A stretch of DNA of 64,000 nucleotides from Bacillota bacterium. Lineage in GTDB: Bacteria; Bacillota; Clostridia; DSM-8532. How positions within the stretch are numbered: the first letter of the stretch is position 1; every line of letters starts with the position of its first letter. The notes under the pieces were generated by a model. That model was not told the DNA's origin. It saw only the letters and a program-made list of their open reading frames with translations, and made no database searches. The stretch covers positions 1-64,000 of the forward strand of contig JAKIML020000098.1 in NCBI GenBank assembly GCA_022702935.2. The letters run 5' to 3'. Positions 1-64,000 of the stretch are shown piece by piece. Position numbers and translations under genes: made by a program.

Positions 1-20
1 GAGAACCTAACTTAGAAAAG

Positions 21-566
21 CTAAAAAATTGTCTTGACAAGTGGGGGCATTATAATCCGCCACGCATTAAGAAGTTTGTCCGCGTTACTGCTTCTCATTA
101 ACTCTGAAACCGTATGTATTGCGATCTGTATATCCTCCAATCCTTTGACGGGTCCAGTTATACTCAGATTCTTGCCTTTAATAAAAGGATTGGCATCATT
201 TAAGCCTATTCCGCCTGCAACATTATCCCGTGCAGCCTATTTTATGGTCCTGATATTAGCCATAACAATGGCTCCAAAGCACATTGGACATGGTTCGGTG
301 GTAGAATATATCGTATACTTTCTGATATTGGGATGGTCAAACTCACTGACCTTGATTATGGCATTGAGTTCAGCATGTGAGATCTTGTGATGATATATCT
401 CACCTGCATCCCCGTTTGTCTCAAATATCCTGTTGCGCCCCTTGGCAACGATTACACCATTTTCATTGGTAATAACAGCGCCTATTGGCAAAGACCCTTT
501 CTTCATGGATTCCCAGCCGAGCTCGAAACATGCCTGCCATGGCTTCTCCAGAGCATCCCACTTCAT
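21..566 (-). pseudogene. nucleoside/guanine deaminase-like gene with in-frame amber stop
   Basis: Zinc-dependent cytidine/guanine deaminase family. The zinc site is visible: HAELNA carries the His ligand and proton-shuttle Glu, and EPCPMC carries the two Cys ligands. The frame starts at the ATG at 566 and runs into a TAG at 237-239, directly after the residues NIRTIK. Beyond the TAG the same frame stays open for 71 more codons and reads like the normal C-terminal part of the family (AARDNVAGG, then ITGPVKGLEDIQ) before a TAG at 21-23. One nonsense change therefore removes the last 40 percent of the protein. Either the gene is inactivated, the stop is read through, or there is a base error. 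Three neighbours show similar single lesions, which favours decay or poor sequence quality here. Confidence 0.75.
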
Positions 567-614
567 AATCCGTCTCCTTAATACTGATCACTAAATCCTG
601 ATTCTTTCTGTCCC

Positions 615-946
615 TTACTTTTCTTTGTATCGGTCAACCTGGTCAAAGAACGTAATATCTGCATATCCTGCGTAGATCTTCCCTGAATGCTTGACCCCTT
701 TGGGAATAAAGTACCTATCACCTTTTAAATAGGACTTTTTGACGCCGCCAATGATTAAGTCGATTCTTCCTTCAAGGACTATTCCCCATTGGCTTTCATG
801 AGCATGCTCCGGTAAATCAACATCCTCCGTGAATTCCATAAATATAATCTGATGGTTATTCCCTTGTGAAAGATATGCTTTAATACCCTTGAGCGGAATA
901 TCTGCCTCCGGTAAATTAAGAATAGGTTCAGGAACAATTCTGACAT
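615..946 (-). pseudogene. small cupin-domain protein, frameshifted at its start
   Basis: The readable product contains a single cupin barrel: LPEHAHESQWGIVLEG is cupin motif 1 and GDRYFIPKGVKHSG is motif 2, with His residues that could bind a metal. An ATG-initiated reading is only open from 839, but the cupin frame stays open upstream with sensible protein (RIVPEPILNLPEADIP) to about 944. A good ribosome site (GGAGG at 954-958) lies 7 bases before an ATG at 944-946 that is out of frame by one base. One base missing just after that ATG would restore a protein of about 110 residues. I therefore read it as a frameshifted gene; translation from the internal ATG at 839 is the alternative. No substrate can be assigned. 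Confidence 0.6.
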
Positions 947-977
947 GGTATGACCTCCAGCAATAAAAATATATTAT

Positions 978-1451
978 TTATAAGCGTTTGACAGGGAAAA
1001 ACAGATATAATTGCCCGTTCTCCTCAGGTCATATATAATCAAAAACGGCGCCTGCCAAATCCATATTGTTTTGCTTCATATAATCCAGTACATGCTTAAA
1101 GGTTTCATGGTAATTGGTTTCAACCTTTGCATATAGATATTCGAAGGCCAGAACCTCCCATTTAACCCAATTATGCGGTGGCTCAGCGCCATCTGTAACT
1201 TCGACACCGGCTAAATATAGCCCTTTTGAAAAATTATCTTCCCAAGGCTTAAATGATTTTGAGAAGTCACTCATTAAGCCCCAAACCCCAAGGATATTGC
1301 CGTGTTCATCCTTCTTTGCCAAATGTGAGACCTCACTAAAATGGCTGTTGGCATCCTTCCAAAGGGTATCCACAAAATCCGCTCCATTTTCCGTTGAGCC
1401 TTCCTTGCCAATGACTGAAAACGCGCTTTTGGTACATTTTTGAATTTCCAT
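978..1451 (-). pseudogene. GyrI-like / AraC effector-binding domain protein with in-frame opal stop
   Basis: The product resembles stand-alone GyrI-like small-molecule-binding domains, which bind hydrophobic compounds or, in SbmC, protect DNA gyrase. Family features include the VIGKEGST start and the end AGAVFDYI. Translation from the ATG at 1451 meets TGA at 1029-1031, yet the frame continues as PEENGQLYLFFPVKRL before TAA at 978-980. That is the typical family C-terminus, so only about 17 residues are lost and the residue at the stop was probably Cys (TGT or TGC). It may be a pseudogene, but a short truncation could leave a folded domain. Nothing nearby suggests selenocysteine insertion. 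Confidence 0.7.
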
Positions 1452-1494
1452 TTACAAAACTCCTTCCAGGTGTTTATATCACACCTATATAAAA

Positions 1495-2179
1495 TCATTG
1501 CTTATCAAAAGCGGATGGCTCAACATCTGATATGCTGTACCATTCGATTTCTGCCAGTCTTTCTTCTCCTATATCTTCAAGGGGTTCATACCCTGATGAT
1601 CCATATTTGCGGATGGTGGCGCAATATTCCTCCTCCGTGATATCGACTTCCATACCTTGAACATCCTTGGCACGTGCATGGCCAATGAATACATTGTCTT
1701 CAAAGATATCACCATTGGTATAAAGAATATCGAGCGTTTCTAAGGTTCCATTATCATCAACAGTATAGAAATACTCCTTAGCCGCGCCCATATGCCCCCA
1801 TGAATACTCAATGATATACTTGCCATTAATATCTATTAAAAGCTGTATGTAGTGTCTTGGTATTGTTCGTATAAGAGAGACGGGAGTTCCTTCCTGTATG
1901 GTATATATCTCGTAAATTGACCCATCTACGCACTTACTTAAAGGCCAGAGTATACTTCGACGCTACCCCTTCATCATATGAAACATATCCATTCACCCAA
2001 AAGATACGGCTGAAATTGCTGTTAACAATGTTGAAAACATTGCATGCTTTAAAGGTCAGCAGATAATATTCACTGTCACTGATATCTGCCGCATAGCTGA
2101 GATTTTTTTCATTAATGTTGAGTACAACCTCTTTGGATGATTTGTTTGGATTATATCCATAGACACCTATCCACTCATT
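1495..2179 (-). pseudogene. unrecognised gene, broken by a frameshift
   Basis: Two adjoining frames give one continuous-looking protein. The upstream frame is open from 2179 to a TAA at 1934-1936 and reads NEWIGVYGYNPNKSSKEVV through to DEGVASKYTLAFK. The downstream frame is open from after a TAG at 1963-1965 to 1495 and reads VDGSIYEIYTIQEG, then HYIQLLIDINGKYIIEYSWG, ending SDVEPSAFDKQ. The switch lies between about 1934 and 1962. The upstream frame is preceded by TGA at 2180-2182, so the true start is also unclear. Both halves are acidic, non-membrane and rich in aromatic residues. I do not recognise the family. It is the fourth lesion-bearing gene in a row. Confidence 0.5.
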
Positions 2180-2371
2180 TCACATGATTATCCTGATGAG
2201 CGCTAAGTCAGAGATGCCGGCTAAGTGATGACTCAGTTTAATTTTCTTTATTATATCAAATTATCCATACTCATTTCTTAGAGTTTAATTAGAGTTGTTT
2301 TTTGTGCAAATTCAATAATACTCGTCAAAGATCAAACGACAAAATGCGCCATAATTTATGCAAGTTAACGA

Positions 2372-2401
2372 TTGTCTTATGTATACATAGCATGGTAGAA
2401 T
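2372..2401 (+). promoter_or_regulatory. candidate promoter of the chemoreceptor gene
   Basis: TTGTCT (2372-2377) and TAGAAT (2396-2401) are separated by 18 bases, a fair sigma-A-type pair. The spacer holds a 12-bp palindrome TATGTATACATA (2378-2389), which could be an operator. The rest of the gap between the broken gene and this receptor (2180-2527) is AT-rich and shows no other gene or RNA that I can support. Confidence 0.4.
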
Positions 2402-2527
2402 AACGACTAGTGAATATCCCATGCAAACAAAGGTGTTTGGTTATGCTTCGCGCTGACTAAGCACTTTTTTTATACGTTCCCCATGCTCGGTTCTTTAGTG
2501 TACAGCCTTAGAAAGGAGCATCGCAGT

Positions 2528-4051
2528 ATGAAAGACTATCAGCCAATCATTTCCCAATCCGCAACATGGTCCGTTTGCCTGCTCGTGATACTGTTTTCAA
2601 GAAATCTAGCCATAACAATCCCACTCGTAACTATAGCCTTCATTGTATCAGGATTCATCCAATTCTCTCACTTCAGGAAACGAAACCGGGACCTTGTTCA
2701 ACGTGTTGAAGCCCTTCAAAAGAATATCTCCCGATTCAATATGGATGTACAGGTTGCTTCCAGCCAGGTTGCCGCTGTCTCGGAGCAGCTTTTTTTAACC
2801 TTGGACGAAAACAATGCTTTCATGCAGCAATTATTTGCTGAAACTACTGAAATGAGTCATATGAGCAAGCAGACAAGTGATGAGGTGGCTGAGATCCTCT
2901 CAGGGGTACGCAATATTGTTGAACTGATGAACAACTCCACCACGGCCCGCGAAGCCCTTAACAGCATGAGTAAGCAGGCCAAGGAGGTTCTGGTTGGCGG
3001 CCTCTCCTCCATTCTGGAGATTGTCACAACCATAGACGGAATCCAAAAGACCACCGAAAAAACCGTGGATAATATGCAGAAGCTTGAAAGGGCTTCCAAT
3101 GAGATTGTGCTCATTCTTGAGAGCGTTATTGCCATCTCCAAGCAGACCCATCTGCTCGCACTGAACGCCGCCATAGAATCGGCCCGTGCCGGAGAGGCCG
3201 GCAAAGGGTTCGCCGTGGTTGCCGATGAAATACGCAAGCTGGCCCATGCTTCAAATCAGGCGGTTAAGGACGTCAACGCCCTGATTTCCACAATCCAGGA
3301 GGATATACAAGGGGTTCTTACGGTTGTGGATGAGAATTCTCGAAAGGTCGCAAAAGGGGTTCAGGTCTCCAGGGACATAGAAAGCTGCCTTAATCGCATC
3401 GACCATTCCTTTAATGAGGTGTTGGGCATGGTGGACCGCCTGGATGACCTCTCCAAGGACGAGATCGACGCCACCCATTATATTGGAGAACACATGGAAC
3501 GGGTGGAAAGGTTTGTGACCGACACCATGGACAGCGTTGAACATGTCTATGCCTCGGTTATGAAGCAGAAGGATAATCTTCAGGAGATCCAGGACATGGG
3601 GCTTCGCCTGAATAATGCCTCCAAGGACTTGACCAACCTGTTTGAAGGCGCCGAACCTACCATTATAAGCACGGTGAGTGAAGCTGCTTCTGCCAGACTG
3701 CAGCAGGCCTGGGACATCATTCAAAAGGAAATAAAGGGTGATTCAAGGCTTGAACTCTTCGATAAAAAGACCCATGAATCCTTGCTGCACGATGTGCTTG
3801 AAAGATATGATTTCATTGAAGCTGCCTGGACCAATGAGCAGCATGGGCGCTTCATTGTCTCCATCCCGGAAAACGGCATTGTCAACGCCTCGGTGCGTGA
3901 ATGGTTCAAAGCCGCAATAAAAGGGCAGGAATATGTGTCCGATATCTATGTATCAGCCATAACGAGAAAACCCTGCCTGACGCTATCGTCACCGATTTGC
4001 GACAAGCAGGGCAACATAAGGGGTGTTATTGGACTGGACATTAAAGTCTAG
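2528..4051 (+). CDS. methyl-accepting chemotaxis protein with C-terminal Cache-like domain
   Basis: Chemoreceptor-type signalling protein that would control CheA. The start at 2528 is preferred to 2483 because AAAGGAG precedes it. Residues about 13-47 form one or two membrane helices with almost no external loop. A long coiled coil follows, with the conserved signalling hairpin (ALNAAIESARAGEAGKGF, then VADEIRKLA) near residues 210-240. After the coiled coil, residues about 395-507 resemble a PDC/Cache sensor domain: the stretch YVSDIYVSAITRKP and the end GVIGLDIKV are typical of that fold. In ordinary receptors this domain lies outside the cell before the signalling domain; here it is C-terminal and must be cytoplasmic. 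No che genes are nearby, so the partner array is unknown. Confidence 0.9.
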   Translation: MKDYQPIISQSATWSVCLLVILFSRNLAITIPLVTIAFIVSGFIQFSHFRKRNRDLVQRVEALQKNISRFNMDVQVASSQVAAVSEQLFLTLDENNAFMQQLFAETTEMSHMSKQTSDEVAEILSGVRNIVELMNNSTTAREALNSMSKQAKEVLVGGLSSILEIVTTIDGIQKTTEKTVDNMQKLERASNEIVLILESVIAISKQTHLLALNAAIESARAGEAGKGFAVVADEIRKLAHASNQAVKDVNALISTIQEDIQGVLTVVDENSRKVAKGVQVSRDIESCLNRIDHSFNEVLGMVDRLDDLSKDEIDATHYIGEHMERVERFVTDTMDSVEHVYASVMKQKDNLQEIQDMGLRLNNASKDLTNLFEGAEPTIISTVSEAASARLQQAWDIIQKEIKGDSRLELFDKKTHESLLHDVLERYDFIEAAWTNEQHGRFIVSIPENGIVNASVREWFKAAIKGQEYVSDIYVSAITRKPCLTLSSPICDKQGNIRGVIGLDIKV

Positions 4052-4061
4052 CCGCTCACGC

Positions 4062-4451
4062 CTACTTTTTGATGGTGGTCTTCCATAATCCATGAAGATT
4101 GCAGTACTCATAGACATAAACCTCGCCGGTTTCGGGCACGTTGAATACTGCTTCAGGCTTTAAATGGGGAGCCAGAACTACCCTTTGGATACGGTTTGCG
4201 CTGGCAACAGCAATCCACATGATATAGTGCTCCTCCACCATGGGGTGTTCCACAGCTCCCACTTTAACGGTAAGCTTATCCCCGTCTATCTCCACAACGG
4301 GTAAATGTTTTTCAGTAGAAGCTTCCACGGTGTTTGCTTCCAACAGATTCATGGGCTTGCCGCAGCAAAAGGTATCCACACCGGTGTCCTCAATGACCTC
4401 GATAATTTTGCCGCACACACTGCACTTGTAGAATTTGGGTTGATCCTTCAT
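4062..4451 (-). CDS. dfx: desulfoferrodoxin (superoxide reductase)
   Basis: Reduces superoxide to hydrogen peroxide without releasing oxygen, a typical defence in anaerobes. Length 129 residues. The N-terminal desulforedoxin domain has C-x2-C (CSVCGK) and a CC pair (TFCCGKP) for the Fe(Cys)4 centre. The catalytic domain shows the expected ligands: EKHLPVV, EHPMVEEHYI and YCNLHGLW supply four His and one Cys. The start at 4451 follows a clear AACGGAGG site; longer upstream reading overlaps the amidase gene and is not needed. It is convergent with the chemoreceptor gene and lies downstream of the amidase on the same strand. Confidence 0.95.
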   Translation of the reverse strand: MKDQPKFYKCSVCGKIIEVIEDTGVDTFCCGKPMNLLEANTVEASTEKHLPVVEIDGDKLTVKVGAVEHPMVEEHYIMWIAVASANRIQRVVLAPHLKPEAVFNVPETGEVYVYEYCNLHGLWKTTIKK

Positions 4452-4476
4452 GGTTATACCTCCGTTTTCTATGAGC

Positions 4477-5379
4477 TTAATACAGCTTAAAATATTCCAT
4501 AATGCCTTTGATGATGCCATCAATCAGCTTGTTTCTGTAGTCTTCGGAATTAAGAAGCCTGTCTTCTTCAGGATTCGTTAAAAAGCCCAGTTCAATGAGC
4601 GCACAGGGATTCTTGCTGTAGTTGAATATTATCAGGTCATTGCGCGGGCTTAACCCTCTGTTGCGGGCTTTAGTTTCTTTGATGATATGCTGGAGTATGA
4701 ACTGGGACAGACTTCTGCTTTTCTCCAGCAGATTTTGGTCATTAATATATTTATCCCCAGGATGAAGCACTGATAAACCAGATATTTTTTCATCCTCATG
4801 ACCATCGCAATGGAGGGACAGGGTGATATCGGCTCCTGCTTCTGAAGCTAATAGGGCCCTTTCCAGATTTCCAACCGGAATATCATTGCTCTCCCTGGTC
4901 AACACCACCCTGGCCCCCAGCTCCTTAAGTCGCTTTTCAAGCTCCATGGCTATATCGAGAACCACGGCATACTCAAAGTTACGAGTCGTTATGCCCACTG
5001 TTCCAATGTTGTAGTTGGGCATCAACCGTGCCTGCCCCGGAGCAATGGGCACCTTTGTGCTCAAAATCTGGGACTGGTGGCCGGGATCGATGCAGATGGT
5101 CCTGCCAGCCAGGGGTGGACTTTCAGTTAAAAAACTGTCCTTCGCCTCCTCCTGGCTCAATTCTTCCGCAGAGGCACTTTGCTGGGGTTGGAATATGGTG
5201 TTTTCATCCTTATTTTCTTGAGTATATGTGAGGCTTTCCTGCCTCAGCTCTCCTGATTCAGCAGGTGGAGGAACAGGGCTTCCCTCGCGCGAAATATCTG
5301 ATCTGTAGGTGCCTGGTCCTAAGAATAATAGCATGCAAATGATGTATACTATAGTTGTCATATACCTCAAAATAATCAC
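4477..5379 (-). CDS. N-acetylmuramoyl-L-alanine amidase (Amidase_3)
   Basis: Zinc amidase that cuts the bond between MurNAc and the stem peptide. It is about 300 residues long, with an N-terminal membrane segment (VYIICMLLFLG), a low-complexity Pro/Glu/Ser linker to about residue 90, then the catalytic domain. Zinc and catalytic residues are visible: ICIDPGHQ, LSLHCDGHE and the final ALIELGFLTNPEED with the conserved Glu. The architecture resembles CwlD, which makes muramic delta-lactam in spore cortex, but CwlD identity is only inferred from the sporulating context. The start is a GTG at 5379; an ATG at 5361 is also possible. Confidence 0.88.
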   Translation of the reverse strand: MIILRYMTTIVYIICMLLFLGPGTYRSDISREGSPVPPPAESGELRQESLTYTQENKDENTIFQPQQSASAEELSQEEAKDSFLTESPPLAGRTICIDPGHQSQILSTKVPIAPGQARLMPNYNIGTVGITTRNFEYAVVLDIAMELEKRLKELGARVVLTRESNDIPVGNLERALLASEAGADITLSLHCDGHEDEKISGLSVLHPGDKYINDQNLLEKSRSLSQFILQHIIKETKARNRGLSPRNDLIIFNYSKNPCALIELGFLTNPEEDRLLNSEDYRNKLIDGIIKGIMEYFKLY

Positions 5380-5452
5380 ACAGCCTTTTGTTTTTTCTCT
5401 TTCATTTTGAGCTGCAGGCAGGAGTGTTATTCAATGAAAATTTGGGCACTTA

Positions 5453-5482
5453 TTGCCCCCCTTCTTCGCAGAACAGTATACT
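5453..5482 (+). promoter_or_regulatory. candidate promoter of the MEMO1-AMMECR1 gene
   Basis: TTGCCC (5453-5458), 18-base spacer, TATACT (5477-5482), followed 40 bases later by the start codon at 5522. It lies in the 142-bp gap between divergent genes. Confidence 0.4.
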
Positions 5483-5521
5483 AAATGAGTGAATAGGTGT
5501 TTTCAATTAAGGAGTATTGCT

Positions 5522-6907
5522 ATGGGAGATATTCTTAAAGCCTACATTGTGCCCCATCCGCCCATCATTATACCAGAGGTTGGAAAAGGGCATGAAAAAG
5601 ATGCTGTGTCTACCATTGAGGCCTATGACAAAGTGGGACGCCAGATAGCGCAATTGGCTCCGCAGGTTATTATACTTACAACACCCCATGGACTCGTCTA
5701 TGAGGATTATATCCATATTACTGTGAATAAGAAGCTTAAGGGTACTTTGGAGCAATTTGGAGCACCTCAGATTAACCTTGAATTCGATTCGGATACCGAG
5801 CTCATTGAAAGAATCATTGATATGGCCAAGACCAAGGGCATTCCGGCAGGGGGACTTGGCGCCAATGAAGGAATGCTGGATCATGGAGCTCTGATCCCCC
5901 TATACTTTGTCACCCGACACTACTCCAGCTTTTCGCTGATCCGGATATCCATTGCGGGCCTTCCGTTAGAGCAGCTTTATCTCTTTGGCCACTTAATCCA
6001 GGAAGCCGTTTCAAAGTCTGACAAAAAGGCAGTCTTTATAGCCAGCGGGGATCTCTCCCATCGGCTGAAGGAGGACGGTCCCTATGGCTTTGCCAGTGAG
6101 GGCCCCCAATTTGACGAACAGTTGGGTGAGGCCATCAAGGATGCCGATTTCAAAAGACTTATTACCATGGATGAAATGTTTTGCCAAAGGGCTGGCGAAT
6201 GCGGCCTCAGATCCTTCATTATCATGGGAGGAGCTCTCAATGGTCATCAGATAAAGACCAATATTCTGTCCTATGAGGGGCCCTTTGGCGTTGGCTATAT
6301 GGTTGCCGAGCTCACCCCGGACGGGCAAGATCTTTCCAAGGATCTGGTGTCTTTTTATGAATGCAAGCATAAAAGTGAGATTGAGGCCGCCCGCAAGGCC
6401 GAGGACGCTTATGTTTCACTGGCCAGGCTTGCCTTAGAAACCTTTGTGAAGAAAGGCAAGATCATCGATGTCCCCGATTACCTGCCCGATGAGATGCTGA
6501 AAAACAGTGCCGGGGTTTTTGTCTCTCTCAAGCGGAACGGCCTGTTAAGAGGGTGTATGGGGACCATTTCTCCCGTGACCGGCAGCATTGCCGAAGAGAT
6601 CATTCAAAATGCCATCAGCTCAGGAACCAGGGATCCCCGGTTTAACCCCGTTAAGGACTATGAGCTTAATGATTTGACCTACAGCGTGGATGTGCTTAAA
6701 GAACCCGAGCCCATCTCAAGCCCTGAGGCTTTGGATGTGGCCCGTTATGGAGTTATCGTCACCTCGGGCTATAAAAGGGGGCTCCTTCTGCCCAACCTGG
6801 ACGGTATCACAACCCCTGCGCAGCAGATTCAGATTGCTCTGTCCAAGGCGGGCATAGAGCCCCATGAAAACTATTCCCTGAAACGATTTGAAGTAGTCCG
6901 GCACTGA
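5522..6907 (+). CDS. AmmeMemoRadiSam system proteins B and A fused (MEMO1-AMMECR1)
   Basis: A 461-residue fusion. Residues about 1-265 are a MEMO1 domain, related to class III extradiol dioxygenases of the LigB type (VPHPPIIIPEVGKG near the start, TTPHGLVYEDY, ASGDLSHRL). Residues about 290-461 are an AMMECR1 domain (GVFVSLKRNGLLRGCMGT, SSGTRDPRFNPV). These two proteins usually occur with a radical SAM protein in the AmmeMemoRadiSam system, whose chemistry is not settled. No radical SAM gene is present in this window. The start at 5522 follows AAGGAG; the upstream ATG lacks a ribosome site. Confidence 0.92.
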   Translation: MGDILKAYIVPHPPIIIPEVGKGHEKDAVSTIEAYDKVGRQIAQLAPQVIILTTPHGLVYEDYIHITVNKKLKGTLEQFGAPQINLEFDSDTELIERIIDMAKTKGIPAGGLGANEGMLDHGALIPLYFVTRHYSSFSLIRISIAGLPLEQLYLFGHLIQEAVSKSDKKAVFIASGDLSHRLKEDGPYGFASEGPQFDEQLGEAIKDADFKRLITMDEMFCQRAGECGLRSFIIMGGALNGHQIKTNILSYEGPFGVGYMVAELTPDGQDLSKDLVSFYECKHKSEIEAARKAEDAYVSLARLALETFVKKGKIIDVPDYLPDEMLKNSAGVFVSLKRNGLLRGCMGTISPVTGSIAEEIIQNAISSGTRDPRFNPVKDYELNDLTYSVDVLKEPEPISSPEALDVARYGVIVTSGYKRGLLLPNLDGITTPAQQIQIALSKAGIEPHENYSLKRFEVVRH

Positions 6908-6932
6908 TGAGCCCATGGCCGGACTCCTATGC

Positions 6933-7871
6933 CTAATAGGGCAGGAACTCTCCCCTGGCGATGGGGAATACCCCGCCTCCCACCTCTATTTCTATGGCAT
7001 CGCCCTTACGCCGGGCTTTAAGATGCAGAACTGAAGGACGGCCTATTTCATAGCCCTGTTCACTGCGCAGATCAATAAAGTCCCTGCCGCAGGTTGAGTG
7101 CCGGGGCCTTACAGCGGAAGCCTTGTCCGGGTCAAAATAGCCATGGTGAACCAGGTATCCGGCCAGGCATCCATTGCCGCTTCCGGTGGCCGGGTCCTCC
7201 GGAATTCCGATATAGTCGGTGAAATTACGGGTGCTGATGCCCTCCCCGCCGTCATGGGCAGTGGGACAGAAAACCTGCACGTTTTTACCCCAGGATTTCT
7301 CAATCAGATTGAAATAAGCGGGCTTTGAGACCTTAATCCGCTTCATGGCCTCAAGGCTTTTCAATGGAACAATAATATGGGGGAACCCGGTGGAAACCTC
7401 TTCAATGGGAAAATCCCCGTCAATATCCTCCACCGATATGCCCAGCACCTCTGCCAAAACCTCGGCGGGCAGAACCGCGCCGAACTCGGGCTGAATCTGC
7501 CTCATCCAGCAGAGGTCTTGTCCATTGGCGTCTTTGCTTGTCCATACGGGGATATCCCCTACCTTAAGCCGCAAGGTAAGGCTCTGGCTGGCATTGGGTC
7601 TGAGATAGTTTTGAATCACATAGGCTGTGCCCAGCGTAGGGTGACCGGCAAAGGGCACCTCAAATTCAGGTGTAAATATGCGTACTTCATAGATGCCAAG
7701 TTGGTGATCCTTACTCATGATGAAGGTGGTTTCCGAGTAGTTAATCTCCCGGGCTATCTGCTGCATTCTTTCTGTGGTTATGCCTGCCGCATCCGTAAAT
7801 ACAGCAAGCTGATTGCCTGCATAGGGTTTCTCAGCAAAAACATCTAAAATCATGTAGCTCAGATTACTCAT
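6933..7871 (-). CDS. PhzF-family isomerase/epimerase
   Basis: 312 residues, the usual length for PhzF-like proteins, which have the diaminopimelate-epimerase fold with two similar halves. The catalytic Glu lies in INYSETTFI near residue 46. Further markers are FAGHPTLGTAYVI near residue 75 and DPATGSGNGCLAGYL near residue 230. Substrates of most members are unknown; phenazine genes are absent, so phenazine synthesis is not implied. It is convergent with the MEMO1-AMMECR1 gene. Confidence 0.9.
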   Translation of the reverse strand: MSNLSYMILDVFAEKPYAGNQLAVFTDAAGITTERMQQIAREINYSETTFIMSKDHQLGIYEVRIFTPEFEVPFAGHPTLGTAYVIQNYLRPNASQSLTLRLKVGDIPVWTSKDANGQDLCWMRQIQPEFGAVLPAEVLAEVLGISVEDIDGDFPIEEVSTGFPHIIVPLKSLEAMKRIKVSKPAYFNLIEKSWGKNVQVFCPTAHDGGEGISTRNFTDYIGIPEDPATGSGNGCLAGYLVHHGYFDPDKASAVRPRHSTCGRDFIDLRSEQGYEIGRPSVLHLKARRKGDAIEIEVGGGVFPIARGEFLPY

Positions 7872-7886
7872 ATGTATACCTCCATT

Positions 7887-8387
7887 TTATAGAATGTATT
7901 TTAATATGACGCTCCACTCCCATAATAGCTTTTCAAGATTATAGCTGCCGTTGGCCGGGCTCGTGGAAGGCAGGCACTGGCTTTTAATATTGGTTTTAGG
8001 GTAGCACAGTTTTTTGTAGAGCTCCTGGGCTTTCTTGCCATTGGTGAAAACTGCCTTGATGGAGGCCTTCTTAAAAATCATGTCCAGATCATTGGCCACC
8101 GGATTGGTTATGGAGCTGTCCCTGGACTGCTCTATATCACAGCTTTGCAAAACATCCCACAGGGCAATGCCCTCCATTAAAAGCAGATTCTTTTTTTCCT
8201 CGATGGTAATCGGCAGGGGATGTCCGGTCAAGCAGGAAATAACCTTCCAGAATCGATTCTGCGGATGCCCGTAGTAGAAGTTTTCCTCTCTGGAGGTCAC
8301 CGAGGGGATGGTCCCAAGAATCAGGACCTGTGAATATTCATTATAGACAGGCTCAAAAGGATGGACAACGGTCACATCACCTACCAC
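7887..8387 (-). CDS. DNA-deoxyinosine glycosylase (UDG superfamily family 6)
   Basis: Small uracil-DNA-glycosylase-fold enzyme of the hypoxanthine-removing type, acting in base excision repair of deaminated adenine. Diagnostic motifs are LILGTIPS near residue 25, YYGHPQNRFWK near residue 40 and CLPSTSPANGSY near residue 140. The frame begins with GTG at 8387; another GTG at 8375, just downstream of GGTGGTAGGT, is equally likely. The stop is 15 bases from the start of the PhzF gene, on the same strand, so the two may be co-transcribed. Confidence 0.85.
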   Translation of the reverse strand: MVGDVTVVHPFEPVYNEYSQVLILGTIPSVTSREENFYYGHPQNRFWKVISCLTGHPLPITIEEKKNLLLMEGIALWDVLQSCDIEQSRDSSITNPVANDLDMIFKKASIKAVFTNGKKAQELYKKLCYPKTNIKSQCLPSTSPANGSYNLEKLLWEWSVILKYIL

Positions 8388-8453
8388 CTTTCAAACAGAT
8401 AAATGATCCGATCCATTTAACCCTATACATGACATCAAGGTTTTAGAACAGAA

Positions 8454-8903
8454 TCATAACCCACTTTCGGCCAGGATATGCCTCAGGGCCTTCTCAAACC
8501 GCTGGTCGTCCTCAACTGTCCGTTTTCGGACGGTTTTGGTCCGTCCCCCCGCCCTTCTGACCTTCTGTCCCAAATGCCTCTCAAAAAGCAGCTTGTCCAT
8601 GTTCTGTGCCGAAAAAATTAAGCCATTCTGGGTGAGAGCCCGGCACCCTTTTCCCAGGGCAAGGGCCGCCACGCCATAGTCCTGGGTGACCACCACATCA
8701 TCCTTCTGTGCACGGTTAATCAGGGCTATATCCACGCCGTCCCGCTCCTTATCTACCGTAACCACCTGAACCCATGGCGGGTTATCCCGGTTCCAGGCAT
8801 GGCTGGTATCCATGAGCAGAACAACGGGCAGGCTCTTTTCCTCCGCTATGCGTATGATAATATCCTTGACAGGACAGGCATCAGCGTCCACCAGTATCTG
8901 CAA
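8454..8903 (-). CDS. UPF0178 (YaiI/YqxD) family protein
   Basis: 149 residues. The start ILVDADACPVKDIIIRIAEE and the later VTQDYGVAALALGKGCRAL are hallmarks of the DUF188 family, which has a PIN/NYN-like nuclease fold with clustered acidic residues. The biochemical role is not established. The gene ends in a basic segment (KVRRAGGRTKTVRKRT), compatible with nucleic-acid binding. It lies 16 bases after the S-component-like membrane gene on the same strand. Confidence 0.88.
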   Translation of the reverse strand: MQILVDADACPVKDIIIRIAEEKSLPVVLLMDTSHAWNRDNPPWVQVVTVDKERDGVDIALINRAQKDDVVVTQDYGVAALALGKGCRALTQNGLIFSAQNMDKLLFERHLGQKVRRAGGRTKTVRKRTVEDDQRFEKALRHILAESGL

Positions 8904-8919
8904 TGCAAAATCCTCCGTT

Positions 8920-9441
8920 TTAATCCTTCACAACCCGCCTTAAGGCCGGGAACACGGCCAGGGCAATCACACCTCCGATGATGGCCGTTAAAAGCTGGGG
9001 CCAACTGAACAGGCTGATAAGGGTTAAGCTTATCTTTTCATTAAGGGCCATATATGAGGTGAACAACAGAATGGTGCCATACAGGAAGCCAAACTTGAGC
9101 ACCGCTCCCACGCCAATGGCCAGAATCTTGCTGACCTTCTTCAACAGCGCATAGCAAATCACTAAAATCGCATTTCCGGCCATGATGAACGGGGAAAAGG
9201 CCAGGACAATGGGAGCCATGGCTGATTTATTGGTAATGGCCGATACAAGGGGCGCAATCACTGAGATGATGAGCCCTGAAAATATGCCTGTGATTTCGGT
9301 GGCTATCAGCAAAACGGCATTAACAACGGGGCCTACAATGAAATTATTGTAGTTGGGAATAGCTTGCCCAATAAACTGAAAGAGTATGGCAACAGCCAGC
9401 AAGATTGCAGTTCTTGTGATAAACTTTATTTTACGACTCAT
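8920..9441 (-). CDS. ECF transporter S-component-like membrane protein
   Basis: 173 residues with about five to six hydrophobic helices, starting at 9441 after a GGAGGGAG site (the longer frame to 9501 has none). The N-terminal SRKIKFITRTAILLAVAILF resembles substrate-capture (S) components of energy-coupling-factor vitamin transporters, which share a general ATPase module encoded elsewhere. The ligand cannot be read from sequence. It lies 60 bases downstream of the Crp/Fnr regulator, so that regulator may control it. A small membrane protein of another family is possible. Confidence 0.65.
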   Translation of the reverse strand: MSRKIKFITRTAILLAVAILFQFIGQAIPNYNNFIVGPVVNAVLLIATEITGIFSGLIISVIAPLVSAITNKSAMAPIVLAFSPFIMAGNAILVICYALLKKVSKILAIGVGAVLKFGFLYGTILLFTSYMALNEKISLTLISLFSWPQLLTAIIGGVIALAVFPALRRVVKD

Positions 9442-9501
9442 AAACTCCCTCCAATCTGGTAATAGTTCTATTATAGCAGGAAAAGGATGGCAAAATCTCA
9501 T

Positions 9502-10191
9502 TTATTCGTACAGATCGGCGGACAGGCCTTCCAGACCCTCCATATTGACAACTTCATAACCATTCCGGCTTTTTTTCAGTACACCTTCATCCACCAATTG
9601 AACAAGGGTCCGCATGAGATGCCTGTAGGAGGTTCCCAGAAGCTCGGCGAGTTGTGTCATATTGCATTGAAAGACCTTATGGGCTGTGGGCGGCAAGGCC
9701 TTGACACTCCCAAGAATATAGGCTGCCAGCTTATTTTTCAAGGAATAAAGCTGGTTGATGGAGCTGCTCATGGATGCGGTAACCAGCTTATAAGCCAGGC
9801 TTTCTGAGATATTTCTCAAAAACACCGCATCATTAAGGCACAACCTGCGCATGACCTCCATGGGTATGGCCAGACAATATACCGGGGTAACGGCCTCAAT
9901 GCAGCAAAACACCTTTGTGTTCATAACAAGCTCCACATCCCCTATAACCTTCATCGGGTGATAGAATCTCAGCATAAGGGATTTACCGTTTTTCAAAAGG
10001 TTGTAGACCTTTGCACAGCCTTCCACAAATAACAGGAAATAATTCAGTTCCTCGCCCATGGTGCACAGGGCTTCATATTTCTTATAGTAAAAAAGCTCCA
10101 TATGGGGAACCATATCCTGTCCAAAAAACTCCGAAAGGTGATGCTGCTCCACATAATGGAGGATTCGCTGCTTATCATTGATTTTTTCCAT
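9502..10191 (-). CDS. Crp/Fnr-family transcriptional regulator
   Basis: About 229 residues: an N-terminal cyclic-nucleotide-binding-like beta barrel (residues about 20-130) and a C-terminal winged helix with the recognition region TQLAELLGTSYRHLMRTLV. It resembles YeiL-type regulators. The cAMP-binding signature is not evident, and the CC pair in VFCCIEA is interesting for sensing but unproven. Two starts are possible: ATG at 10191 or TTG at 10209, the latter 5 bases after AAGGAG. It faces two DMT transporter genes across a palindrome at 10235-10250 that is a good candidate operator. Confidence 0.85.
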   Translation of the reverse strand: MEKINDKQRILHYVEQHHLSEFFGQDMVPHMELFYYKKYEALCTMGEELNYFLLFVEGCAKVYNLLKNGKSLMLRFYHPMKVIGDVELVMNTKVFCCIEAVTPVYCLAIPMEVMRRLCLNDAVFLRNISESLAYKLVTASMSSSINQLYSLKNKLAAYILGSVKALPPTAHKVFQCNMTQLAELLGTSYRHLMRTLVQLVDEGVLKKSRNGYEVVNMEGLEGLSADLYE

Positions 10192-10234
10192 AATCCATAC
10201 CTTTATCAATAAAACTCCTTTTCATTATACACAC

Positions 10235-10250
10235 TATGACATATGTCATA
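10235..10250. promoter_or_regulatory. 16-bp perfect palindrome, candidate Crp/Fnr operator
   Basis: TATGACATATGTCATA reads the same on both strands. It contains TGAC/GTCA half sites and sits in the 132-bp gap between the regulator (minus strand) and the DMT pair (plus strand). This position suggests autoregulation plus control of the transporters; binding is inferred. Confidence 0.6.
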
Positions 10251-10323
10251 CAATCTTCGCCGGGATATGTGTTATGGTTATGAAGAAGCAAATTCTGCAC
10301 TTAACTTACTGTTGGAGGTATAC

Positions 10324-10746
10324 ATGGATAAACTCATCACGGCTTTCATCGGTCTTATTGTGGCCGTCATGGTCTTTTGCAACGGAATACTGACAGGGTA
10401 TACCAGCCTGTATTTTTCCAATGCCCTGATCCATGGTATCGGCCTCATCACCATAACCATTATCATCATTGTGGGTAAATACCGGTTTAAAAACCTTAAG
10501 ACCGTCCCCCTGCTGCTTTATACCGGGGGCCTGGTTGGCGTGGTCACGGTTCTTTTGACCAATTTCAGCTTCTCCTATCTCGGTGTTTCCCTCACCCTGG
10601 CCCTTGGCCAGGTAGGCCAGTTTCTGACCTCGGTGGTGGTTGACCATTATGGCCTGTTTGGTCTTTCCAAAATCCCATTTAACAAAAAGAAGATCGTGGG
10701 TCTGGTCATCATTGGCCTTGGTCTCATCATTATGATGTTTGAGTAG
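10324..10746 (+). CDS. DMT-superfamily half-transporter, DUF606/YdcZ type (first of pair)
   Basis: 140 residues with about five membrane helices, half the size of a normal drug/metabolite transporter. The start at 10324 follows TTGGAGG. The segment SFSYLGVSLTLALGQVGQFL with GLFGLSKIPFNKKK is typical of DUF606 proteins. These occur as pairs that probably form a heterodimer, one subunit in each membrane orientation. The partner starts 30 bases downstream. The substrate is unknown. Confidence 0.82.
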   Translation: MDKLITAFIGLIVAVMVFCNGILTGYTSLYFSNALIHGIGLITITIIIIVGKYRFKNLKTVPLLLYTGGLVGVVTVLLTNFSFSYLGVSLTLALGQVGQFLTSVVVDHYGLFGLSKIPFNKKKIVGLVIIGLGLIIMMFE

Positions 10747-10776
10747 AACCTTAAAGTTTGAAACAGAGGTGTTATT

Positions 10777-11223
10777 ATGCTTTATATATTGCTCGCTGTC
10801 CTCTCGGGACTTACGGTGGTGCTGTCCCGTATTCTGAACGCCAATATGGCCCTGAAGATCGGCATTTACCAAAGCACATTCTTTAACTATATCACCGGCT
10901 TTGCCTTATCAGCCCTCCTGCTTTTGGTCATGCCCGGAGGGATTGTCTTAACATCGGGAGTTCCCTTCTGGTCATTCTTTGGCGGGGCCATCGGGGTTTT
11001 GGTGGTGGCCCTTCAAAGCTTTGTGACCCATAGAGTATCCAATTATGACATTACCCTGCTCACCTTTATTGGCCAGCTTTCCACAGGCGTGGTCATCGAC
11101 CTTCTTTTGGGCAACACCATTCCAAAGCCCAAGATGATTGGCGGCCTGGTGGTGTTTGCAGGCTTGCTCTATAACATTCTGGTGGATAGGCAGGACAGTA
11201 AAAAAGACGCCCTGATCGCCTGA
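10777..11223 (+). CDS. DMT-superfamily half-transporter, DUF606/YdcZ type (second of pair)
   Basis: 148 residues and about five helices; SRILNANMALKIGIYQSTFFNY and GALQ-like VVALQSFVTHRVSNYDI match the same family as its upstream neighbour. An AGAGGTGTT ribosome site precedes the ATG. The two probably work as one membrane complex controlled by the divergent Crp/Fnr regulator. Confidence 0.82.
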   Translation: MLYILLAVLSGLTVVLSRILNANMALKIGIYQSTFFNYITGFALSALLLLVMPGGIVLTSGVPFWSFFGGAIGVLVVALQSFVTHRVSNYDITLLTFIGQLSTGVVIDLLLGNTIPKPKMIGGLVVFAGLLYNILVDRQDSKKDALIA

Positions 11224-11272
11224 GAGGCTGAAACAGAGAGTCTTTTAGCAACGGCCCAAAGCCTTAATTCTC

Positions 11273-11872
11273 TTATTTTCTGATGGCCTGGGTCAGGAAT
11301 TTCATATGGTCCATGACCATCTCTCTTACCTCCTTAAGATCGGCCTGGGGATCAAATTCCATGTATCTGAAATATACAAAAAGCATGAATCCATGGGTTT
11401 CCCGGGCCAATGCCCGCGGATCCCAGTCTTTGATCAATCCCTTTCTTATCATGCCTTCAAACACTTTAGTCTGGTATTCCAGAGCACTATCTACCAAGTA
11501 CCGGTTGAAAAACTCCCGGGCCCGCTCATCCCTGAAGCGTTCAATGGATATTATCCGCCAGATCTTTCTCATTCTGGGTTGAGCCATATAGTTATCAAAG
11601 TTCCGAACCGCCAGCTCAAGGAATTCTTCAAGGGACATGTTCTCCAGCATCTCCATAATGGTCTTAAGCGGAAGGGTCATGGTCTCATAGCTTTGGAGCA
11701 GTTCCTGATAAATGGTGTCCAGGATTTGCTGTTTGTTTTCGAAATGGTTATAGAGGGAGCTTTCCTTAATGCCCACCGCCTGGGTCAGTTCCCTGACCGA
11801 GACATCGTTATAGCCCCGCTCCGAAAAGAGATCAATGGCTGTATCCAATATTTTCTCTCGGGTTTTAGACAT
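11273..11872 (-). CDS. TetR-family repressor
   Basis: 199 residues. The N-terminal helix-turn-helix is clear: REKILDTAIDLFSERGYNDV, then VRELTQAVGIKESSLYNHF. The C-terminal ligand domain is unassigned. The gene is 9 bases behind the flavoprotein gene on the same strand, and two near-identical palindromes precede that operon, so autorepression together with the flavoprotein is likely. A quinone, electrophile or drug could be the inducer, but nothing in the sequence decides. Confidence 0.92.
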   Translation of the reverse strand: MSKTREKILDTAIDLFSERGYNDVSVRELTQAVGIKESSLYNHFENKQQILDTIYQELLQSYETMTLPLKTIMEMLENMSLEEFLELAVRNFDNYMAQPRMRKIWRIISIERFRDERAREFFNRYLVDSALEYQTKVFEGMIRKGLIKDWDPRALARETHGFMLFVYFRYMEFDPQADLKEVREMVMDHMKFLTQAIRK

Positions 11873-11881
11873 GTCGCCTCC

Positions 11882-12664
11882 TTAATAATCCACATAGACC
11901 TTGCGCATAAAGCTCCTGGCCATGGCTGCCATGAGCCTTACAGTAACCTTTTTCAGCCAGCCGATACGGGTTGAATAATAGTAGTCCTTTTCAAAATAAC
12001 CTTTCTCAGTCCAATGCTGAAAATCGGTCGGATTGCTGTCCTTACAGACCAGGGCATTCATTTTCCAGATATTGAACATCATAAGCTGTCCCAACCCCGG
12101 TTTGGGCAGGGTTTGGCTTTGATTCATGGCCTTCATGAATTGCCTGGCCTTTTTCGTAAAGTCAATGTCCACCTTCTTCTGATACTTGGGGGTCAGGGAC
12201 TCATAGTGGGGAACCCCCAGCTCACCGGCCCAAAAACCGCCCCAGCTTTCAACATTGGTTTTGAGAGCCTTAAAGACATTCTTGAACATTCCTCCGCCGC
12301 TGGACAGGCCGAAGAAGGGCTTTCCGAACAAGGCCGGACGGTGCCAGAGATAGGACAGATAATCCAAAAGCTTCTTCATCAGCGCTGTAACATGCTGGTT
12401 ATACACAGGCGTTGCCAGAATAACACCATGGGCCTCCGCCATTTTGCTTAACAGATGGCTTATCTTTTGGGCCTGATGGCATTTATCCTCACCCTCCAGA
12501 ATGCAGCGATGGCAGCCAACACAATCGGAAAGGGCCATCTGGCTTAAAAAGATCACCTCGGTTTCAACGGGCTCAATTTTGTTCAGACAGGATTCCAACC
12601 GCTCAAGAGCCTTATAGTTCTCCCCTTTTCTTGGACTTCCCATTACCACCAGCAGCTTTTTCAT
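11882..12664 (-). CDS. NADPH-dependent FMN reductase / iron-sulfur flavoprotein-like
   Basis: 260 residues with a flavodoxin-like fold. LLVVMGSPRKGENYKALERL forms the FMN phosphate loop, followed by a Cys cluster (CVGCHRCILEGEDKC), which may hold an iron-sulfur cluster as in archaeal Isf proteins. ILATPVYNQHVTALMKKLLD is the second flavin region. The C-terminal half (about 180-260) is an additional segment. It is the first gene of a two-gene operon with the TetR regulator and has twin palindromic operators upstream. Confidence 0.85.
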   Translation of the reverse strand: MKKLLVVMGSPRKGENYKALERLESCLNKIEPVETEVIFLSQMALSDCVGCHRCILEGEDKCHQAQKISHLLSKMAEAHGVILATPVYNQHVTALMKKLLDYLSYLWHRPALFGKPFFGLSSGGGMFKNVFKALKTNVESWGGFWAGELGVPHYESLTPKYQKKVDIDFTKKARQFMKAMNQSQTLPKPGLGQLMMFNIWKMNALVCKDSNPTDFQHWTEKGYFEKDYYYSTRIGWLKKVTVRLMAAMARSFMRKVYVDY

Positions 12665-12689
12665 GGTCTATACTCCTTTAGTCAAAAAA

Positions 12690-12731
12690 ACTAACACCTG
12701 TTAGTATAAGATTAAACTAACAAGCGTTAGT
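12690..12731 (-). promoter_or_regulatory. twin TetR-type operators
   Basis: Two 16-bp palindromes sharing the arms ACTAACA...TGTTAGT: 12690-12705 (ACTAACACCTGTTAGT, perfect arms) and 12716-12731 (ACTAACAAGCGTTAGT). The second extends to a 20-bp inverted repeat at 12714-12733. Their centres are 26 bp apart, and both lie just upstream of the flavoprotein-TetR operon, so they are the likely binding sites of the TetR protein. Confidence 0.75.
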
Positions 12732-12780
12732 TTGTCAAGCACATCTGTCGAAACGGGCATAACCAGGTTCTTAAGCCGAC

Positions 12781-13386
12781 TTAAGCAAAGCTGGCATCCT
12801 GGAATCTTAATATGCGCAATTTGGGATATTGGATCTGGTTAGAAGTAAATTCACTTAAGGGTGTATCCTTCCTGTCAAAGCTGTGACAGCAGATGAGGAT
12901 ATGGTCGGGGTCCTTCCCGGCCTCAGTAACATAAAGGCAATGCCCGTAGCGATAAGGGGTATAGGTGGTGACGACAAGCTGAACCACATCCCCGGCCATA
13001 ATATAGGATGGCCTGAAATCCTGCCAGTCCCCCTCATATACCTTAATGGCTCTGGGCCCTAAGGCCTTGGATGCCAATGTATACTCCCCCAGCTCCACCA
13101 CCCTGCACCATTTATTGGAGCCGCTGAAAAAGAGGGAGCCATACCATGTATAGGGTACCATGCAGACTGAGCGCTTAATTCTCTCCTTGTTCTGATCAAT
13201 AGTTTTATCATCGGTTCCCGGAATCCAGCCCCCATAGGCCGCCCAAATACACTGGCTGCAGAAATTGGTACAGTCGTTGCCGGCAGAGTCGTAGAAAAAC
13301 AGCCTGCTATACGAGGATACATTATAAAACAATGCATACTGCCGGGCATAGGCAACACCCCTTTGCGGGTCATACCGATAAAGCAT
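12781..13386 (-). CDS. amidase-domain cell-wall protein (Amidase_6)
   Basis: 201 residues matching the putative amidase domain found at the C-terminus of several Firmicute wall proteins. RYDPQRGVAYARQYALFYN and the Cys-containing signature GNDCTNFCSQCIWAAYG carry the presumed catalytic Cys; a later His lies in YRYGHCLYVT. There is no signal peptide, so the protein may act in a spore compartment or after lysis. It is divergent from the M23 peptidase gene; the 119-bp gap shows no gene. Confidence 0.82.
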   Translation of the reverse strand: MLYRYDPQRGVAYARQYALFYNVSSYSRLFFYDSAGNDCTNFCSQCIWAAYGGWIPGTDDKTIDQNKERIKRSVCMVPYTWYGSLFFSGSNKWCRVVELGEYTLASKALGPRAIKVYEGDWQDFRPSYIMAGDVVQLVVTTYTPYRYGHCLYVTEAGKDPDHILICCHSFDRKDTPLSEFTSNQIQYPKLRILRFQDASFA

Positions 13387-13505
13387 GGTGTCCTCCGTGT
13401 CGGTTCATCTCCCTACACTATATGATGGGCCATACGGTTTTGTAAGGTTCTTAATCCATAAGAAGGGCCATATGCTTTTAGTGGTGTTTATTCTGAGGTG
13501 GTCGC

Positions 13506-14579
13506 TTGTTTATAGCCATAAGAAAAAGAACGCTTATTAGAATAGGAATTGCCTTTTTGCTGACTTGCCTTGTTTTTGTTGTTTTATTAAACAGTGGGAA
13601 AGGGCCTGAGTCCCTTTATGCCGTCAATATCTCCGAGGACAAGAAATTCATAAAATGGGTGGATTTCAATGTTCCTTACGCCGTTTTGGAAAAAACCCTG
13701 AACCTTGATATCAAGTCCTATGGCAAAGAGGTAAAGCTTAACTGGATAGAGCTTCTGGCCTATCTGGCCAGCAAATACGGCGGCAATTTTAAACGCTTTA
13801 AGAACGCCGATCTGGATAATGTTGTGGCCAAGCTCAACGAGGGAATCCCCATGAGTGAGCTGGCCGCTGATCTCAAATACTATCCCTATTATTATGAGGC
13901 CTATCAGGCTGTGCTGGGCGGCTTTGTGGGTGAGTATGAGATTGAAGAGGAAGACAAGGACAATCCCGGCACCAAGAAATTCGTCAAGAAATATGGACTT
14001 AAGGCCTTCTGCCCCATTGCCAAGGGCTATGGCTTCTCCCATTATGATGATTTCGGCAACAGCCGGAGCTATGGCTTTTCCCGCAAGCACTTGGGCAACG
14101 ACCTTATGGGCAACATCGGCACCCCCATTATCGCCGTTGAATCGGGCATTGTGGAGGCCCTGGGCTGGAACCAATACGGGGGCTGGCGCATAGGCATCCG
14201 AAGCTTTGACGGCAAGCGGTATTACTACTATGCGCATCTTCGCAAGAATCACCCCTACAACAATACCCTTCAGGAGGGACAGGTGGTTCTGGCAGGGGAT
14301 GTGATAGGCTATCTGGGCATGACCGGATACAGCACCCGTGAGAACGTCAATAACATCCGAACCCCCCATCTCCATTTCGGCATGCAGCTCATCTTTGATG
14401 AAAGCCAGAAAGAGAGTGTCAACGAGATATGGATTGATGTCTATGAAATCGTGAACCTGCTTAAGAAGAATCGGTCGGCGGTCGCCAAGAGCGCTGAGCT
14501 CAATGATTATTTCAGAGTCTATCAAATCAAGGACCCTGCAGCACCACAAACGGTAGATCCAAATCTAGCACCTCCATAA
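13506..14579 (+). CDS. M23-family peptidase (LytM-like)
   Basis: Membrane-anchored cell-wall endopeptidase of 357 residues. The N-terminal helix (IGIAFLLTCLVFVVLL) is followed by an extra domain of about 150 residues and then the peptidase domain. Zinc ligands are seen in HLGNDLMG near residue 198 and HLHFGMQ near residue 290. The start is TTG, placed after GAGGTGG. A strong terminator follows at 14601. The neighbourhood of germination genes suggests a role in the spore envelope, but vegetative wall growth is equally possible. Confidence 0.88.
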   Translation: MFIAIRKRTLIRIGIAFLLTCLVFVVLLNSGKGPESLYAVNISEDKKFIKWVDFNVPYAVLEKTLNLDIKSYGKEVKLNWIELLAYLASKYGGNFKRFKNADLDNVVAKLNEGIPMSELAADLKYYPYYYEAYQAVLGGFVGEYEIEEEDKDNPGTKKFVKKYGLKAFCPIAKGYGFSHYDDFGNSRSYGFSRKHLGNDLMGNIGTPIIAVESGIVEALGWNQYGGWRIGIRSFDGKRYYYYAHLRKNHPYNNTLQEGQVVLAGDVIGYLGMTGYSTRENVNNIRTPHLHFGMQLIFDESQKESVNEIWIDVYEIVNLLKKNRSAVAKSAELNDYFRVYQIKDPAAPQTVDPNLAPP

Positions 14580-14600
14580 ATCTGCCCATGCCTGCTGCAT

Positions 14601-14636
14601 AAAAGATCTCCTGTACATTTACAGGAGGTCTTTTTT
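14601..14636 (+). terminator. rho-independent terminator after the M23 peptidase gene
   Basis: Perfect 11-bp stem (14605-14615 with 14620-14630), 4-base loop, then TTTTTT. Upstream AAAA would allow some function on the other strand. Confidence 0.9.
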
Positions 14637-14733
14637 ATAAGGGCTTGGTCGGTAACACCCGTTAAGGCTTGTTAATATAATACTATTGTAAACAGTAAAC
14701 AAGCTCTGCCTTAAAATAGCGGAAGCAAAGGTG

Positions 14734-15183
14734 ATGGATATGCCTTTAACAGCAAGAGAATTATTTGCACGGGTCATTAAATGCGAAGCAGAGGGCGAAG
14801 GCGACAATGGTATGAAGGCGGTTGCCACCGTCATCATGAACAGGGTTCATGCGGCCTACGGCGAGTATCAACGAGTGTGCCAGGGCGATTTAAGATGCGT
14901 TATTATGCAGCCCGATCAGTTTACCTGTCTTAAAGAAATCGTAGCCGGACAATACAATGCGCAGAACATATACAATATGACACCTGATCAGGTCCACTAC
15001 GATATCGCCGACTGGGCGCTTTCAGGCAATAAGCTCAACGGCGTGGCCGAGTGCCTGTGGTACTACAATCCCTATAGCCCCAATTGTGCTACCTATTTCC
15101 CGGTGAACCAGTCCGGCGTTTTCTTCAACCGAATCGTTCAGCACTGCTTCTATACGCCAACACAAAAATATGCCCAGACTTAA
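14734..15183 (+). CDS. cwlJ: spore cortex-lytic hydrolase, CwlJ type
   Basis: 149 residues consisting only of the SleB/CwlJ hydrolase domain: LTARELFARVIKCEAEGEGD with the catalytic Glu, then GMKAVATVIMNRV, and an aromatic C-terminus (YYNPYSPNC, HCFYTPT). The lack of a signal peptide or peptidoglycan-binding domain separates CwlJ from SleB. CwlJ degrades cortex peptidoglycan when triggered by dipicolinate-calcium and depends on GerQ for its place in the spore coat; a GerQ-like gene follows 30 bases downstream. The start may be ATG 14734 or 14740. Confidence 0.88.
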   Translation: MDMPLTARELFARVIKCEAEGEGDNGMKAVATVIMNRVHAAYGEYQRVCQGDLRCVIMQPDQFTCLKEIVAGQYNAQNIYNMTPDQVHYDIADWALSGNKLNGVAECLWYYNPYSPNCATYFPVNQSGVFFNRIVQHCFYTPTQKYAQT

Positions 15184-15213
15184 AATTATCATAAAGAAAA
15201 GAGGTTAATTCTT

Positions 15214-15747
15214 ATGGATAGTTTCACCAGCCAACCAGGTTATTCCCCCTATACCTCGCCACCCTGTCCCGGCTGCGCACAGAATGCGTATACTGGTCAA
15301 ATGGGGCAAGCAGGGCAGGCGGGTCAAAGAATACCCGTGCAGAGTACACCCTCTGCAGCGGCGCCGATCAGGACTGATATTATGGGACAAATGCCCACCG
15401 GTGTTCCCTTAGGCCCCCAGCTTGGTATGCCCCTGATTCCCCAGCAGGGTACAGTGCCTCAGGCAACCACAGGAACAACGCCTGCTCAGGATCTTGCACC
15501 CATCACTCCCTGGACACAGCCCATGCCCGTTACAACTGAAAGCCTTCAGTTCATGAACGGTTTTATGCGTACTCAGATAGGCCGTAAAGTCACTGTGGAG
15601 TTTCTGATTGGAACCAATACACTGGTAGACAAGACCGGCACACTTTTGGCTGTAGGTGCAAACTACATACTGATTAATGAAATAGAAACCGATGATATTT
15701 TGCTGTGCGATTTCTACTCCATTAAATTCATGAAATTCTATTATTAA
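15214..15747 (+). CDS. gerQ: GerQ-like spore coat protein
   Basis: 177 residues. The first 110 are a low-complexity Pro/Gln/Gly/Thr-rich segment with a CPGC motif; the conserved part is C-terminal (FMNGFMRTQIGRKVTVEF, then TDDILLCDFYSIKFMKFYY). GerQ is cross-linked into the coat of Bacillus spores and is needed for CwlJ placement, and the gene order cwlJ-gerQ is conserved here. The Gln-rich region could supply transglutaminase cross-link sites, which is inference. Followed by a terminator. Confidence 0.85.
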   Translation: MDSFTSQPGYSPYTSPPCPGCAQNAYTGQMGQAGQAGQRIPVQSTPSAAAPIRTDIMGQMPTGVPLGPQLGMPLIPQQGTVPQATTGTTPAQDLAPITPWTQPMPVTTESLQFMNGFMRTQIGRKVTVEFLIGTNTLVDKTGTLLAVGANYILINEIETDDILLCDFYSIKFMKFYY

Positions 15748-15773
15748 GTGTCACTCTCCGAATTTCTAACGTC

Positions 15774-15806
15774 GAACCGAAGCAACAGGCTTTCGGTTCC
15801 TTTTTA
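15774..15806 (+). terminator. terminator of the cwlJ-gerQ unit
   Basis: 8-bp stem GAACCGAA/TTCGGTTC (15774-15781 and 15792-15799) followed by CTTTTTA. Confidence 0.75.
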
Positions 15807-15835
15807 TTTCGTCCCACTGTGACCGGGAAAGAGGC

Positions 15836-16132
15836 CTAGCCCCTCTTCCTGCTGTTTTTGGCCAACACGTCGATAAGCAGGCCTGTGACCAGTGAAATGA
15901 CAAAAGCGCCGCCCAGCAATATGGCTGTAACAAAGTAGGCCAGATCCTCCATGCCCGTTGAGAACCAGATACCTTTGACAATACAGGCTCCTGCCACTAA
16001 AAAGAGCACAATGGAGGGAACATACTTAAAGAATCTGTTTTCCTTGGATATTCTCCATATGCCGATTTGGAACAGTGACACCAGAGCACCTACAATGATT
16101 ATCATGAGGGCCAGACGAAGTGTTGTGTCCAT
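15836..16132 (-). CDS. small membrane protein of unknown function
   Basis: 98 residues with three predicted membrane helices (about 5-24, 35-57, 65-88) and a basic end (LAKNSRKRG). Not recognised. It starts 10 bases after the DUF362 gene on the same strand and is probably translated from the same message. Its stop lies close to the terminator region of gerQ, with which it is convergent. Confidence 0.7.
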   Translation of the reverse strand: MDTTLRLALMIIIVGALVSLFQIGIWRISKENRFFKYVPSIVLFLVAGACIVKGIWFSTGMEDLAYFVTAILLGGAFVISLVTGLLIDVLAKNSRKRG

Positions 16133-16141
16133 GATTACCTC

Positions 16142-17041
16142 CTAGTCTGCATCCACTGAAGCCTCACAGCCATAAACGCTTTGAGAAAACGCCTTTTCAG
16201 CCTGAATCAAGGGAATTCCATAGAGATTCATCTTAAGTATATCATTCTGTCCTATGCCCCGTCTTCCTGCCTCAAACAGATAACGAACGGCCTGGGGCTT
16301 AAATCCCAGAAATCTGGCCCCAACAGTGTCCACACTGACAGCATCGGTGCCCGTGATAACAAAGCCTGTGTGCCGTGCAATACCCTTGGCCGGACCCGTT
16401 CCCACCATAACCGGATTGGCGCTGACCACCGACAGATCAATGGGCATCACCTCGGCCATGGCCACAATAAAATCATGGAGATTGTCATGGATTCCCGTAT
16501 TCTTCTTAGGCGTTCCATGTTCCGAGGATGGCGGCCAGGACAGGGCGATATTCTTGATGGCTCCCGATATGGTGGCCTCTTCATGGATTTTAAGCTGGGT
16601 GAAGGAAATCAGCACCGTCATTTCCTGAAAGATCCTATTGAGCTTGGTGCTGTGGGGGCGTTGATGATTAAGTTCCATGGTTATAAAGGGCCCCTCATTG
16701 AGGTCGATAAATTCAATGCCCTCCTCGGCAAGAACCTCATCAAAGCCGCCGTTCTTCATGACCTCTTTGGTGTCTCCGCCCCCGCTGCCCGAGGCCACCA
16801 CAATGCGTTTGGGCTGGCATGATTTGATATACTTAAGGAGAGTTTTCAAGGTCTCATTGCCCACCACCACACCCGATGGTGGAAGCATCTTTTTAACCCA
16901 ATTTGGGGTAATGACCACCACATCATCCTGCTTGATCATGCTTTTTGCCTCGATAAGCTCCAGACCCTCCAATACGGCCTGGGATTCGTCCTCATTATGG
17001 GTAATGGCCACTGACGAATCCCTTCTTCTTCGTTCCCTCAT
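16142..17041 (-). CDS. DUF362 family protein
   Basis: 299 residues. Family hallmarks are VVVITPNWVKKMLPPSG near residue 45, HEEATISGAIKNIALSWPP in the middle, and TGTDAVSVDTVGARFLGF near the end. DUF362 proteins often carry a ferredoxin domain, but none of the Cys motifs is present here. The function of the family is not established. A GGGAGG site precedes the ATG. Confidence 0.85.
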   Translation of the reverse strand: MRERRRRDSSVAITHNEDESQAVLEGLELIEAKSMIKQDDVVVITPNWVKKMLPPSGVVVGNETLKTLLKYIKSCQPKRIVVASGSGGGDTKEVMKNGGFDEVLAEEGIEFIDLNEGPFITMELNHQRPHSTKLNRIFQEMTVLISFTQLKIHEEATISGAIKNIALSWPPSSEHGTPKKNTGIHDNLHDFIVAMAEVMPIDLSVVSANPVMVGTGPAKGIARHTGFVITGTDAVSVDTVGARFLGFKPQAVRYLFEAGRRGIGQNDILKMNLYGIPLIQAEKAFSQSVYGCEASVDAD

Positions 17042-17104
17042 AGCATCCTCCCATTGATAGAATGTATGAGTATTTTCTATCTCCGGGCATCGGTTTATTC
17101 AAAA

Positions 17105-18292
17105 TCATTCCATAACGTTGGTAGTGCAGGTGTAGTTGCGGTCAATGGTTATGACACAGTGATAGTTGGGATCGATTAATCGAACCTCTTTCTGAATGCG
17201 CTCCCGAAGCTCATCGTCAGAGGTCTTATAGCCCGTGGGAATGACGATGTCAAAGATAAGATTGCTGTGGGTCTTGCCCAGTACAAGACGAAAATCATGC
17301 ATGGAAAGACCCGGATCAATATAAGTCACAATATTGCCGATCTGTTGGCGCAGGGTATTGGTCAGCTCATCGTCAGTCACAATGGGGTCCATATGAATGA
17401 CCAGGTGGATATTATTCTCGTTAAGCATATCCCTTTCAATATTATCAATAATGTCATGGCTGATAAGAAGGTCCTGATGGGCGGGCACCTCCACATGCAC
17501 CGACGCATAGCATTTGTCTGGGCCATAGTTATGAACCACCAGGTCGTGGAGCCCGATAACCCCCTCATAGCTTAATATCTTCTTTTCAATTTTCTCTACC
17601 AGATCAGCATCGGGGGCCAGCCCCAACAGAGGATTAAGGGTCTCAGAAACCAGGCGGAAGCCCGAATAAATGATGAACAGCGCCACAACCACACCCATGT
17701 AGCCATCTACCTGGAGCCCCGTCCACTTGCCCACCAGAGTTGCCAGAAGCACGGCTGAGGTGGCAAGCACATCATTCATGCTGTCCATGCTGGTAGCTTC
17801 CAGGGCCGATGAATGGATTCGCTTGCCCAGGCTTTTGTTAAAAATGCTCTGCCAGAGCTTGACCAGAATGGCAATGACTAGCACCAGCACCACATAGAGA
17901 TTGAATCGTATGGGATCGGGATTTAGGATCTTCTGCACTGAGGATTTTATGAGCTCAATGCCCAGAAGCAGGATGATCACCGACACAATGAAGCCGGTAA
18001 TGTATTCAGCCCTGGCATGCCCATAGGGATGCTTTTCATCGGCAGGCTTGCTGGAGAGTTTAAACCCCACCAGGGTAATCACCGATGAGCCTGCATCGGA
18101 CAGGTTGTTGACAGCATCGGCCAAGATGGCAATACTGTTGGCCAGGGTGCCAATAACAAGCTTTATAACAAAGAGAAAAAGGTTGGAGGCAATCCCCACC
18201 AACCCTGCCAGACGTCCATAGCGTTCCCGGACTGCTGGTCGATGAATTTGATCATGGTCCCGAATAAACCATTTAATCAGCAGATTGGTCAT
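17105..18292 (-). CDS. cation diffusion facilitator (metal efflux)
   Basis: 395 residues. Six membrane helices span about residues 25-220. The metal sites are DAVNNLSDAGSS in helix 2 and SMDSMNDVLATSAV in helix 5; the D-x3-D arrangement in helix 5 is common in manganese or iron exporters, so zinc is not the safest guess. HPYGHARAEY follows helix 2. The cytoplasmic tail is about 80 residues longer than usual and contains two ferredoxin-like stretches. It follows the S41 peptidase gene by 12 bases. Confidence 0.92.
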   Translation of the reverse strand: MTNLLIKWFIRDHDQIHRPAVRERYGRLAGLVGIASNLFLFVIKLVIGTLANSIAILADAVNNLSDAGSSVITLVGFKLSSKPADEKHPYGHARAEYITGFIVSVIILLLGIELIKSSVQKILNPDPIRFNLYVVLVLVIAILVKLWQSIFNKSLGKRIHSSALEATSMDSMNDVLATSAVLLATLVGKWTGLQVDGYMGVVVALFIIYSGFRLVSETLNPLLGLAPDADLVEKIEKKILSYEGVIGLHDLVVHNYGPDKCYASVHVEVPAHQDLLISHDIIDNIERDMLNENNIHLVIHMDPIVTDDELTNTLRQQIGNIVTYIDPGLSMHDFRLVLGKTHSNLIFDIVIPTGYKTSDDELRERIQKEVRLIDPNYHCVITIDRNYTCTTNVME

Positions 18293-18304
18293 ATCCTAAC
18301 ACTC

Positions 18305-19945
18305 TCAATTAGAAGATTGAGCTTCTTCCATAGCTCTTCTTAAAATGGTGTCATAGGGAAGGCTCTCCCTGACCGATAACTCGGTGTATAGCTTTCCGTC
18401 ACCGATCCGTTTCATATAGTCCGCATAGCTGGGCTCCACATAAATATCGGGTTGGGTAGCCACCTCTTCGTTGACACTGCCGTCGGGATTAAGGCCCATA
18501 TCGGCGGGGAAACGAACGATAAGGCCGCTGTTGGGAAGCGCTACAGGCACTGGATCAAAGCCTATGCCGTCTCCCCCCGTGCGGGTTCCAATCAGGGTAG
18601 CCCAGCCCGTTGCCTTGGCAAATACGGCAAAAGCCTCGGCAGAGGAGTAAACATAATCGTCCACCAAAAGCAATATCCTTCCCTTGAATCCCACAGGCTT
18701 CTGAGGACTGATGCGATATTCGATATCCAGATAAATGCCTTGATCATCCTTAAAGTAATACCCGGATTTGTCCTTTGCAACGCTTAACTGGGACAGGGGC
18801 TTCAGCCCGAAGTAGGAAAGGAAGGTCTTGTGCTTGATAAAGGGCTTTAGATAGTCCGCATCCCTGAACAGTAAATAGTTCTTGGTGGATAAGGGGACCT
18901 GGGTCAGCGGCGGCAGTATATTCTGCATCCAGTAGTTGGTGCTTCCTCCCCCATTCCCCCGAATATCAATAATCAGGGTGGTGTAATCCTTAATCTCGTT
19001 GAAAAAAGCTCTTAAACCCTCCCGATCCTTTTCCACATAGGAAGAGGACAGGGAAGGAATCTTTAAGTAGGCTATGCGGCCCTCTTCCAGTATCTCAGTG
19101 GAATACAGATGCTCGGGAAGACTGTACTCACTCTGTCCCAGGGGATCATAGGAGTATGCTTTTAAAACCTTGGTCTTTTCCTCTCCTGTGGGAAGCCGCA
19201 GGGTCAAGGTGGTATCCTTCCTGGTGCGGATGGCAAAGTGGCTTATCTTGTATTTCTGCCTTATGGTATCATAGACCAGCCTTCTTTGGGTGACCAGACT
19301 TGATATATACTGCTCCACATCCACACCATCCACCTTAAGGAGCTGTGTGCCTAAGGGCACGCCAAATTCATCGGGCGTCCGTTCGGGATTGATAAGATTC
19401 CTGTAGGCGTAATACTTCCCTTCAATATAGCGGAAGGATACGGGAAGAACCCATGTTTTATTCTCGGGTATGATGGATTCCCAATAGGCATAGCGCTGTT
19501 TGACCTGGTCATGGTTATAGACCTGGGACCAGGGAATGGGCCCCCTGTAGAGCTGGCTTAATTCGGTATATTCACTGCCGGGAGCTATAATATTGGTATG
19601 CCCATTCTGGAGTAAGGTCAGAATCTCCTCCAAAATAACATAGAACTCCTCATCGCTTTGGGCCCCGCGGATGCGTTCCACAAACTCATCCTTCCGGGAA
19701 AGCCAGTCTATGCCGTATTGCCGCTCCTTGACCTGAAAGTACGGGAAGCACTCCTTCAGGATGTCATAGAGGTAATTAAAGTCCTCCACGCGTTGTTCAG
19801 GTGTCATGGGAAGGGTACTGTCCTTCTGTACACAGGCCTGGACAGGCGCATTCCACAACTGGGTATATAAGGCTGAGGCCAATATCAGCGCGAGGATCAA
19901 AAGGATCCCCACAGCTTTCAGCACTTTGTGCACTTTCTTATTCAT
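18305..19945 (-). CDS. S41-family peptidase
   Basis: 546 residues with an N-terminal signal or membrane helix (VLKAVGILLILALILASALY). The tail-specific-protease core has a nucleophile Ser in DDYVYSSAEAFAVFAKATG and preceding IIDIRGNGGGSTNYWM. There is no clear PDZ domain; residues 50-200 form an N-terminal helical/beta region. The start at 19945 follows TGGAGG. The substrate is unknown; it sits between a metal exporter and a CBS-domain membrane protein, with no functional hint. Confidence 0.85.
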   Translation of the reverse strand: MNKKVHKVLKAVGILLILALILASALYTQLWNAPVQACVQKDSTLPMTPEQRVEDFNYLYDILKECFPYFQVKERQYGIDWLSRKDEFVERIRGAQSDEEFYVILEEILTLLQNGHTNIIAPGSEYTELSQLYRGPIPWSQVYNHDQVKQRYAYWESIIPENKTWVLPVSFRYIEGKYYAYRNLINPERTPDEFGVPLGTQLLKVDGVDVEQYISSLVTQRRLVYDTIRQKYKISHFAIRTRKDTTLTLRLPTGEEKTKVLKAYSYDPLGQSEYSLPEHLYSTEILEEGRIAYLKIPSLSSSYVEKDREGLRAFFNEIKDYTTLIIDIRGNGGGSTNYWMQNILPPLTQVPLSTKNYLLFRDADYLKPFIKHKTFLSYFGLKPLSQLSVAKDKSGYYFKDDQGIYLDIEYRISPQKPVGFKGRILLLVDDYVYSSAEAFAVFAKATGWATLIGTRTGGDGIGFDPVPVALPNSGLIVRFPADMGLNPDGSVNEEVATQPDIYVEPSYADYMKRIGDGKLYTELSVRESLPYDTILRRAMEEAQSSN

Positions 19946-20008
19946 GAAATCCTCCAAGCTGGCAGTGCATTTTTGCGGGAGTTGCTTCTTCATTGAAAAG
20001 CCAAACGA

Positions 20009-21340
20009 TTACTTCTTTTCCTTTGGTGCCTGATCGATAATGCATACCACTGCGGTCTCAAGTCGGTGATCCTTAACCTCCTGGACCTTGATATGAAGAC
20101 CGTATTCCTCGATTTCAGGACGGCTGCCGTCCTCCGGAATATTGCCCAGGAGCCCAAAAACAAAGCCTCCGAAGGTATCATACTCTCCCTCGGGCAGTTT
20201 TATGCCCAATTGCTCAACCACCGAGTCGATGGAGGCAGAGCCTCGGATCTTCCATGTCCCCGTGTCAATTCTCTCGATCTCGGGTAAATCCTCCTCGTCA
20301 TCATCCCCCAGATCCCCGACAATTTCTTCAATGAGATCGTTCATGGTGATGATACCCGACATACCGCCGTACTCATCCATGACAATGGCAAAATACTTGC
20401 GTTTTTTGCGCATATTCCGGAAAAGAATATCGGTGCGGACGCTCTCGGGTACAAAATAGGCAGGCTTAACAGCCTGGTTAAGTACTTCCTCCTTGGACGT
20501 GCCCATGAGCCGATAGTAATCCTTAATATTCAGAACCCCCACAATATCGTCTACCGATTCCCGGCATATGGGATAGTAGGAATGACGGCTTTCCATCATG
20601 GTCTGATTCCATTGCTCCAGGGTTTCGTCCATCCACAGCAGGGAGACCTCGGTTCGGTGGGTCATAACCTCTCCCGCTGTTTTATTGTCAAATTCAAAGA
20701 CATTTTCTATCATTTCTTTTTCTTCGGGATGAATGGCTCCTTTTTCACTGCCCGTATCCACCATCATGCGGATTTCTTCCTCGGTCACCGCATCGTCCTC
20801 GGCATGAGGATCAATGCCGAACAGACGAAGCATGCCATTGGTGGATGCGGTCAAAAGCCATACCACGGGCGCAAAAAGCTTCGAAATTAAGGTAATGAGC
20901 CCGGACATGGCAAGCGCCAGGGGTTCGGCCTTTCGCATGGCCACCCTTTTGGGAACCAGCTCACCGAAAACAAGGGTAAAGTAGGATAGAATCAGAGTAA
21001 TAAGAAGAACTGACAGGGTTTTCAGTGTGGCAACGGGTATGGCAACACCCATTCTCACCAGCCAGGCAACCAGACGCTCAGAAAAGTTGTCGGCCGCAAA
21101 AGCACTTCCCAAGAACCCCGCCAGGGTAATACCCACCTGAATGGTGGCAAGGAAGCGTGCAGGCTGGTTGGTCAGCTTAGCAATTCTGATTGCCCGTTTA
21201 TCGCCTTCCGCAGCGAGCTTTGCCAGCTTATTGTCATTCATGGTGATGACCGCTATTTCAGCGCAGGCAAAAATCGCATTAAGCACAATCAGGATAAACT
21301 GCAGAACTAGCTGACCCACTATAGAACCATCCGTAGACAA
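20009..21340 (-). CDS. hemolysin-C/CNNM family membrane protein with CBS domains
   Basis: 443 residues: a DUF21 (CNNM) membrane domain at about 1-190 with four helices, a CBS pair at about 205-330 (EVMTHRTEVSLLWMDETLEQ, then VMDEYGGMSGIITMNDLIEE) and a CorC/HlyC-type C-terminal domain. Members are linked to magnesium or cobalt efflux; true haemolysis is unlikely. The start is TTG, 8 bases after AGGAGG. Confidence 0.92.
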   Translation of the reverse strand: MSTDGSIVGQLVLQFILIVLNAIFACAEIAVITMNDNKLAKLAAEGDKRAIRIAKLTNQPARFLATIQVGITLAGFLGSAFAADNFSERLVAWLVRMGVAIPVATLKTLSVLLITLILSYFTLVFGELVPKRVAMRKAEPLALAMSGLITLISKLFAPVVWLLTASTNGMLRLFGIDPHAEDDAVTEEEIRMMVDTGSEKGAIHPEEKEMIENVFEFDNKTAGEVMTHRTEVSLLWMDETLEQWNQTMMESRHSYYPICRESVDDIVGVLNIKDYYRLMGTSKEEVLNQAVKPAYFVPESVRTDILFRNMRKKRKYFAIVMDEYGGMSGIITMNDLIEEIVGDLGDDDEEDLPEIERIDTGTWKIRGSASIDSVVEQLGIKLPEGEYDTFGGFVFGLLGNIPEDGSRPEIEEYGLHIKVQEVKDHRLETAVVCIIDQAPKEKK

Positions 21341-21459
21341 AGAAAAAACCTCCTAAAATGTTATAAGCAACAATAACAGATGATTGTTCTTATGTATTTT
21401 ATACCATAGATCTACGGAGTAAAGCAAAAGATTCATCCAATTGCCGGAGTAAAATGGGC

Positions 21460-22677
21460 CTATACAAAATTGATAAAAAGCTGTTCCAGCGTATCCCGTT
21501 TGCGAATGAGCCGAGCCCTTCCTTCAAGATCAATGAGAACCTCGGCAGGCCTTAACCGGCAGTTGTAATTGGAGGCCATCACATAGCCATAGGCTCCCGC
21601 ATTGGATACCACAACAAGATCCCCCTCGGAGGCCTTGGGCAGCCTTCTGTCACGGGCCAGAATGTCACTGTTTTCACAAATGTCGCCCACAATGGTCGCT
21701 GTCTCCAAATCATCAGCTTCAGCCTCGCTTCCCACCTTAACAATGGAAACCTCATGGTAGGCATCATACATGGCCGGACGAAGGAGCACATTCATGCCCA
21801 AATCGGTGCCTATATAGCGGGTATCATAGCTCTGCTTGACGGCATGAACTGTTCCCAGAAGCAGGCCGCACTCGGCCACAACATACCGTCCCGGCTCCAT
21901 TTTAAAGATAATATCCTTATTGGGAAAGTCCCTCAGGAATGCTTCAATGAGTCCATCCAATTTCTGCCCCAGCACAGAAAAATCCAGCCTGTTCTCTCCG
22001 GGCTTATAGGGCACCCCTAAGCCGCCGCCGAAATCAATAAATTGAAGCTGCGGGAACTCCCTGGCAATGTCAAAAAGGGCGCATATGCTGTCGGCATAAA
22101 CCTCCCCGTCCAAGAACAGGGAGCCGATATGCTGGTTAATGCCCACCAGTTTCAGGTTATATTGCTCTAAAATGGCCTTAACCTGGGGCACAAACTCCTT
22201 CTGAATGCCAAACTTGGTTTTCTTGCCTGCAGTAACCACCTTTTCATGGTGCCCGGCGCCAATACCCGGGTTAAACCGGACTGCAACCTGCCCTCCGGGA
22301 TTGATGCGTCCAAACAGCTCAAGCTGGGAAAGGGAGTCCACACTGATCAGTATGCCCCGGTCAATGGCAAAGCGCATTTCCTCTGCTGATACATTATTGC
22401 TGATAAAGAAGATCCGGTCGGGGGTAAAGCCCGCCCTTTCCTCAATAACGATTTCTCCCGGCGACATGGCATCCACATCCAGCCCCTCGCTATGTATGAT
22501 TTTAAGGAGCTCAGGATTGGTGTTGGCCTTGGCTGAATAATTGATTCTCACATTCCTGTGCGGCAGTATTCCTTTCACCTCTCGGCATTTTTCCCGTAAA
22601 ATGGCTTCTGAGTAAATATACAAGGGTGTTCCGTATTCTTCCTTCAGTTTAATGAGCATATCCCTGGACAAAAACAT
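21460..22677 (-). CDS. lysA: diaminopimelate decarboxylase
   Basis: PLP enzyme for the last step of lysine synthesis (meso-DAP to lysine). 405 residues, fold III. The PLP lysine lies in INYSAKANTNPELLK near residue 50; the glycine-rich phosphate loop FIDFGGGLGVPY and the substrate Cys motif CENSDILARDRRLP are present. The gene begins 2 bases after the stop of the TrmB regulator, so it is likely co-transcribed. Confidence 0.96.
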   Translation of the reverse strand: MFLSRDMLIKLKEEYGTPLYIYSEAILREKCREVKGILPHRNVRINYSAKANTNPELLKIIHSEGLDVDAMSPGEIVIEERAGFTPDRIFFISNNVSAEEMRFAIDRGILISVDSLSQLELFGRINPGGQVAVRFNPGIGAGHHEKVVTAGKKTKFGIQKEFVPQVKAILEQYNLKLVGINQHIGSLFLDGEVYADSICALFDIAREFPQLQFIDFGGGLGVPYKPGENRLDFSVLGQKLDGLIEAFLRDFPNKDIIFKMEPGRYVVAECGLLLGTVHAVKQSYDTRYIGTDLGMNVLLRPAMYDAYHEVSIVKVGSEAEADDLETATIVGDICENSDILARDRRLPKASEGDLVVVSNAGAYGYVMASNYNCRLRPAEVLIDLEGRARLIRKRDTLEQLFINFV

Positions 22678-22679
22678 GC

Positions 22680-23381
22680 CTATTCACCATCCTTATTCAT
22701 CAGCTCAATAAGCTTAATTTCATTCTTAAGTGCCTCTTTGAACAAATCCACCAGGTTCTTCTTTTTGGAATAGAGGCAGGTGGACTGTGCCTTGTCGGCA
22801 ATATCCCCTGTCAGAACCACCGACGAGTCTGCAATGAGCCTGATTTGCTCCTGCTCCTTTTCGGTGAAGTATAAGATGGCACCATTCAGTGTAAAAGGCG
22901 GATTGGTAATGACAACCACCTTGATATTGCGGAAGACTGCTTCTCTCAGCTCATCCATCACCTCATGGAGGATGGCGTGGGACATGGAAACATAGATCCT
23001 CTCCCGGGCTTCCCTGATGATATTCCGCATCTTATCCAGTATATTCTTTTCACCCTTAATGGTCACATAGCCCTCGTCGTTCTCGGGCCGGCGCTTGAGG
23101 TGCTCGGTAAGAAAGCGTTTAATCTGTGTCAGCTCGTGAATGCGGTTATCACAGAGTTCACCAATATCAACAGGACTATAGCGTGTTGCCGTCCCCTCTG
23201 TCATGGTGGCTGCGCCCTTATCCACCAGACCCGCCAATGCGGTATAGGTGTTGGAGCGCGAGATACCCGTAATTTTTGAAATCTCATAACCGGTTAAGGA
23301 TCCCTCGGTCACAAGGGTTGCATAAAGGGTTGCTTCCTGACGGGTGAGCTGAAGCTTCATCAACGATTCAATAATGTCCAT
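22680..23381 (-). CDS. TrmB-family transcriptional regulator
   Basis: 233 residues. The N-terminal winged helix contains LQLTRQEATLYATLVTEG and GISRSNTYTALAGLVDKG; the C-terminal region is a phospholipase-D-like regulator domain. The start at 23381 follows GGAGG; the ATG at 23456 lacks one. TrmB proteins usually bind sugars, but the gene directly downstream is lysA, so control of lysine synthesis is a possibility. Confidence 0.88.
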   Translation of the reverse strand: MDIIESLMKLQLTRQEATLYATLVTEGSLTGYEISKITGISRSNTYTALAGLVDKGAATMTEGTATRYSPVDIGELCDNRIHELTQIKRFLTEHLKRRPENDEGYVTIKGEKNILDKMRNIIREARERIYVSMSHAILHEVMDELREAVFRNIKVVVITNPPFTLNGAILYFTEKEQEQIRLIADSSVVLTGDIADKAQSTCLYSKKKNLVDLFKEALKNEIKLIELMNKDGE

Positions 23382-23460
23382 GGCCGCCTCCACAATAGTA
23401 GTTCTATTTAGGAACACTATAGCGCATATGGGCGGCTTTGTCAATAGTGCTTCCATATGG

Positions 23461-23485
23461 AAAGAGACCTCCTTACGGAAGTCCC
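23461..23485 (-). terminator. weak terminator after the thioredoxin-like gene
   Basis: 9-bp stem with one G-U pair (23464-23472 with 23477-23485), loop TTAC, followed on the minus strand by CTTTCC. Confidence 0.45.
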
Positions 23486-23505
23486 TCCCTCTCTATGCAA
23501 TGCTC

Positions 23506-23769
23506 CTATTCTTCTTCTGCAGCCTCAAAGACCCGTCTCACATCGTCCTTGGTGGCTGCGCCCTCATGGACCTTTTCCTTATCCACATAAAAGGTGGGAA
23601 CATAATAATAGTCATAGCGATCGGCAATTTCAGGTTCAAGAGTCTCGTCAATGACCTTCAGAGGAATTTCCTTATAGCGCGGTGTCTCCTTCATAAGCTC
23701 CTCCATATAGCGAGTGGCTTTCTGACAATAGGGGCATGACGCCATAATAAACATAAGTATTGGTTTCAT
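23506..23769 (-). CDS. thioredoxin/glutaredoxin-like protein
   Basis: 87 residues with a CPYC redox motif (FIMASCPYCQKATRYM) and a cis-Pro region (YYYVPTFYVDK). The start at 23769 follows AAGGAG. The motif CPYC is typical of glutaredoxins, while the context and small size suit a bacterial NrdH- or Grx-like reductase. Nothing shows the partner. Confidence 0.82.
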   Translation of the reverse strand: MKPILMFIMASCPYCQKATRYMEELMKETPRYKEIPLKVIDETLEPEIADRYDYYYVPTFYVDKEKVHEGAATKDDVRRVFEAAEEE

Positions 23770-23884
23770 ATCAAGACCACTCCTTATTTTTCTTAGTGTT
23801 TGCTTATGAAGGCCCATTTATGTATGGACAACCTTACTCTATTTATCGGAAACTCATTCTTCCGGCATAACTTGTAAACAGCCT

Positions 23885-24505
23885 CTAAGTGCTTGCCTCG
23901 CAGACCTGAATGAAATGATGCATGACCTCAAGCTCTTTTTCTACATCCTGCTCCATCTTTCTGCCCATACGGTCACATAACCCCAAAAGTCCAATCTCTT
24001 TAACATCCACTTCCTTCTTCATCTGTGGAATATCGGCAAAGGGCAGTTTGTTGGTCACAAACAGGATCTGCATATGCCAGCGGACCATTTTGGATACCTT
24101 ATAGATAAAATCTTCATCCTGGGTAAAGCATCCCAGAAAATCCCGAGCCAGCTTCTCCCCCTCCTTGTCGTGGTCATAGGAGGTAATCCGGCCACGGCGA
24201 AGCTTTGTGGTTGTGGCCTTTCCAATATCATGGAGAAGGGCTGCCCACATAAAAACCCGGGCATCCTCGCTCTGGCCCTTAACCTGAGCCGCATTGTCAA
24301 CCACCAGCAAGGTATGATTCCAAACATGGCCCTCGGGATGATGCTTGGGAGATTGCTCCACCCGCTCCAGGCGACTGAGCATGGAAAAGGGATACGCACT
24401 GCGAAAGAGCTCGGTTTTATTGAGCTCAGACAGGTATAGGGAGGGCTTGCTGTCCTTTAAAAGGTGCTCCTCGATTTCATGAAACAAAGCTGTTTTTTCG
24501 TCCAT
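23885..24505 (-). CDS. HD-domain phosphohydrolase
   Basis: 206 residues. The metal-binding HD motif is visible: EGHVWNHTLLVVDNA, then WAALLHDIGKATTT and SYDHDKEG. The family includes phosphohydrolases for nucleotides and tRNA-related substrates. It follows zur by 37 bases on the same strand and may be part of the zinc operon by position only. Confidence 0.85.
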   Translation of the reverse strand: MDEKTALFHEIEEHLLKDSKPSLYLSELNKTELFRSAYPFSMLSRLERVEQSPKHHPEGHVWNHTLLVVDNAAQVKGQSEDARVFMWAALLHDIGKATTTKLRRGRITSYDHDKEGEKLARDFLGCFTQDEDFIYKVSKMVRWHMQILFVTNKLPFADIPQMKKEVDVKEIGLLGLCDRMGRKMEQDVEKELEVMHHFIQVCEAST

Positions 24506-24542
24506 TATCTTTCACCGCCCGGGTATAATAGCCTTTCATAGC

Positions 24543-24983
24543 TTACCCATCCTGTTTATGATCCTTGCATTTTTCGCAATAGCCAAAAACCTCCAGATTA
24601 TGCCCTGTTACGGTAAAGCCGAAGCGATCGGCCAAAAGCTGTTCATAATCCTCCAGCGGACAGCCGTCCACGGGGAAGATCTGCCGGCACCTGACACAAT
24701 GAAGATGGTGATGGTGATCCTTGTGACTGAGCTCATAGAGGGCCTTGTTTCCGGTGGCAAGCTGACTTCGGATGACAAAACCTTTATCCACCAGGGTCTC
24801 AAGGATTCTGTACACCGTTGACAGGCTAATGGACACATTCTTTTCCTTAAGCCGTAAAAAGAGTTCCTCGGCAGTGAGAGGAAGTCCGCTTTGCTCCAGG
24901 GTTTCCAGGAGCGCATTGCGATGCTTGGTGCTTTTCAGGTTTCCCGTTTTCAGCAAATCCTTATACGTATCCTTGCCGGACAT
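24543..24983 (-). CDS. zur: Fur-family regulator, probably the zinc repressor Zur
   Basis: 146 residues. A winged helix (LPLTAEELFLRLKEKNVSIS, TVYRILETLVDKGFV) is followed by the dimer domain with KDHHHHLHCVRC and the structural zinc site C-x2-C twice (CVRC, CEKC). The start at 24983 lies inside the reading frame; the upstream extension to 25367 overlaps the permease and is not real. The family includes iron, manganese, peroxide and zinc sensors; Zur is chosen because the gene closes a zinc-type ABC operon. Confidence 0.8.
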   Translation of the reverse strand: MSGKDTYKDLLKTGNLKSTKHRNALLETLEQSGLPLTAEELFLRLKEKNVSISLSTVYRILETLVDKGFVIRSQLATGNKALYELSHKDHHHHLHCVRCRQIFPVDGCPLEDYEQLLADRFGFTVTGHNLEVFGYCEKCKDHKQDG

Positions 24984-24997
24984 AGCGTCTTCCTCCC

Positions 24998-25849
24998 TTA
25001 GGCAAATTTCCTGCGCAACGCAAAGGTGATAAAGAAGATCCCTGAAGAAACCAGAATAATGGTTGAACCCGAGGCTGTCTCGATGTAGTAGGATAAAATG
25101 AGCCCGACAATGCCTGAAAACAGTGAGAAGATCACGGCCCAAAAATGGTATTGCCGTTGGTTCCTGGACACATTCCTGGCCGAGGCGGCCGGAAGCACCA
25201 AAAAGGAGTTGATGACCAAAAGGCCAATCCAGGACATGGACACGGTTACGGCAACAGCCACAGCACAACTGAACAGCACCTCGTACCAGAAGGTGCTGAT
25301 GCCCCTGCTTCCCGCAAGGGAGGGATTGATGCTCACCAAAAGGAGGCGGTTGAAAAAAAGCAGCCAAAAGGCCAGAACCACCATAAGCAGAATAAAGAGA
25401 AAACCAATCTCGCCAGGCGTAATGCTGAGGATATCCCCCACAAGGTAGGAATTGAGCTTGGCGAAGCTCTTTCCGCCTATGGTGGAAAGGAAAATCCCCA
25501 AGGCCACAGCCGTGGATGAGAAAACCCCAATGATGGTATCGCTGGAATAACTGCTGCGATGCTTGATAAGAGCAATCAGGAAAGCGAACAGCAGGGAGAA
25601 CACCACCGCCGATCCCACGGGCTGAATAAAGCCCATGAGGCCTCCAATGGCCACTCCGGTAAATGCCCCGTGGCCCAGGGCATCGGAGAAGAAGGCCATA
25701 TTATTATTGACTATCATGGTTCCCAGAAGCGCAAACAGGGGCGTCAGGAGAATTACAGCCAAAAGGGCATTCTTCATGAAGATCATCTGCCCTTCCTGGG
25801 CCCATTCAAAGGGAAGCACCTCCAGAATCTTATACCAAATATCTATCAT
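24998..25849 (-). CDS. znuB: zinc/manganese ABC transporter permease
   Basis: 283 residues with eight or nine hydrophobic helices of the ABC-3 family. LGTMIVNNNMAFFSDALGHGAF is a signature near residue 45, and ASARNVSRNQRQYH lies between helices. ATGA overlap with the ATPase gene shows translational coupling, and zur begins 14 bases after its stop. Zinc is preferred over manganese because of the Zur-like regulator. Confidence 0.88.
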   Translation of the reverse strand: MIDIWYKILEVLPFEWAQEGQMIFMKNALLAVILLTPLFALLGTMIVNNNMAFFSDALGHGAFTGVAIGGLMGFIQPVGSAVVFSLLFAFLIALIKHRSSYSSDTIIGVFSSTAVALGIFLSTIGGKSFAKLNSYLVGDILSITPGEIGFLFILLMVVLAFWLLFFNRLLLVSINPSLAGSRGISTFWYEVLFSCAVAVAVTVSMSWIGLLVINSFLVLPAASARNVSRNQRQYHFWAVIFSLFSGIVGLILSYYIETASGSTIILVSSGIFFITFALRRKFA

Positions 25850-26637
25850 CCTTCTCCCCCCTTACTCCTCCACTGTTTTTGCCATTCTAAGGAGAACACC
25901 TTATAGAAGCTCTCACTTTGAAGCACCTCGTCGGGCGTTCCCACACTAAGGACTGTCTTGTTAAGAAGCACCATCCGATCGGCATAGTTCTTCACCATAT
26001 CCAGGTCATGGGAAACCAGAATGATGGACAGGTCATAGGTCCTTCTCAGCTCTGAGACCGTCTCATAAAAGAGCTCCAGGCCGTTCTGATCAATCCCCGA
26101 TACGGGCTCGTCCAAAAGCAGAAGGTCGGGCATGGGATCTAAAGCCAGAGCTAAAAGCACGCGCTGAAGCTCGCCCCCTGAAAGGGCCCCCAGCCTCCGA
26201 TCTATGAGATGCTCGGCCTTTACCCTGGAAAGCCGTTCTCTCACACTGTTGACCTGTTTCCGGGAATGAATCAGCCAGGCTGGCAGGTGTGACCGGCAGG
26301 CCAGAAAGAGATCCAGGACACTGGTGGGTGAAGTGGTATCCAGCTTCAGGCTCTGTGGCACATATCCCATCACCGGGGTGTGTGACGGGCCCCCATTGGC
26401 CTGAACATAGGAGATGGTTCCCGTATGGGAGATCTCCCCCAATATGGCCTTAATCAAGGTGCTTTTACCCGCGCCATTGGGCCCGATGATGGCGGTCAGC
26501 TCACCGCAATGGATGTGCAGATTCACATCGGTAAGAATGGGGGTATTGCCGATGGTCACCCCGAAATGTTCAATTTTGGTGCAGCACAGGCCGCAGCCCG
26601 ATGCCGCCCGACGACTTATGTGATGCCTATTTTCCAT
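25846..26637 (-). CDS. znuC: zinc/manganese ABC transporter ATPase
   Basis: 263 residues. Walker A GPNGAGKSTL, ABC signature LSGGELQRVL, Walker B LLLLDEPVSGID and switch His in LVSHDLD are all present. A small extra N-terminal stretch of about 20 residues contains Cys and His (GCGLCCTK, MENRHH), which is unusual. It overlaps the stop of znuA by 11 bases and the start of znuB by 4. Confidence 0.92.
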   Translation of the reverse strand: MENRHHISRRAASGCGLCCTKIEHFGVTIGNTPILTDVNLHIHCGELTAIIGPNGAGKSTLIKAILGEISHTGTISYVQANGGPSHTPVMGYVPQSLKLDTTSPTSVLDLFLACRSHLPAWLIHSRKQVNSVRERLSRVKAEHLIDRRLGALSGGELQRVLLALALDPMPDLLLLDEPVSGIDQNGLELFYETVSELRRTYDLSIILVSHDLDMVKNYADRMVLLNKTVLSVGTPDEVLQSESFYKVFSLEWQKQWRSKGGEG

Positions 26638-27538
26638 TCAACGCCTCTAACAATACATCAAGATTTTTTTCCATGGTCTTTTCATAGCTGTCGGGGGATG
26701 CGTCCTTGGGCCCTGTTGCCACGGGATCCAGGGTATAGATCCTGGCTCCTGTTTGCTGCGCAATGGCCTCGGCGGATTTGGGCGAATACTGGGGTTCAAC
26801 AAAGAGTACCTTGGCCCCCGTTCTATTGATGGCCTCAATGGTCTCAATCATTTCCCCGGCAGTGGGCTCAGAGCCCGGTTCGCGTTCTATGACGGCAATG
26901 ATGTTGAGATTAAATTCCTGGGCAAAATAGGGAAAGGCCTCATGAAAGGTGACGATGTCCCTTGTTTTGACATCCTTAAGCGCCTCATGCATTTTATCCT
27001 TCAAAGCCTCAAGCCTGGCCACATACTCCTCGCAATTTTTGCGATAGCGTTCCGCATTGGCCGGATCGGCCGCCATAAGGCCGTCAGCAATGTTTTTTAC
27101 CTCCTGGATGGCTCCCGATATACCCACCCAAACATGGGGATTCTCCTCGCCGTTCTCGTCGATTAAAAGCGGAATCCCCTTGCTGCCCTCAATGATGGTA
27201 AGCTTGGGGAGCTGTTGGGTTACCTCTTCCAAAAAGGATTCCATGCCTGCGCCATTGATGACAAAGATGTCGGCCTTGCTCAGGGTTTTCATATCGGATG
27301 CCACCAACTGATAGTCATGAAGACACCCGGTCTGGGGCTCGGTCATATTCACCACCTTAACCCCCGGTACATCCTTGGTGATATTCACCGTAAAGACATA
27401 GAGGGGATAAAAAGAAGTGACTATCTGTATTTCATTATCAGCTTCCGATTTCCTGTTCCCTGTACCGCAGGCTGTAAAAACCATGCCTAAGATCAGAAAA
27501 ACAACGAATAGCCTGAGGGTTGTTCTATACTTTTTCAA
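26627..27538 (-). CDS. znuA: zinc ABC transporter substrate-binding lipoprotein
   Basis: 303 residues with a signal peptide and lipobox (GMVFTACGTGN, Cys near residue 24). It belongs to cluster A-I metal-binding proteins (ZnuA/MntA). Metal ligands are likely His in GCLHDYQLV, His in NPHVWVG, His in FHEAFPYFA and an acidic residue in TLDPVA. It lacks the His-rich loop seen in many ZnuA proteins. First gene of the znuA-znuC-znuB-zur operon. Confidence 0.88.
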   Translation of the reverse strand: MKKYRTTLRLFVVFLILGMVFTACGTGNRKSEADNEIQIVTSFYPLYVFTVNITKDVPGVKVVNMTEPQTGCLHDYQLVASDMKTLSKADIFVINGAGMESFLEEVTQQLPKLTIIEGSKGIPLLIDENGEENPHVWVGISGAIQEVKNIADGLMAADPANAERYRKNCEEYVARLEALKDKMHEALKDVKTRDIVTFHEAFPYFAQEFNLNIIAVIEREPGSEPTAGEMIETIEAINRTGAKVLFVEPQYSPKSAEAIAQQTGARIYTLDPVATGPKDASPDSYEKTMEKNLDVLLEALNGK

Positions 27539-27555
27539 AATTCATGCCTCCAAAA

Positions 27556-27570
27556 TAAGAATCATTCGCA
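27556..27570 (-). promoter_or_regulatory. candidate Zur box upstream of znuA
   Basis: A 7-1-7-like partly palindromic sequence TAAGAATCATTCGCA with the perfect core GAATGATTC lies 18 bases before the start codon. Three imperfect hexamers (GCAAAT, GCAAAT, GCGAAT on the minus strand) lie next to it. Matches to Fur-type boxes are partial. Confidence 0.35.
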
Positions 27571-27634
27571 TTTGCATTTGCACCTATTTATTATGCATCA
27601 AAACGCACTGAAATAAAAGAGAAATCTTTCATGC

Positions 27635-27661
27635 AAAAAAAAAGGGCAAGTCTGGTTGCCC
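27635..27661 (-). terminator. terminator between the poly-Cys micro-ORF and znuA
   Basis: 6-bp stem GGGCAA/TTGCCC (27644-27649 and 27656-27661) followed on the minus strand by nine T. It separates transcription of the micro-ORF from the znu operon. Confidence 0.8.
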
Positions 27662-27756
27662 CATAAATCATAATAAAGAGGACCGTATTTGAGATATGGC
27701 ATGGACAAAAACAACAGCGGTTTTACAAGAATGCACATTATGGGCCCGGCTTAAGT

Positions 27757-27858
27757 CTACTGCCACCGACTCCTTCTAAAGCAGCAGCAACAGCAACAAC
27801 AGCAACAGCAGCAACAACATCTTCTGCAACAACATCTACGTCTACCGAAAAAGAACAT
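27757..27858 (-). CDS. 33-residue poly-cysteine micro-ORF (unknown)
   Basis: Read from the ATG at 27858 the product has a short aromatic start (MFFFG), three Arg, three Cys, two Arg, then 13 consecutive Cys and a basic tail FRRSRWQ: 16 Cys in 33 residues. GAGGAG lies 7 bases before the ATG, and a terminator follows at 27661. TGT and TGC are mixed irregularly, which a simple DNA repeat would not need, although the other two minus-strand frames and a plus-strand Gln frame across the same repeat are also open for a distance. The position, between a zinc-ribbon gene and the zinc-import operon, suggests metal binding; a spore or coat role is the other candidate. I do not recognise a family. An alternative frame from ATG at 27915 region cannot be excluded. 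Confidence 0.5.
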   Translation of the reverse strand: MFFFGRRRCCCRRCCCCCCCCCCCCCFRRSRWQ

Positions 27859-27888
27859 CTCCATACTCCTCGTACAAGCTCCTGATAC

Positions 27889-27915
27889 AGTGTATGCATG
27901 TCCTTGGCATTTTGA
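27889..27915 (-). promoter_or_regulatory. possible sporulation (SigE-type) promoter of the micro-ORF
   Basis: On the minus strand CATACACT (27889-27896) matches the SigE -10 consensus CATACAMT. A weak -35 TCAAAAT (27909-27915) lies 12 bases upstream, slightly closer than the usual 13-15. Transcription would begin near 27882, giving a leader of about 24 bases that includes the GAGGAG site. Confidence 0.35.
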
Positions 27916-27946
27916 CACCATTCAACAAATTTTTCACTCTTCCAGC

Positions 27947-27976
27947 AAAAAAGCTCCCGGAATACTCTCCGGGAGC
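27947..27976 (-). terminator. second terminator after the zinc-ribbon gene
   Basis: 8-bp stem GCTCCCGG/CCGGGAGC (27953-27960 and 27969-27976) followed on the minus strand by TTTTTT. Confidence 0.85.
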
Positions 27977-27996
27977 CTAAGGTTTTTTATGCAAGC

Positions 27997-28020
27997 AAAA
28001 AGGAGAGCTATGCTCTCCTT
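27997..28020 (-). terminator. first terminator after the zinc-ribbon gene
   Basis: 9-bp stem (28000-28008 with 28012-28020), loop TAT, with a T run on the minus strand. It begins 4 bases past the stop codon; together with the next hairpin it makes a tandem terminator. Confidence 0.85.
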
Positions 28021-28024
28021 GTGA

Positions 28025-28216
28025 TTACCAACGGTTTCCGCCGCCAAAGCCTCTGTTTGCACTTCTGTTGTTTCTTTCCGCTTTTCTAGCGCGTCTGCAT
28101 TCAGGACATCTCTGGGGCTCGTTTTCAAATCCCTTTTCCTGGTAGAAAGCCTGTTCGCCTTCTGTAAAAATGAATTCTGCGTTGCAATCTTTGCATACCA
28201 ATGTTTTATCGGCCAT
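28025..28216 (-). CDS. small zinc-ribbon protein
   Basis: 63 residues: two C-x2-C knuckles (VCKDCNAEF and RCPECRRARK) forming a probable zinc ribbon, followed by a basic, Asn/Gly-rich tail (NRSANRGFGGGNRW) that may touch RNA or DNA. Similar short proteins are common in Clostridia without known function. AAGGAGG precedes the ATG, a promoter lies at 28334-28362, and two terminators follow, so it is a separate unit. Confidence 0.85.
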   Translation of the reverse strand: MADKTLVCKDCNAEFIFTEGEQAFYQEKGFENEPQRCPECRRARKAERNNRSANRGFGGGNRW

Positions 28217-28333
28217 GAGTCATATACCTCCTTAATAATTTTGGATCAGGTCTTCTTTACTTCTCCACTCCAAACTATTAAAGAGGGCTGAGTTCAAAAA
28301 GATTGATTCCACGCGTAAATGACTTACTTGCTT

Positions 28334-28362
28334 AGTATAACACCGATTCCTCAAGAACACAA
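28334..28362 (-). promoter_or_regulatory. candidate promoter of the zinc-ribbon gene
   Basis: On the minus strand TTGTGT (28357-28362), 17-base spacer, TATACT (28334-28339). The leader is about 110 bases long. Confidence 0.5.
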
Positions 28363-28394
28363 GGAAAAAGTAAAAATAATTTTCAGCCCCGCCA

Positions 28395-29420
28395 TTATCG
28401 GTCAATCTGACTAATAATTTTAAGGAAGGCAGTGCCTATGGGCAGGCGCTGGATGTCATCCATGGCAAAGAACTTTACGGGCTCTATATTGAGTATAGCC
28501 CTCAGGCGTTCTTCATTCTTGCCGGTATACTCAACCACCACCGGCAAAAGCCGCCACCTTTTGTGGGTAAAAACATGGCGCACAGGGTTCAGTGGCTGTC
28601 CCAAGGCACATAGTCTCTCATAGAGGGACTCATCAAGAAGGGGAAATCCCCAAAGGTTTGCCAACAGGCCGTTCTCCGGACGTTTTTCCAGATAATAAGC
28701 CTCCCCCCGTTTCAGGACAAGAGCTGTATAGACTTCCTCAACGGGCTTCTCCTTCCTGGCTTTCACCGGATAGGCCTCAGTATTGCCCTGGGCATAGGCC
28801 TTGCAGGTACTTTGGACGGGGCACTCGGAACACTTGGGGCTTCTGGGAGTACAAATAAGGGCGCCCAGTTCCATTAAGGCCTGATTGTAGACCGAGGGCT
28901 CCCCCTCCATATGCTCCAAAACTAATCTTTCAAACAGCCTTTTGGATTTTGTTGAGCCAATATCCTCATCTATGGCGAACTGGCGTGCCATGATACGCAT
29001 CACATTGCCATCCACAGCGGCAACGGGCTGGTTGAAGGCAATACTTAAGATGGCCCCTGCTGTATAGTCCCCGATTCCTGGGATTTGGGCAATCTCCTTA
29101 AGGCTGGTGGGGAAACGTCCATGAAGTTCACGGACAATCTTCTTAACCCCCTTGTGAAGATTTTCGGCACGCCGATAATAGCCCAGCCCCTTCCAAAGGG
29201 CAAGCACCTCTTCCAATTCAGCCCGGGCCAGAGCCTCTATGGTGGGAAAACGCTCGCAAAAGCGAAGATAATAGGGAATGACCGTATCCACCTGGGTCTG
29301 CTGCAGCATAACCTCAGAAACCCAGATTTTATAGGGATCCTTGGTTTTTCGCCAGGGCATTTCTCTCTGATGTTGTAAAAACCAATGGTTTAAGTCCGAA
29401 CCAAAACTCAAGGCAAACAT
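28395..29420 (-). CDS. mutY: A/G-specific adenine glycosylase
   Basis: Removes adenine mispaired with 8-oxoguanine. 341 residues. The helix-hairpin-helix and catalytic Asp lie in QIPGIGDYTAGAIL and AAVDGNVMRIMAR; the iron-sulfur motif C-x6-C-x2-C-x5-C is exact (CTPRSPKCSECPVQSTC). The C-terminal MutT-like domain that recognises 8-oxoG is present (ENGLLANLWGFPLLDE). Confidence 0.95.
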   Translation of the reverse strand: MFALSFGSDLNHWFLQHQREMPWRKTKDPYKIWVSEVMLQQTQVDTVIPYYLRFCERFPTIEALARAELEEVLALWKGLGYYRRAENLHKGVKKIVRELHGRFPTSLKEIAQIPGIGDYTAGAILSIAFNQPVAAVDGNVMRIMARQFAIDEDIGSTKSKRLFERLVLEHMEGEPSVYNQALMELGALICTPRSPKCSECPVQSTCKAYAQGNTEAYPVKARKEKPVEEVYTALVLKRGEAYYLEKRPENGLLANLWGFPLLDESLYERLCALGQPLNPVRHVFTHKRWRLLPVVVEYTGKNEERLRAILNIEPVKFFAMDDIQRLPIGTAFLKIISQIDR

Positions 29421-29553
29421 CCATCCTTTATCGAGGAGAAGTAATGCTTCCTAGTATAGCATGGATGTACCAAGGCTTCCAGAATGAAAGTTCACCACAA
29501 ATGAGAAATACTGTTTGAAAGGATTAAGAAAAGAGGTCCCTGATTTGACCCCC

Positions 29554-30033
29554 TTACTTGCCACCATCATATACCATATACTGTAAAGAAACCTCTTCCT
29601 GTTTAAATCCACATCTTTCGAAAAGTAATTTTCCCTTCGATGTAGCATGCAGCGTGATCCTGTAATATCCTAATCTTCTTGCTTCGTTTACAGCCATTTC
29701 TATAAGATTCTTACCAATGCCGGAGCGCCTGTATCCAGGGACAACATACACGTTTTGAATATAGGCATTACCGCCCTGGGGCAGCTTTCTGCCGGGTAAG
29801 ACATGATAAAGGCTGACCGAAGCTGTTCCCGCAAACGTATTGTCGCAGAATGCAAGAACAGCGAAGAAGGCCCCGGACTTAAGCCCCTTTTCCATGACCT
29901 TTCTGCAGTTTTCAGCGAAAACCTCTTTATCCTGCTCGGAAAACGGGCCTGAATCTTCCTCAATTAAAGCGATACGTGTCTGCAATAGCAATTCCATATC
30001 CGATAGAGTGGCAAATCGATATTCAATCTTCAT
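29554..30033 (-). CDS. GNAT-family N-acetyltransferase
   Basis: 159 residues. The acetyl-CoA pyrophosphate loop is VVPGYRRSGIGKNLIEMAV near residue 105, followed by GYYRITLHATSKGKLLFERCGF. The acceptor is unknown. It is a single gene between mutY and the spo0A terminator. Confidence 0.88.
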   Translation of the reverse strand: MKIEYRFATLSDMELLLQTRIALIEEDSGPFSEQDKEVFAENCRKVMEKGLKSGAFFAVLAFCDNTFAGTASVSLYHVLPGRKLPQGGNAYIQNVYVVPGYRRSGIGKNLIEMAVNEARRLGYYRITLHATSKGKLLFERCGFKQEEVSLQYMVYDGGK

Positions 30034-30210
30034 GGTTGATTCTCCTCAGAATAAGAGTAGCCGCGTATAGTCTACCACCAGTGCTGTCGTGCAAGCTTGT
30101 TATACTATATCACTGTATATTCAGAATAGATTGTACATGATATCCTTCACTGAGTATGATTGTACAAGATCATTGTAAATGTTTAAATGAGGTATTTCAA
30201 TTATCGCAGC

Positions 30211-30265
30211 AAAAAACCTTCTTATGCACTGGTTAGTGCCTAGCCAGCAATTAAGAAGGTTTTTT
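30211..30265 (-). terminator. terminator of spo0A with nested stem
   Basis: Outer stem of 14 bp (30211-30224 with 30252-30265) with A and T tracts on both sides, plus an inner stem CTGGTTA/TAGCCAG (30229-30247, one G-U pair). It would work in both directions. The remaining gap 30034-30210 shows no gene. Confidence 0.85.
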
Positions 30266-30329
30266 GTATATGAGATGAGTCATATGAAAGTCAGGTGCTT
30301 AATGCTTCTGTAAATTCTTTAGCAATCCA

Positions 30330-31136
30330 TCAATTGGCTGCCTTGTCGCTTAAGCGCAGGGTGTCGGCCACCATGGCAATGAACTCGGAGTTGGTGGGCT
30401 TGCCCTTACGGGTGTTGATGGTATAGCCAAAGAGATCGTTGATGGTATCCACACGGCCTCTGTTCCAGGCCACTTCTATGGCATGACGGATAGCTCTTTC
30501 TACACGGCTGGGGGTTGTTTTATAGTTTTTGGCCAGCTCAGGATAGAGCCTCTTGGTAACAGCACTGATAATTTCTTTGTCTTTGACGGCCATCAGAATG
30601 GCATCGCGCATATACTGATACCCTTTAATATGGGCGGGAACACCTACGTCCCTCATGATCTGTGTCACCTTGGCCTGAACATTGTCAGCGCTGGGCACTG
30701 TTTTGACACTGGAGCCAACGGGAGGAAGGGGTTCCATCCTCAATACGGTTGGGCTGTGACTTCTGACCAACTCGCGAATTCTCTCAACCAGCACACTCAA
30801 ATCAAAGGGCTTGACGATATAGTAGATGGCGCCCAGTGATAAAGCCTGTTGTGTTATCGTGTCCTGGCCTACAGCAGAGAGTACAATGAATAACGGTTTT
30901 TCTGTGGAACTGACATTTCGATAGCGGGTGAGAACGCCCAGTCCATCCAGACGCGGCATAATGATATCCAGTACGACAATATCCGGATGTGTTTTTTCGA
31001 TCATTTCAATGGCGTCTTCCCCATTTTCTACTCTTGCTGTAACCTCAATATCGTTTTGGCTTTCCAGGAATTCGCAAATGATCATTCCAAAGGCAACATT
31101 ATCGTCGGCAACAAGAACACGAATTTTATCTTTCAC
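30330..31136 (-). CDS. spo0A: sporulation master regulator Spo0A
   Basis: 268 residues starting at a GTG preceded by GGGAGG. The receiver domain has the acidic pocket ADDN and phosphoacceptor Asp in [14 protein letters not shown], and Lys in YIVKPFD. The C-terminal DNA-binding domain has [15 protein letters not shown], then [20 protein letters not shown], almost invariant in Spo0A. It activates entry into sporulation. In many Clostridia spoIVB lies directly upstream; here the upstream gene is a LiaF-like membrane protein, so the usual neighbour is missing. Confidence 0.98.
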
Positions 31137-31167
31137 ACTTAAAAACCTCCCTTTGTCATCTGTGTTA

Positions 31168-31196
31168 ATTATATTGTTCAATTCCACATTTTACAA
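31168..31196 (-). promoter_or_regulatory. candidate promoter of spo0A
   Basis: On the minus strand TTGTAA (31191-31196), 17-base spacer, TATAAT (31168-31173). No clear sigma-H promoter or 0A box was found, though I could not scan exhaustively. Confidence 0.5.
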
Positions 31197-31294
31197 GAGA
31201 AGTTTTACTATTACCTGGTGTATAGTTATAAAACAGGCATAAAAAGGGATTTTTCAGCGTTGAATTTTACGGAGTTAGGGAAATATGGCGTTTT

Positions 31295-32155
31295 TTAGCG
31301 ATTAACTGTAATGGTTCCCACTCCACAAGCCAATTCCACATACAGCTTATTGGGTGCCGAATCAAAATTGTCGGAATGGTAGACAGTCCCGTCGTTGAGT
31401 ACATAGGACTCTCTGTTAATTCTGGTTACGGCAGAGGTTGAAGAGACCTCTAATCCCACATCATCGGGAAGAGTAATATTTAAATCAACGTTGCCGCCGT
31501 TAATAGTAAATCTGGCATCTTTCTGCTTGCTGCCGGCCACAATATCCAGATCGCAGCTTCCCGTATTGATGCTGCACTGGTTGAGCACCACATCGCTGAA
31601 GTCAATGGTACCCTTGAGAAGCCCCGTATTCACCTCTAAGGTCCAGGGTATATCTCTGTTCAGCCGCGCATCAAAGCTCTGATTTTTATTGGTACCCAGA
31701 AACCGCTTCTGGTCATAGGTTATTTTCGCGCGGCTTCTTTCGTCAAAATCATATTGAATTCCTTCAATATTGGTGCTTACAACAGCCAAATCGGTTCCGG
31801 CCTTTATATCCAGTTTGACAGAGTTCACATTAAGCTGGAAGGAGCCTGTCTGGATGTGGTTCTTCATTTCAAAGGTTTTCTGGGTTTCGGTGCCTGCCAC
31901 AACCTGGTTTCCCAAATAAATGGCATAGCCGCTGATAAGAGCAAACACCAGAAACCAAAGAATCACCCGGGGCAAATGGGATTCACGTTTAAGGAATAAG
32001 GTCAAGCCGCCTGCGATAATAAATACAGGCCACAGGGTCTGCAAAGCCCCCAGCAAATCCATACTGAACCAATCAAAGGTCTGTACAATCAGGAATAATC
32101 CGATAAAGATGAGGAAAATCCCCCATAAAGCGCGTGAACTTCTCATATCAGGCAC
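31295..32155 (-). CDS. LiaF/LiaI-like membrane protein with toast-rack domain
   Basis: 286 residues. The first 90 contain about four hydrophobic helices (ALWGIFLIFIGLFLIVQTF and others); the rest is a beta-rich region with repeating short strands (SINTGSCDLDIVAGS, FTINGGNVDLNITLPD) typical of the beta-helical toast-rack/LiaF fold. LiaF-type proteins act in envelope-stress sensing. It overlaps the PspC gene by 8 bases and is translated with it. Confidence 0.75.
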   Translation of the reverse strand: MPDMRSSRALWGIFLIFIGLFLIVQTFDWFSMDLLGALQTLWPVFIIAGGLTLFLKRESHLPRVILWFLVFALISGYAIYLGNQVVAGTETQKTFEMKNHIQTGSFQLNVNSVKLDIKAGTDLAVVSTNIEGIQYDFDERSRAKITYDQKRFLGTNKNQSFDARLNRDIPWTLEVNTGLLKGTIDFSDVVLNQCSINTGSCDLDIVAGSKQKDARFTINGGNVDLNITLPDDVGLEVSSTSAVTRINRESYVLNDGTVYHSDNFDSAPNKLYVELACGVGTITVNR

Positions 32156-32597
32156 CTCTTCTTTCGCCGAAGATCATGTAGACACCGCCTAAGATGAGCA
32201 GTCCTGCAATGACATATTTAATGTCAATCCATGCAAAGAACATCCGCGCCAAAAGGAAGATGCCCAGGAGTATAAAGACTATGCCCACAATATAGCGTCC
32301 GTTTCCCGAAGGGGGCGCACCGTAGGAATAATCATCCCTCGGATAAGCAGACTGTTCAAAATCCTGGGGGTCCGAATAATGATATCCATGATAATCGGGG
32401 CCGGCCTGAGTGTCCTGGGGAACCAGGATGAGGCAGATAAAATAAATGACTAAGCCGGGAACAAAACCCGTGGCAAGGACACATATGAGTGTCACCAGCC
32501 TTACCATGATCACGTTACACCCAATATACTCAGCAAGCCCTGAGCAGAGCCCTCCCAACACCTTGTCGTTGGACTTGCGGTAGAATCTTCTTTCCAT
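32148..32597 (-). CDS. PspC-domain membrane protein
   Basis: About 149 residues. The PspC domain occupies 1-60 (RKSNDKVLGGLCSGLAEY, then a membrane segment), followed by a charged Tyr/Pro-rich linker and a second membrane region near 105-145. PspC proteins sense envelope damage; the downstream LiaF-like gene supports such a role. Start at 32597 follows CAGGAGG. Confidence 0.85.
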   Translation of the reverse strand: MERRFYRKSNDKVLGGLCSGLAEYIGCNVIMVRLVTLICVLATGFVPGLVIYFICLILVPQDTQAGPDYHGYHYSDPQDFEQSAYPRDDYSYGAPPSGNGRYIVGIVFILLGIFLLARMFFAWIDIKYVIAGLLILGGVYMIFGERRGA

Positions 32598-32701
32598 ATC
32601 CAACACCTCCTGTCAATGTATGACTAAACCTATTTGATGTTTCTCTTTTCATTCCATTGTACGAGGCGGGATCTTGAATGTCTGATTCCTCTTTGCAAGT
32701 T

Positions 32702-34357
32702 TTAATAACCTGCATCAACAATTTTTGCCGATATTTCGGCAAAGACAGGCGCGGCACTGCTGGCACCGCTTTTACCATCCTCAATAAAGACACAGAGGGC
32801 ATAACGCGGGTCATGGGTGGGAAAATACCCTGAAAACCATGCATGAAGGATGGCCCGATTGTCCTTGATCCACCCGGTTTCGGCACTTCCCGTTTTGCCT
32901 GCGCTTCCGCCATAGCCCTTGATATTGGCCAGCTCCCCCGTCCCTGACTGGACGGTCATGAGCATCATGCCTTGAAGACTTGCCGCAGTCTCCTTGGAAA
33001 TGACTCTTTCCCATGAGGGCCTTGAAATATTGCGGACACGCTCACCCTTCTGATTGAGCACACAATCCACCAGGGTTAAGCGATTGAGGATACCTCCGTT
33101 GGCAATGACGGCGCTTACATTGGCCGCCTGAACGGGCGAAACCAGAAGCCCTCCCTGTCCAATGGACAAGTTGCCGATTTCGGCCGCAGAAGCATATCCC
33201 AGCGTGCTTGGCACCGATCCGGAGGGCTCGTCAATCCCTTCCAGATATAAGCCCGTCTTGCTTCCCAGCCCGAACTTGGCGGCCATATCGAGAATTTTAT
33301 CCCGTCCCAATTCCAGGCCCAGACGGATAAAGTAGGTGTTGCAGGATTGGGCAAAGGCCTGGGCCATATTCACCGTTCCATGCCCTCCCGAGTTATAGCT
33401 CCAGCATTTCATTTTGGTATCGCCAAAATCCACATATCCCGGGCAGTCAAAGGTCAAATCGGCCGATATACCATTTTCAAGTGCTGCAGCGGCTGTGATG
33501 ATCTTGAAAATGGAGCCGGGAGTATAGGCGCCTAAAGCCCGGTTAAACAGGGGCTGATTTTCATCATTCAAATAGGGGTTGATATAGGCCGGATTATAAT
33601 CGGGGACCGAGCAAAGCGCAAGCACTTTCCCGGTGAGAATATCCACCACCACAGCCGCCCCTTTATCCACCATCCGGCCCATAACCTCCTCCACAATGGT
33701 CTGAATATGGTAATCCAGTGTCAGCCTGATGTCCAGCTTCTCCTTGCCCATGGTGTTCCAGATTCGGTATCCGAACTGATTCATTACTGTATCACCGGCA
33801 TCGGCGATAATCCCAGCATAAACACCCCCGCCCCTGTCCAGGGTCTTTTGGTAGGCCTTTTCCAGCCCGGCAAGGCCTTCCTGGCCCGTTTGGTCGGTGT
33901 ATCCCAGAATATGAGGAGCCAGCGTATCGGCCCCGTTTCTGATGCGTATGTCCATGACACTGATGCCCTCCAGAGAGGAATCGGCAATGGCCTCGGCCTG
34001 GTTTGGCGTTATCTTCACCACATGGGGCAGATTATTGGAGGAAAGGGTCTGGCTCAGCTCATCAACGGGTATTCCCAATATGTCGGAGATGGTGCGAAGG
34101 CTCCCCGGCTGGCTTAGGAGAGTGAGGGGCTCCAATATAGCCTTCCACTCCACCTCCCTGCCCGTCAGGCGGATACCGTTCCTGTCCAGGATATCGCCCC
34201 GCTCAGTATAGAGCAGCCGTGTGCGGGTCTGCTGGCTAGCAGCAGCCACCGAGTATTGCTTTCCCATGACCGAACTGATGGACAAAAGTCTTACAAGGAG
34301 TCCTGCAAAACAGATGAGGAAAATAAAGCGTATCAGTTTAAAGCGTTTTGGCGACAA
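32702..34357 (-). CDS. class B penicillin-binding protein (transpeptidase)
   Basis: 551 residues with an N-terminal membrane helix (FIFLICFAGLLVRLL). The transpeptidase motifs are in order: SxxK in GSIFKIITAAAALE, SCN in SCNTYFIRLG, and KTGSAETGW. It cross-links peptidoglycan. The domain layout (short non-catalytic domain of about 200 residues) resembles FtsI/PbpA-type or spore PBPs, but the exact paralogue cannot be fixed; SpoVD would normally be longer with a PASTA domain. Confidence 0.9.
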   Translation of the reverse strand: MSPKRFKLIRFIFLICFAGLLVRLLSISSVMGKQYSVAAASQQTRTRLLYTERGDILDRNGIRLTGREVEWKAILEPLTLLSQPGSLRTISDILGIPVDELSQTLSSNNLPHVVKITPNQAEAIADSSLEGISVMDIRIRNGADTLAPHILGYTDQTGQEGLAGLEKAYQKTLDRGGGVYAGIIADAGDTVMNQFGYRIWNTMGKEKLDIRLTLDYHIQTIVEEVMGRMVDKGAAVVVDILTGKVLALCSVPDYNPAYINPYLNDENQPLFNRALGAYTPGSIFKIITAAAALENGISADLTFDCPGYVDFGDTKMKCWSYNSGGHGTVNMAQAFAQSCNTYFIRLGLELGRDKILDMAAKFGLGSKTGLYLEGIDEPSGSVPSTLGYASAAEIGNLSIGQGGLLVSPVQAANVSAVIANGGILNRLTLVDCVLNQKGERVRNISRPSWERVISKETAASLQGMMLMTVQSGTGELANIKGYGGSAGKTGSAETGWIKDNRAILHAWFSGYFPTHDPRYALCVFIEDGKSGASSAAPVFAEISAKIVDAGY

Positions 34358-34425
34358 AAAAACACACCCCCTACGGTGTAAAAGTATTCCCAGGAGTGTG
34401 TTCTATCAATCCTATTTCAAATGCC

Positions 34426-35358
34426 CTATTTTAAGACCTGCCAGTAGGCTTTGGCCGCCTGAATATCCTTCTGTACCTGCTTTTTCAGTGCCTCCACATT
34501 GTCAAACCGCTTTTCGCCTCTCAGCTTCTGGAAAAAGCAGACCTCAATGGCTTGTCCGTATATATCGGCATCGTAATCCAAAAGATGGGTTTCAATGCTG
34601 AAAAGGCTTCCCTCCCTGACGGTAGGCGCAATACCTACATTGGTGATGCTGTTGAGCCAGGTGCCGTTAAGCAGGGTCTTGGTGATATAAACCCCATTGG
34701 CGGGCACCACCATCTCAGGATGGGCAAGAATATTAGCGGTGGGAAAGCCCAGGGTCCGCCCTATGCGGCGGCCCCCGACCACGGTGCCATGGAGCGAAAA
34801 ATGTCTTCCCAGGAGTTGAAAGACCCTGTCCATGTTCCCTTTTCGAATATAGCTTCGAATCAGTGTACTGCTGACAATTTCAGCTTTCACCTTGACAGGG
34901 GGAACAACAATAACCCTGAATCCATACTTCTCTCCGCATTTCCTCAGGTATTCCACATCGCCCCCGCCCATATAGCCGAAACGATAGTTAAACCCTACCA
35001 CGGCCAGACGAATCTTCAGGCGCTTTATAAGTATATCCTTGACAAAATCCTCGGGGGAAAGCCGCGAATAGGCTTCATCAAACTCCTGATAGCAGAGGAT
35101 GTCCAAATCGGTGGCGGAAAGCAGCCGGGTTTTTTGATCATTGGTGGTGATCAAAGGACTGATAAGCGCCTTTCGCAGCATATGGTCCGGGTGCTTGGTA
35201 AAGGTGTAGACCACCGATTTAAGCCCATTGAGCTGGCATTCGCTGATGAGGGTGTTAATCAAGGCCATATGTCCGATATGCAGTCCATCAAAATTCCCAA
35301 GTCCTACACCGGTGCATTGTGTAATACTGTCGGTACCTAAATTCGTTATGACTTGCAA
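34426..35358 (-). CDS. ribF: riboflavin kinase / FAD synthetase
   Basis: Bifunctional enzyme that makes FMN and then FAD. 310 residues. The adenylyltransferase motif is GLGNFDGLHIGHMAL at the start and the riboflavin kinase domain is C-terminal with GTVVGGRRIGRTLGFPTAN. It follows truB at 26 bases, the usual order in the nusA-infB operon of Firmicutes. Confidence 0.96.
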   Translation of the reverse strand: MQVITNLGTDSITQCTGVGLGNFDGLHIGHMALINTLISECQLNGLKSVVYTFTKHPDHMLRKALISPLITTNDQKTRLLSATDLDILCYQEFDEAYSRLSPEDFVKDILIKRLKIRLAVVGFNYRFGYMGGGDVEYLRKCGEKYGFRVIVVPPVKVKAEIVSSTLIRSYIRKGNMDRVFQLLGRHFSLHGTVVGGRRIGRTLGFPTANILAHPEMVVPANGVYITKTLLNGTWLNSITNVGIAPTVREGSLFSIETHLLDYDADIYGQAIEVCFFQKLRGEKRFDNVEALKKQVQKDIQAAKAYWQVLK

Positions 35359-35384
35359 ATTTTCTTCATCCTTTCAAAGGCTCC

Positions 35385-36287
35385 TCACAGGCTGTCCATC
35401 CATTTACAGGACTTCAATTCGGTTGTATCGCCTTTTTCTAGCATTCTGCCCACGGCCAGAAAGTGTCCCTTCTCATGGTAGACCCGGATAAAATCCTTAA
35501 AGCCTTCCGGCTTCGACAATTTCACCGTCAGTCCGTTTCTCAGCCTTTGGGCATCCCTGTCGCTGACCTTGACGGCGGGCAGGGACAAAACAGCCTGATC
35601 GGGAGCCATGAGGGCCGTTTCCAGTTTATTTTCCTCCTTCAGCCGGATGAGATCCTCCAGCGTGTAGGACTGTTCCAGGGTAAAGGGCCCCGAACGTGTT
35701 CGTATCAGGGATTCCATAATGCCTCCGCAGCCTAAGGCCCTGCCAATATCATGGCAGAGTGTTCTCATATAGGTGCCCTTGGAGCATTCCACATCCATAA
35801 CAACACTGACTTTATCGGCCTTTCTCTCCATATGGATAAGACTGATGGAATAAAAATGAACCGTTCTGGGCTTGCGTTCAATCTCCACACCCTGCCGGGC
35901 CAGCTCATAAAGCTTCTGTCCATTTACCTTGATGGCTGAATACATGGGGGGTATCTGTTCTCTCCGGCCGACAAAGGACAATATGGTGCGCTGTATCTCC
36001 TCAAAGGAAGCCTCCACTGGCTTTTCCTCCAAGAGGGTACCCGACGCATCCTGGGTGTCGGTAGTGGAACCCAAAAGCAAGCCTACCCGATAGGCCTTGT
36101 CCTTGTCCATGAGAAACTCTATCATCTTGGTGGCCCTGCCTACGCAAACCGGCAAAACACCTTGGGCATCAGGATCCAGTGTGCCCGTATGACCCACCTT
36201 TTTGGTTCCGGTCAGACGCCTCACCCTGGCCACCACATCAAAGGATGTCATGCCCAGGGGCTTATGAATATTCAGTATGCCATCCAT
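35385..36287 (-). CDS. truB: tRNA pseudouridine-55 synthase
   Basis: Makes pseudouridine 55 in the T loop of tRNA. 300 residues. GILNIHKPLGMTSFDVV and the catalytic Asp in HTGTLDPDAQGVLP are typical; a PUA-like tail is C-terminal. Its ATG shares the A of the nrnA stop codon (TAATG), giving coupled translation. Confidence 0.97.
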   Translation of the reverse strand: MDGILNIHKPLGMTSFDVVARVRRLTGTKKVGHTGTLDPDAQGVLPVCVGRATKMIEFLMDKDKAYRVGLLLGSTTDTQDASGTLLEEKPVEASFEEIQRTILSFVGRREQIPPMYSAIKVNGQKLYELARQGVEIERKPRTVHFYSISLIHMERKADKVSVVMDVECSKGTYMRTLCHDIGRALGCGGIMESLIRTRSGPFTLEQSYTLEDLIRLKEENKLETALMAPDQAVLSLPAVKVSDRDAQRLRNGLTVKLSKPEGFKDFIRVYHEKGHFLAVGRMLEKGDTTELKSCKWMDSL

Positions 36288-37264
36288 TATCCTTCTCTCC
36301 TGAGCTCAGGCAGAATGGCATCGGTAAGCTGGGCGATAACATCCTCCAACTCACCTTCCCTGTTAAACCCTGCCGCACGTTTATGTCCGCCGCCGTTAAA
36401 TTTCTCGGCGATCTTGGAGACATCCACATAGTTGTTGGAACGTAAGTTTCCTCTGAAATGGCCCTTGGGATCCTCACGCAGGAACAGAGAAACCTCCACA
36501 CCCATCAGATTGCGGCCGATGTTGACCAGGCCCTCAAAATCATCATTCTTGGCTGGCAGCGCCTTGATATCCTCATAGGTAATGTAGGAGATGGCCAGCT
36601 TCCCCTGCTCCAAAAGCCTTAGCGAGTTCATGGTCTGCTTCATGAGAAAGAGCTTGGTATGGGAAACCATGTCAAAAACCTTTTTAATGACATAGGGAAA
36701 GTCAATATCATACTTAAGAAGCTCTGCACCGATTTCCAGGGTTCTGGGGGTGGTATTGGTATAGCGAAAGCCACCCGTATCGGTGACAATGGCGGTATAA
36801 AGACAAAGAGCAATATCCTTGTTAAGGCTGCCCCCCAAATAGGTCAGAATCAGGTCGTAGACGATTTCCCCTGTGGCCGAGGCCTTGATGTCAATATAGG
36901 AGTAATGGGCTTCAACCTTGTTGGTCGCATGATGATCAATGCTGAGCTTAATGTCGGCCCCATGGAAGTAGGGTTCCCGAAGCCCCAGGCGGGTGATGTC
37001 CCCGTTATCGATGTTCAGGGCCACATGATAGCTTTTCTGGGGATTCTTCTTAATGAGCTCCTGTCCCGGAAGAAAATCCAGATTGGACGGAACCTCTTCC
37101 TCCAAAAGCACATCCACTTCCTTATCCATGTTCCGCAGAGCCAAAGCTAAAGCTAATGCGGCACCGAGGGCATCTCCGTCTGCATTGATATGGGGAAGTA
37201 TAACAATGTCTCTGGCCTCCCTCAGCTTTTCAGCAACCTTTGAAAGCGTTGCGTCCTTTATCAT
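36287..37264 (-). CDS. nrnA: DHH-family oligoribonuclease / pAp phosphatase
   Basis: 325 residues. The DHH motif is DHHATN near residue 110, with HINADGDALG near residue 22; the DHHA1 substrate domain ends in GGGHKRAAGFN. NrnA removes the last dinucleotides of RNA decay and hydrolyses pAp. It starts 14 bases after rbfA and is coupled to truB. Confidence 0.95.
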   Translation of the reverse strand: MIKDATLSKVAEKLREARDIVILPHINADGDALGAALALALALRNMDKEVDVLLEEEVPSNLDFLPGQELIKKNPQKSYHVALNIDNGDITRLGLREPYFHGADIKLSIDHHATNKVEAHYSYIDIKASATGEIVYDLILTYLGGSLNKDIALCLYTAIVTDTGGFRYTNTTPRTLEIGAELLKYDIDFPYVIKKVFDMVSHTKLFLMKQTMNSLRLLEQGKLAISYITYEDIKALPAKNDDFEGLVNIGRNLMGVEVSLFLREDPKGHFRGNLRSNNYVDVSKIAEKFNGGGHKRAAGFNREGELEDVIAQLTDAILPELRREG

Positions 37265-37278
37265 TGAGCTACCTGCCT

Positions 37279-37659
37279 TTATTCGTTCTCATCGGAAACC
37301 GGCGTCTTGGAGGCCTTCCCCTGGCCAACGGTTTCTTCGATTAGTTTGGTCACATACATGCCATGCTCAATGGAGTCATCCAGCTTGAAGTGAATCTCAG
37401 GCGTATATCTTAAGTTGATGCGCTGACCGATTTCATGACGAATGAACCCGGCGGCATGGGTTAAGGCCTCTATGGCCCCCTTCTTTTTCTCCTCATCCCC
37501 CAAAACGCTGACATAGACCTTGGCATAGCGCAAATCCTTGGTGACGCGTACCAGGGTAATGGAGACAAACTCAGGCAGTCTGGGATCCTTGATCTGGTAG
37601 CGGATGAGCTCGCTCAATTCTTTCTTTATCTCTTCGGCAATTCTGTCGGTTCTATCCAT
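37279..37659 (-). CDS. rbfA: ribosome-binding factor A
   Basis: 126 residues with a KH-like fold (RIAEEIKKELSELIRYQIKD at the start, then FVSITLVRVTKDLRYAKVYVSVL). It helps mature the 30S subunit and 16S RNA. It is preceded by a 182-bp gap behind infB with a hairpin. Confidence 0.96.
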   Translation of the reverse strand: MDRTDRIAEEIKKELSELIRYQIKDPRLPEFVSITLVRVTKDLRYAKVYVSVLGDEEKKKGAIEALTHAAGFIRHEIGQRINLRYTPEIHFKLDDSIEHGMYVTKLIEETVGQGKASKTPVSDENE

Positions 37660-37772
37660 AATAACACCAACCCCTCAGAAAAACTTTTCTTATGATTATA
37701 TATTCCCCGAAAGCAGGTTTTAGATTGCACAATTCAAAACCCGGGGATAAAGCACAATTCCGTTTATTAAAC

Positions 37773-37804
37773 CATCACCGCCCCAAAGAATCAGGACGGT
37801 GATG
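37773..37804 (-). other. hairpin between infB and rbfA
   Basis: 8-bp arms CATCACCG/CGGTGATG (37773-37780 and 37797-37804), 16-base loop. A second arm pair GGTTTT/AAAACC lies at about 37712-37736. There is no good T run, so it may stabilise RNA ends rather than end transcription. Confidence 0.4.
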
Positions 37805-37841
37805 CTAAGCCTCATCATTTATGAAAAGCCTTATTATTCTG

Positions 37842-40800
37842 TTATTGACGCTGAACCTCTTCCATGTGGAAGGACTCAAGGATGTCGCCTTCCTTAATGT
37901 CGTTGAAGCGTTCTATCATGATACCGCATTCGTAGCCAGCGGCCACTTCTCTGGCATCATCCTTAAAGCGCTTCAGAGAAGCCAGCTTGCCTTCATAGAC
38001 AACAATACCGTCACGAACTACGCGTATGTCGGAATTACGCAGAATCTTGCCATCGTTTACATAGCAGCCGCCAATGGTTCCCACATTGGAGACCTTGAAG
38101 AGCTGTCTGATCTCGGCATGGCCATCCACAACTTCCTTGAAGGTGGGTGCCAGCATACCCTTCATGGCCTTCTGGATATCCTCTATGGCATCGTAGATAA
38201 CGCGGTAGAGCTTAATCTCCACACCGGCAGTCTGGGCCATTTCGGCAACATTGTGGCCGGGTCTTACATTGAAGCCAATGATGATGGCATTGGATACCTC
38301 GGCCAGCTTCACGTCGGCTTCGATAATGGCACCAACGGCACCATGGATGACCTTGACCTTAACCTCGTCATTGGAGAGCTTCTCCATACTCTGGCGAATG
38401 GCCTCAACCGAACCCTGTACGTCGGCCTTGACAATCAGGTTCAGCTCCTTTACATTACCCTGCTGTATCTGGTTGAAGAGCGCATCCAGGGAGATCTTGG
38501 TTCTGCCAATACTCTTCTCATGGCGCTCGGTCTTGCGCTTTTCAGCAAGCTGCTTGGCCAGCTTCTCATCAGTGACCACATAGAAGGTATCACCGGCTTC
38601 GGGCACCTCGGAAAGACCAAAGATCTCAACGGGAATGGAAGGTCCGGCTTCCTTGATCTTGCGTCCCTTGTCATTGGTCATGGAACGGATACGACCAAAG
38701 GTGGAGCCTGAGAGAATGGCATCACCCACACGCAGCGTACCGCGCTGTACCAGCAGTGTGGCAACGGGACCTCTGTTCTTGTCCAACTGGGCTTCGATAA
38801 CGGTACCCTTGGCCTGCTTCTTGGGATTGGCCTTGAGCTCCAGAATATCGGCTGTCAGAAGCACCATTTCAAGAAGCTGATCAATATTCTCGTGCTTCTT
38901 GGCTGAAACGGGCACTGCAATGACATCACCGCCCCATTCCTCTATGAGAAGTCCGTGCTCGGTGAGCTCCTGCTTCACTCTGTCGGGATTGGCATTCGGC
39001 TTGTCTATCTTGTTAATGGCCACAATTATGGAAACCCCTGCTGCCTTGGCATGGTTGATGGCTTCCACGGTCTGGGGCATAACACCGTCGTCAGCGGCCA
39101 CCACAAGGATGGCGATATCGGTAACCTGTGCACCTCTGGCACGCATGGCCGTAAAGGCCTCGTGACCGGGGGTATCCAGGAAGGTGATGTCACGGCCATG
39201 GAGATTGACGGTATAAGCACCGATATGCTGGGTAATACCGCCGGCCTCCTTCTCGGCAATATTGGCACTGCGGATGGCGTCAAGGAGGGAGGTCTTACCA
39301 TGGTCAACATGGCCCATAACCACCACAACGGGCGGACGGGGAACCAGATCCTCGGGATTATCCTCGGATTCGTCAAAGAGGAGCTCCTCATGACTGACCT
39401 TGACGGCCTTATGCACCTTAACATTGTATTCGTCGGCAATAATGGCAGCCGTATCAAAATCAAGCTCCTGATTCTGGGTGGCTGTTATACCCATGAGGAA
39501 CAGCTTCTTGATTACCTCGGCAACACTCTTCTTAAGGGCTTCTGCAAGCCCCTTGACCGTTACGCTTTCATCAATGGTGATATCGGTAAGAACGGCCTTG
39601 GGAGGAATATACTTTTCCTTCTCCACCTTGCCCTTCTTGAGCTTCTTCTCCGCCCTCTTGGCATTGATGACTTCATCGGCATCGTCATAGAAGACATCAA
39701 TAACAAAGTCATCGGACATCATATCGGCCACGTTGGCCTTATGTCCCACCAGAGTATCTATCTTGCGCTTAATATTGGTACCCTTGTCGGCACCTCCGGG
39801 AACAGCGCGGACAACTTCCTTCTTCTGCTCCTTCTTCTCAACCTTAAGCTTCTCAACTGACTGGAAGGATCTTCTTTCACCGCGGGTGAAAACCTTCTCC
39901 TCAGTGGCACCTGCAGGAGCAGCAACCTTGGGTATGACAAGACCCTTGTTGCCCCTGTTGGGACCAGGACCTCTGTCATCTCTTCTGCCGCCGAACTCAG
40001 GCTTGCCGTCCTTATCATAGGGGGGACGGCTGCCATAGGGTCTGTCCCCCTGGCGCTGGCCCTGATAACCGCCGCCTGCGCCATCACGTCTGAAGCCTCC
40101 CTCACGAGGTGCACCGTCACGGGGCCTGAAATCACCCTGGCGCTGGCCCTGGTAGCCACCCTCACGATTGCCGCCCTGGTAGCCCTCACGGGGCCTGAAA
40201 TCGCCCTGACGCTGACCGCCTTGACGCTGGCCTTGATAGCCGCCTTCACGGTTGCCGCCCTGATAGCCCTCACGGGGTCTTCCATCACGCTGGTGCTGAG
40301 AACCCTGATAACCGCCCTGGCGCTGAGCCTGGGGAGCTGATTCACGAGGTCTTTCAACGGGTGCCTTAACCTCATCCGCTGTTTCCTTGGCCTTTTCTTC
40401 TACAGCCTTTTTCTCAGCGGCCGGTTCAGCCTTCTTTTCAACGGGAGCGGCCTCGGCAGCAGGCGCTTTCTCTGTCTTAACAGTTTCTTCCTTATCTGCG
40501 GGTTCGGCTTTGGCAGCAGCCTTTTCTGCCTTGTCTTCCTGCTTTACACTTTGAACCTGAGGCTTCTCCGCCATAATACTATCTTTCTGCATATTCTCTT
40601 GTTCTTTGACCTCTCTGTCGCCTGCGGCGCTTTCCACTTTGCCCGGTCTGTGGGAGACCTTTTTTATACTTAAGATGTCATCGTCAGGATTAATGAGCTT
40701 GTCGGTGTGATGATCGGCCTCCAGCTTAAGAAGGGGCTTGGTCTCTTCCCGATGCTCATCGGTATCAGCCCTTGAGCGTTTCTTGACACTGGAAATAACG

Positions 40801-41207
40801 CTATTGTCCTTGGTTGTAGTGCTTCCTCGGGTAAAACCGGCCATAAGCCCGTCATTGCTGTCCGAAACACGGACAATGGGGCGCTTTTCCTTCTTATCCC
40901 TGCTGTCCTGCAAAGAAGTGTCGTCACGGATAATAACCTCAGTTTTTCGAATGATCCGGGGGGCACTCTTCCTTGCCGCGACATCTGTGGGATCAAGCTT
41001 GGACTCGGATTCACCATGTGATGTGCCAGCATCATTCTTAGCACGGTTGACGACACCGATATGCTTATAAAGTTTTTCCAGCTCGTCATCCTCCAAAGTA
41101 GTCATATGACTCTTTGGATAAATGCCAATTTCTGCTAGCTTTTCCATGAGTCTCTTGCTTGTCACATTCAGTTCCTTGGCAAGCTCATGAATTTTTGGTT
41201 TGTTCAA
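37842..41207 (-). CDS. infB: translation initiation factor IF-2
   Basis: 1121 residues, longer than usual because of a large disordered N-terminal half. IF2_N at about 1-55 ([20 protein letters not shown]) is followed by a Lys/Glu/Ala-rich linker and a Gly/Gln/Arg-rich repeat region (about 285-417), a second IF2_N near 545, and the G domain from about 625 ([38 protein letters not shown]). The start codon is TTG and overlaps the ylxQ stop (TTGA), giving coupled translation. Confidence 0.97.
39955..40345 (-). repeat. Gly/Gln/Arg-rich tandem repeats in IF-2
   Basis: Residues about 285-417 of IF-2 consist of units such as [17 protein letters not shown] and [12 protein letters not shown], repeated imperfectly about four times. 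The DNA repeats CCCTGATAGCC-like segments as well, so recent duplication is likely. RGG/RG-type sequences often bind RNA or drive phase separation in other proteins; this is inferred. Confidence 0.8.
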
Positions 41208-41548
41208 TTAAAGCCACCCCCGTGTGCGGTATTGTCATTATTTGAATTTTGTTCAATCAATGTTTTAATTCTTTCGGAAAACCCTTTATCGGTAATGGCA
41301 ATCACCGAGAATGCGGATTTGCCCAGTATATGTCCCAGGTCTTCCTTGTTTCCGAAACGAATCATTGGGATATCACTGCCATAAAGAGCAGTCTCAATCT
41401 TCTTAACAGTATTATCGGATGCGTCCAGCGTTACTAATACCAGACAGGCCTTTTTACGCTTGACGGCCTGCTCAGCCAGTGCCTCGCCCATCGCAACAGC
41501 CCCGGCTTTTCGTGCCAATCCGATAAAGGAATATATTCTATTTGACAT
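41204..41548 (-). CDS. ylxQ: L7Ae-like ribosomal protein (YlxQ)
   Basis: 114 residues of the L7Ae/L30e/S12e fold: [20 protein letters not shown] at the start and [19 protein letters not shown] later, which binds kink-turn RNA in relatives. The start at 41548 follows TGGAGG and overlaps the rnpM stop by 11 bases. The C-terminal tail after residue 100 is Asn-rich. Confidence 0.93.
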
Positions 41549-41810
41549 AGACCTCCAATTGACGGTTGATTTCGTCATAAACCTCTTCGGGAATTTCGCA
41601 GGAGAATTCGCGGCTCAGGCTCTTGGCCTTACGCGCCTGGGCAAAGCACTCCATATTCTTGCAGATATAAGCGCCGCGCCCGTTTTTCTTTCCCGTAGGA
41701 TCCACTGAGATCTCACCCTCGCTGCTTTTTACTATTCTCAGCAGTTCCCGCTTTTCCTTCATTTCCCGACATCCCACGCAACGTCTCATGGGTATTTTCT
41801 TCTTCTTCAT
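41538..41810 (-). CDS. rnpM: RNase P modulator RnpM (YlxR)
   Basis: 90 residues of the YlxR family: MRRCVGCREMKEKRELLRIV and GRGAYICKNMECFAQARK. Members bind RNase P RNA and affect its activity. It lies between nusA and ylxQ, as in most Firmicutes. Confidence 0.93.
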   Translation of the reverse strand: MKKKKIPMRRCVGCREMKEKRELLRIVKSSEGEISVDPTGKKNGRGAYICKNMECFAQARKAKSLSREFSCEIPEEVYDEINRQLEVYVK

Positions 41811-41832
41811 AGCTCACCCTCTAGGACAGGGA

Positions 41833-43017
41833 TTATTCCTCCATATCCCCGATTTCATCCACGGCTATATCCTGCTCTGCATCAGCAATGACTTCCGGAC
41901 TCTCATCATTGATGGTGTCCTGATCATCCCCGTAGAATACAGGCCCGGGATGGAAGAGCTGTGCTTCAAGCTGATTTCTGAGCTGGGATTCACTCTTAAT
42001 ATCGATCTTCCATCCAGTCAGCTTGGCGGCCAGTCTGGCATTCTGCCCTTCCTTACCAATGGCAAGGGATAACTGGAAGTCGGGCACTACAACGCGAGCC
42101 ACCTTGTTTTCCTCATCCAGATCCACCTGGAGCACCTTGGCAGGGCTCAGGCTTGCCGCAATATACTCTTCTGCCTTATTGCTCCATTTGATAACATCGA
42201 TCATCTCGCCCCTGAGTTCGTCCACAATGGCACGAATACGGCTGCCGCGCTGCCCTACACAGGCTCCTACGGGATCAACATCCTCATTGCGTGAATAGAT
42301 GGCAATCTTGGTTCTGGAACCGGCCTCTCTGGCAATGGTCTTAATCTCAACGGTGCCGTCGGCAATCTCAGGAACCTCCAGCTCCAAAAGCCGCTTTACA
42401 AGCCCGGGATGGGTTCTTGAAACGTAGATCTGGGGACTCTTGTTGGTCTTCTTTACATTTATCACATAAACCTTAATACGGTCATGAACATTATATTTCT
42501 CCCCGGGAGTCTGCTCGGAGGGCGGAAGAATGGCCTCTACCCTGCCTAAGTCGATAACAATGTTCTTCCTGTCAAAACGGCTGATAACACCGTTGACAAT
42601 GTCTTCCTCGCGGTTGGAGAACTCATCATAGATAATGCCGCGCTCGGCTTCCCGAATGCGCTGCATAACCACCTGTTTGGCGGTCTGGGCTGCAATACGG
42701 CCGAATTTTCTGGGAGTTACTTCTACCTCAACAATATCACCGATTTCAAAATCGGCACCAAAGCGTTTTGCCTGTTCAAGAGACATCTCGGTAGCATTAT
42801 CGACAACTTCCTCTACAATGGTCTTCAAGGCATAAACCCTAATTTCACCGGAGGTTCTGTCAATGTTCACTTCAACATTCTGAGCCGAACCAAAATTCCT
42901 CTTATATGCTGAAATCAATGCTTGCTCGATAGCTTCGATCAATATCTCTTTATCAATGCCTCTTTCTTTTTCCAATTGGTCGAGGGCGTGAAGTAACTCA
43001 GCGCTCATCTCTTTCAT
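41833..43017 (-). CDS. nusA: transcription factor NusA
   Basis: 394 residues. The N-terminal RNA polymerase-binding domain ([20 protein letters not shown]) is followed by S1 (about 135-200) and two KH domains ([19 protein letters not shown], then [19 protein letters not shown]). A short acidic tail replaces the Gram-negative C-terminal repeats. It governs pausing and termination; rimP begins 8 bases upstream. Confidence 0.97.
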
Positions 43018-43025
43018 CCTCCATA

Positions 43026-43490
43026 TTAAAATTTAATTAATGTTTTGACTTTTGCAATTTGATCCATCGTAAATTGATGGCTTTCATCGTTTTCTGTTTT
43101 GATGGCCAGAGTTTCCCCGTCATAGGCAACAAGCTCGCCTTCATACCGTTTGGTATTTCCAACGGCTTTGTATAATTTAACTTCAACCAACTGCCCTATT
43201 GCTTTTTCGAAATCTCTGGGTTTTTTGAGCTGACGTTCGAGCCCTGGAGAGGAAACCTCCAGATAGAAGGCATGCTGAATAGGATCTTTCTCGTCAAGGA
43301 TGTCGTTTACGGCTCGGGAGACCTTTTCGCAATCATCCAGCGTAACGCCCCCGGTTTTGTCAATGTAAATCCTGAGAAACCAATCCCCGCCCTCTTTGAT
43401 GAATTCAACATCCATAAGCTCGCAGCCCGCGTCTTCGACAATGGGGAGGGCCAGTTCAGTGACGATTTCCGATATGCTCTTTTTTGCCAT
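43026..43490 (-). CDS. rimP: ribosome maturation factor RimP
   Basis: 154 residues: ELALPIVEDAGCELMDVEFIKEG-like start (split over two motifs), then FYLEVSSPGLERQLKKPRDF. It helps assemble the 30S subunit. First gene of the nusA-infB operon, preceded by a 65-base leader with a hairpin. Confidence 0.96.
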   Translation of the reverse strand: MAKKSISEIVTELALPIVEDAGCELMDVEFIKEGGDWFLRIYIDKTGGVTLDDCEKVSRAVNDILDEKDPIQHAFYLEVSSPGLERQLKKPRDFEKAIGQLVEVKLYKAVGNTKRYEGELVAYDGETLAIKTENDESHQFTMDQIAKVKTLIKF

Positions 43491-43511
43491 TCATACCTCC
43501 GTATACAAATG

Positions 43512-43538
43512 CAAAGAGTGGGAATTACCCACTCTTTG
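43512..43538 (-). promoter_or_regulatory. perfect hairpin in the rimP-nusA leader
   Basis: 11-bp perfect stem (43512-43522 with 43528-43538), 5-base loop, without a T run, located 22 bases before the rimP start. It may act as an RNA-protein site or stabilise the message; a terminator is unlikely. Confidence 0.65.
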
Positions 43539-43563
43539 TGTAAAAACCGCATCGAACAAATTC

Positions 43564-43592
43564 ATTTTAACACAAAGCATTGGCCCTGGCAA
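43564..43592 (-). promoter_or_regulatory. promoter of the rimP-nusA-infB operon
   Basis: On the minus strand TTGCCA (43587-43592), 17-base spacer, TAAAAT (43564-43569). Transcription would start near 43557, giving a leader of about 65 bases. Confidence 0.65.
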
Positions 43593-43746
43593 CATATTTT
43601 TCTATATTATGGGCTAACCTTGTGCTCAAAGGTCATTCGTCAAAATTTGTGGTACACTTATTATATGCATCAACCCAGAAAAAATATTGTGAATTCATAG
43701 TAAAAACCATGACAAATGATTTCCATTGCAAAACGGAGACTTAACT

Positions 43747-45018
43747 ATGTCTGTTGTCGGAATTATTGCTGAATACAACCCGCTCCATGGGGGCCACGCC
43801 TACCATATCCGGAAGGCCAGGGAGGAAACCCAGGCCGAGGCCTGTGTCTGCGTCTTAAGCAGCCATTTCGTTCAGCGTGGAGAACCCGCCTGGGTTTCCA
43901 AGTGGGCACGGACCCAAATGGCACTACATGCGGGTGTTGACCTGGTGGTGGAGCTCCCCAGCGTCTTCTCATGCGCTTCTGCCGAATATTTCGCATCGGC
44001 CGCCGTAAAGATCCTGGACAGTCTGGGCCTTGTAACCCATCTGTGCTTTGGCAGCGAAAAAGGAGATATTGAGCCTCTTAAAGCCACTGCCTCTCTTTTG
44101 GCCTTTGAAAGCGACAGCTTCAAGGCAAGCCTCAAGGAGGGCCTGGATCAGGGACTGTCCTTTGCCTCGGCACGGGAGAATGCCATCCGGAAGGAAACCG
44201 GGGAGGCAGGCGAGGTATTAAGCAAGCCCAATAATATTCTGGGGGTTGAGTATATCAAGGCTTTAAAACGGCTGGGGAGTGCTATCAAGCCTGTAACCAT
44301 ACCGCGCAGGGGCGAGGGCTATAACAGCCTTAACCTTGCCTCTTCCTTTTCCAGTGCCACCGCCATTCGTAAGTTTGTGGCCGAGGCTGGAAAGAATACG
44401 CCTTATGCCTCCTTGTTTGACGAAACCCCGGATTCTTTTTTGGCCAATAATCTTCCCCAGGAAAGCTATAAGGTACTGGCCCGGGAGTTTCGGCAAGGCA
44501 GGGGGCCCGTCACCCTTAAGGCCTTTGAAGAAATCCTTTTGTATGGGCTGAGAACCATGCCCGCTTCTGAATTAGCCCTTCTTCCCTATATGGAAAACGG
44601 TCTGGAAAACAGGCTAAAAGAAGCCGCCCACCAATCGGTCAGTGTGGCCGAAATGGTCTCCTCGGTGGTGACCAGCCGATACCCGGCATCCAGAATCCGA
44701 AGAATACTCTGCGCCATGCTCATGGGCGTGACGGGAGATTTTCTCAATGGGCTTAAAGAGGCCGGATATGCTCAATATATCCGCATCCTGGGCTTCAATG
44801 CCACCGGAAGGCGGCTCCTTTCCAGAATTAAAAAGAACGCTCACTTACCCCTCATCACCAAGCCGACAAGCTATGCGCAGCTTCCCGATCAGCTTGGCAA
44901 AAGGCTTTTTGTCACTGAGATAAAGGCCGGGGACGTCTATGTGCTGGGCTACCCCAACAGGGACCTAAGACGGGGCGGCAGTGAGTTTAAGACCTCCCCC
45001 CTGTATCTTGAAAGCTGA
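43747..45018 (+). CDS. tmcAL: tRNA(Met) cytidine acetate ligase
   Basis: 423 residues. Nucleotidyltransferase motif HxGH near the start (VGIIAEYNPLHGGHAYHI), then GVEYIKALKRLGSAIKPVTI and SSATAIRKFV. TmcAL forms N4-acetylcytidine at the wobble base of elongator tRNA-Met using acetate and ATP. The start at 43747 follows CGGAGA; the longer frame at 43726 has no ribosome site. Confidence 0.92.
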   Translation: MSVVGIIAEYNPLHGGHAYHIRKAREETQAEACVCVLSSHFVQRGEPAWVSKWARTQMALHAGVDLVVELPSVFSCASAEYFASAAVKILDSLGLVTHLCFGSEKGDIEPLKATASLLAFESDSFKASLKEGLDQGLSFASARENAIRKETGEAGEVLSKPNNILGVEYIKALKRLGSAIKPVTIPRRGEGYNSLNLASSFSSATAIRKFVAEAGKNTPYASLFDETPDSFLANNLPQESYKVLAREFRQGRGPVTLKAFEEILLYGLRTMPASELALLPYMENGLENRLKEAAHQSVSVAEMVSSVVTSRYPASRIRRILCAMLMGVTGDFLNGLKEAGYAQYIRILGFNATGRRLLSRIKKNAHLPLITKPTSYAQLPDQLGKRLFVTEIKAGDVYVLGYPNRDLRRGGSEFKTSPLYLES

Positions 45019-45058
45019 AAAGGCGAGGGTCGCCGCAAAGGAAACCTGTTAACAAAAA

Positions 45059-45113
45059 GCCATGGAGTTCTCATCTGATAAGCCTCCGCAAAAGCAGATG
45101 AGAACTCCATGGC
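45059..45113. repeat. long hairpin repeat, copy 1 (bidirectional terminator)
   Basis: Perfect 19-bp stem (45059-45077 and 45095-45113) with A tract before and T tract after, between convergent tmcAL and pheT, so it can end both messages. The left arm and loop share 24 of 27 bases with the element at 58603. Confidence 0.85.
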
Positions 45114-45160
45114 CTAAGTTTTTAGAAAAGAATCCGGTTAAGTCTGTTGAGACTGAACCC

Positions 45161-47542
45161 TTATCTCAACTGGGCGCCAAAGGTCTTTTCAAGATTTTTA
45201 AGAATGCGATCCATGGCCTGGGTGACCTCTTCATCCTTAAGGGTCTTGTCAGGGGCTCTGAAGGAAAGGGAGAACGCCACACTCTTCATACCCTCGGGTA
45301 CCTGCGCGCCCTTATAGACGTCAAAGAGTTTCACCTCTTCCAGGTACTCCCCGCCTTTTTGTTCAATGGCTTTCATAAGATCAGCCACATAGAGCTCATC
45401 CCTGACCACAATGGCCAGGTCTCTTGTAATGGCCGGGAATCTGGGAAGCTGCTTATACTGCTTATCGGTCCTGGAGGCATCTATCAGGATCTGAACATCC
45501 AGCATGGCCACATAGGTTCTGGGAGGACATTCGGTTCTCTCAGCCACCTCGGGATGAATTTCACCCAGGGTTCCCGCCATTTTGCCGTCAATATAGAGGT
45601 TAGCGGTGCGTCCGGGATGGAAGCCGAAAGCATTTTGCTCAGCCTTGAACTCGGCCTTTTCAATACCCAGGCTCGACAGCAGTTCTTCCACGATGCCCTT
45701 GAGCTCAAAGAAATCGCTGGTCCCGCCATAGAGGCCAATGGTCAGGGTTTCCTTTTCATCGGGCAGCATTTGTCCTTCCACGGGCAGATAAATATAGGCA
45801 AGCTCAAACAACCTGGCTTCGGGAACCTTTCTGTTGCTGTTGGTGGCCAGAACCCGCAGCATATCGGGCAATGTGGTGGTCCGCATGATGCTGTAATCCT
45901 CACCTAAAGGATTGGAAATGACCACGGCATTCCGCATGGAATGATCAGCCGGTACATTGATGGTATCAAAGACCTTGGGGCTGGTGAAGGAAATGGTGTA
46001 GATCTCATTAAGACCGCACCCGCGCATGGTGTTGGTGATCACATCCTCCATGCGCTGCTTATAGGTTTTTCCGCCTCGCATGGTCTCTTTTCCGGTCAAC
46101 AGGCTGGGCTTGATATTGTTGTAACCATAGAAGCGGGCCACTTCCTCGCAGAGATCCTCAAACGCGAGAATGTCTCCGCGGAAGGAGGGCGGAACAAGGG
46201 TCATGGCCTCCTTATCCACTTCAAATTCCAGGGCCTCAAAAATCTTTATCATCTCCTGGGCGGAGATGTCGGTTCCCAGGAAGGCATTGATTCTTTCAGG
46301 CTCAAGCTTCATGACCTTCTTCTCATAGGGTTTCACATTGCAGTCTATAATGCCCCTGACCACCTTGCCCGCGCCCAAAAGCTCAATAAGTTCGGCGCAA
46401 CGGTTCAGGGCAGGTATAACATTCTCGGTATCCAGCCCCTTTTCAAAACGGCTGGAGGCCTCACTGCGCAGGCCCATCTTCTTTCCTGTGATTCTCACTG
46501 AGGAGCCCTTGAAGTTTGCAGACTCCAGGAGGATGGTGTGCGTGCCCTCGGTGATCTCAGAGTTCTCGCCGCCCATAACACCGGCCACAGCCACCGGACG
46601 ATTCTCGTCACAAATGACCAGCATCTGGGTATCCAGCTTTCTGTCCTGTCCGTCCAGGGTTCTGATTTCCTCTCCCTCTCTGGCCGTCCTGACAATGATC
46701 TTGGAGCCCTGAATCTTGTTAAGATCAAAGGCATGCATGGGCTGACCATATTCCAGCATGACATAGTTGGTAATATCCACAATATTGTTAATGGGCCTCA
46801 TGCCTGCGGCAGCAAGCCTTCTTTGCATCCACACGGGAGAGGGCTCAATCTTTACATCCTTAACAATTCTGGCCGCATATCGGGCGCAGAGCTCAGGGGC
46901 CTGAATCTCAACGGAGGCATAGTCATTGGCATTCCCGCCGGCCTCTTCCTTTACTGTCACCTGGGGCTTTTTAAAGGGTACACCAAGGGTGACGGCACTT
47001 TCTCTGGCAAGACCGATTATGGAGAGGCAATCGGGTCTATTGGAGGTAATCTCAAACTCCACAACCTGATCCAAATCCAGTACATCCTTCACATCGGCGC
47101 CCAGCTCGGGGGTTCCAGAAAAGACATAGACACCGTACTCAGGGGCATCGGGCAGATAATCTCTGGTCAGATTGAGCTCATCAATGGAGCACATCATGCC
47201 GTAGCTTTCAACGCCGCGCAGCTTGGACAGCTTGATCTCTCCGCCGGGAAGCTTGGCGCCTACCAGGGCCAGGGGGATATAGTCCCCTTCCTTCACATTG
47301 GGGGCCCCGGTGACTATCTGGAGTGTTTCGCTGCCGATATCCATCTTGCAGATGCGCAGCTTATCGGCATCGGGATGCTTCTCGATGGACAGGATCTTAC
47401 CCACCACCACCTTTTCAATGCCCTTGCCCATGTCCTCCACGCCTTCAACCTTTGATCCCGACATGGTCATGGCCTCCGTATATTCCTTCACGGGAACCGA
47501 TATATCCACATAATCCTTCAACCATTTAACAGGTGCTTTCAT
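45161..47542 (-). CDS. pheT: phenylalanyl-tRNA synthetase beta subunit
   Basis: 793 residues, full length. The N-terminal tRNA-binding domain (about 40-150), B3/B4 editing domain, B5 domain and the C-terminal anticodon-binding FDX-ACB domain (RFPAITRDLAIVVRDE, then VAFSLSFRAPDKTL) are recognisable. It begins 12 bases after pheS and forms the alpha2-beta2 enzyme with it. Confidence 0.97.
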   Translation of the reverse strand: MKAPVKWLKDYVDISVPVKEYTEAMTMSGSKVEGVEDMGKGIEKVVVGKILSIEKHPDADKLRICKMDIGSETLQIVTGAPNVKEGDYIPLALVGAKLPGGEIKLSKLRGVESYGMMCSIDELNLTRDYLPDAPEYGVYVFSGTPELGADVKDVLDLDQVVEFEITSNRPDCLSIIGLARESAVTLGVPFKKPQVTVKEEAGGNANDYASVEIQAPELCARYAARIVKDVKIEPSPVWMQRRLAAAGMRPINNIVDITNYVMLEYGQPMHAFDLNKIQGSKIIVRTAREGEEIRTLDGQDRKLDTQMLVICDENRPVAVAGVMGGENSEITEGTHTILLESANFKGSSVRITGKKMGLRSEASSRFEKGLDTENVIPALNRCAELIELLGAGKVVRGIIDCNVKPYEKKVMKLEPERINAFLGTDISAQEMIKIFEALEFEVDKEAMTLVPPSFRGDILAFEDLCEEVARFYGYNNIKPSLLTGKETMRGGKTYKQRMEDVITNTMRGCGLNEIYTISFTSPKVFDTINVPADHSMRNAVVISNPLGEDYSIMRTTTLPDMLRVLATNSNRKVPEARLFELAYIYLPVEGQMLPDEKETLTIGLYGGTSDFFELKGIVEELLSSLGIEKAEFKAEQNAFGFHPGRTANLYIDGKMAGTLGEIHPEVAERTECPPRTYVAMLDVQILIDASRTDKQYKQLPRFPAITRDLAIVVRDELYVADLMKAIEQKGGEYLEEVKLFDVYKGAQVPEGMKSVAFSLSFRAPDKTLKDEEVTQAMDRILKNLEKTFGAQLR

Positions 47543-47554
47543 TTTCCTACCTCC

Positions 47555-48574
47555 TTAGAACTGCATTAAGAAACGGATATCGTTCTCAAAGAGCAGCCGC
47601 AAGTCGTCTATGCCATACTTGCCCATGGTGATTCTTTCTACGCCCATACCGAAGGCAAAGCCCGAATAAATCTCGGGATCAATGCCGCCCGCTCTTAATA
47701 CATTGGGATGGACCATACCGGCACCAAGGATTTCAATCCAGCCTTCACCCTTGCAGATTCTGCAGCCTGAGCCGCCGCAGCCCCAGCAGGATACGTCAAC
47801 CTCGGCCGAGGGCTCGGTAAACGGGAAGTGATGCGGTCTTAAACGAATCTTGGTTTTCTCGCCGAAGATACCTTTCGCGAAGGCCTGAAGGGTACCCACC
47901 AAATCCCCCATGGTAACCCCTTTGTCAACAACGAGGCCCTCCACCTGGTGGAACACAGGGGAATGGGTGGCATCCACCGCATCGGACCGGTAAACACGGC
48001 CGGGGCAGATGATTCGGATAGGGGGTGTGTGCTCCTTCATATACCTGACCTGAACCGGAGAGGTATGGGGCCTCAGCACCACATTTTCACTGATATAGAA
48101 GGTATCCTGGGCATCCCGTGCAGGGTGATTCTTGGGAATATTCAAGGCCTCAAAGCTGTAATAGTCCAGCTCCACCTCGGGACCCTCAGCAATCTCATAG
48201 CCCATACCGATAAAGATATCCTTAATCTCGTCCAGAACTGCGGTCAAGGGGTGCTTCTTTCCCAAGCCCCTAACCTTGCCGGGCATGGTGACATCCAAGA
48301 CCTCGCTCTTGAGCTTGGCGTCACGGAGTGCTTTGGTAAGCCGCTCCTTGGCCTTTGCAATACCCTCTTCCAGGGCCACGCGCACATCATTGGCCATCTG
48401 CCCGATGATGGGACGCTCCTCGCTGGAGAGACTGCCCATTCCCTTGAGTATTTGGGTCAGCTCGCCCTTCTTTCCCAGATAGGCAACCTTGAGATCCTCA
48501 AGCTCACGCAGTTCGGAGATCTTTTCAAGCTTCTCCAGAGCCTGCTTTTGAATGGCTTCCAATAACTGTTTCAT
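47555..48574 (-). CDS. pheS: phenylalanyl-tRNA synthetase alpha subunit
   Basis: 339 residues. Class II motifs include [32 protein letters not shown] and the Phe-binding [13 protein letters not shown]. The start at 48574 is 8 bases after GAGG; GTG at 48586 is the alternative. Expression is preceded by a T-box leader for uncharged tRNA-Phe. Confidence 0.96.
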
Positions 48575-48639
48575 GGTTGTTTGCACCTCGATTTTCTTGA
48601 ATTTATGGTCTCATGGTCTCTCTTTATTACACTGCAAAA

Positions 48640-48905
48640 AGTATAAAAAAAACGCCCGTCATAGGACGAAGCGTTGCTCGCGGTACCACCTATGTTCATA
48701 AAAGCAAGTTCATGCCTTTATGCCCTTAAACGATGCTATAACGGGCTTACCCGGCCGCTCCTACTATGGATTTCAGGCGGCTGCTCCGGAGTGAATTTCG
48801 GCGCTTCACATTTATATTGATGCTTTCAGCCGGTGACATCAACTCTCTGGATAAAGGGGTGAAGGCTTACTGATCTCCATCATTGCATTATTGATTCAAA
48901 ACTCT
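48640..48905 (-). ncRNA. T-box leader of pheST
   Basis: The conserved T-box sequence AGGTGGTACCGCG lies at 48674-48686 on the minus strand, followed by the intrinsic terminator (GC-rich stem with T8 near 48644-48651). The AGTA specifier-loop motif and an AGTAGG element upstream are visible, and a UUC triplet near 48793-48795 follows GAAA as expected for a phenylalanine specifier, though I could not fold stem I. Uncharged tRNA-Phe would favour the antiterminator. Confidence 0.9.
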
Positions 48906-48915
48906 GAGTGATCCT

Positions 48916-48944
48916 ATTATAACCAAGAAAATAAAAGTCATCAA
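48916..48944 (-). promoter_or_regulatory. promoter of the T-box/pheST unit
   Basis: TTGATG (48939-48944), 17-base spacer, TATAAT (48916-48921) on the minus strand, just upstream of the T-box. Confidence 0.8.
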
Positions 48945-48966
48945 GCCGGAGGATGGATTTTTTGGC

Positions 48967-49887
48967 TCATTTGCTGATCTGGTTGAGATCATAGGGTGTT
49001 TCCTGATAAACATAGTAGTTGAGCCAATTGGTAAAGAGCAGATTGGCATGGCCACGCCATCTCACCAGCGGCGGCTTGCTGGGATCGTCATCGGGGAAAT
49101 AATACTTGGGCACTTCAATATCCAAACCCTTCTGGACATCCCGCAGATATTCATCCCGCAAGGTGTTGGCATCGTATTCGGAATGGCCTGTGACAAAGAT
49201 CTGACGGCCATCGTCGGAGGCCACAATATAGACACCTGCTTCCTCGGACTCGGAAAGTATCTTCAGCTTGCTCACCTTTTCAATATCCTCGCGCCTTACT
49301 TCGGTATGGCGGGACTGAGGGACATAGAAAATATCATCAAAGCCGCGGAACAGCTTGACAAACCTCTCATTGACATGGTGGGGGAAAACACCGAACATCT
49401 TCTTTTCAAGCGGATACTTGGGAATACCGTAATGATAGTAGAGACCGGCCTGGGCCCCCCAGCAGATATGGAAGGTGGAGAAGACATGGGTGGTGCTCCA
49501 CTCCATAACCTCCTTAAGCTCCTCCCAATAGGCCACGTCCTCAAAGGGCATGGTTTCCACGGGCGCGCCGGTAATGATAAGACCGTCAAAGCGCTGGTCC
49601 TTCACTTCATCAAAGGTTTTATAGAAAAGTGTCAAATGCTCTTCAGGCGTGTTTTTGGAGGTATAGGACTTGGGATGCAAAAGCTGCACATCCACCTGGA
49701 GAGGCGAGTTTCCTATAAGGCGTAAAAGCTGTGTTTCGGTTATGATCTTGGTGGGCATGAGATTCATGATAGCAATCTTAAGAGGACGAATATCCTGATG
49801 CATGGCTCTTTCTTCATTCATCACAAAGATATTCTCGTTCTGCAGGATTTCAAAAGCCGGAAGATTGCAAGGAATGTTAATTGGCAT
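48967..49887 (-). CDS. metA: homoserine O-acyltransferase
   Basis: 306 residues of the MetA/HTS family. The catalytic Cys lies in [15 protein letters not shown] and the catalytic His near [16 protein letters not shown]. It activates homoserine for methionine synthesis; many Firmicute MetA proteins use acetyl-CoA rather than succinyl-CoA. The start at 49887 follows AAGGAG. No SAM riboswitch is visible upstream. Confidence 0.95.
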
Positions 49888-49930
49888 GTTTACCGCTCCT
49901 TTATCATGTTTAATCTCATGGGTTAATATG

Positions 49931-49959
49931 ATTTTATGAGGTGGTTGGCCATCTGTCAA
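49931..49959 (-). promoter_or_regulatory. promoter of metA
   Basis: Consensus -35 TTGACA (49954-49959), 17-base spacer, TAAAAT (49931-49936) on the minus strand. It lies 44 bases before the start. Confidence 0.8.
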
Positions 49960-50022
49960 TGGGAAAGTCTATGGAGGCTGGTCAAATAAAGCCCCTGGAT
50001 GTGGATGATAAGGTATAAGAAT

Positions 50023-50044
50023 AGCTCTGAGAATTCTCAGAGCT
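50023..50044 (-). terminator. 22-bp palindrome, likely rnpB terminator
   Basis: Perfect 22-bp palindrome centred in GAATTC, about 26 bases past the end of rnpB, followed on the minus strand by ATTCTT. The T run is weak, so RNA processing is possible. Confidence 0.6.
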
Positions 50045-50070
50045 TATTCAATGCGGATAATATAACGAGC

Positions 50071-50437
50071 AAACCTATAAGCCGGGTTCTGTCTAGAATG
50101 ATCATCTATCTAAGCCGGGTATTGCTACCGGGCTTTAGCCACCTCTAAGGAACAGGCGGGCCACCTTAATGTTCCTTGTCACGGTGTTGCTCCAGGTGGG
50201 GTTTACATAGCGCCCTCCGTCGCCGTGGGGCCGGTGAGCTCTTACCTCACCTTTCCATCCTTACCTGAGGGAGTTGCCGAAGCAAATCGCCAACAGGCGG
50301 TTTATTTCTGTTGCACTTTCCTTGAAGTCGCCTTCACCGGGTGTTACCCGGCACCCTGCCCTATGGAGCCCGGACTTTCCTCGTTCGCGGCCTTTCGGCA
50401 CTGCGCCCGCGACCATCCAGTTTACTCGTCCATCTGT
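50071..50437 (-). ncRNA. rnpB: RNase P RNA
   Basis: Catalytic RNA that matures the 5' end of tRNAs. The near-universal block GAGGAAAGUCCGGGCUCC is on the minus strand near 50365-50385, with the 5' strand GGACGAGTAAACTGG near 50418-50432 and the 3' end ACAGAACCCGGCTTATAGG near 50073-50091. Length about 365 bases fits. The ORF read on the opposite strand here is a shadow. Confidence 0.95.
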
Positions 50438-50445
50438 AATATGAC

Positions 50446-50475
50446 ATTGTACACCATTTCTTATACATGCGTCAA
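50446..50475 (-). promoter_or_regulatory. promoter of rnpB
   Basis: TTGACG (50470-50475), 18-base spacer, TACAAT (50446-50451) on the minus strand, placing the start near 50438. Confidence 0.75.
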
Positions 50476-50512
50476 ATGGCGGATTCAGGAAACGTTATTA
50501 AGCCGCTGCTAT

Positions 50513-50986
50513 CTATTCCACCGTGACCAGGGGTTTAAGCTTTTCAAGGGTCTTTTTGCCGATGCCCTTGACATTCAGAAGCTCATCAGCACTTTTAAAG
50601 GGACCGTGTTTATCCCGATATTCGATGATGGCTCTGGCCTTTACCGCGCCGATATAGGGCAGGGTCATGAGCTCCTCCATGGTGGCAGTATTAATATTGA
50701 TTTTATCGGATTTGCCTGGCTGTGGGGTGGCCTGGGAGGAAGGCGAAGCATTCTGGGTGGGCTGCGCTTTTGACGGATCCGGGCTTGCAGAAGGTGTCAA
50801 TGCTGAATCATTGGCTCCCACCGACGGGGCTGCCGAAGCATTGGCGCTTGAATAGGCAACGGGGGCTTCCCGGTGCAGAGCGCCGCTTGTTATAAGCACG
50901 ATAAGAAGGATCAACAGAACCAAAAAGAGCGCCAGCACATACTCCCAAGGAACATTATAGTTTTTTCCTCTTACCTTGATTTCCAT
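50513..50986 (-). CDS. ComEA-like helix-hairpin-helix protein
   Basis: 157 residues: one N-terminal membrane helix ([20 protein letters not shown]), a Ser/Ala/Pro linker, and a C-terminal helix-hairpin-helix ([43 protein letters not shown]) that binds DNA non-specifically. ComEA captures DNA at the cell surface in natural transformation; no other com gene is near. The first ORF start is at 50998; 50986 is chosen for its GGAG. Confidence 0.85.
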
Positions 50987-51091
50987 AATCATCTCCATTT
51001 TTATACATTTTATCTTTATTATCCCATATAATACCCCAAATTCAACCCTTTTTTGACGAGTAACCTGAAATATCTACTTGCCTTGATGGTA

Positions 51092-51120
51092 TTGAGTTAA
51101 ACCATTGTCTCATCTATAAT
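51092..51120 (+). promoter_or_regulatory. promoter of dacF
   Basis: TTGAGT (51092-51097), 17-base spacer, TATAAT (51115-51120). The -10 lies in an imperfect inverted repeat (CTATAA/TTATAG, 51114-51131). Confidence 0.55.
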
Positions 51121-51178
51121 GATAATTATAGGATTTAAGGTCATAATGAAACAGATGATAAAATCAGGAGTGATCCCA

Positions 51179-52546
51179 TTGAAAACTAAATGGTTGAATA
51201 AGTTCGCATTGATATATATTTTTGTATTTCTTTTCACCGCCTTTTCCGTATCATTACCCGTCCTTGCAGAAGAACCGCCCAAGCTCACTTCGGCTGCCTA
51301 TATCCTGATTGATATGGAAACGGGACAGGTTCTGGCTGAAAAGGATGCTGATGCACGCCGCTCACCGGCGAGTACCACCAAGATTATGACGGCTCTGGTA
51401 GCCTTGGAACATGCCGACCTGGATATGGAAATGACGGCCTCGGAGCGCGCCATTAAAAGTGTTGGCTATGATTATGTCACCGCTGGCATCAAGGTGGGCG
51501 AAACCTTGAAATTCAAGGATCTGCTGGATCTTATGATGATCACCTCGGCCAATGAGGCCAGCAACATCATTGCCGAGAATATCGCTGAGGATGGAACCAT
51601 CGAGAGCTTTATTGAGCTGATGAACCAAAAGGCCCAGGAGCTGGGCCTCACCGGTACCCATTTTGTCAACCCCAATGGTACCGAACATGAGGATCACTAT
51701 TCCACCGCCCGGGATCTGGCCAATCTTGGCCGTGAGGCCATGAAGCTGGAGGCTTTCCGAGAGGTGGTGGGCCGTACCGAGTTTACGCTTCCCGACACCA
51801 ACCTGCGCAAAAGCAATGAATGGAAGGCCGGGCATTTAACCTTTACCAACCAGCTTCTCATCTCCCGCTCCAGCTATTACAGCAAGGTTACCGGTATCAA
51901 GACAGGCTATACCGATAACGCAGGCAGATGTCTGGTCTCCTCAGCCATCAACCCCGATGGCCTTGAGCTCATTGCCGTTGTACTTGGCGCCGACAGTTAT
52001 GATACGCTGTATAAGGAGTCCCAGAAGCTTTTGGAATATGGCTTTAAGAATTTCAGCATGCAGGAGCTGGTGAAGAAGGGCCAATATGTGGACCGTTTTG
52101 AAGTGGCCGACGCCGTGGACGGAAAAAAGCTGGAGGTCATTACCAACAGTGATTTCCGCCATGTTCTGCCCCTTGATAAGACAAAGCTTAACGAAGAACT
52201 GGAAGTGAAAAAGCACTTTGAGGAATCCTATGCGGCCCCCATCACCCAGGGTCAGGTGGTCGGCAAAATGGAGTACTATTACAAGGACGAACTCATCGGA
52301 ACGGTTGAGCTGGTGGCCAAGGAAAGCATTGAAAAAACCACTCTGGCTATTCTTCGGGATAAGTACAAAGAGATTGTCAACGACCAGCGCTTTATCTTTG
52401 GTGTCAAGGTAGCAGGCGCTCTCATTGTGCTCATCATTGCACTCAGCTATTTCATACGGCTCCGCAAGCGGAGAAACAACCGCAGAAAGCGTTATGGCAG
52501 CCCTTCCTACAGAAAGAACAATCATCGTTTCAGAAACTATCTTTAA
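51179..52546 (+). CDS. dacF: D-alanyl-D-alanine carboxypeptidase (PBP5/DacF type)
   Basis: 455 residues. Signal peptide (KFALIYIFVFLFTAFSV, cleaved near VLAEEPP), then the transpeptidase fold with SxxK in SPASTTKIMTALVA, SxN in SANEASN and KTG in IKTGYTDNAG. A PBP5 C-terminal domain follows, and a C-terminal helix with a very basic tail anchors it. It trims pentapeptides. The start is taken as TTG at 51179, 8 bases after AGGAG; an ATG at 51146 is possible. Confidence 0.92.
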   Translation: MKTKWLNKFALIYIFVFLFTAFSVSLPVLAEEPPKLTSAAYILIDMETGQVLAEKDADARRSPASTTKIMTALVALEHADLDMEMTASERAIKSVGYDYVTAGIKVGETLKFKDLLDLMMITSANEASNIIAENIAEDGTIESFIELMNQKAQELGLTGTHFVNPNGTEHEDHYSTARDLANLGREAMKLEAFREVVGRTEFTLPDTNLRKSNEWKAGHLTFTNQLLISRSSYYSKVTGIKTGYTDNAGRCLVSSAINPDGLELIAVVLGADSYDTLYKESQKLLEYGFKNFSMQELVKKGQYVDRFEVADAVDGKKLEVITNSDFRHVLPLDKTKLNEELEVKKHFEESYAAPITQGQVVGKMEYYYKDELIGTVELVAKESIEKTTLAILRDKYKEIVNDQRFIFGVKVAGALIVLIIALSYFIRLRKRRNNRRKRYGSPSYRKNNHRFRNYL

Positions 52547-52572
52547 ACTCTGACCCCAATAAGCGCAAAAGA

Positions 52573-52597
52573 GCGGAGGTTGGTACCTCCGCTTTCC
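52573..52597. terminator. terminator between dacF and the RNase J gene
   Basis: 8-bp stem GCGGAGGT/ACCTCCGC (52573-52580 and 52585-52592), followed by TTTCC; the minus strand carries CTCTTTT, so it also serves the convergent gene. Confidence 0.85.
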
Positions 52598-52639
52598 TTA
52601 TGCCATAAAAGTGCATTCTTCAATGTGATGAACTTCTCA

Positions 52640-54337
52640 TCAATCAACAGGATAATTCACCATGGGGGGCTGCACATCCACAATAATGGGAATAATCATG
52701 GGCCTGCGCATGGTCTTTTTGTAGAGGAAGGAGCTGAGCTCATCCCGAATGGCATTCTTAATAGCCGACCAATTGCCGCCCTTTTTATTGACACACTTGA
52801 CGAGGGCCTCGGTGGCAATGCCCTTAACCTCCTCCATCAGCTCCTCGGATTCCTTGACATAGACAAAGCCCCTGGACATAATCTCCAGATTGGCGGCCAG
52901 CATCCCCTTGGAATCCAGCGGAGCTACCACGATAATGAGTCCGTCCTCAGAAAGGATCTTACGATCCCTGAGCACCACATCGCCAACATCGCCAACACCC
53001 AATCCGTCAACCAGGATGCTGCCTGACTGGACAACACCGTTGACCTTGGCGCTCTTGGCAGTAAGCTCAAGCACTTTGCCATTCTGCATCAGGAATATAT
53101 TCTCTTCCTTCATACCCAGGGACATGGCCAGATTGGCATGTTTTTTAAGCATTCGATATTCACCATGGACGGGCATGAAGAACTTGGGCTTTATGAGGCG
53201 ATGCATGAGCTTGAGCTCCTCCTGCTTGGCATGCCCCGAAACATGGACATCGGCCAGGGAATCGTAAATCACATCGGCCCCTTTCTTGAAGAGATCATTG
53301 ATAACCCTGTAGACAAATTTCTCATTACCGGGAATGGGACTGGCCGAAATAATGACCAGATCGCCCTCCATGATCTCCACCTTCTTATGGGTGGAAGCGG
53401 CAATGCGGGCCAGCGCCGACATGGGTTCACCCTGGCTGCCGGTAGTGATAATGACAATCTGCTCAGGATTGAGATTCTTGATCCGGTCAATATCAATGAG
53501 GGTGTCCTCGGGGAACATCAGGTAACCCAGCTTGGTGGCGGTACGTACCACATTGAGCATGCTCCGTCCCACCAGGGCCACTTTTCTGCCGTACTTGACG
53601 GCAGAATTAATGATTTGCTGAATGCGATGGATATTGGAGGCAAAGCTGGCCACAATAATTCGGCCCTTTGCACTCCGGAACACACTGTCAAAGGTCTCCC
53701 CCACCGTTCTTTCGGACATGGTATAGCCCGGGCGCTCAACATTGGTGCTGTCCGACATAAGAAGCAGCACACCCTTTCTACCCAGCTCAGCAATGCGGGA
53801 CAGATCTATGGGCTCACCCTCAATGGGGGTTTGGTCGATCTTGAAGTCACCGGTATGGAAGATCATGCCTACTGGGGTATCAATGGCCAATGCCACCGAA
53901 TCAGCGATGCTGTGGGTGGATCGGATAAACTCTATCTTAAAAGGGCCCAACTGTATGGTCTGTCCGGCCTTAACGGTCTTCAAATCAACCTTCTCGTTCA
54001 TTTCATGCTCGCTGAGCTTGTTCTCTATGAGCGCCAATGTCAGTTCGGTACCGTACACGGGCACATTGACACGCCTGAGCACATAGGGAAATGCGCCGAT
54101 ATGATCCTCATGGCCGTGGGTCACAACAAAGCCATGGACCTTCTCAATATTCTTCTCCAGATAGGTTACATCGGGAATGACCAGGTCTATGCCGAGCATT
54201 TCATCCTCGGGGAAGGCCAGGCCGCAATCCACCACAATGATGTTCTCGCCATATTCAAAGGCGGTCATATTCTTTCCGATTTCTTCTAACCCGCCTAATG
54301 GAATGACCTTAAGCTTATTTCTTTTCTTTGTTGCCAC
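52640..54337 (-). CDS. rnj: ribonuclease J
   Basis: 565 residues. Metallo-beta-lactamase and beta-CASP nuclease with HGHEDHIGAF near residue 75, SDSTNVERPGYT, and HVSGHAKQEEL in the C-terminal half. Performs 5' end exonuclease and endonuclease cleavage in RNA decay. Start is GTG after CGGAGG; whether J1 or J2 cannot be told. Confidence 0.95.
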   Translation of the reverse strand: MATKKRNKLKVIPLGGLEEIGKNMTAFEYGENIIVVDCGLAFPEDEMLGIDLVIPDVTYLEKNIEKVHGFVVTHGHEDHIGAFPYVLRRVNVPVYGTELTLALIENKLSEHEMNEKVDLKTVKAGQTIQLGPFKIEFIRSTHSIADSVALAIDTPVGMIFHTGDFKIDQTPIEGEPIDLSRIAELGRKGVLLLMSDSTNVERPGYTMSERTVGETFDSVFRSAKGRIIVASFASNIHRIQQIINSAVKYGRKVALVGRSMLNVVRTATKLGYLMFPEDTLIDIDRIKNLNPEQIVIITTGSQGEPMSALARIAASTHKKVEIMEGDLVIISASPIPGNEKFVYRVINDLFKKGADVIYDSLADVHVSGHAKQEELKLMHRLIKPKFFMPVHGEYRMLKKHANLAMSLGMKEENIFLMQNGKVLELTAKSAKVNGVVQSGSILVDGLGVGDVGDVVLRDRKILSEDGLIIVVAPLDSKGMLAANLEIMSRGFVYVKESEELMEEVKGIATEALVKCVNKKGGNWSAIKNAIRDELSSFLYKKTMRRPMIIPIIVDVQPPMVNYPVD

Positions 54338-54432
54338 TCTAAAACCTCCGAAATTATTATTTTACTGCTTTCTCCTGTGTATACGACAAACTTCTGGCGG
54401 TTAAGAAGCCGAAAAAAGCATGGTGCATTGAT

Positions 54433-55602
54433 TCAGCCCAGGGCCTGTTTATACACCACATAGGTTCTTGCTGCAATGTCATCCCATCGGTAAAAACGAT
54501 TCACCGACTCGGACGCATGCTGAATGATACTCTTGACCAGCTCGGGACAGGTCAAAAGCTCCAGAATGCATTCAGCCAGCTCATAACTGCTTCCGGCTTC
54601 AAACTTCATGCCATTCACCCTGTGCTCCACGATCTGATTCAATCCCCCCACATTGGAGACTACCACAGGGATGCCTGCAACCATCCCCTCCAGGGCCACA
54701 ATGCCAAAGGGCTCGTAAAGGCTCGGGATAACGGCTATATCTGAACATTTATACAGTCTGAGAAGGAAGTCATCGGGGATGAATCCCGGCATAATAACCC
54801 TCTCAGCAACATTCAATTCATGGGCTCGGCGCTGGAGCGCCTCATATTCGGGCCCCTTGCCCGCAATAATGAACTTCACTTGACCATAGCGGCTCAATAC
54901 GGTGGGAATGGCCTCAAGCAATATATGGGCCCCCTTCTCTCCCACCAATCTCCCCACGAAGATAACCAGCTTTTCATGGGGCAGGGCATACTGGGTACGC
55001 AGATCATAATCACAGGGAACGCCCAGAAATTTTCGGACATCCACCCCGTTGGGAATGACAAAAACATGCTCATCGGGAATCTGGAACAGTCTCATGATCT
55101 CACTTTTCATATAGCCGCTGTTGACTATAATCCTCTGAGACATGCGCGACAGCATTTTTTCCACATTGCTGATATAGCCCTGTATATCATTATGTATACC
55201 AAAATTCCGTCCCGATTCGGTGCCATGGAAGGTACACACAAGGGCCATTTCAGGCCATATGCTCTGAATAACCCTGCCGGCATATGCTACCAGCCAGTCA
55301 TGCAGATGAAGAATATCAAAGCGCTCCCCTTTTTTAAAGAGGTTCCCGGCCTTTGATATCATGGCAAGATTCATTTGAAGAATACTGTCTATAAAGTTCA
55401 GCGGATCTACGATAAAAGGAGTGACACGATATACCCTAACATTTCCGTCAACCTCTTCGTCCTTTTCGTCTCCCTCCTTCACCGTAATCACGGTGACTTC
55501 ATTTCCAAGCTTGCCTAATTCGGTGGCAAGATGATATACCACGCGGGATATGCCCCCGATAATCCGGGGAGGATATTCCCACGACAACATGAGTATTTTC
55601 AT
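54433..55602 (-). CDS. GT4-family glycosyltransferase
   Basis: 389 residues. N-terminal MLSWEYPPRIIGGISRVVYHL and C-terminal SLYEPFGIVALEGMVAGIPV (E-x7-E motif) are typical of GT-B retaining transferases such as glycogen synthase-like GT4 enzymes. Acceptor and sugar are unknown; no glycogen genes are near. Confidence 0.88.
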   Translation of the reverse strand: MKILMLSWEYPPRIIGGISRVVYHLATELGKLGNEVTVITVKEGDEKDEEVDGNVRVYRVTPFIVDPLNFIDSILQMNLAMISKAGNLFKKGERFDILHLHDWLVAYAGRVIQSIWPEMALVCTFHGTESGRNFGIHNDIQGYISNVEKMLSRMSQRIIVNSGYMKSEIMRLFQIPDEHVFVIPNGVDVRKFLGVPCDYDLRTQYALPHEKLVIFVGRLVGEKGAHILLEAIPTVLSRYGQVKFIIAGKGPEYEALQRRAHELNVAERVIMPGFIPDDFLLRLYKCSDIAVIPSLYEPFGIVALEGMVAGIPVVVSNVGGLNQIVEHRVNGMKFEAGSSYELAECILELLTCPELVKSIIQHASESVNRFYRWDDIAARTYVVYKQALG

Positions 55603-55783
55603 AAAACCCCCGCCTTAATCAAAAGAAAAAGGCTTAATCCTCCGGCATGATGCAATCGGCCTGTTGTCAGGAACGGTCTATGATTAGGCAATATAATCCA
55701 TTATAATAATCATAACACATATTCCTTTATACCATAAATTGTATCGGGTTGCTACAGACAATCTATGATCGGAGCTTTCGCTT

Positions 55784-57022
55784 ATGGAGTTTAGTCTGCC
55801 CAAAAATATCACTGCTATTATTTCCAAACTCAATGATAATGGCTATACCGCCCATGTGGTGGGAGGCTGTGTTCGGGACATGGTGTTAAAAAAGGAGCCC
55901 AAGGATTGGGATATTACCACCAATGCTCTTCCTGACGATGTTAAACAGATCTTTCCCAAGACCTATGACACAGGAATTAAGCACGGCACCGTAACCGTTG
56001 TGTTCGAGGGCATGGCGGTGGAAATCACCACCTGGCGCAGGGACATGGACTACTCGGATCACCGGCGGCCCGATAAGGTTCAATTCTCCCAAACCCTCAC
56101 CGAGGACTTAATGCGCAGGGATTTTACCATGAACGCCCTGGCCTACCATCCCTATGAGGGGCTTATTGATCCCTTCAATGGCCTGTCCGACATTGAAGCA
56201 GGGCTGATTCGGTGCGTAGGTAAGCCCTTGGAGCGCTTTTCAGAGGATGCGCTCCGTATGCTCAGGGCCATCCGATTCTCGGCCCAATTAGGTTTTACGG
56301 TGGAGCCTGACACCCTTCAAGCCATCAAGACCCATCATGAGGACCTTAAATACGTGAGCCGCGAGCGCATTGCATCTGAGCTTAATAAAATGCTGGCTTC
56401 CCGTTATCCCGAGAGACTTTCCCTGCTTTGGGAAACGGGGCTCGGCCGGGGGATCTTCCCCAGCATCCAAACACTGCCACCGAGATTCCCGGAAGCCTGC
56501 AAGGCCCTGACTGCCATGACTGAAAATGCAGCGTTATTCAATGAAGGGCAAAAAAGAATCCTGCTTTTGGGCCTGTTATTTGTGTTGGCCTTTAAAGAAA
56601 ATGCCCATCATCATGCCTTGTCACTTCTTAAGGACTTAAAATACGACAATGCAACTCTGGATGGGGTGCGAAAACTGATTCTGGCCGTTAGGGATCTATC
56701 AAACCCTTCGGCACGGAATATTCGGAGAGCCTTATGGGTCTATGGCAGAGAGGCGGGTCAGCAAGCCCTGATGCTCTTAAAGGTAATATCCTCGAACATG
56801 CTGTCGGTCACCGACCCATCATGCCTTCCGAAGCCCCTGGTTCCTGCCCTCACAGGCGGAGCGCTTCTCAAAACAGGAGAGTTTAAAGGCCCCGAAATTG
56901 GCCGAACCATGGAGCTCCTTAACTTCTGCCTATGGGAAAGACCCGAACTGAATGATGCCCAAACCCTTATACTTCTGGCTCAAAGTCTTAAAAGGATGGT
57001 TTATAGACCTTCAGATGAATAG
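55784..57022 (+). CDS. CCA tRNA nucleotidyltransferase / polyA polymerase family
   Basis: 412 residues of the class II nucleotidyltransferase family. HVVGGCVRDMVLKKEPKDWDITT carries the catalytic carboxylates and RRDFTMNALAYHP, then RFSEDALRMLRAIRFSAQLGF, are family motifs. Adds CCA to tRNA 3' ends or adenylates RNA. Convergent with fba across a terminator. Confidence 0.93.
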   Translation: MEFSLPKNITAIISKLNDNGYTAHVVGGCVRDMVLKKEPKDWDITTNALPDDVKQIFPKTYDTGIKHGTVTVVFEGMAVEITTWRRDMDYSDHRRPDKVQFSQTLTEDLMRRDFTMNALAYHPYEGLIDPFNGLSDIEAGLIRCVGKPLERFSEDALRMLRAIRFSAQLGFTVEPDTLQAIKTHHEDLKYVSRERIASELNKMLASRYPERLSLLWETGLGRGIFPSIQTLPPRFPEACKALTAMTENAALFNEGQKRILLLGLLFVLAFKENAHHHALSLLKDLKYDNATLDGVRKLILAVRDLSNPSARNIRRALWVYGREAGQQALMLLKVISSNMLSVTDPSCLPKPLVPALTGGALLKTGEFKGPEIGRTMELLNFCLWERPELNDAQTLILLAQSLKRMVYRPSDE

Positions 57023-57030
57023 ACGCATAA

Positions 57031-57060
57031 AAGAAGCTCCCACTTTTGCGGGAGCTTCTT
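57031..57060. terminator. terminator between the CCA transferase and fba genes
   Basis: 11-bp perfect stem (57031-57041 with 57050-57060), 8-base loop. The plus strand has few T afterwards; the minus strand has TTTTATGCG, so it better serves fba. Confidence 0.7.
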
Positions 57061-57098
57061 GGATATACAAATGATTGAAATGGTAATCCGGGCTATTC

Positions 57099-58034
57099 TT
57101 ATGCCTTGCCAGCGCAGCCGAGAACGTTAACAAGCTTATGCTGAACAAGCTTCTTGATTTCGGAGCGAGCAGGTCCGAGATACTTTCTGGGGTCGAATTC
57201 GCCAGGAGTTTCAGCAAACACCTTGCGGATGGTAGCGGTCATGGCCAGACGCAGGTCGGAGTCGATGTTGATCTTACATACGGCCATGGAAGCTGCCTTT
57301 CTCAGCATATCTTCGGGTACACCCTTAGCACCGGGCATATTTCCGCCGTACTTGTTCACCATATCAACATACTCAGGAATAACTGAAGAAGCACCATGGA
57401 GAACGATGGGGAAGCCGGGCAGCTTCTTCTGAATTTCTTCGAGAATATCGAAGCGGAGCTTGGGCTCACCGGAGAACTTGAAGGCGCCATGGCTGGTACC
57501 AATGGCAATAGCCAGAGAATCAACACCGGTACGGCCAACAAATTCCTCAACCTCTTCAGGTCTGGTGAACTGAGCATCTTCGGCAGATACATTAACTGCA
57601 TCCTCAATACCGGCAAGACGGCCCAGCTCGCCCTCAACGGTAACACCGTGAGCATGAGCGTATTCAACAACCTTCTTGGTCAATGCAATGTTTTCCTCGA
57701 AGGGCAGGTGGGAACCGTCGATCATAACCGAGGTAAAACCACCGTCGATACAGGACTTGCAAAGCTCGAAGCTGTCACCATGGTCCAGGTGAACGGCGAT
57801 GGGCAGATCGGTTTCAATGATGGCTGCCTCAATGAGCTTCATCAGATAAGTGTGATTGGCGTACTTTCTTGCGCCGGAGGATACTTGAAGAATCAGAGGG
57901 GCGTTAACTTCCTTAGCAGCCTCTGTGATTCCCTGAACTATTTCCATGTTGTTAACATTGAAAGCACCGATGGCGTAGCCGCCTTCGTAAGCCTTCTTAA
58001 ACATATCAATAGTATTCACGAGTGGCATAAACAT
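57099..58034 (-). CDS. fba: fructose-1,6-bisphosphate aldolase, class II
   Basis: 311 residues. Zinc-dependent aldolase with PIAVHLDHGDSFELCK, VEGELGRLAGIED, GTSHGAFKF and LHGASSVIPE, which hold the metal and substrate ligands. Glycolytic enzyme. AAGGAG precedes two nearby ATG codons (58034 and 58028). Confidence 0.96.
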   Translation of the reverse strand: MFMPLVNTIDMFKKAYEGGYAIGAFNVNNMEIVQGITEAAKEVNAPLILQVSSGARKYANHTYLMKLIEAAIIETDLPIAVHLDHGDSFELCKSCIDGGFTSVMIDGSHLPFEENIALTKKVVEYAHAHGVTVEGELGRLAGIEDAVNVSAEDAQFTRPEEVEEFVGRTGVDSLAIAIGTSHGAFKFSGEPKLRFDILEEIQKKLPGFPIVLHGASSVIPEYVDMVNKYGGNMPGAKGVPEDMLRKAASMAVCKINIDSDLRLAMTATIRKVFAETPGEFDPRKYLGPARSEIKKLVQHKLVNVLGCAGKA

Positions 58035-58082
58035 TCAACTCCTTTTATATTTTGTGAAAAAATTCACGTCAAACCAACAATA

Positions 58083-58110
58083 ATTTTACCAGAAAAAGTT
58101 GACAAATCAA
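58083..58110 (-). promoter_or_regulatory. candidate promoter of fba
   Basis: TTGATT (58105-58110), 16-base spacer, TAAAAT (58083-58088) on the minus strand, about 50 bases before the start. Confidence 0.5.
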
Positions 58111-58133
58111 GGCCAAAGTACAAGAAATTAAAA

Positions 58134-58466
58134 CTACAAGTCGGTTTCTTTCATCTCCTCGACTGTGAAGTTTTCCTTATCGGTAAATTGCAGCCGATAG
58201 CAGGTGTCCTTTTTTTCATCAGGCTTAAAATATAGGATACCGCTTGTCCGGATATCTATTCTTATTCTGTCAAAGATATCGGCCTGAAGAATATCCACAA
58301 TCTCTGAAACATAGTCAAGAGCATTATGGCTTGTCTTGGATGCAATGACCACAGGAAGCCCGCCTGAATTCTCAGGAGGATAGACGGTGACATGCACGCT
58401 TCCCGGCTCAAAAGTTTTGTCTGTAGGATAGAGTATATCACGCTCAAACATGGCTTTTTTCAGCAC
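58134..58466 (-). CDS. hypothetical protein
   Basis: 110 residues, acidic and soluble, starting at a GTG 9 bases after GGGAGG. Sequence contains GSVHVTVYPPENSGGLPVV and ends EEMKETDL. I do not recognise the family. It lies between the vWA lipoprotein and fba on the same strand, in a separate unit. Confidence 0.6.
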   Translation of the reverse strand: MLKKAMFERDILYPTDKTFEPGSVHVTVYPPENSGGLPVVIASKTSHNALDYVSEIVDILQADIFDRIRIDIRTSGILYFKPDEKKDTCYRLQFTDKENFTVEEMKETDL

Positions 58467-58602
58467 TTCAAACGACCTCCCCGTGTCGATTATGTCAATG
58501 ACGCTTTCTTATTCAGTGTATACCATTGATGGTTACTGCACAAGAGAATATTTCCTGCAAACAATAAGCAAAGGTTGCCTCAGAACAATCATGTGAAGAA
58601 AA

Positions 58603-58655
58603 GCCATGATGTTCTCATCAGATAAGCCTTAAGTGGAAACTGAGAACACCATGGC
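58603..58655. repeat. long hairpin repeat, copy 2
   Basis: 15-bp stem with one mismatch (58603-58617 and 58641-58655). Left arm plus start of the loop match copy 1 at 45059 in 24 of 27 bases, including the loop word GATAAGCCT. Here it follows the vWA lipoprotein gene and can terminate it. Confidence 0.75.
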
Positions 58656-58710
58656 CTTTTACAGTTTATTAACAGCGCACTGTGTTATATCCTTTGGAAC
58701 GAATATGCCA

Positions 58711-60330
58711 TTACTCCATCAGCTTTTGAACGATTTCAAGGAATTCAGCCTTGTAAACGTCATTGCTGACCGAGGGCAGCCCCACAATCCGTCCGTATAC
58801 GCTCTCAAAGCTGGCATTCCCTTTGTATTCCGAATCCCTGAGCAAAAGTCCAAATTCGGCAACGGCTGATGCGAAGGCGAAGTCCTCGCTCATAATAGCC
58901 TTTTCACGGGTTTCGTCCACCACATAGGTTGACAGGATGCTGGTATCCTCATCGGGCTTCTTGTAGCGGATATGGATGGTTGCCCATTCTCCGCTTCCAG
59001 TAGTCTCTGTTTTCTGATATTTCAAGGTGCTTTCTTCCACGGCCTGGTCGGAGCCTGCAGGAATGATTTCATAGAGTGCGGTAACGCGGTGGCCTGCTCC
59101 CATTTCGCCTGCGTCCTTGGTATCGTCGTCAAAATCCTCGGCATTGAGCATTCTGTTCTCATAGCCAATAAGTCTGTAGCCCTTCACCTTTTCAGGATTG
59201 AACTCCACCTGGAGCTTCACATCCTTGGCAATGGTCAGAAGGGTTCCGCCCATTTCTTCAACTAAAACCTTGCGGGCCTCGAGCTGGCTGTCAATATAGG
59301 CATAGCTGCCGTTTCCATAATCAGCCAGGGTCTCCATTTTGTTGTCTTTAATATTGCCGGTGCCAAAGCCCAGTACCGACAAGAAGATACCCTTGTCACG
59401 CTTTTTCTCAATGAGCCTTTTAAGCTGGCCCTCGCTGGACACGCCTACGTTAAAGTCACCGTCGGTGGCAAGGATAACCCGGTTATTGCCATTCTTAATA
59501 AAGTTCTTCTGGGCGATCTCATAAGCGGTTTCAATACCTTTGGCGCCTGCTGTGCTGCCACCGGCATGAAGGGCTTCAATGGCCTCGGTGATCTTAAGCT
59601 TCTCTTTTCCGGAAACGCCGTCAAGAACCACTCTGTCATCACCTGCATAGGTCACAATGGAAATGCGGTCTTCGGGCCTTAATTGCTCCACAAGTCTGAG
59701 GAAAGCATGCTGAACCAGGGGAAGCTTATTGGGCGCCAGCATGGATCCCGACACGTCAATCAGGAAGACGAGATTGGAAGGCGGCAGACTCTCGATATCA
59801 ATCTCTTTTCCCTTAAGGCCAATGAGCAGAAGCTTGTTGTCCTTATTCCAGGGGCAGTCAGAGAGCTCGGTATAAACGGAGAAGGGCATCTCTCCCTGGG
59901 GCTCGGGATAGCCGTAGTTAAAGTAGTTAATCATCTCCTCGATACGCACCGCATCAGCCGGAACCTCCTGATCGTTCATGACAAAGCGCCGCATATTGGC
60001 ATAGGAAGCTGTATCCACATCAATGGAGAAGGTTGAAAGAGGTTCTGACAGAGGGGATACAAAGCCGCGTTCCACAATGACGCCATACTCCTCGGTGTTA
60101 AAGTCAGCCGGGACTGCTGCAACAGCATTGTCCTCAGTCATCAGGGGTTCGGAATACTGGAGGCTAAGGCCGTCTGCCTTGGAATTCATAGTTCTGGGTG
60201 CAGATGACGGAGCCACAGCATTCCCAGAAGTTGCGTCCATACTTTTTTGGCCTACGTTGCCGCATCCGGTGTAAAGGGTTGAGAAGACAAGAAGGGTCAG
60301 GACCATTGAAGTTATTTTTTTCTTTAACAT
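58711..60330 (-). CDS. von Willebrand factor A lipoprotein (YfbK-like)
   Basis: 539 residues with a signal peptide and lipobox (STLYTGC). An N-terminal segment near 90-150 contains FSIDVDTASYANMRRF; the vWA domain from about 195 has the MIDAS motif DVSGSM and ATDGDFNVG; a C-terminal YfbK-type domain ends the protein. It is probably a surface protein binding divalent metal and an unknown partner. Start at 60330 follows AAGGAGG. Confidence 0.88.
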   Translation of the reverse strand: MLKKKITSMVLTLLVFSTLYTGCGNVGQKSMDATSGNAVAPSSAPRTMNSKADGLSLQYSEPLMTEDNAVAAVPADFNTEEYGVIVERGFVSPLSEPLSTFSIDVDTASYANMRRFVMNDQEVPADAVRIEEMINYFNYGYPEPQGEMPFSVYTELSDCPWNKDNKLLLIGLKGKEIDIESLPPSNLVFLIDVSGSMLAPNKLPLVQHAFLRLVEQLRPEDRISIVTYAGDDRVVLDGVSGKEKLKITEAIEALHAGGSTAGAKGIETAYEIAQKNFIKNGNNRVILATDGDFNVGVSSEGQLKRLIEKKRDKGIFLSVLGFGTGNIKDNKMETLADYGNGSYAYIDSQLEARKVLVEEMGGTLLTIAKDVKLQVEFNPEKVKGYRLIGYENRMLNAEDFDDDTKDAGEMGAGHRVTALYEIIPAGSDQAVEESTLKYQKTETTGSGEWATIHIRYKKPDEDTSILSTYVVDETREKAIMSEDFAFASAVAEFGLLLRDSEYKGNASFESVYGRIVGLPSVSNDVYKAEFLEIVQKLME

Positions 60331-60409
60331 AGTCAATTCCTCCTTTTATATCTTTTGTCTGATTAGACTGGAGGAATATGACAAAAGTTCATTTTATCAA
60401 AAAAATATC

Positions 60410-61441
60410 TTAAAAAAGCAGCAGCCTTTCAGGCGGAAAGCAGGCATAAAGCGGCTGAGAACTGTTTCGTATATACTCTAACCGGGTCTTGTCCATAACA
60501 GCCTGCAGGAGAAATTCTCTGGCCTGGCTTAAGAGCCGGAAAAACACGGTGGCCGTAAACCTATCCTCCAGAACCTGTACAATCTCGCACCCAAAGCCAT
60601 TGATTCCCGGGCTGGGAGACATGAGGATGTGCTGGGGCCGAATACCCACATGGGAAACCTTCTCCTTGCCCCCGCATTCCAAATAGCACCCCCATTTGGG
60701 CACCATAATCACATGCTCACCAACCCTTGTGGCCTCACTGTAGTTGCGAAGGCCCAGAAGCTTGGCCGTCAAAAGGTCCGGCGGGGCGTCAAAGAGCTTC
60801 TCCCTGGCATCGAAGGCCAACATGCTGCCGCCATCAATGACCATGATCTTCTCACTGAGGCGGTAGGCCTCATCCATATCGTGGGTGACCATGAGGTAAT
60901 TGTTGCTTCCCAGTAAAGCCGGAAGCTTAAGCTGCATCTGCTCTCTCAGAATCCCATCCAGGGCTGAGAAGGGCTCATCCAGAAGCACAAGCTCGGGCTC
61001 GGCAGCCAGCATACGGGCCAGCGCAACCCGCTGCTGCTCCCCGCCTGAAAGTCGTCTGGGATAGGACGCCTCCAGCCCATCAAGCTGGAAGATATCAATG
61101 AGTTCATCCATTCTTGATTTGGTGTTTGAATGAGGCGGAAAGGCTATACCGATATTCTCAACCACGGTCATATGGGGAAAAAGGGCATAGTTCTGGAACA
61201 GGTATCCCACCCTTCTCTGCTCGGGCGGAACATTGATGCCCCGCTCCGAATCAAACAGCACCCGATCATTGAGGACAATCCTTCCCCTATCGGGCTTTTC
61301 AATGCCTGCAATGCATTTTAAAGTCACGCTTTTTCCGCTGCCCGAGGGCCCAAGAATACTGATATTCTCCTGTTCCATCTCAAAGTGCACCTTGAGATTG
61401 AATCGACTGAGCCTTTTTTCAATATTTACTGTAAGTTTCAT
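60410..61441 (-). CDS. modC: molybdate ABC transporter ATPase
   Basis: 343 residues. Walker A GPSGSGKSVTL, signature LSGGEQQRVAL, Walker B LVLLDEPFSALD and switch His in VTHDMDEA; a C-terminal molybdate-binding TOBE-like domain near 265-330. Immediately follows modB by 1 base; the operon reads nifV-nifV-modA-modB-modC. Confidence 0.93.
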   Translation of the reverse strand: MKLTVNIEKRLSRFNLKVHFEMEQENISILGPSGSGKSVTLKCIAGIEKPDRGRIVLNDRVLFDSERGINVPPEQRRVGYLFQNYALFPHMTVVENIGIAFPPHSNTKSRMDELIDIFQLDGLEASYPRRLSGGEQQRVALARMLAAEPELVLLDEPFSALDGILREQMQLKLPALLGSNNYLMVTHDMDEAYRLSEKIMVIDGGSMLAFDAREKLFDAPPDLLTAKLLGLRNYSEATRVGEHVIMVPKWGCYLECGGKEKVSHVGIRPQHILMSPSPGINGFGCEIVQVLEDRFTATVFFRLLSQAREFLLQAVMDKTRLEYIRNSSQPLYACFPPERLLLF

Positions 61442-61442
61442 G

Positions 61443-62123
61443 CTATGACCTCCTCGAAGCTGTGGCCTGGGATCGGCTGCTCCATAGGCTTTGCAGCACC
61501 ATGGAAAGAAGGGACAGCAGCATGATCAGGGCCACCCACACCAGGGCCGTCTTCATATCCCCTCCTTCCACAGCAAAGAATATGGCCAGGGGGATGGTCT
61601 GGGTTTTCTTTGGGATATTGCCTGCAATCATCAGGGTAGCGCCAAACTCTCCCAGGGTGCGCGAAAAGGATAAGGCTGTTCCGGCCATGAGACCGGGCAG
61701 GCTTAAGGGCAGCAGTATTTTGGTGAAGATTTTTCGCTGGGACAGCCCCAGGGTGCGGGCCACATCAATAACAGTCCTGTCAATCTGCTCGAAGGCCCCA
61801 CGGGCCGTCCGGTACATGAGCGGAAAGGCCACCACGCTGCCTGCAATCACTGTGGCCCACCAACTGAAGATCACCTTAAGATCCAGGGCCTTGAGTAATT
61901 GACCCACGGGGCTGTTGCTGCCTAAAAGCAGAAGAAGGAAAAAACCCAGTACTGTGGGAGGCAGGATCATGGGGAAGGTAAAAATCGCATCCAATACAGT
62001 TTTGGCCCGGGGCGGCAGATTGATCACCCACTGAGCCACGCCAATGCCCAGGAAAAAGACGATGACGGTGGAGACCAATGTGGTTTTGAGGGATATCCAG
62101 AGGGGCGCAAAATCAAAAGCCAT
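61443..62123 (-). CDS. modB: molybdate ABC transporter permease
   Basis: 226 residues with about five membrane helices. The EAA-type loop DVARTLGLSQRKIFTKILLP contacts the ATPase. Start ATG at 62123 overlaps the modA stop by 11 bases; the longer frame upstream is a modA shadow. Confidence 0.92.
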   Translation of the reverse strand: MAFDFAPLWISLKTTLVSTVIVFFLGIGVAQWVINLPPRAKTVLDAIFTFPMILPPTVLGFFLLLLLGSNSPVGQLLKALDLKVIFSWWATVIAGSVVAFPLMYRTARGAFEQIDRTVIDVARTLGLSQRKIFTKILLPLSLPGLMAGTALSFSRTLGEFGATLMIAGNIPKKTQTIPLAIFFAVEGGDMKTALVWVALIMLLSLLSMVLQSLWSSRSQATASRRS

Positions 62124-62919
62124 AGTGCTCACCCGAAATTGGGGTAAACCCATATTTTTCAAACAGACTGGCAGCTTCTTCCGAATACAACAGCTCGACC
62201 AGTAATAGTGCCTCCTTCACATGGCCCTCTTTAATAATCCCCACCGGATAGACAATGGGCGTATGGCTATTGGGGTCAACCTCCACAGCAACTCTTAACC
62301 CCTCTGAAGCAATGGCATCGGTCATATAGGCGAATCCGGCCTGAGCATTGCCCGATTCAACCCAGGCGGCCACTTCCCTCACATCCTTGGCATACACCGT
62401 TTTGGCTGTGACCTCATCATCCAGGTCCAGAAAGGCCAGCGCCTCCAGAGCATACTTGCCTGCCGGAACACTGCGGGGTTCACCCATGGCCACCGTCTGG
62501 GCTTTGTCTGTTATAAGATCCTCAAAGCTCTGAATCTCCAGAGAATCCTTGGGTGTCACAAGCACCAGACGATTCTCCAGAAGATTCCAATAGGAATCCT
62601 CATACAGAAGACCTTTATCCTTGAGCGGCTCCATATTGTCAAGGGAGGCGCTGATGAAAAGATCCACGGGGGCTCCCTGCTCGATTTGCCTTTGTAAAGA
62701 GCCCGAGCCGCCCAGATTTACAACTACATTGTGATTAGGATGCTTTTCCTTATAGAGTGCCGCCACCTCATCCATCACATCCTTGAGGCTCTGTGCCGCC
62801 GAGATGGTCAATGTAACCGGCTGTTCGCCTTTTATGGTCAGACGGGTTATGACGAACATGGCCAGAAGCAGCAGAAATATAAACAAATAGAAGCCCGACC
62901 TTCTCACTCCGGTATTCAT
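62113..62919 (-). CDS. modA: molybdate-binding protein
   Basis: 268 residues. Signal sequence, then SAAQSLKDVMDEVAALYKEK and NLGGSGSLQRQIEQGAPVDL with Ser residues that bind oxyanions. Its ATG overlaps the nifV stop (ATGA), implying coupled translation with homocitrate synthase. Confidence 0.92.
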   Translation of the reverse strand: MNTGVRRSGFYLFIFLLLLAMFVITRLTIKGEQPVTLTISAAQSLKDVMDEVAALYKEKHPNHNVVVNLGGSGSLQRQIEQGAPVDLFISASLDNMEPLKDKGLLYEDSYWNLLENRLVLVTPKDSLEIQSFEDLITDKAQTVAMGEPRSVPAGKYALEALAFLDLDDEVTAKTVYAKDVREVAAWVESGNAQAGFAYMTDAIASEGLRVAVEVDPNSHTPIVYPVGIIKEGHVKEALLLVELLYSEEAASLFEKYGFTPISGEHYGF

Positions 62920-63728
62920 TCCATCATCTCCATCTTTAAAATACTCGAAAACTCCCGAAGCAACTCCATGGATGCAGCCTTATCAATGCCAAAATCAAAG
63001 AGCCGTTCTCCCACGGCAACAAACTTCTGAAAATCACAATTTCCTGCCCTTTCCCCGATACCATTGAGGGTGCAGTCCACATAGAATGCGCCCGACTTGG
63101 CTGCCTCCAGAGAATTGGCCACGGCCATGCCCAAATCATTATGCACATGAATCTCCATGTCCATGTCGGTGTACTCCAGGATGTTCTTGACACTGTCGGC
63201 CGTTCTGCCTGGAGTGAGAACCCCCACTGTATCGGCAAAACGGATATAGAGAACCCGGTAGGCCTCAAGCCGCTTAATCAGGTTGGTCATAAAGGAGATA
63301 TCTGCCCGGGAGGCATCCTCAAAGCCCACGGTGACATCAAAGCCTGCCGAGCTGGCCATGTCCACGCACCTGAGAAGCTCATTTTCCAGCCATCGCTTGT
63401 TCTTTTTGAGCTTGGTATAGATCTGCACATAGGACACGGGGACACCGATATGGATGATGTCGGGACTGCACTCCATGGAATGCCGGATATCCTCAGTGGA
63501 CAGTCTGTTCCAGGCCGAAATGCGGGCCCTTTTTTTGGATGCCATAATCCTTGAGATGGCCTCCTTTTCCACCCGTCCAACAGCGGGTATTCCTGCTTCT
63601 ATCTGATAAATACCGCATTGATCCATAAGTTTGGCAAGGCGGACCTTTTCCTCGATGGTAAAAACGATACCCGCACTCTGCTCTCCATCTCTTAGGGTGG
63701 TATCCACAATATATCGCTTAGACTTCAT
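62916..63728 (-). CDS. nifV: homocitrate synthase, N-terminal catalytic part (NifV-alpha-like)
   Basis: 270 residues covering only the TIM-barrel half: VDTTLRDGEQSAG at the start, HVHNDLGMAVANS near residue 195 and LNGIGERAGN near 222. The usual C-terminal subdomain is absent and is encoded by the preceding overlapping gene. This split, with the C-terminal part first, is known for nifV-omega/nifV-alpha of C. pasteurianum. Makes homocitrate from 2-oxoglutarate and acetyl-CoA for FeMo cofactor. Confidence 0.85.
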   Translation of the reverse strand: MKSKRYIVDTTLRDGEQSAGIVFTIEEKVRLAKLMDQCGIYQIEAGIPAVGRVEKEAISRIMASKKRARISAWNRLSTEDIRHSMECSPDIIHIGVPVSYVQIYTKLKKNKRWLENELLRCVDMASSAGFDVTVGFEDASRADISFMTNLIKRLEAYRVLYIRFADTVGVLTPGRTADSVKNILEYTDMDMEIHVHNDLGMAVANSLEAAKSGAFYVDCTLNGIGERAGNCDFQKFVAVGERLFDFGIDKAASMELLREFSSILKMEMME

Positions 63729-64000
63729 TCAAAGCCACCTCCATAAGCAGGCTCCCAAACTCGTCCTCAGTGACCCCTCTCTTCTTTTCAATACTCATGG
63801 CCCGGACCTTTTCCAGGAGCATCATGGCCATTTGATCATCCAGCTCTATGCCCCGCTCCCGGGCCTTGACCTTGATGGCGACGCGGCCCGAGTGCTTGCC
63901 CAGCACAATTCGTCTTTCCTTGCCCACCGACTGGGGCGGATAGGGCTCGTAAATGGTGGGATTCTTAATAAGCCCGTCGGCATGGACCCCCGACTCTACT
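63718..64000 (-). CDS. nifV: homocitrate synthase, C-terminal part (NifV-omega-like), partial
   Basis: Truncated by the window edge; about 94 residues remain. GVHADGLIKNPTIYEP is the conserved substrate-side segment, followed by VLGKHSGRVAIK. The stop overlaps the start of the alpha part by 11 bases. Its 5' end lies beyond 64000; a fused or full-length start could only be judged there. Confidence 0.8.
   Translation of the reverse strand, partial: VESGVHADGLIKNPTIYEPYPPQSVGKERRIVLGKHSGRVAIKVKARERGIELDDQMAMMLLEKVRAMSIEKKRGVTEDEFGSLLMEVALNEV

Follow-up and report, generated by a model that had tools for sequence, protein, structure and literature searches.

A short open reading frame on the minus strand of the window (the whole 64,000-nucleotide stretch of DNA analyzed herein) encodes a peptide with 13 consecutive cysteines, and comparison with relatives indicates that it is a maintained gene that is coding, conserved and autonomous. 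On balance, we consider it probable that this micro-gene stands alone, is translated, represents a genus-wide orthologous family, and acts through bulk thiol and polycation chemistry. Consecutive Cys residues are rare in proteins and, according to one survey, are apparently selected against in eukaryotes (PMC2231379). The unit and its surroundings contain the following features.

27757..27858, minus strand: Cys/Arg-rich micro-ORF, 33 amino acids plus stop codon (translation, orthologs, coding tests)
27866..27883, minus strand: conserved leader AGGAGCTTGTACGAGGAG, ending in a Shine-Dalgarno (SD) sequence (comparison with relatives)
27889..27896, minus strand: CATACACT, a -10-like element and candidate sigma site ([CA]ATANNNT in orthologs; likeness to the SigE/SigK boxes of C. 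difficile, PMC3789822)
27643..27662, minus strand: intrinsic terminator of the micro-gene unit (terminator search)
27951..27978, minus strand: upstream intrinsic terminator, which parts the unit from zf_Tbcl (terminator search)
28025..28216, minus strand: zf_Tbcl (PF13451), the usual upstream neighbor (family match)
26627..27538, minus strand: znuA (PF01297), first gene of znuACB-zur and conserved neighbor (family match)
27559..27576, minus strand: Zur-like box TGCAAATGCGAATGATTC of znuA, outside the micro-gene leader (box search)

Read from 27858 to 27757 on the minus strand, the frame translates to MFFFGRRRCCCRRCCCCCCCCCCCCCFRRSRWQ, followed by TAG. A preliminary description had claimed 33 residues with 16 cysteines, 13 in a row, preceded by a GAGGAG, and the translation and the upstream sequence agree with it in each respect. 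Two alternative in-frame ATGs lie upstream (27921, giving 54 residues, and 27864, giving MEMFFF...); of the three start codons, that at 27858 alone matches the SD spacing of the relatives. Seven successive TGY codons (TGYx7) occur within the window only in the micro-ORF and in none of 100 dinucleotide-preserving shuffles, and the micro-ORF is the sole such site in the 3.17-Mb genome. Tandem Repeats Finder detected the plus-strand CAGCAACAA repeat, so that slippage probably lengthened the Cys run, which is itself probably a TGY-triplet expansion within a tolerant sequence.

Pattern searches of the genus genomes recovered a Cys/Arg-rich ORF of 27-38 codons beside znuACB-zur in 11 of 14 genomes, the window's own included. 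As to the other three, a contig edge lies just upstream of znuA in G003, no znuA match was obtained in G005, and the genome G008 is incomplete. The ten orthologous peptides are as follows.

G001: MFFGIWNRRRNRCCCRCCCRCCCCCRCCCCCRCCC
G002: MFFGIFNRRRNRCCFRCFCRCCCCCRCCCCCRCCC
G011: MFFGSWSRRRRRCCCRCCCRCCCCCRCCCVCCCRCCW
G004: MCIRNRWRLNCRRCRRCCCCCFICCCCRRCCCCCRCIC
G006: MCFRNRRRLNIFCGRRCRRCCCCCCCCCCCCCRCCCRF
G007: MCIRNRRRLFCGRRCRRCCCCRCRCCRF
G009: MCCLNFCRCRCIFCRRCCCKRRFRRRFGCC
G010: MSCNYWSRSGPADRNRRCCCCRRRSRSFCRRRRCFGFF
G012: MCCFRFCRRRRRCCCRKRRVNRCCRAY
G013: MCFFKFCCCRCCCCCIRCPRRRRRDCGRF

The 11 members are 27-38 amino acids in length, with 18-54% Cys (7-19 residues per peptide), 23-44% Arg/Lys (8-12 residues), and almost no acidic residues. 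Cys and Arg/Lys together account for 69-77% of ten members and for 50% of G010. From member to member, the residues change in order and the Cys run changes in length; the changing repeat number that had been anticipated for a conserved Cys frame was indeed seen, with the longest run ranging from 3 to 13. The conserved feature thus appears to be composition rather than position, and the 13-Cys run itself is not conserved. Since composition is kept while order and run length vary, the comparison points to selection on a bulk property, namely charge plus thiols. Such a pattern, in which composition is retained and order is not, recalls protamines, and with 8-12 basic residues and almost no acidic ones the peptide might bind as a polycation either to nucleic acid, in the manner of protamines, or to membranes, in the manner of an antimicrobial or a toxin. 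We regard this as improbable: Cys outnumbers Arg/Lys in 8 of the 11 members, no library match was obtained, and the identified neighbors include no gene for an export transporter, immunity, maturation or an antitoxin.

Judging from how the sequence varies among relatives, the micro-ORF is very probably coding. The Cys frame is the only one of the six frames that lacks an internal stop codon in all 11 members. In the close trio G001, G002 and G011, differences by codon position were 0/3/9, 0/3/9 and 0/6/11, and dN/dS in the Cys frame was 0.08, 0.13 and 0.18 (Nei-Gojobori, ratio of proportions), statistics drawn from a small number of closely related pairs, each 27-38 codons long. If the Val/Ala frame or the other-strand Ala/Thr frame is taken as coding, none of the 12-18 changes is synonymous. 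The preliminary description had regarded coding as unproven because the minus-strand Leu and plus-strand Gln frames are also synonymous there. The Gln frame indeed looks constrained (dN/dS of 0.12-0.21), as is expected from the pairing of CAR with TGY, but it is interrupted in 5 of the 11 genomes. Gaps within the ORF measure 3, 6 and 30 nt, and 1-nt gaps are confined to the leader and the 3' UTR. Conservation of the start codon and of the Cys frame, with indels in multiples of three, had been proposed as the test of coding, and this is the pattern observed among the 11 orthologs.

The tandem-repeat structure, the conserved leader and the long 3' UTR (~100 nt) are also what one might see in a TGY microsatellite or a regulatory RNA in which the Cys frame is incidental. 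However, frame, start and stop are kept in 11 genomes, together with Arg codons and third-position change; the predicted RNA fold of the window's micro-gene is no more stable than its shuffles (z=+0.68) and shows no unusual structure; and no Rfam family matched at the gathering score, the sub-threshold matches all lying upstream of the micro-gene. A non-coding origin is therefore very unlikely.

The leader is common to all 11 members and reads AGGAG(N)CTTGTAC...GGAG (AGAAG in G012), with the ATG 6-8 nt downstream. Single-base indels within it (AGGAGC/AGGAGGC; CAAGG/CAAAGG/CAAAAAGG) throw the sequence ahead of the ATG out of frame, and thus translation from farther upstream is not conserved. 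At the position equivalent to 27866-27883, the ten relatives carry a near-palindrome, CTTGTACAAG, which could be an operator or an RNA element of the 5' end. The near-palindrome is kept across large divergence and gives one match per carrying genome, before the micro-gene only. At the other end of the unit, a terminator had been claimed after the micro-ORF, and an intrinsic terminator was found at 27662-27643, ~95 nt past the stop codon. In several members, CCCATGC-like stretches recur in the ~100-nt 3' UTR between the ORF and the terminator. Upstream, a second terminator occurs at 28020-28000 in addition to that at 27951..27978. With SD sequence, start and frame kept in relatives, and the terminator kept in most of them, the earlier view of a complete small gene holds.

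The same description had proposed a possible SigE-type promoter. CATACACT does resemble a SigE -10, but a -35 element with constant spacing could not be aligned among the orthologs, so that such a promoter is not established. This likeness bears on a second candidate role, that of a cross-linking peptide of a spore layer, made in the mother cell. The -10-like [CA]ATANNNT resembles SigE/SigK boxes (PMC3789822), spo0A lies nearby, and Cys-rich proteins (CdeC, CsxA) build the clostridial exosporium (PMC6101409, PMC7333573). Every near-complete genome of the genus has spoIVA, which agrees with this role, although a gene so widespread gives a distribution that cannot discriminate a sporulation link. 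Against the role stand the lack of a constant-spacing -35 and a genus-wide scan in which intergenic matches to the -35/-10 pair were almost solely this micro-gene. A comparison with the spoIVA promoters of the genus revealed no clear shared motif (3 of 12 aligned). We consider a spore-layer function possible but rather unlikely in this specific form.

Where the contig is long enough, the gene order is spo0A - zf_Tbcl - micro-ORF - znuA - znuC - znuB - zur, with two exceptions: G002 has no zf_Tbcl match there, and in the window additional genes separate spo0A from zf_Tbcl. These are MutY-like and acetyltransferase-like genes at 28395-30033; wherever a relative yielded both spo0A and zf_Tbcl, the two adjoin. 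In G013, a transposase-like ORF starts just past the micro-gene near the contig end (L034/L127), and znuA is located at the edge of a separate contig.

The micro-ORF is codirectional with its neighbors in the window, G009, G010, G012 and G013, and reversed relative to znuA and zf_Tbcl in G001, G002, G004, G006, G007 and G011. Expressed by locus, a unit of ~300 nt is inverted between two fixed neighbors in L119, L120, L121, L122, L123 and L126 compared with the window, L124, L125, L127 and L132. The reversed genomes group together in a tree of Spo0A, ZnuA and ZnuC from nine genomes (ultrafast bootstrap 83), and so a single in-place inversion within the genus suffices and apparently is what happened. 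Phase variation through flanking inverted repeats was rejected, since in the window the unit is not bordered by long repeats of this kind. Both orientations keep the leader and the ORF, and most genomes keep the hairpin-T terminator.

This survival of leader and ORF through inversion argues for an autonomous unit and disfavors a role as an attenuator of znu. In such an attenuator, scarce Cys-tRNA would stall ribosomes on the Cys run, the terminator would be relieved, and the downstream gene (znuA) would be switched on. The order of Cys run, terminator and codirectional znuA in the window, G009, G010 and G012 fits this scheme, and leaderless polycysteine sORFs of mycobacteria behave in this way according to the account of Canestrari et al. 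(2020) given in PMC9094748. However, with the unit reversed in 6 of 11 genomes there is no conserved downstream gene in the same direction; in addition, the window terminator lies ~95 nt beyond the stop codon, and znuA has its own Zur-like box past the terminator. We hold attenuation to be hardly probable, and take the micro-gene to be a unit of its own.

The neighbors also raise the question of zinc. A zinc-storage or buffering peptide, analogous to metallothionein and coupled to znuACB-zur, would account for 7-19 cysteines per peptide and for the fixed adjacency, in this genus only, to znuACB-zur and usually to zf_Tbcl. On the other hand, adjacency may reflect gene-order inertia within one genus, long Cys runs with Arg are unlike metallothionein motifs, and no fewer than 140 nt separate the Zur-like box from the start of the micro-ORF in all nine genomes that have both. 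This box belongs to znuA; no Zur box that would place the micro-gene in the Zur regulon was found at its promoter. We give storage about the same modest chance as the spore-layer role.

No match was found in Pfam and NCBIfam (both at E up to 10), PHROGs, PDB sequences, or Rfam at the gathering score, searches that low complexity weakens, and a literature search returned, within the library consulted, no description of such a Cys/Arg microprotein family. The micro-gene is thus a real gene whose family was not found in the libraries searched. The other six genera of the family yielded no leader together with such an ORF (a lone leader match in G019 lacks the ORF), and no Cys-rich micro-ORF at the znuA and zf_Tbcl loci examined. 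A phylum-wide search for RRCCCCC produced no convincing relative among its matches, and the one match to MFFF..RR..CCCC in viral contigs lacks the RRCCCCC stretch. In a named genome collection, the same pattern gave 10 matches, of which only L117 is a Cys/Arg micro-ORF. This look-alike (G341, 3850-3891, minus strand; the same genome as L053/L134) begins MFFFRRRCCCCCCC, and another, L049/L135 (G379), begins MSIFRRRCCCCCCCC; both come from other families of the Clostridia. Like the micro-gene, both have an SD sequence and a terminator, but they differ in their tails (Arg/Glu repeats; TTGRFSD repeats), in their neighbors, and in having no common leader, and we claim no homology; they are possibly independent inventions of the same type of peptide. 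Other candidates were rejected: the TGYx7 matches of genus g4 (L007-L009) and the own-genome match C92 (L002) are the Gln-rich opposite strand of a J-domain-like gene, and the C116 match of G012 lies upstream of spoIVA and is likewise Gln-rich. The J-domain-like gene, with its variable Gln-rich stretches (L002, L007, L008, L009), is a main source of opposite-strand TGY-repeat matches in the family (own genome and genus g4).

As to function, the product is most likely a basic thiol peptide engaged in metal binding and/or disulfide cross-linking. A polycation with 8-12 Arg/Lys that bears 7-19 thiols would work through bulk chemistry: the thiols may bind soft metal ions, zinc being the first guess from the neighbors, and/or the peptide may form disulfide cross-links with itself or with a polyanionic partner, possibly during sporulation. 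Such action would account for a retained composition alongside a drifting residue order and Cys-run length. A zinc setting is suggested by the neighbors and a sporulation setting by the SigE/SigK-like -10 and the nearby spo0A; we infer that the two are about equally likely, with thiol/metal chemistry leading. A broader and more tentative proposal, the chances of which seem somewhat short of even, is that of a new bacterial microprotein family (27-38 residues, up to 77% Cys plus Arg/Lys) that would be selected for bulk composition over sequence, would cross-link in a manner set by redox state or by zinc, possibly when spores form, and would have independent counterparts in other Clostridia. Genes so short and of such low complexity easily escape automatic annotation and profile searches; therefore, such microproteins may be under-counted. 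With 11 natural variants of length and composition and one inversion, both the role of the peptide and composition-only selection become directly testable.

Metallothioneins contain spaced CxC/CC motifs and His, rather than long Cys runs with Arg. Bacterial metallothioneins of the SmtA/BmtA type resemble the micro-peptide in being small and thiol-dense, and the micro-gene has zinc-uptake neighbors; however, the micro-peptide has Cys runs instead of spaced motifs, contains no His, and is strongly basic, and its gene has no Zur-like box at the promoter. The earlier comparison with metallothioneins thus concerns a property rather than membership; no match to Pfam or NCBIfam was obtained at E up to 10, a search weakened by low complexity. 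Protamines are likewise short Arg/Cys-rich peptides of conserved composition and drifting order, but Cys dominates most of the micro-peptides, which are bacterial and known here by composition alone. CdeC and CsxA share the richness in Cys but are much larger proteins, and for the micro-peptide a link to sporulation is only possible. Finally, the polycysteine sORFs of mycobacteria are also short, dominated by Cys codons, and located before a terminator; in contrast to those leaderless sORFs, the micro-ORF is led by an SD sequence, stands alone, is reversed in six genomes, is rich in Arg, and appears constrained at the level of the peptide.
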